Positions 1 to 13,992 of a stretch of 13,992 nt of DNA are shown here, in pieces. A program made the translations under genes and the position numbers. Source of the stretch: Pseudomonadota bacterium (GTDB lineage: Bacteria > Pseudomonadota > Gammaproteobacteria > SZUA-229); assembly GCA_030673345.1 (NCBI GenBank), contig DAOVJH010000007.1, forward strand, positions 1 through 13,992, read 5' to 3'. The first letter of the stretch is position 1. Every line of letters starts with the position of its first letter. Below the pieces are notes generated by a model, which searched no databases, was not told the origin of the DNA, and worked only from the letters and a program-made list of their open reading frames with translations.

Positions 1-40
1 CAAGAGTCGTATGAATAACAATATTCGTTCAATGGCGTAA
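1..40 (+). CDS. rpsT: 30S ribosomal protein S20, C-terminal end only (partial)
   Basis: The reading frame starting at base 2 gives the tail KSRMNNNIRSMA followed by TAA at 38-40. This resembles the usual end of S20 (KSRL..xIKALA), a primary 16S rRNA-binding protein of the small subunit. The call rests on only 12 residues. It is supported by an excellent terminator about 37 bases downstream and by gene order: in Pseudomonas-like genomes rpsT lies close to proB-obgE-rpmA-rplU. The rest of the gene is outside the window. Another short basic protein cannot be fully excluded. Confidence 0.7.
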   Translation, partial: KSRMNNNIRSMA

Positions 41-76
41 GTTTTACGCCTGATTTATCAGGGCATTGAATTTGAG

Positions 77-108
77 AGCCGGGCTGACTGTGTCAGTCCG
101 GCTTTTTT
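77..108 (+). terminator. Rho-independent terminator after rpsT
   Basis: A 12-pair stem (77-88 with 92-103, one G-T pair at 83/97) closes a 3-base TGT loop and runs straight into six T residues (103-108). It is well placed to end the rpsT transcript. Confidence 0.93.
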
Positions 109-123
109 ATTGGTCTGTTTATT

Positions 124-153
124 TGTAGGAGCGGAATTTTATTCCGCGATCTT
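124..153 (+). repeat. REP-like palindrome, compact copy
   Basis: GCGGAAT (131-137) and ATTCCGC (141-147) form a 7-pair stem with a 3-base loop, flanked by TGTAG before and GATCTT after. The GTAGGAGCGG...CCGCGA pattern is typical of the REP family common in Pseudomonas and other gammaproteobacteria. It forms the left outer end of the larger fold-back element. Confidence 0.75.
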
Positions 154-384
154 GTTGCAGGTTTAACTAAAGTTGCTTGAGTTACGGTTAGGTTGAATAA
201 TATTTACGATTTTAATTTGGCTTGGCATTGCGGTATTCGCACCGCAGGCGAGTCACTTTTTTGCTACAGCCCAAAAGAGTGCCTCGCCGGTGGGGCGAGA
301 CCCACAAAGCTCAATTAAAAACCTACTGTAACTATTGCTCAGCCAGGCTCTAATTCAAGCTACTTTAGCTAAACCTAAAACCAA

Positions 385-480
385 AAGATCGCGGAACTAG
401 ATTATTCAGCATATCCTTATGCTTCACCCCTTCGGGGCTTACGTGAAAAACTTTTCCAGAAAGTTTTTTCCGCTCCTACA
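385..480 (-). repeat. REP-like palindrome split by a structured 71-base insertion
   Basis: The same two half-sites as in the compact copy at 124-153 occur here in inverted orientation (385-396 and 468-480), but 71 bases separate them instead of 5. The inserted stretch (397-467) can form three successive hairpins: 408-413 with 418-423 (6 pairs), CCCC/GGGG at 427-437, and an A/T-rich stem 446-454 with 460-468 (9 pairs). The half-sites GCGGAA (391-396) and TTCCGC (468-473) can close the whole as a multi-branched fold. Base 468 is shared between the last hairpin and the closing stem, so one of them loses a pair. Confidence 0.7.
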
Positions 481-561
481 GGTGAGCGTATCGTCCGCGG
501 TGTGAGAAGCGCAATCTATCAGAAGTAATGAAGAGTTAGAGATTAAGCGCAAGAGAAAAAA

Positions 562-1698
562 TCATAAAAGCACTAGGTTATCCCGATGTATCAACTCCGC
601 CTCATCAACATAACCCAGGATGCTTTCAAATTTCTCACTGGTCTCGCCCTTAAGTTTCAAGCTTTCTTTACTGTCATAATTAACCAGTCCGCGAGCGATC
701 TCATTACCATTATCATTGATAACAGAGACCACTTCACCGCGTTGAAAATTTCCTTCAACTTTGCTGACACCAACGGCCAGCAGGCTAACGCCGGATTGCT
801 GAATCGCTTTGCTGGCGCCCGCATCAAGAAATAATTTACCGGAGATTTTCAGCTGGTTAGCTAACCATTGTTTACGTGCCGACATCGGTTCATTGTCTGC
901 TGTTAGTAAGGTGCCGACTGTTTCGCCCTGGGCAATTTTTTGCAGGATATTTTCTTCTGCGCCAGACGCAATAATGGTGTTGGTACCAGAGCGTGCAGCG
1001 CGTTGTGCTGCTGTGATTTTTGTTCGCATGCCGCCCTGACCCAGAGTACCGCTGTCGCCAGCCATGGTTAGCAGGTCACGGTTACGTGCATTTGACTCGC
1101 TGATCAATTTGGCATCCTCGTTATACCGAGGATCTTTATCAAATAATCCCTGCTGGTCTGTCAGCAGAACCAGGGTGTCAGCTTCAACAAGATTGCAGAC
1201 CAGCGCGCCTAAAGTATCATTATCACCAAAGCGAATTTCATCTGTCGCCACGGTGTCATTTTCATTGATGATAGGGATAGCGCCTAAATCAAGCAGTGTT
1301 TTTAATGTGCTGCGGGCGTTCAGATAACGCTGGCGATTGCTCAGATCTTCGTGTGTCAGCAATACCTGCGCGGTATGAATATCGTGTTGTTTAAAACAGC
1401 TTTCGAAGTTTTGGATCAGACCCATCTGGCCAAGGGCTGCCGCTGCCTGTAATTCGTGCAGTGCGTGAGGACGTTGCTTCCAGCCGAGACGTGCCATGCC
1501 TTCTGCGACGGCGCCGGATGAGACCAGTAATACTTCTTTACCTGCGGCACGCAGCTTGGCAATCTGTTCCGCCCATGACTGAATAGCCTGGTGGTTAAGC
1601 CCCTGGCCGTCATTGGTGATGAGTGAGCTGCCAATTTTTATTACCCAGCGGTTTGATTCGGCTACTGCCTTACGCGTTGTGGTCTGGCGCGAAGTCAT
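562..1698 (-). CDS. proB: Glutamate 5-kinase
   Basis: ProB phosphorylates L-glutamate with ATP to gamma-glutamyl phosphate, the first and feedback-controlled step of proline synthesis in the cytosol. The 378-residue product has an amino-acid-kinase domain over about residues 17-265. It shows KIGSSLIT at 21-28, the SSGAVAEG loop at 60-67, the substrate segment INENDTV at 144-150, FGDND at 157-161 and GQGGMRTK at 220-227. A C-terminal PUA domain follows (about 288-365), as in the Escherichia coli enzyme. The N terminus is about 15 residues longer than usual. The ATG is fixed by a 4-base ATGA overlap with the obgE stop codon, so translation is probably coupled. The partner proA is not in the window. 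No classical terminator follows; the fold-back element lies about 80 bases downstream. Confidence 0.97.
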
Positions 1699-2789
1699 TC
1701 GGTTTGTTCTTCTTCCTGTGGTGGTTCGATTATAGGATCAAAGGCCTGATCAGATGACGGTTCATTATCACGTTTAAATTCCTGATCGGACTCAAGTTGT
1801 TTCATTATGTCAAAAGCAAGGTTTTCTGTGCCGTTCTTACTGATGGCTGAAATAGTATATACCGGTCCCTGCCAGTTCAGCTGCTGCACGATTTCTTCCC
1901 GTTTGGCTTTTAGTTCATCATCATCTAACAGGTCAGATTTGTTTAGCACCAGCCAGCGTGGTTTTTCGGAAAGCTCAGGGCTGAAGCTTTTCAGTTCATT
2001 GATGATGGTTTTTGCCTCATCTACCGGATCAGTACCGTCATAGGGCTGCATATCGATTATGTGTAATAACAGCCGGGTACGAGACAGGTGTTTTAAAAAC
2101 TGTATGCCCAGACCCGCGCCTTCCGAAGCGCCTTCGATGATGCCGGGAATATCGGCGATCACAAAACTCTGGTTTATGCCGACACGTACCACCCCTAAAT
2201 TGGGGAACAGGGTGGTAAACGGGTAATTCGCTACTTTAGGGCGCGCCGCCGAAACCGAGCGGATAAAGGTCGATTTGCCGGCATTAGGTAAACCCAGCAG
2301 GCCGACGTCGGCCAGTACCTTTAATTCCAGGCGTAGGCTACGGCGCTCACCTGGTGAGCCGGGCGTGCATTTTCGCGGTGCCTGGTTGATCGAGCTTTTA
2401 AAGCGGGTATTGCCGAGACCGTGAAAACCGCCCTGGGCGACTTTTATTTTTTGATCCTGCCGGGTGATATCACCGATGAGCTCTTCGATATCATCATCAT
2501 ATATTAAAGTGCCGATGGGGACAGGGATATACAGGTCATCACCGCCGGGCCCCGTCATCTGGTTACCGCCGCCGCGTGTGCCCGAGTCGGCAGTGTAGGT
2601 GCGAACATGGCGAAAATCGGCAAGCGTGTTGATGTCATGGTCGCCGACCAGGTAAACACTGCCGCCGTCACCGCCGTCACCACCATTTGGACCGCCGAAC
2701 TGGATGTATTTTTCACGACGAAAGGCGACCACGCCGGTCCCGCCATCACCGGCTATTACATTTATGGTTGCTTCGTCGATAAAACGCAT
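1695..2789 (-). CDS. obgE: Obg family GTPase, ribosome assembly and stress
   Basis: Obg/CgtA is an essential, slowly hydrolysing GTPase that binds the large ribosomal subunit and links ribosome assembly to (p)ppGpp. Visible parts are the glycine-rich Obg domain (about 1-158, with repeated GG patches at 32-43), then the G domain: G1 GLPNAGKST at 166-174, G3 DIPG at 213-216, G4 NKSD at 283-286 and G5 SAIS at 314-317. A short acidic, proline-containing tail of about 30 residues ends the 364-residue protein, which is somewhat shorter than the roughly 390 of E. coli ObgE. The start ATG has an AAGAG-type ribosome site about 8 bases upstream. It is separated from rpmA by a terminator, so it depends on read-through or on its own promoter in 2790-2900, where I see no convincing one. 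It overlaps proB by four bases. Confidence 0.97.
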
Positions 2790-2900
2790 GGCTGTGCTCT
2801 TTTATTAAAGTGGTGTTAGTTTAGCTTAAAAATCAGATGCTTAGAATTATTCGTTACAGAGGCGATGAATTTTTTAATGGCCAATAATCAGTAGGCAATA

Positions 2901-2924
2901 AAAAAGCCCCATGCGGGGCTTTTT
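2901..2924 (-). terminator. Intrinsic terminator after rplU-rpmA
   Basis: AAAAAGCCCC (2901-2910) pairs with GGGGCTTTTT (2915-2924) around a 4-base loop. On the - strand the stem runs into a T tract (TTTTTTATT). It lies about 25 bases past the rpmA stop codon and before obgE. It probably lets ribosomal proteins be made in excess over Obg. The hairpin is symmetrical and could act on either strand, but no + strand gene ends here. Confidence 0.9.
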
Positions 2925-2949
2925 CCTAACCGCATTGGTTCGGTCGTCT

Positions 2950-3222
2950 CTAGCTTGCTGGAGCCGAACCTGTATCGATACTGATTGTTTTGCGGTTAAG
3001 CGGTCCACAGGTTTCGAAAATGACGTTTCCGTCTGCTTTTGCAAATAATGTGTGGTCACGGCCCATGCCTACGTTGTTACCAGCATGGAATTTTGTGCCA
3101 CGCTGACGAACCAGAATATTGCCGGCTACGACTGACTGACCGCCGAATTTTTTAACGCCAAGTCGTTTCGATTGTGACTCGCGTCCGTTTCTGGTACTAC
3201 CGGCTGCTTTTTTATGTGCCAT
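2950..3222 (-). CDS. rpmA: 50S ribosomal protein L27
   Basis: L27 sits near the peptidyl-transferase centre of the large subunit, where its N-terminal tail contacts the tRNA acceptor ends. The 90-residue product opens with [14 protein letters not shown] and has [21 protein letters not shown] and GRDHTLFA, all hallmarks of L27. It lacks the cleaved N-terminal extension seen in Firmicutes. The E. coli protein has 85 residues; the extra ones are a small Ser/Ala/Pro-rich tail. It starts 20 bases after the rplU stop and is co-transcribed with it. A terminator follows. Confidence 0.98.
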
Positions 3223-3242
3223 TGTTCCGTTCTCTTGTTAGG

Positions 3243-3554
3243 TTATGCAGAGATGCCAGTCACTTCGATTTCAGTGTAATACTGACGATGACCAGTTCTC
3301 TTTTGATGATGTTTACGACGTCTGAACTTCATGATTTCGACTTTCTTAGCGCGGCCATGAGATTTGACTGTTGCAGTGACTTTGCCGCCATCGACAAAAG
3401 GGGTGCCGATGTTAATGTTGTCACCGTCAGCAATCATCAGTACTTTGTCTAAATCGACAGAAGCACCTTCTTCAGCGTCCAGTTTTTCAACGCGACATAC
3501 GTCGCCTTGAGCTAGTTTATATTGTTTGCCACCAGTACTGATTACAGCGTACAT
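3243..3554 (-). CDS. rplU: 50S ribosomal protein L21
   Basis: L21 is a 23S rRNA-binding protein of the large subunit. The product from the ATG at 3554 has 103 residues, exactly the E. coli length, beginning [13 protein letters not shown]. It carries the basic RNA-binding stretch [15 protein letters not shown] near the C terminus. The start is supported by a GGAGAA ribosome site 5 bases upstream (3560-3565). An in-frame ATG at 3668 would add 38 residues unlike any L21 and lies upstream of the promoter, so it is not used. This is the first gene of the rplU-rpmA unit, divergent from ispB. Confidence 0.98.
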
Positions 3555-3591
3555 GGGTGTTCTCCAAAGATTCGTGACAGAAAGGGCGCAA

Positions 3592-3620
3592 ATTATACGT
3601 GTTTGCTGACGCGCTGACAA
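3592..3620 (-). promoter_or_regulatory. Sigma-70 promoter of rplU-rpmA
   Basis: On the - strand TTGTCA (3620-3615) is followed after exactly 17 bases by a perfect TATAAT (3597-3592). Transcription would begin near 3585, leaving a leader of about 30 bases. The bases between the -10 box and the start (TTGCGCCC) are GC-rich, as in promoters of translation genes that (p)ppGpp represses. Confidence 0.88.
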
Positions 3621-3707
3621 GTGTAAAACGACATAATTTATAGTGTAATAATGCCCCATATCAGGCAATATACGATTTATTGATCCAATGAATCACTTTA
3701 GACCGGC

Positions 3708-3736
3708 TTGACCTGCAAGACCTGACTACATAGGAT
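3708..3736 (+). promoter_or_regulatory. Likely sigma-70 promoter of ispB
   Basis: TTGACC (3708-3713), a 17-base spacer and TAGGAT (3731-3736) form a good promoter. The predicted start near 3743 is only about 8 bases before the TTG codon proposed as the ispB start. Either the message is nearly leaderless or translation begins further in. Confidence 0.6.
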
Positions 3737-3750
3737 TCGCACACTGATTA

Positions 3751-4785
3751 TTGACGACCCCGGTAACCGAACATATTTTGTCTGAAGTAGACCCCGTAAA
3801 GCAAGTTGAGCCGCAACCCAGTTTTGACGATGTGATGGCGCTGTGCCTGCCTGATATGCAGGCTGTGGACCAGGTCATCCGTCAGCGTCTGAGTTCTGAA
3901 GTCGCCCTGGTGAACCAGTTAAGCCATTATATCGTTAACTCCGGCGGTAAGCGTCTGCGCCCGTTGTTGGTGCTTTTGTCTGCAAAATCTTTCGGTTATC
4001 AAGGTGATATGCACCATCTGCTGGCGGCTATCATCGAGTTTATTCATACTGCGACACTGCTGCATGACGATGTTGTCGATGAATCTGAACTCCGTCGCGG
4101 CAACGAAACGGCAAATGCACTGTTTGGAAATGCGGCGAGTGTACTGGTCGGTGATTTTCTTTATTCACGTGCATTTGAAATGATGGTGGATATCGACGAT
4201 ATGCGGGTGATGAAGATACTGGCCAGGACGACCAACGTGATCGCAGAAGGTGAGGTCATGCAATTGATGAACGTGCATGACGCAGAGACCACAGAAGATA
4301 AGTACCTGGAAGTGATCTACTGTAAAACCGCAAAATTATTTGAAGCGGCGACTCAGCTGGGCGCAGTTCTGTGCCGACGTAGCGAACAGGAAGAGCAGGC
4401 GATGGCGGCCTATGGTCGTTACCTGGGAACGGCGTTCCAGTTGATCGATGATGTGATGGATTACAGTTCAAACAGTGAACAGATGGGTAAAAACGTCGGT
4501 GACGACCTGGCTGAAGGTAAACCGACCTTGCCGCTGATCTACGCCATACAGCAGGGAACGGCTGAACAGGTGGCGGTGATCAAATCCGCGATCGAAAAAG
4601 GCGGTTATGACCATATCGAACAGGTGCAGGCGATAATACAGCAGACAGGTGCCCTGGAATATAGCGAAAAGATGGCGCAGTTACAGGCGCAGCTGGCGAT
4701 TGATGAGCTTGAGCATCTGCCTGATTCAGAGGGTAAAACAATGCTTGAGAATATTGCACGTTTATCTGTTTTTCGAAGTTACTAG
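3751..4785 (+). CDS. ispB: Long-chain (octaprenyl-type) polyprenyl diphosphate synthase
   Basis: The enzyme condenses farnesyl diphosphate with isopentenyl diphosphate units to build the ubiquinone side chain. The product has the trans-prenyltransferase signatures GGKRLRP (65-71), first aspartate-rich motif DDVVD (106-110), GDFLYSRAF (134-142), EGEVMQL (166-172) and second motif DDVMD (233-237). It closely follows E. coli IspB across its length; I infer the chain length (C40 or near) from similarity only. The start is uncertain. TTG at 3751 directly follows a stop codon (3745-3747) and yields 344 residues, about 20 more than IspB. The homology reaches residue 24 or so, upstream of the first ATG (3835), so TTG 3751 or TTG 3778 is favoured although neither has a good ribosome site. 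Divergent from rplU. Confidence 0.95.
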   Translation: MTTPVTEHILSEVDPVKQVEPQPSFDDVMALCLPDMQAVDQVIRQRLSSEVALVNQLSHYIVNSGGKRLRPLLVLLSAKSFGYQGDMHHLLAAIIEFIHTATLLHDDVVDESELRRGNETANALFGNAASVLVGDFLYSRAFEMMVDIDDMRVMKILARTTNVIAEGEVMQLMNVHDAETTEDKYLEVIYCKTAKLFEAATQLGAVLCRRSEQEEQAMAAYGRYLGTAFQLIDDVMDYSSNSEQMGKNVGDDLAEGKPTLPLIYAIQQGTAEQVAVIKSAIEKGGYDHIEQVQAIIQQTGALEYSEKMAQLQAQLAIDELEHLPDSEGKTMLENIARLSVFRSY

Positions 4786-4815
4786 CTGACTAAAAGCGTT
4801 TTCAACGCCAAATCT

Positions 4816-4824
4816 TGCTAGAAT
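4816..4824 (+). promoter_or_regulatory. Possible extended -10 promoter for gmk
   Basis: TGCTAGAAT matches an extended -10 element (TGnTATAAT with one change). No good -35 box is visible, as is normal for this class. Transcription near 4831 would give a leader of about 39 bases. Confidence 0.45.
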
Positions 4825-4869
4825 ACACTCTATATCATTATTGTAACTGCTTAAAAGGTCATGCATTAA

Positions 4870-5493
4870 GTGACAAAAGGTACGCTTTTCATTATTTCGG
4901 CTGCATCCGGCGCGGGTAAAACCACACTGGTTAATGCGGTGCTTGAACTGGTTGATAACCTCGTCGTTTCTGTTTCGCACACCACGCGTCCGCCGCGGGC
5001 AGGTGAAGAAGACGGTGTGAATTATCATTTTATCGACAAACAAGTTTTCGAAGCGATGGTGGAAGGTAGTGAGTTTTTTGAGCATGCCACGGTATTTGGC
5101 AATATGTATGGTACTTCACGGCAGCATATTCAGGAACAGCTACTAAAAGGCATGGATGTTATACTGGAGATCGACTGGCAGGGTGCGCGGCAGATCAGGC
5201 AGTTAATGCCGGACTGTAAATCGATATATATCGTGCCGCCGTCAACTGCAGTATTGCGTGAACGTCTCGATTCACGTGGTCAGGATGATGAGGCTGTCAT
5301 CGAAAAACGCATGCATGAAGCGATAAGCGAGATGTCGCATTACGTCGAATTTGATTACCTGATCATCAATGATGATTTTGATGAAGCCAGAGACAACCTG
5401 GTCTCGGTCATAAAAGGCAACCGCATGCTGCATGAGCATCAGCAGCAAAAACATACAGAATTGCTGGCACAACTATTAACGATAGAAGATTAA
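4870..5493 (+). CDS. gmk: Guanylate kinase
   Basis: Gmk phosphorylates GMP to GDP with ATP in the cytosol, the step between GMP and GTP/(p)ppGpp synthesis. The 207-residue product equals the E. coli length. It has the P-loop SGAGKTT (13-19), the GMP-binding region VSVSHTTRPPR and the conserved VFGNMYGTS, DIDWQGA-like (EIDWQGA) and RGQDDE segments. The start is GTG at 4870: the nearby ATG at 4861 is in frame but is followed by a stop after one codon. AAAAGG at about 4853-4858 is the best ribosome site, 11 bases upstream, slightly far. rpoZ follows after 39 bases, the usual gmk-rpoZ pair. Confidence 0.97.
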   Translation: MTKGTLFIISAASGAGKTTLVNAVLELVDNLVVSVSHTTRPPRAGEEDGVNYHFIDKQVFEAMVEGSEFFEHATVFGNMYGTSRQHIQEQLLKGMDVILEIDWQGARQIRQLMPDCKSIYIVPPSTAVLRERLDSRGQDDEAVIEKRMHEAISEMSHYVEFDYLIINDDFDEARDNLVSVIKGNRMLHEHQQQKHTELLAQLLTIED

Positions 5494-5532
5494 CCCTAGA
5501 AAACTAAAGCAGAAAATATTGGAGAAGAAAAT

Positions 5533-5841
5533 ATGGCACGTCTAACAGTAGAAGATTGCCTTGATAACGTAGAAAACCGATTTGAACTGGTGCTGGTTGC
5601 AGCGCAGCGTGCGCGCCAGTTAGCTATGGGTGCTGAGCCCCTGGTGCCGGTAGATAACGACAAGCCGACAGTATTGGCATTACGTGAGATCGCAGAAAAC
5701 CTGATCAATAAAGCGATCCTGGAAGCGCCGGAAGAAACACCGATGGAAGATATCGAAGCGATGATCGAAGGCGATCTGTCAGCAGAGCTTGAGAGCAGCC
5801 TGAAAGATAGCCTGCAGGCTAGCCTCAAAGATAATCTGTAA
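5533..5841 (+). CDS. rpoZ: RNA polymerase omega subunit
   Basis: Omega wraps the C terminus of the beta-prime subunit, helps assembly and forms part of (p)ppGpp site 1 in E. coli. The 102-residue product has the conserved core: MARLTV at the N terminus, [15 protein letters not shown] (15-29), PLVP and [18 protein letters not shown]. The N terminus and Arg51 correspond to omega residues that contact (p)ppGpp in E. coli, so that site appears intact. The C-terminal 30 residues are acidic and end in the imperfect tandem SLKDSLQ / SLKDNL. The ribosome site GGAG is at 5521-5524. A strong terminator follows, separating it from spoT. Confidence 0.96.
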
Positions 5842-5861
5842 GCTGAAGAATCCGTTTTACC

Positions 5862-5911
5862 ATGGGCGTATCAATCGCATGTACTGTGTGATTGATGCGC
5901 CCATTATTTTT
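5862..5911 (+). terminator. Strong intrinsic terminator between rpoZ and spoT
   Basis: An 18-pair stem (5862-5879 with 5887-5904, including two G-T pairs) has a 7-base loop and is followed by TATTTTT. It begins about 20 bases past the rpoZ stop and ends about 43 bases before spoT. It would end most gmk-rpoZ transcripts. Confidence 0.92.
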
Positions 5912-5954
5912 GGCGTAGTAAATAAAATCAATTTCCAGGTTTTAAGTTAAGTCA

Positions 5955-8132
5955 ATGAACGACGTTACCAGACAAGATAAAGCTGAAGAGGTAGCCGAAG
6001 AGCGTTTCTTGATTTCAGATCTCTGTGACCTGATATCGACGTATATGGATCAGCAGCAGGTGAAGGAGGTCTACCGGGCCTATCTGTTTGGTGCGCAGGC
6101 GCATGAGGGGCAGATCCGTATCTCTGGTGAGCCATATATCTACCATCCTATCGCCGTTGCCCGTATCCTGGCGCAGATGCATATGGATGTTAAGAGCATC
6201 ATCGCGTCCATCCTGCACGATGTTCTGGAAGACACGCCGGCCACGAGAAAACTGATCGAACGCGAGTTTGGTAAAGACGTCGCGCACCTGGTCGATGGTG
6301 TAAGTAAATTAACGCACATCAAATTTAAGAACAAGATCGAACAGCAGGCAGAAAATATTCAGAAGGTTCTGCTGGCGATGGCGAAGGATATCCGCGTCAT
6401 CATGATCAAACTGGCAGACCGTCTGCACAATATGCGGACGCTGGGGGCATTAAGACCGGATAAGCGCCGCCGGATCGCCCAGGAAACGCTGGAGATCTAT
6501 ATACCGATCGCTAACCGGCTGGGTATCTTCACCATCCGTCATGAGCTGGAAAACCTGGTGTTCAAAGCGATGCACCCTATGCGATACGAGGTACTCGAGC
6601 ATGCGGTTGAAGGGGCTGGCGGACATCGCAAGGAACTGATCGACAAGATCAACCAGGCGTTGGGTTCACGGCTGGTGGAGATGTCAATCGACTCGCAGAT
6701 CGTCTCCCGCAAAAAACATCTGTTCAGCGTATACAACAAGATGAAGGATAAGGGTCTTCCGTTTAAAAAGATCCTCGATGTCTATGCGCTTCGGGTATTG
6801 GTCGATTCGGTTGATGACTGTTACCGTGTACTGGGTATCGTGCATAACCTGTTTAAACCGATACCCGGGCGCTTCAAAGATTATATCGCTATCCCGAAGA
6901 GTAACGGTTACCAGTCTTTGCATACCGCACTGTATGGTCCGCATGGTATTCCGATGGAAGTGCAGGTGCGCACAGTGGAGATGGATAAATTCGCTGAGAG
7001 CGGCATCGCGGCGCACTGGCTCTATAAGTCACCGGATGAGAAAGGTGAGATTACCGCGCATGCAAGAGCGCGTGACTGGCTGACCGGTATCCTCGAGATG
7101 CAGCAGTCGGCCGGTGATTCACTGGAGTTTCTGGAAAACGTAAAAGTTGACCTGTTTCACGACGAAGTCTATGTCTATACACCGGATGGTGACATCATGA
7201 AGCTGCCGCGAAATGCGACGCCGGTTGATTTTGCTTATGCCGTACATACTGATATCGGTAACCGCTGTGTTGCCGCAAAACTTGATCATAGTTTTGCACC
7301 GTTAAATACACCGTTGTACAGTGGTCAGACAGTCGAGATTGTTACTTCGCCCAGTTCACGACCTAATGCCGCCTGGTTAAATTATGTTGTTACCGCAAAA
7401 GCGAGAAGCAACATCCGAAATTACCTTAAAAATATGCAGACCGATGAAGCTATGTCACAGGGCCGTCGTCTGTTAGAGCGTTGTTTGAAACCGCTGGGCA
7501 TGCGGCTCGATGACGTTAAGAAAGAAAATATCGAAACAGTATTAAAAGATTTTTCCTTCAATGATATTAGCGAGTTGTTAGAAGATGTTGGCCTGGGCAA
7601 CCGTCCGCCTAGTCTGGTGGTCAGGCGCCTGGTGCCAGAGCGTGTATCTGATGGTGAGTCAGAAGAAACCAGGGAGATGAAGTCACAGTCAGCATTGGCT
7701 ATCAGCGGCACCGAAGGCATGGTGGTCTCTTATGGTCGCTGTTGTTACCCGATACCGGGCGACCAGATCGTTGCCAAGCTGAGTAAGGGGCGGGGCATCG
7801 TGGTGCATCGTGACAACTGTAAAAATCTTGAGGCTATCAGTAAGCGCGAGCATTCGGATAAATATATCGACGTGCAGTGGGCCGATGATGCTGCAGGTGA
7901 ATTCAGTTGTGAGATAAAACTTGAGATCGAAAACAAGTCGGGTCTGCTGGCAAGGACAGCGACTGTTATCTCCGACTGCGAGGCCGATATCGAGAATGTT
8001 TATATGGAAGATCGTGATGGTTTTTCGATGAACCTGCTCTACATGATCAAAGTAAAAAATCGAGATCACCTGGCAAAATTGATGCGTCGCTTACGTCGCA
8101 TATCAAATGTTATGCGTATAACGCGCCTGTAA
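5955..8132 (+). CDS. spoT: Bifunctional (p)ppGpp synthetase/hydrolase (SpoT/Rel family)
   Basis: SpoT degrades (p)ppGpp to GDP/GTP and pyrophosphate and can also make it from ATP and GDP/GTP. The 725-residue protein shows the complete family architecture. The HD hydrolase domain has His64, the HD pair 88-89 with ED at 92-93, and Asp155 (all putative metal ligands). The synthetase domain has the RFKD motif (306-309), NGYQSLHT and EVQVRT (335-340), including the catalytic Glu. A TGS domain (about 404-465), a helical region, a Cys-containing zinc-finger-like domain (CC 596-597, His618, Cys622) and a C-terminal ACT domain (about 651-722) follow. Both catalytic halves therefore look intact. The RFKD motif is of the bifunctional type, unlike the acidic version in RelA. 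The ribosome site before the ATG is weak. Downstream are ridA and recG rather than E. coli's trmH-recG. Confidence 0.97.
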   Translation: MNDVTRQDKAEEVAEERFLISDLCDLISTYMDQQQVKEVYRAYLFGAQAHEGQIRISGEPYIYHPIAVARILAQMHMDVKSIIASILHDVLEDTPATRKLIEREFGKDVAHLVDGVSKLTHIKFKNKIEQQAENIQKVLLAMAKDIRVIMIKLADRLHNMRTLGALRPDKRRRIAQETLEIYIPIANRLGIFTIRHELENLVFKAMHPMRYEVLEHAVEGAGGHRKELIDKINQALGSRLVEMSIDSQIVSRKKHLFSVYNKMKDKGLPFKKILDVYALRVLVDSVDDCYRVLGIVHNLFKPIPGRFKDYIAIPKSNGYQSLHTALYGPHGIPMEVQVRTVEMDKFAESGIAAHWLYKSPDEKGEITAHARARDWLTGILEMQQSAGDSLEFLENVKVDLFHDEVYVYTPDGDIMKLPRNATPVDFAYAVHTDIGNRCVAAKLDHSFAPLNTPLYSGQTVEIVTSPSSRPNAAWLNYVVTAKARSNIRNYLKNMQTDEAMSQGRRLLERCLKPLGMRLDDVKKENIETVLKDFSFNDISELLEDVGLGNRPPSLVVRRLVPERVSDGESEETREMKSQSALAISGTEGMVVSYGRCCYPIPGDQIVAKLSKGRGIVVHRDNCKNLEAISKREHSDKYIDVQWADDAAGEFSCEIKLEIENKSGLLARTATVISDCEADIENVYMEDRDGFSMNLLYMIKVKNRDHLAKLMRRLRRISNVMRITRL

Positions 8133-8199
8133 TCAAAGTCTGTAACAGAAGCCGTAAACAAAAATACAGAATAAATTTTTACTATTTAAAGAGATGAGC

Positions 8200-8580
8200 A
8201 TGGCAAAAGAAATTATTTCAACTGATAAAGCGCCACAGGCGATCGGTACTTATTCGCAGGCGGTCAAAACAGGGTCGACCGTTTATATGTCAGGCCAGAT
8301 TCCGCTGATCCCTGAAACCATGGAGATGGTCGAAGGTGATATCAAGGCGCAGATACATCGTGTCTTTCAAAACCTGCTAGCGGTTGCAGAGGCTGCTGGT
8401 GGTGACCTGTCTGATGTGGTGAAGTTAAATATCTTTCTTACCGACCTGTCTAATTTTCCGCATGTAAACGAGGTGATGGCTGAATATTTTCAGCAACCTT
8501 ATCCTGCACGTGCCGCTATCGGGGTATCGGCATTGCCTAAAGATGCAGGTGTCGAGATGGATGCTGTTTTACATTTGTAG
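8200..8580 (+). CDS. ridA: RidA family 2-iminobutanoate/2-iminopropanoate deaminase
   Basis: RidA hydrolyses reactive enamines/imines released by PLP-dependent dehydratases, protecting PLP enzymes from damage. From ATG 8200 the product has 126 residues. It contains GTYSQAV (16-22), SGQIPL, and YPARAAIGV, whose Arg104 matches the catalytic arginine that binds the substrate carboxylate. Near the C terminus VEMDAV holds the conserved Glu119. An ATG at 8194 is in frame, but the ribosome site AAAGAG (8188-8193) touches it directly while lying an ideal 6 bases before 8200, so I prefer 8200. It stands 67 bases after spoT, with no terminator between them, and is probably co-transcribed. Confidence 0.95.
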
Positions 8581-8591
8581 AAACTATTTCT

Positions 8592-8636
8592 ATGGAGAGA
8601 GGTCTGCCGGTGGTGAAGGATCTTATCCTGCGATAG
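8592..8636 (+). other. Short possible leader reading frame before recG
   Basis: ATG at 8592 opens a 14-codon frame in the same phase as recG. It ends in three consecutive in-frame stop codons, TAG TGA TAA (8634-8642), directly abutting the recG ATG. No ribosome site precedes 8592. Translation is unproven and it may be only spacer sequence. Confidence 0.2.
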
Positions 8637-8642
8637 TGATAA

Positions 8643-10745
8643 ATGGCTGAATCAATGGAAGATGAAAACCGCGAAGGTCTCGAGTACCAGTCTGTACAGA
8701 CGCTGAAAGGCGTCGGCCAGGTAGTGGCAGAAAAACTCAAACGTCTTGAGATCTATAACATTCAGGATGTGTTGTTTCATCTGCCGATGCGATACGAAGA
8801 CAGGACCAGTGTGACGGCATTGGGCTCATTGCGGCTCGGTCAGCAGGTCCTGGTCGAAGGTGTCATCGATCACAGTGAAGTAAAATTTATGGGCCGTGGT
8901 CGCCGGAGCCTGCTGTGTTATCTGTCAGATAATACCGGTGCGATCGTGTTGCGCTTTTTTCACTTTAATAAAGCCCAGCAGAATAATCTGAGCAACGGGG
9001 TTCGGCTGCGGTGTTTTGGCGAAACCCGGCGTGGTACGAACAGGCTGGAGATGGTGCATCCTGAATACCAGGTCATTCAGCAGCAGGATGCAGGTATCGA
9101 GCAATCACTGACCCCGGTGTATCCCAAAACGGAAGGTGTTCACCAGACCTTACTCAAAAAACTTTCTGACCAGGTTCTAAATACGATAAATCAGGGGCGG
9201 TTGATCGACTGGCTGCCTGAACAGGTAAAGCAGAAATATCAATTCCCAGATCTGGCCACTGCGCTCTCGAGTGTGCATCGGCCGCATAAAGATGAAGATG
9301 TATCGGCTTTAAATGAATGTAGGAGCAAGGCGCAGCAGCGTCTGCTGTTCGAGGAGCTGCTCGCGCATCAGTTGAGCTTGTTACAGTCGCGCCTGGATAT
9401 AAAACAGACGACCGCTGAAAAACTGTCGATCGATGCTGTGGGTCATCAGGGTTTTATCGCACAGCTCGCCTTCAAATTAACCTCGGCGCAGCAAAAAGTA
9501 ATCGCCGAGATATTTGCTGATCTTGAAAAACCGCACCCGATGCTGCGCCTGGTACAGGGTGATGTCGGTTCAGGTAAAACCGTCGTTGCGGCGGCAGCGG
9601 CAAGAGTCGCTGTTGATAGCGGTTTTCAGTTTGCACTGATGGCACCGACCGAGATCCTGGCCGAGCAGCACCATTCAAATTTTAAGCAGTGGTTTGGTGA
9701 AGACCGCTGTCTGTTGTTGACCGGAAAAGATAAAGGCCGTAAACGGGCAGAGAAGCGAGAGCAGATCAGTACTGGCCGATGTGGCATCATCATCGGCACA
9801 CATGCATTGTTTCAGGATGATATCGAATTTAAAAAACTGGTCCTGCTGGTGGTGGATGAGCAGCATCGTTTTGGTGTGCATCAGCGACTCGCCCTGCGGG
9901 AGAAAGGCAAGAAATTCGGTGTCGTGCCACATCAGCTGATCATGACGGCGACACCTATTCCGAGAAGCCTGGCGATGACAGCGTATGCAGATCTTGATTA
10001 TTCCGTGATCGACCAGTTACCCGCAGGCCGTAAGCCGGTGACTACGGTGGTGGTATCAACATCGCGCCGGGATGAAGTGATCCAGCGGATAAAAAAAGCG
10101 TGCGAGCATGGAGAGCAGGCGTACTGGGTGTGTACCCTGGTCGAAGAGTCTGAGTTCCTGCAATGCCAGGCCGCCGAAGTGGCGGCAGAACAACTGGCAG
10201 CAGAATTGCGCAATGTCAGTGTCGGCCTGGTGCATGGCAGGATGAAAGCGGAAGAAAAGCAATCTGTCATCAGGCGGTTCAAGGAAAATGAGATCGACCT
10301 GCTGGTAGCGACGACGGTTATCGAGGTCGGTGTCGATGTGCCCAATGCTTCATTGATGGTCATCGAGAATGCAGAACGCCTCGGCCTGGCGCAGCTGCAT
10401 CAGTTACGGGGTCGGGTTGGCCGGGGCGGTAAACAGAGTGCCTGTGTTCTGATGTACCAGTCGCCGCTCTCAGGGCCGGGAAAACAGAGGCTGGGCATCT
10501 TGCGAGAGACCAATGACGGGTTTAAAGTGGCTGAAAAAGATCTGGAATTGCGCGGTCCCGGTGAAGTATTAGGAACCAGGCAGACAGGATTAATGCAGAT
10601 GCGTATCGCTGATATAGTGCGTGATGAAAAATGGTTTCCAGAAGTGAAAAAAACAGCCATATATATCACCCGGCATCACCCGGAAGCGGTTAAGCCAATA
10701 ATACGCCGCTGGCTTGGTAAAGCAGATCGTTTCGTCAATGTATAA
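8643..10745 (+). CDS. recG: ATP-dependent DNA helicase RecG
   Basis: RecG is a monomeric superfamily 2 translocase that remodels stalled replication forks, Holliday junctions and R-loops. The 700-residue product has an N-terminal wedge/OB-fold region (about 20-200) and two helicase lobes. Motifs are Walker A GDVGSGKT (306-313), APTEILAEQH (334-343), the DEQH box (405-408), TATPIPR (435-441), HGRMK (531-535) and QLRGRVGRG (587-595). The RecG-specific C-terminal TRG segment GPGEVLGTRQTG (638-649) is present. The ATG at 8643 is the earliest possible start because three stop codons precede it. Its ribosome site is poor; the nearest purine-rich stretch (GGAGAGAGG, 8594-8602) is 40 bases away. It is probably co-transcribed with ridA. 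Confidence 0.97.
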   Translation: MAESMEDENREGLEYQSVQTLKGVGQVVAEKLKRLEIYNIQDVLFHLPMRYEDRTSVTALGSLRLGQQVLVEGVIDHSEVKFMGRGRRSLLCYLSDNTGAIVLRFFHFNKAQQNNLSNGVRLRCFGETRRGTNRLEMVHPEYQVIQQQDAGIEQSLTPVYPKTEGVHQTLLKKLSDQVLNTINQGRLIDWLPEQVKQKYQFPDLATALSSVHRPHKDEDVSALNECRSKAQQRLLFEELLAHQLSLLQSRLDIKQTTAEKLSIDAVGHQGFIAQLAFKLTSAQQKVIAEIFADLEKPHPMLRLVQGDVGSGKTVVAAAAARVAVDSGFQFALMAPTEILAEQHHSNFKQWFGEDRCLLLTGKDKGRKRAEKREQISTGRCGIIIGTHALFQDDIEFKKLVLLVVDEQHRFGVHQRLALREKGKKFGVVPHQLIMTATPIPRSLAMTAYADLDYSVIDQLPAGRKPVTTVVVSTSRRDEVIQRIKKACEHGEQAYWVCTLVEESEFLQCQAAEVAAEQLAAELRNVSVGLVHGRMKAEEKQSVIRRFKENEIDLLVATTVIEVGVDVPNASLMVIENAERLGLAQLHQLRGRVGRGGKQSACVLMYQSPLSGPGKQRLGILRETNDGFKVAEKDLELRGPGEVLGTRQTGLMQMRIADIVRDEKWFPEVKKTAIYITRHHPEAVKPIIRRWLGKADRFVNV

Positions 10746-10786
10746 GTAGCGAATCTCTGGCGTATTTGCTGGTAATTGAGCCCGCA

Positions 10787-10831
10787 ATGAGCTATTTTTT
10801 AAGGATGATTTTAAATCAAGTGACAACATGA
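10787..10831 (+). other. Short possible leader peptide overlapping the histidine kinase start
   Basis: ATG at 10787 opens a 14-codon frame (MSYFLRMILNQVTT) whose TGA overlaps the kinase ATG as ATGA (10828-10831). A weak TTGAG lies about 8 bases before it. The kinase itself has no close ribosome site (AAGGA is 22 bases upstream), so coupling through this or through the shorter GTG frame at 10820 is conceivable. Speculative. Confidence 0.25.
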
Positions 10832-12732
10832 CAGCGCCGACAGAAAACGCTTTGCTAGATGCGAACGGACTATTAGTTGAGCCCGGGGCTGAACAGGATG
10901 ATCGTGTTTTACAGACTCAGATCGTCCGCTTAATTACCGGTTCTGGCATCAGTAATATCGTCGGTTTCGCCATGGCGATAATCTGGGTGGGTCTGATCTG
11001 GAAAGACCTGCCGCATGAGGTGCTGGGTGTATGGCTAGGTACCATGGCCATGCTTTTTCTCTATCGCTCGGTAGCGCACTATTTCAAGCTGTATTCAAGT
11101 GAAAGCAACTTATCTATCAATAAGTTTATCGTTCGACGCTGGTATCTTATTTCTGTTTTTCTGACGGGCGCAGGATGGGGCATCACCTCGATCCTGATGT
11201 TCCCATACAATGAGCTGCATCAGATTGTGCTGGCATTTATTCTTGTCGGTGTTTCAGCCACGGGCGTCGCTTACTCCTCTGTTGCCTGGGTGTATTACGG
11301 ATATGTCGGCTGTGTTTTATTGCCGTTGATGATCCGGCTGTTCTACATGGGTGGTGAAATATATTACGCACTGTCTGCGATGACGGGTTTCTTCCTGGGT
11401 GTGATGGTGATGGCGGTCTACCGGATGTATAAATCTTCGATAGCCGAGCTCGAGCTTTCATATAAGAATGAAACGCTGATCGATGACATCATGAACGCCA
11501 GTGTAAACCTGGAGAACCTGAATGATGATCTGAAAAATGAGATACAGCATGGCAAGCAGATCGAGGTGGAGTTAAAAGAAGCAAAAGATAAAGCTGAAAA
11601 GATGAGCCAGGCAAAAGGTGAGTTTCTGGCCAACATGAGCCATGAGATCCGCACACCGATGAACGGTGTCATAGGCACATTGCAGCTACTGGAGGATACG
11701 AAGTTAGATGCAACGCAAAAAGAATTCGTTGAGACTGCACATAAATCAGCCGATGCACTGCTTGCTATCCTGAATGACATCCTGGATATTTCAAAGATCG
11801 AGGCAGGCAAGTTAAGTTTTGAAAACATCGTATTTGATTTTGAGCAGATCGTAAAAGATATCGTGGTGCTGCATTCGCTGAAATCAGAGCAGCAGGGTGT
11901 GTTGCTGGTTCAGGAAATAGATGAATCGTTGCCAGCATCTCTGATGGGTGACCCGACGCGTATCCGGCAGGTGATCGTAAACCTGGTTTCCAATGCGCTA
12001 AAATTTACCAGGCAAGGCGAAGTAAAAGTCAGTGTAGATGTGGTGAGCAGTGGATCTGATAATGTCACTTTGAAGATTACCGTTTCTGATACAGGGATAG
12101 GTATTCCCAAAGCTGCACTGGAAACGTTGTTCAATGCGTTTACCCAGGCGGATGGTTCGACAACGCGAAAATATGGCGGTACCGGTCTGGGTCTGGCAAT
12201 CGTTAGTCAGCTGGTCGATATGATGGGTGGTACATTAGGTGTTGAGAGTGTCGAAGGTGAAGGTTCTGCTTTCTGGTTTACCGCCAGCTTCGACCGTACA
12301 GACCAGGTCGCAGAGGTTATTGAGCAGTCGGTAGAGGAATCTGTGCCGCTACAGCTAAATGCAAAAGTTTTGCTGGTCGAGGATAACCCTATCAATCAGA
12401 TGGTGGCGAAGAAGATGTTGCAGAAGGTTGGTCTGAAAGCCGTGCTTGCCAACCATGGTGTCGAAGCCTTAAAACTATTGGGTGAGCAATCTTTTGACCT
12501 GGTACTGATGGATTGCCAGATGCCCGAAATGGACGGTTTTGATGCAACTCGCGAGATTCGGAAGCTGGATATTAGAACATTAGATGGGGAGCCTTTGCCG
12601 GTGATCGCGATGACTGCCAACGTGATGTCCGGTGATCGCGAGCGTTGCCTCGACGTCGGCATGGATGATTATATCGGCAAACCGGTGCGGCGTGATCATC
12701 TGGATGCTGTGCTCAGAAAATGGCTGGCTTAG
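10828..12732 (+). CDS. Membrane-bound hybrid sensor histidine kinase with receiver domain
   Basis: This is a two-component sensor of unknown signal. Residues 1-30 are polar. About six hydrophobic helices follow (roughly 42-58, 65-82, 106-124, 131-149, 152-172 and 178-200), without a large periplasmic domain. This resembles compact integral-membrane sensor modules, but I cannot assign a named one. A coiled-coil linker (about 205-262) leads to the HisKA domain with phospho-acceptor His272 in MSHEIRTPMNG. The ATPase domain has the N box (NLVSNALKF, Asn385/Asn389), DTGIGIP (421-427) and GGTGLGL (450-456). The C-terminal receiver (512-634) has Glu518/Asp519, phospho-acceptor Asp562, Thr596 and Lys618. 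All catalytic residues are present. There is no Hpt domain, no output domain and no response regulator gene beside it, so its phosphorelay partner is elsewhere. It lies 82 bases after recG with no terminator between. Confidence 0.95.
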   Translation: MTAPTENALLDANGLLVEPGAEQDDRVLQTQIVRLITGSGISNIVGFAMAIIWVGLIWKDLPHEVLGVWLGTMAMLFLYRSVAHYFKLYSSESNLSINKFIVRRWYLISVFLTGAGWGITSILMFPYNELHQIVLAFILVGVSATGVAYSSVAWVYYGYVGCVLLPLMIRLFYMGGEIYYALSAMTGFFLGVMVMAVYRMYKSSIAELELSYKNETLIDDIMNASVNLENLNDDLKNEIQHGKQIEVELKEAKDKAEKMSQAKGEFLANMSHEIRTPMNGVIGTLQLLEDTKLDATQKEFVETAHKSADALLAILNDILDISKIEAGKLSFENIVFDFEQIVKDIVVLHSLKSEQQGVLLVQEIDESLPASLMGDPTRIRQVIVNLVSNALKFTRQGEVKVSVDVVSSGSDNVTLKITVSDTGIGIPKAALETLFNAFTQADGSTTRKYGGTGLGLAIVSQLVDMMGGTLGVESVEGEGSAFWFTASFDRTDQVAEVIEQSVEESVPLQLNAKVLLVEDNPINQMVAKKMLQKVGLKAVLANHGVEALKLLGEQSFDLVLMDCQMPEMDGFDATREIRKLDIRTLDGEPLPVIAMTANVMSGDRERCLDVGMDDYIGKPVRRDHLDAVLRKWLA

Positions 12733-12782
12733 TGCAATAAGATATTTCGCTGATCCTGCAGTCCATTATTTTTAATTATTTT

Positions 12783-12810
12783 TTTGTAGTCGTGCATTTC
12801 GCGCTAAAAT
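12783..12810 (+). promoter_or_regulatory. Possible ubiC promoter overlapping a hairpin
   Basis: TAAAAT (12805-12810) is a good -10 box; the -35 region (TTTGTA at 12783-12788, spacing 16) is weak but A/T-rich DNA lies upstream. A 9-pair inverted repeat, CGTGCATTT/AAATGCACG (12791-12799 with 12807-12815), covers the spacer and -10 box. It could be an operator or a weak terminator for the upstream kinase. It lacks a proper T run. Confidence 0.4.
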
Positions 12811-12843
12811 GCACGTTCTGTTTATCATTTCGTAAGTGTTACT

Positions 12844-13374
12844 GTGAAGTCATCGCAACGCTGGTATCGGCGTCATCAACTGTTCAATCGGTCAATTCAG
12901 CCTTCTTTGCTGCCCTGGTTATTTGATGCTTCTTCATTGACTGCGCGCCTGGTCGAACGATGTGGTAAAGATTTTTCTGTACAGGTGATCTCGCAGCGCT
13001 GGCAGTTGCTCGATGCAGAAGAGGCATCTGCCATGTCATTGAAAAAAGTCCGTTCTGCTCTGGTCCGTCAGGTGCTGTTATGTTGTGGTGACAAGCCGTT
13101 GGTCTATGCCAGGACCGTGATTCCGGCAACGACTATTCAGGGTGCGCAACGGCGTTACGCTAACATGGGAAACCGCCCGCTAGGCGCGATGCTGTTTGCA
13201 GACAGGACTATGCGACGTGAAGCGGTTCAGGTTGCTATATTGCCGGTGTCGCATGAGGCGAACCGGTTTGCAGAAGCGGATGAGCCCGTGTGGGGCAGGC
13301 GTTCTGTTTTTCGGGTGTCTGGTAAGCCGCTGTTGGTCAGTGAGTATTTTTTACCCGATCTAACAAAGATGTGA
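12844..13374 (+). CDS. ubiC: Chorismate pyruvate-lyase
   Basis: UbiC converts chorismate to 4-hydroxybenzoate and pyruvate, the first committed step of ubiquinone synthesis. The 176-residue product carries LVRQVLLC with Arg75 (equivalent to E. coli Arg76), ARTVIPATT (89-97), NRPLGAMLF (110-118) and VWGRRSVFRVSGKPLLVSE, with catalytic Glu167 (E. coli Glu155). It is about 11 residues longer than the E. coli enzyme, mainly in the loop at 128-149. The start is GTG; no better in-frame start precedes it. ubiA, its usual partner, does not follow: the next gene is convergent. Together with ispB it supplies the two precursors that UbiA joins. Confidence 0.94.
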   Translation: MKSSQRWYRRHQLFNRSIQPSLLPWLFDASSLTARLVERCGKDFSVQVISQRWQLLDAEEASAMSLKKVRSALVRQVLLCCGDKPLVYARTVIPATTIQGAQRRYANMGNRPLGAMLFADRTMRREAVQVAILPVSHEANRFAEADEPVWGRRSVFRVSGKPLLVSEYFLPDLTKM

Positions 13375-13409
13375 GTCGCTGGTGAAGTGGTGTTCACCGC
13401 GACTCACTT
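13371..13409 (+). terminator. Convergent terminator between ubiC and ppiA
   Basis: GTGAGTCGC (13371-13379) pairs with GCGACTCAC (13399-13407). After a one-base bulge, GGTGAA/TTCACC adds six more pairs around a 6-base loop. The ubiC stop codon lies within the stem. The T-rich stretch is slightly delayed on the + strand (TTATTTTTTT at 13416-13425) and poor on the - strand. Confidence 0.7.
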
Positions 13410-13415
13410 CTATCG

Positions 13416-13992
13416 TTATTTTTTTATCTCGGTTACTTTTTTGATGATTATCTGCATGCGCGGTGCGTCTGATGAGAACTGTCCGCCAGGGCCGGTCTGC
13501 ACGCGTGATATCGCGCCAGAAACATTTTGGCCTTCGATGACTTTGCCAAATACAGTGTAACCCCAGCCGCGCATCGATTTACCGGTGTGGTTCAATGGTT
13601 GGTTATCGGCTGTATTGATGAAGAATTGATTGGTTGCAGAGTGAGGCTGGCCAGTGCGAGCCATGGCGATCGTGTGCTCAAGATTTTTCAGGCCATTATC
13701 TGCTTCGTTCTGAATCGGGTCACGGGTATCGACTTTTTTATAGTCAGTAGTAAAACCGCCGCCCTGGTTCATAAAACCTTTGATCACTCGATGAAAGATC
13801 GTGCCATCATAAGTGCCTGCATTTACATAAGTTAAAAAGTTAGCAACGCTCTTTGGTGCTTTTTCAGGATAGAGTTCGATGATCATGGTGCCTTTGCTGG
13901 TTTCCATTTTGACTTTTGGGTTGTCTGCCTGTGCCAGTTGAACGTGCAATGCCAGAGATAGCGAGGCGAGGCCGAGTAATATTTTTTTAAAC
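13416..13992 (-). CDS. ppiA: Periplasmic peptidyl-prolyl cis-trans isomerase (cyclophilin type), 5' end cut
   Basis: Cyclophilins catalyse cis-trans isomerisation of Xaa-Pro bonds. The protein has KVKMETSKGTMIIEL, FHRVIKGFMNQGGGF with the catalytic Arg, NEADNGL, TIAMARTGQPHSATNQFFIN and a YTVFGKVIEG segment, in the order found in E. coli PpiA. The open frame continues past the TTG at 13949 to the window edge. It reads FKKILLGLASLSLAL and then HVQLAQA, a classic signal peptide with a predicted cut after LAQA, before DNPKV. The protein is therefore exported. The base at 13992 fits the G of an ATG, so probably only the first codon is missing, giving about 192 residues, close to PpiA (190). The TTG at 13949 would remove the signal and is not the start. 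Confidence 0.94.
   Translation of the reverse strand, partial: FKKILLGLASLSLALHVQLAQADNPKVKMETSKGTMIIELYPEKAPKSVANFLTYVNAGTYDGTIFHRVIKGFMNQGGGFTTDYKKVDTRDPIQNEADNGLKNLEHTIAMARTGQPHSATNQFFINTADNQPLNHTGKSMRGWGYTVFGKVIEGQNVSGAISRVQTGPGGQFSSDAPRMQIIIKKVTEIKK

Follow-up and report, generated by a model that had tools for sequence, protein, structure and literature searches.

A REP-bounded palindrome of several hundred bases between rpsT and proB, probably a core-deleted member of a dispersed two-armed repeat family

Introduction

REPs are defined by a GT(A/G)G head followed by a short imperfect palindrome (Nunvar et al., 2010, PMC2817692). Inverted REP doublets that form hairpins, the REPINs, have been described, and a mechanism involving RAYTs (REP-associated tyrosine transposases) was proposed for them (Bertels and Rainey, 2011, PMC3116915), and there is precedent for GTAG dimers lying inside long palindromes (PMC3733652). 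Dispersed intergenic repeats such as R200 (320 bp) and R178 (101 bp) have also been reported from P. fluorescens (PMC2718517).

Here we describe a sequence at positions 124–480 of a 13,992-nucleotide stretch of DNA (hereafter the window), located between the convergent genes rpsT and proB in a draft gammaproteobacterial MAG (494 contigs, 85.6% complete). REPINs resemble this element in that they consist of two inverted REPs and a spacer folding into one hairpin, are dispersed and are accompanied in the genome by a REP-flanked RAYT; the element differs from them in its length (357 bp against segments of about 71–110 bp), in a spacer that comes from a separate structured family and in a REP whose loop holds a module of about 70 nt (PMC3116915). 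With the GTAG-tagged head–head dimers it has in common the outward GTAG, the stem-loop REP, the head–head order and the structured spacer, whereas the loops given for these dimers are of 2–20 nt (Table 1 of PMC3733652) and that of the right REP is of about 75 nt. Since its spacer exceeds 220 nt, against 20–100 bp in most published GTAG dimers (PMC3733652), the element is best filed as a giant REPIN/GTAG dimer, a variant rather than a typical member. Regarding the REP alone, head, outer stem and tail are almost identical to those of the Pent1 REP of P. entomophila, TGTAGGAGCGGATTCATCCGCGAT (Table 1 of Nunvar et al., 2010, PMC2817692). Compared by its published description, R200 is similar in size and likewise intergenic and dispersed (PMC2718517).

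Results

Architecture of the element

The first-pass annotation of this DNA had described the gene-free stretch as symmetrical over its whole length, and this symmetry is real. The palindrome arms align with a score of 58.5, against 12.5 ± 2.4 (maximum 20.0) in 300 dinucleotide shuffles, which bears out the long alignable arms that had been claimed; the best alignment is gapped and covers about 140–150 bases per arm. The perfect 13-mers at the ends (124–136 / 468–480), the inner perfect 12-mer TTCCGCGATCTT (142–153 / 385–396, within a 19-nt inverted pair) and the 8-nt loop near position 268 in the minimum-energy fold were all recovered as announced. The stretch folds with z-scores of −10.7 as single-stranded DNA, −14.9 as RNA of the plus strand and −10.25 as RNA of the minus strand, none of 100 shuffles being as good in any of the three cases. 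As to the symmetry of the whole stretch, a near-palindrome is indeed present, but it is interrupted on the right, where about 71 nt (397–467) without counterpart in the left REP divide the right REP in two; this separate repeat had been missed in the initial reading. No ORF of at least 60 aa occurs in 124–480, in line with the claimed absence of coding. When the window was scanned with 4227 Rfam families, none exceeded its gathering score (best 22.7 bits for a gathering score of 51), and the window together with nine loci gave no match at the gathering threshold. The following features can be distinguished:

74–106, plus strand: terminator-like hairpin 3' of rpsT, outside the element
124–151, plus strand: left REP of the GTAG class, head outward, with a TGTAG head, a GAGCGGAA/TTCCGC hairpin and a GATC tail (sequence, pattern matches)
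152–223, plus strand: left outer arm, pairing with 311–384 (fold, arm alignment) and recurring in other copies
224–252, plus strand: left H0 hairpin (GGCATTGCGGTATTCGCACCGCAGGCGAG) of the ancestral unit; most of the 63 long-form units align here, and some lack it or have other sequence in its place
254–281, no strand assigned: central H1 hairpin, CACTTTTTT-loop-AAAAGAGTG, present once and interpreted as what is left of two H1 hairpins after their fusion
282–310, minus strand: right H0 hairpin, inverted (comparison with other copies and long-form units)
311–384, minus strand: right outer arm (fold and arm alignment)
385–396, minus strand: inner half of the right REP, TTCCGCGATCTT on the minus strand (inverted repeat)
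397–467, minus strand: three-hairpin module of about 70 nt in the loop of the right REP (alignment with 25 other copies)
468–480, minus strand: outer half of the right REP, TGTAGGAGCGGAA on the minus strand (inverted repeat)
481–522, no strand assigned: probable remnant of an older long-form element, H0-like, ..CCGCGGTGTGAGAAGCGCAATCTATCAG (flank alignment with genome G011)

REP ends, inserted module and RAYT genes

The left end of the element, TGTAGGAGCGGAA-TTTTA-TTCCGCGATC, comprises a GTAG head and a tail separated by a short imperfect palindrome; at the right end this REP recurs in inverted orientation, with its loop opened by the 71 nt or so of 397–467. As in REPINs and GTAG dimers, two REPs of one class (124–151 and 385–396 plus 468–480) are thereby inverted with their GTAG heads outward, and fold and arm alignment place the doublet and its spacer in one hairpin. 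The pattern of this class, GTAGGAGCGGA N2-12 TCCGCGA, has 52 exact matches in the genome and none when reversed as a control. Moreover, a REP lies in the matched stretch at all 19 own-genome loci examined, which had been found with the window element as query.

The insert in the right REP is a dispersed repeat in its own right with three predicted hairpins, aligned in 26 copies, that of the window and 25 from the genus (L323-L342, L002, L004, L006, L013, L015). REPs of two or more classes carry it in their loops, and a few copies lie where no clear REP is present. It has the look of a very small element, either targeting REP loops or belonging to them.

Two RAYTs pass the NCBIfam cut-off in the genome, on contigs C122 and C53. 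The C122 gene (L032 1328-1993) has a REP pair on each side, i.e., four copies of GTAGGAGCGGATTGTAATCCGCGA, two of them slightly altered; written GTAGGAGCGGAT-TGTA-ATCCGCGA, these have the head and outer stem of the element REP. A RAYT flanked by REPs of the class, as known from REPINs and GTAG dimers, is hence present, although the loop-proximal bases of the two REPs are not identical. Because of this difference, the cognate RAYT of the element may be another than that of C122. The C53 RAYT is accompanied by a different REP. In the C122 frame, no usual start codon follows soon after the upstream stop, and the gene may be damaged, not intact, or use an unusual start.

Copies in the genome and in the genus

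A search of the genome and its relatives by similarity, proposed together with the initial description, was fruitful. BLAST with 110–495 gave 69 places in 40 clusters of the own draft genome (65 candidates, 40 scored); the match reaches 100 bp in 21 of the 40 clusters and stays below 60 bp in 15. Of the 21 clusters with the longer matches, 18 are no more than 350 bp away from the end of a contig, where repeats that interrupt assembly would be expected; the draft thus breaks at copies of the element, and the copy numbers are probably lower bounds. Across 58 genomes, matches were found in 23, the own genome included: 17 of the 18 of the genus, with G015 as the sole exception, and 6 of the 40 others.

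Coreless copies with both ends occur at C163 (444–683), C264, C101 and C378. At C316 (L157 211-257), a REP palindrome (5-nt loop, arms perfect over 21 nt) sits at the centre of a collapsed older shell, in the context ..GGGCGAGGCACTCACC-REP/REP'-GGTGAGTGCCTCGCCC... The neighbouring genes, compared by eye, differ between copies. For the C163 copy, the orthologous site was followed across 20 genomes, with matches in four including the own genome and none usable as an empty site. As a side observation, the L003 copy, located behind another gene (by eye, the end of an FKBP-type isomerase), has much of the terminator of window 74–123 in common with the window; the adjoining TTGGTCTGTTTAyT flank is also common to both, as if upstream sequence had been duplicated along with the element.

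The rpsT–proB site across relatives

In the window, proB occupies 562–1698 on the minus strand and the element ends about 80 bases from its stop. In two relatives, G013 and G002, the rpsT–proB gap measures 175 and 169 nt and the element is absent, while the left flank of the window is recognisable (89/129 and 104/130 columns, respectively). The comparison of orthologous gaps that had been suggested thus yields gaps lacking the element, but not base-clean empty sites, as both genomes have diverged.

The right flank of the window (481–571) aligns with the proB-proximal flank of G011 over 66/84 columns, covering part of an older element there, and it is on this alignment that the window copy appears to lie in or beside the remains of an older copy. 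The matched G011 flank adjoins a unit of the type termed R1 (see below). Such a unit is adjacent to proB in G011 and G009, the examined stretches of which end before rpsT; these are two of the 14 proB loci scanned with the R1 model, and in a further one (L058) two R1 matches lie about 1 kb away from proB. The other genus members have different sequence behind proB, uninformative on insertion. No promoter-like sites were found in positions 1–700 of the window.

The long form: two diverging units

Several copies of the own genome, and many in the genus, carry inside their arms a core of about 500 bp, made of two inverted, diverging units of about 200 nt each. The unit as query matches in 27 of the 58 genomes and in 15 of the 18 of the genus. 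In alignment A2, which holds 60 of the 63 extracted units (L119:547-835, L121 and L136, with insertions, gaps or truncation, are left out of A2 and A3), the fold has 37 predicted pairs, 26 of them with both partners changed in one or more sequences. When the structure is predicted on this strand, A.C mismatches occupy 108 cells and G.U 41, the long outer stem accounting for 99 and 7. Two short helices are reversed (H3, G.U 24 against A.C 4; closing helix, 9 against 3), which we put down in part to misaligned columns. On the opposite strand, the A.C cells become G.U; there RNAalifold gives −65.9 against −45.8 kcal/mol and, with the structure fitted to that strand, G.U cells number 245 against 12 A.C. 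Such cells are not independent events; nonetheless, the asymmetry in the long stem is large. Our reading is that selection acts on one folded strand, read from the element centre outward, and not on a cruciform, in which the two strands would matter alike.

Regarding REPs in 24 long elements (23 from sister species, one from the own genome), one within 200 nt of a unit is clear in 9, doubtful in 4 and lacking in 11; REP-like heads or tails numbered 13/24 under loose rules and the division into clear and doubtful was made by reading. Owing to these 11 elements and the 4 doubtful ones, a separate route of spread may also exist for the units. No autonomous version of the element was found, an ORF between two Gallionellales units (L264) being, by eye, an ordinary neighbour.

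The window copy as a probable core-deleted derivative

Window positions 224–310 contain the H0 and H1 arm sequence of the two-armed R1 family. R1 designates the covariance model of the unit, with an apical CTGTCTGAGC..GCGAGTT core; in the window this core scores only 5.8 bits (E 0.15). H0, one H1 and H0' are kept, and everything between the two H1s of long copies is missing. It is because the H0/H1 arms are present and the R1 core is not that the window copy is read as a deletion derivative, having apparently lost its core. By sequence comparison, the left H1 is continued at the centre of this copy directly by the right outer stem, an arrangement expected if the DNA between the similar stems AAAAAAGT and AAAAGAGT had been deleted. 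The first-pass annotation, which proposed a non-autonomous mobile or REP-derived element, was right as to a multi-copy, non-coding, REP-bounded sequence larger than an ordinary REP dimer; the core-deleted interior had escaped it.

R1 units beyond the genus

Among 369 genomes drawn from the class, R1 units were detected in 8, the own included, from 8 families (strict filters, 8 candidates scored per genome), and the H1 pattern alone in 7, again with the own genome. A pattern scan of named genomes gave at least 120 stretches, 80 of which were scored with R1; as these loci were chosen by the apical-loop pattern, their match rate is uninformative on frequency. Among the stretches listed, R1 matches are found in Oxalobacteraceae, Herminiimonas (a diverging pair), Gallionellales, Luteimonas and Marinobacter, among others; the matches listed also include one in a Desulfuromonadales MAG and weak ones in Bacteroidota and Firmicutes records, and those most like the genus units are L270 and L279, from Gammaproteobacteria MAGs. 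In Luteimonas (L274 3369-3823) two units face each other, unlike those of the window genus and Herminiimonas, which diverge.

Covariation was examined in A4, an alignment of 30 distant-genome matches chosen from the 80 scan loci and other survey loci, which includes the Desulfuromonadales locus L233 and leaves out matches from other phyla, among them L238 (Rufibacter, E 1.4e-4) and L268 (Acidaminococcaceae, E 3.7e-4), as well as the near-genus L270 and L279. Double changes affect 43 of 47 pairs (shuffle mean 37.5, as high in 1 of 500), 88.0% of the cells are paired, against 33.0–43.3% after sliding, and the covariation score of 0.668 is reached by 0 of 500 shuffles (0.150 ± 0.011). Wobble cells are again mostly G.U (83 against 18 A.C). 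The alignment was fitted to the R1 model, and all these values, wobble included, are biased towards it.

A permissive Rfam search of six distant loci returned sub-threshold noise only, and the R1-type unit of L132 overlaps a miRNA model whose cut-off of 90 bits it misses by far (36.7 bits). A plasmid collection held no match for the genus unit or the L175 unit; the L178 unit matched two plasmid records, from Variovorax and Burkholderia. Searches of the literature for the H1-hairpin and apical-loop strings led to unrelated papers only, and topic searches were likewise empty; going by literature searches and Rfam only, the unit is undescribed. A very common Pseudomonas intergenic repeat may have a similar H1 hairpin.

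TwoAYGGAY as an alternative core

The partner unit of L270 matches the Rfam family TwoAYGGAY (RF01731; 52.4 bits, gathering score 43), listed in 2010 as a probable RNA from human gut, Gammaproteobacteria and Clostridiales (PMC2864571) and proposed to bind CsrA (PMC4333381); in the parts of this literature that were available, no mention of a repeat nature was found. TwoAYGGAY matches occur in 20 of the 58 genomes, over the cut-off in 16, with 21 matches each in G029 and G045; there are none in the own MAG or in 14 control genomes, and the window has no match over the gathering score. Among 20 loci inspected (L349-L368, the best per genome), a GGTTAC H1-type chassis lies 3' of the core in 19, of which 10 were found by a script pattern within 160–200 nt 3' and 9 as a variant by eye, weakly in L358, L365 and L368; L360 has none. 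TwoAYGGAY passes the gathering score on one arm in 6 of 20 long-form loci, and in all 6 a diverging R1 occupies the other arm. The Rfam strand of TwoAYGGAY is the strand to which the wobble points. What links RF01731 to the element is that some long members of the family have TwoAYGGAY as the core of their second arm, with the H1-type chassis 3' of it; the window lacks it, and the common R1 unit has another core.

A role of the units as CsrA sponge was considered and set aside: CsrA (PF02599) has no match in the own MAG, a draft 85.6% complete, and the R1 cores are without GGA loops by eye.

Discussion

With its REP ends, its palindrome, its many copies, its presence or absence at the rpsT–proB site, RAYTs with similar REPs in the same genome and paired units in longer members, the sequence at 124–480 is probably mobile DNA. 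We consider it likely that it is a non-autonomous REP-bounded palindrome, an outsize REPIN or head–head GTAG dimer derived by core deletion from a dispersed two-armed family. An IS200-like RAYT of the HUH type would recognise the GTAG-plus-hairpin of each REP in a single-stranded stretch and move the whole element as a folded strand, as proposed for REPINs (PMC3116915). A deletion between the two H1 hairpins, with their common AAAAGAGT/AAAAAAGT stems, would have removed the centre of the long palindrome. At rpsT–proB the element would have landed in or beside an older long-form copy. Any effect on proB mRNA would be a side effect.

A wider proposal, which we advance tentatively and at slightly less than even confidence, is that the window copy is all that remains of an element from a mobile two-armed superfamily of Beta- and Gammaproteobacteria, each intact member of which has two units that diverge and fold strand-specifically, with a common chassis (GGTTAC-type H1 plus H0) and interchangeable cores, the new R1 or the orphan TwoAYGGAY. 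The fold, as RNA or single-stranded DNA, would be under selection, e.g., as a transposition substrate, and RAYT-type REP ends would be secondary, letting the shell travel after loss of the core. We found this superfamily neither in Rfam nor in the literature searched.

Among the alternatives, the one that survives best, while being on balance unlikely, is that the family spreads by an RNA or single-stranded DNA mechanism of its own, with the folded units as substrate and the REPs as later additions, having landed on the family or captured it; this is compatible with RAYT movement of the window copy. It would accommodate the 11 of 24 long elements without a REP within 200 nt and the 4 doubtful ones, a unit fold conserved across families and into Betaproteobacteria with wobble mostly on one strand, the REP palindrome set inside an older shell at C316 and the older-unit remnant in the right flank of the window. 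However, 9 of the 24 long elements have a clear REP, as have the 19 of 19 own-genome loci, no enzyme for such a route was identified here and the units may be passengers.

REPs affect mRNA 3' ends in general, and the element could be seen as a cis-acting RNA device, a hairpin transcribed from rpsT or proB as an RNase III substrate or 3'-end stabiliser and kept for that purpose. Its very stable RNA fold on both strands, its position between convergent genes and this general effect of REPs speak for it; we nevertheless hold it to be improbable, as the element is absent from the gap in G002 and G013, its copies lie (by eye) beside different genes, positions 1–700 show no promoter-like site and rpsT has a terminator-like hairpin of its own. 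Indeed, because this hairpin (74–106) is upstream of the element, the candidate RNase III or 3'-end role is not needed for rpsT.

Less probable still is an ordinary IS-derived MITE moved through its terminal inverted repeats by a DDE transposase: the short terminal repeats (13 perfect bases), the lack of a gene and the dispersal would suit it, but the ends are GTAG-hairpin REPs, the palindromy runs through the whole element and RAYTs are present. A chance inverted repeat or an artefact of a 494-contig draft, in which assembly can create inverted repeats, can practically be dismissed in view of scores far outside the shuffles and of related elements in 16 of 17 other genus genomes.

The core-deleted palindrome retained as the likely reading extends REP/RAYT biology from doublets of about 100 bp to composite palindromes several hundred bases long. 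Of greater interest is the family behind it. The element leads to a strongly covarying family without an Rfam model over threshold and ties TwoAYGGAY, an RNA of unknown function, to a dispersed multi-copy element in this bacterial family, in which its copies are to be read as parts of repeats and not as single-copy regulators. The strand used, the acting enzyme and the exchange of cores have thereby become testable questions.
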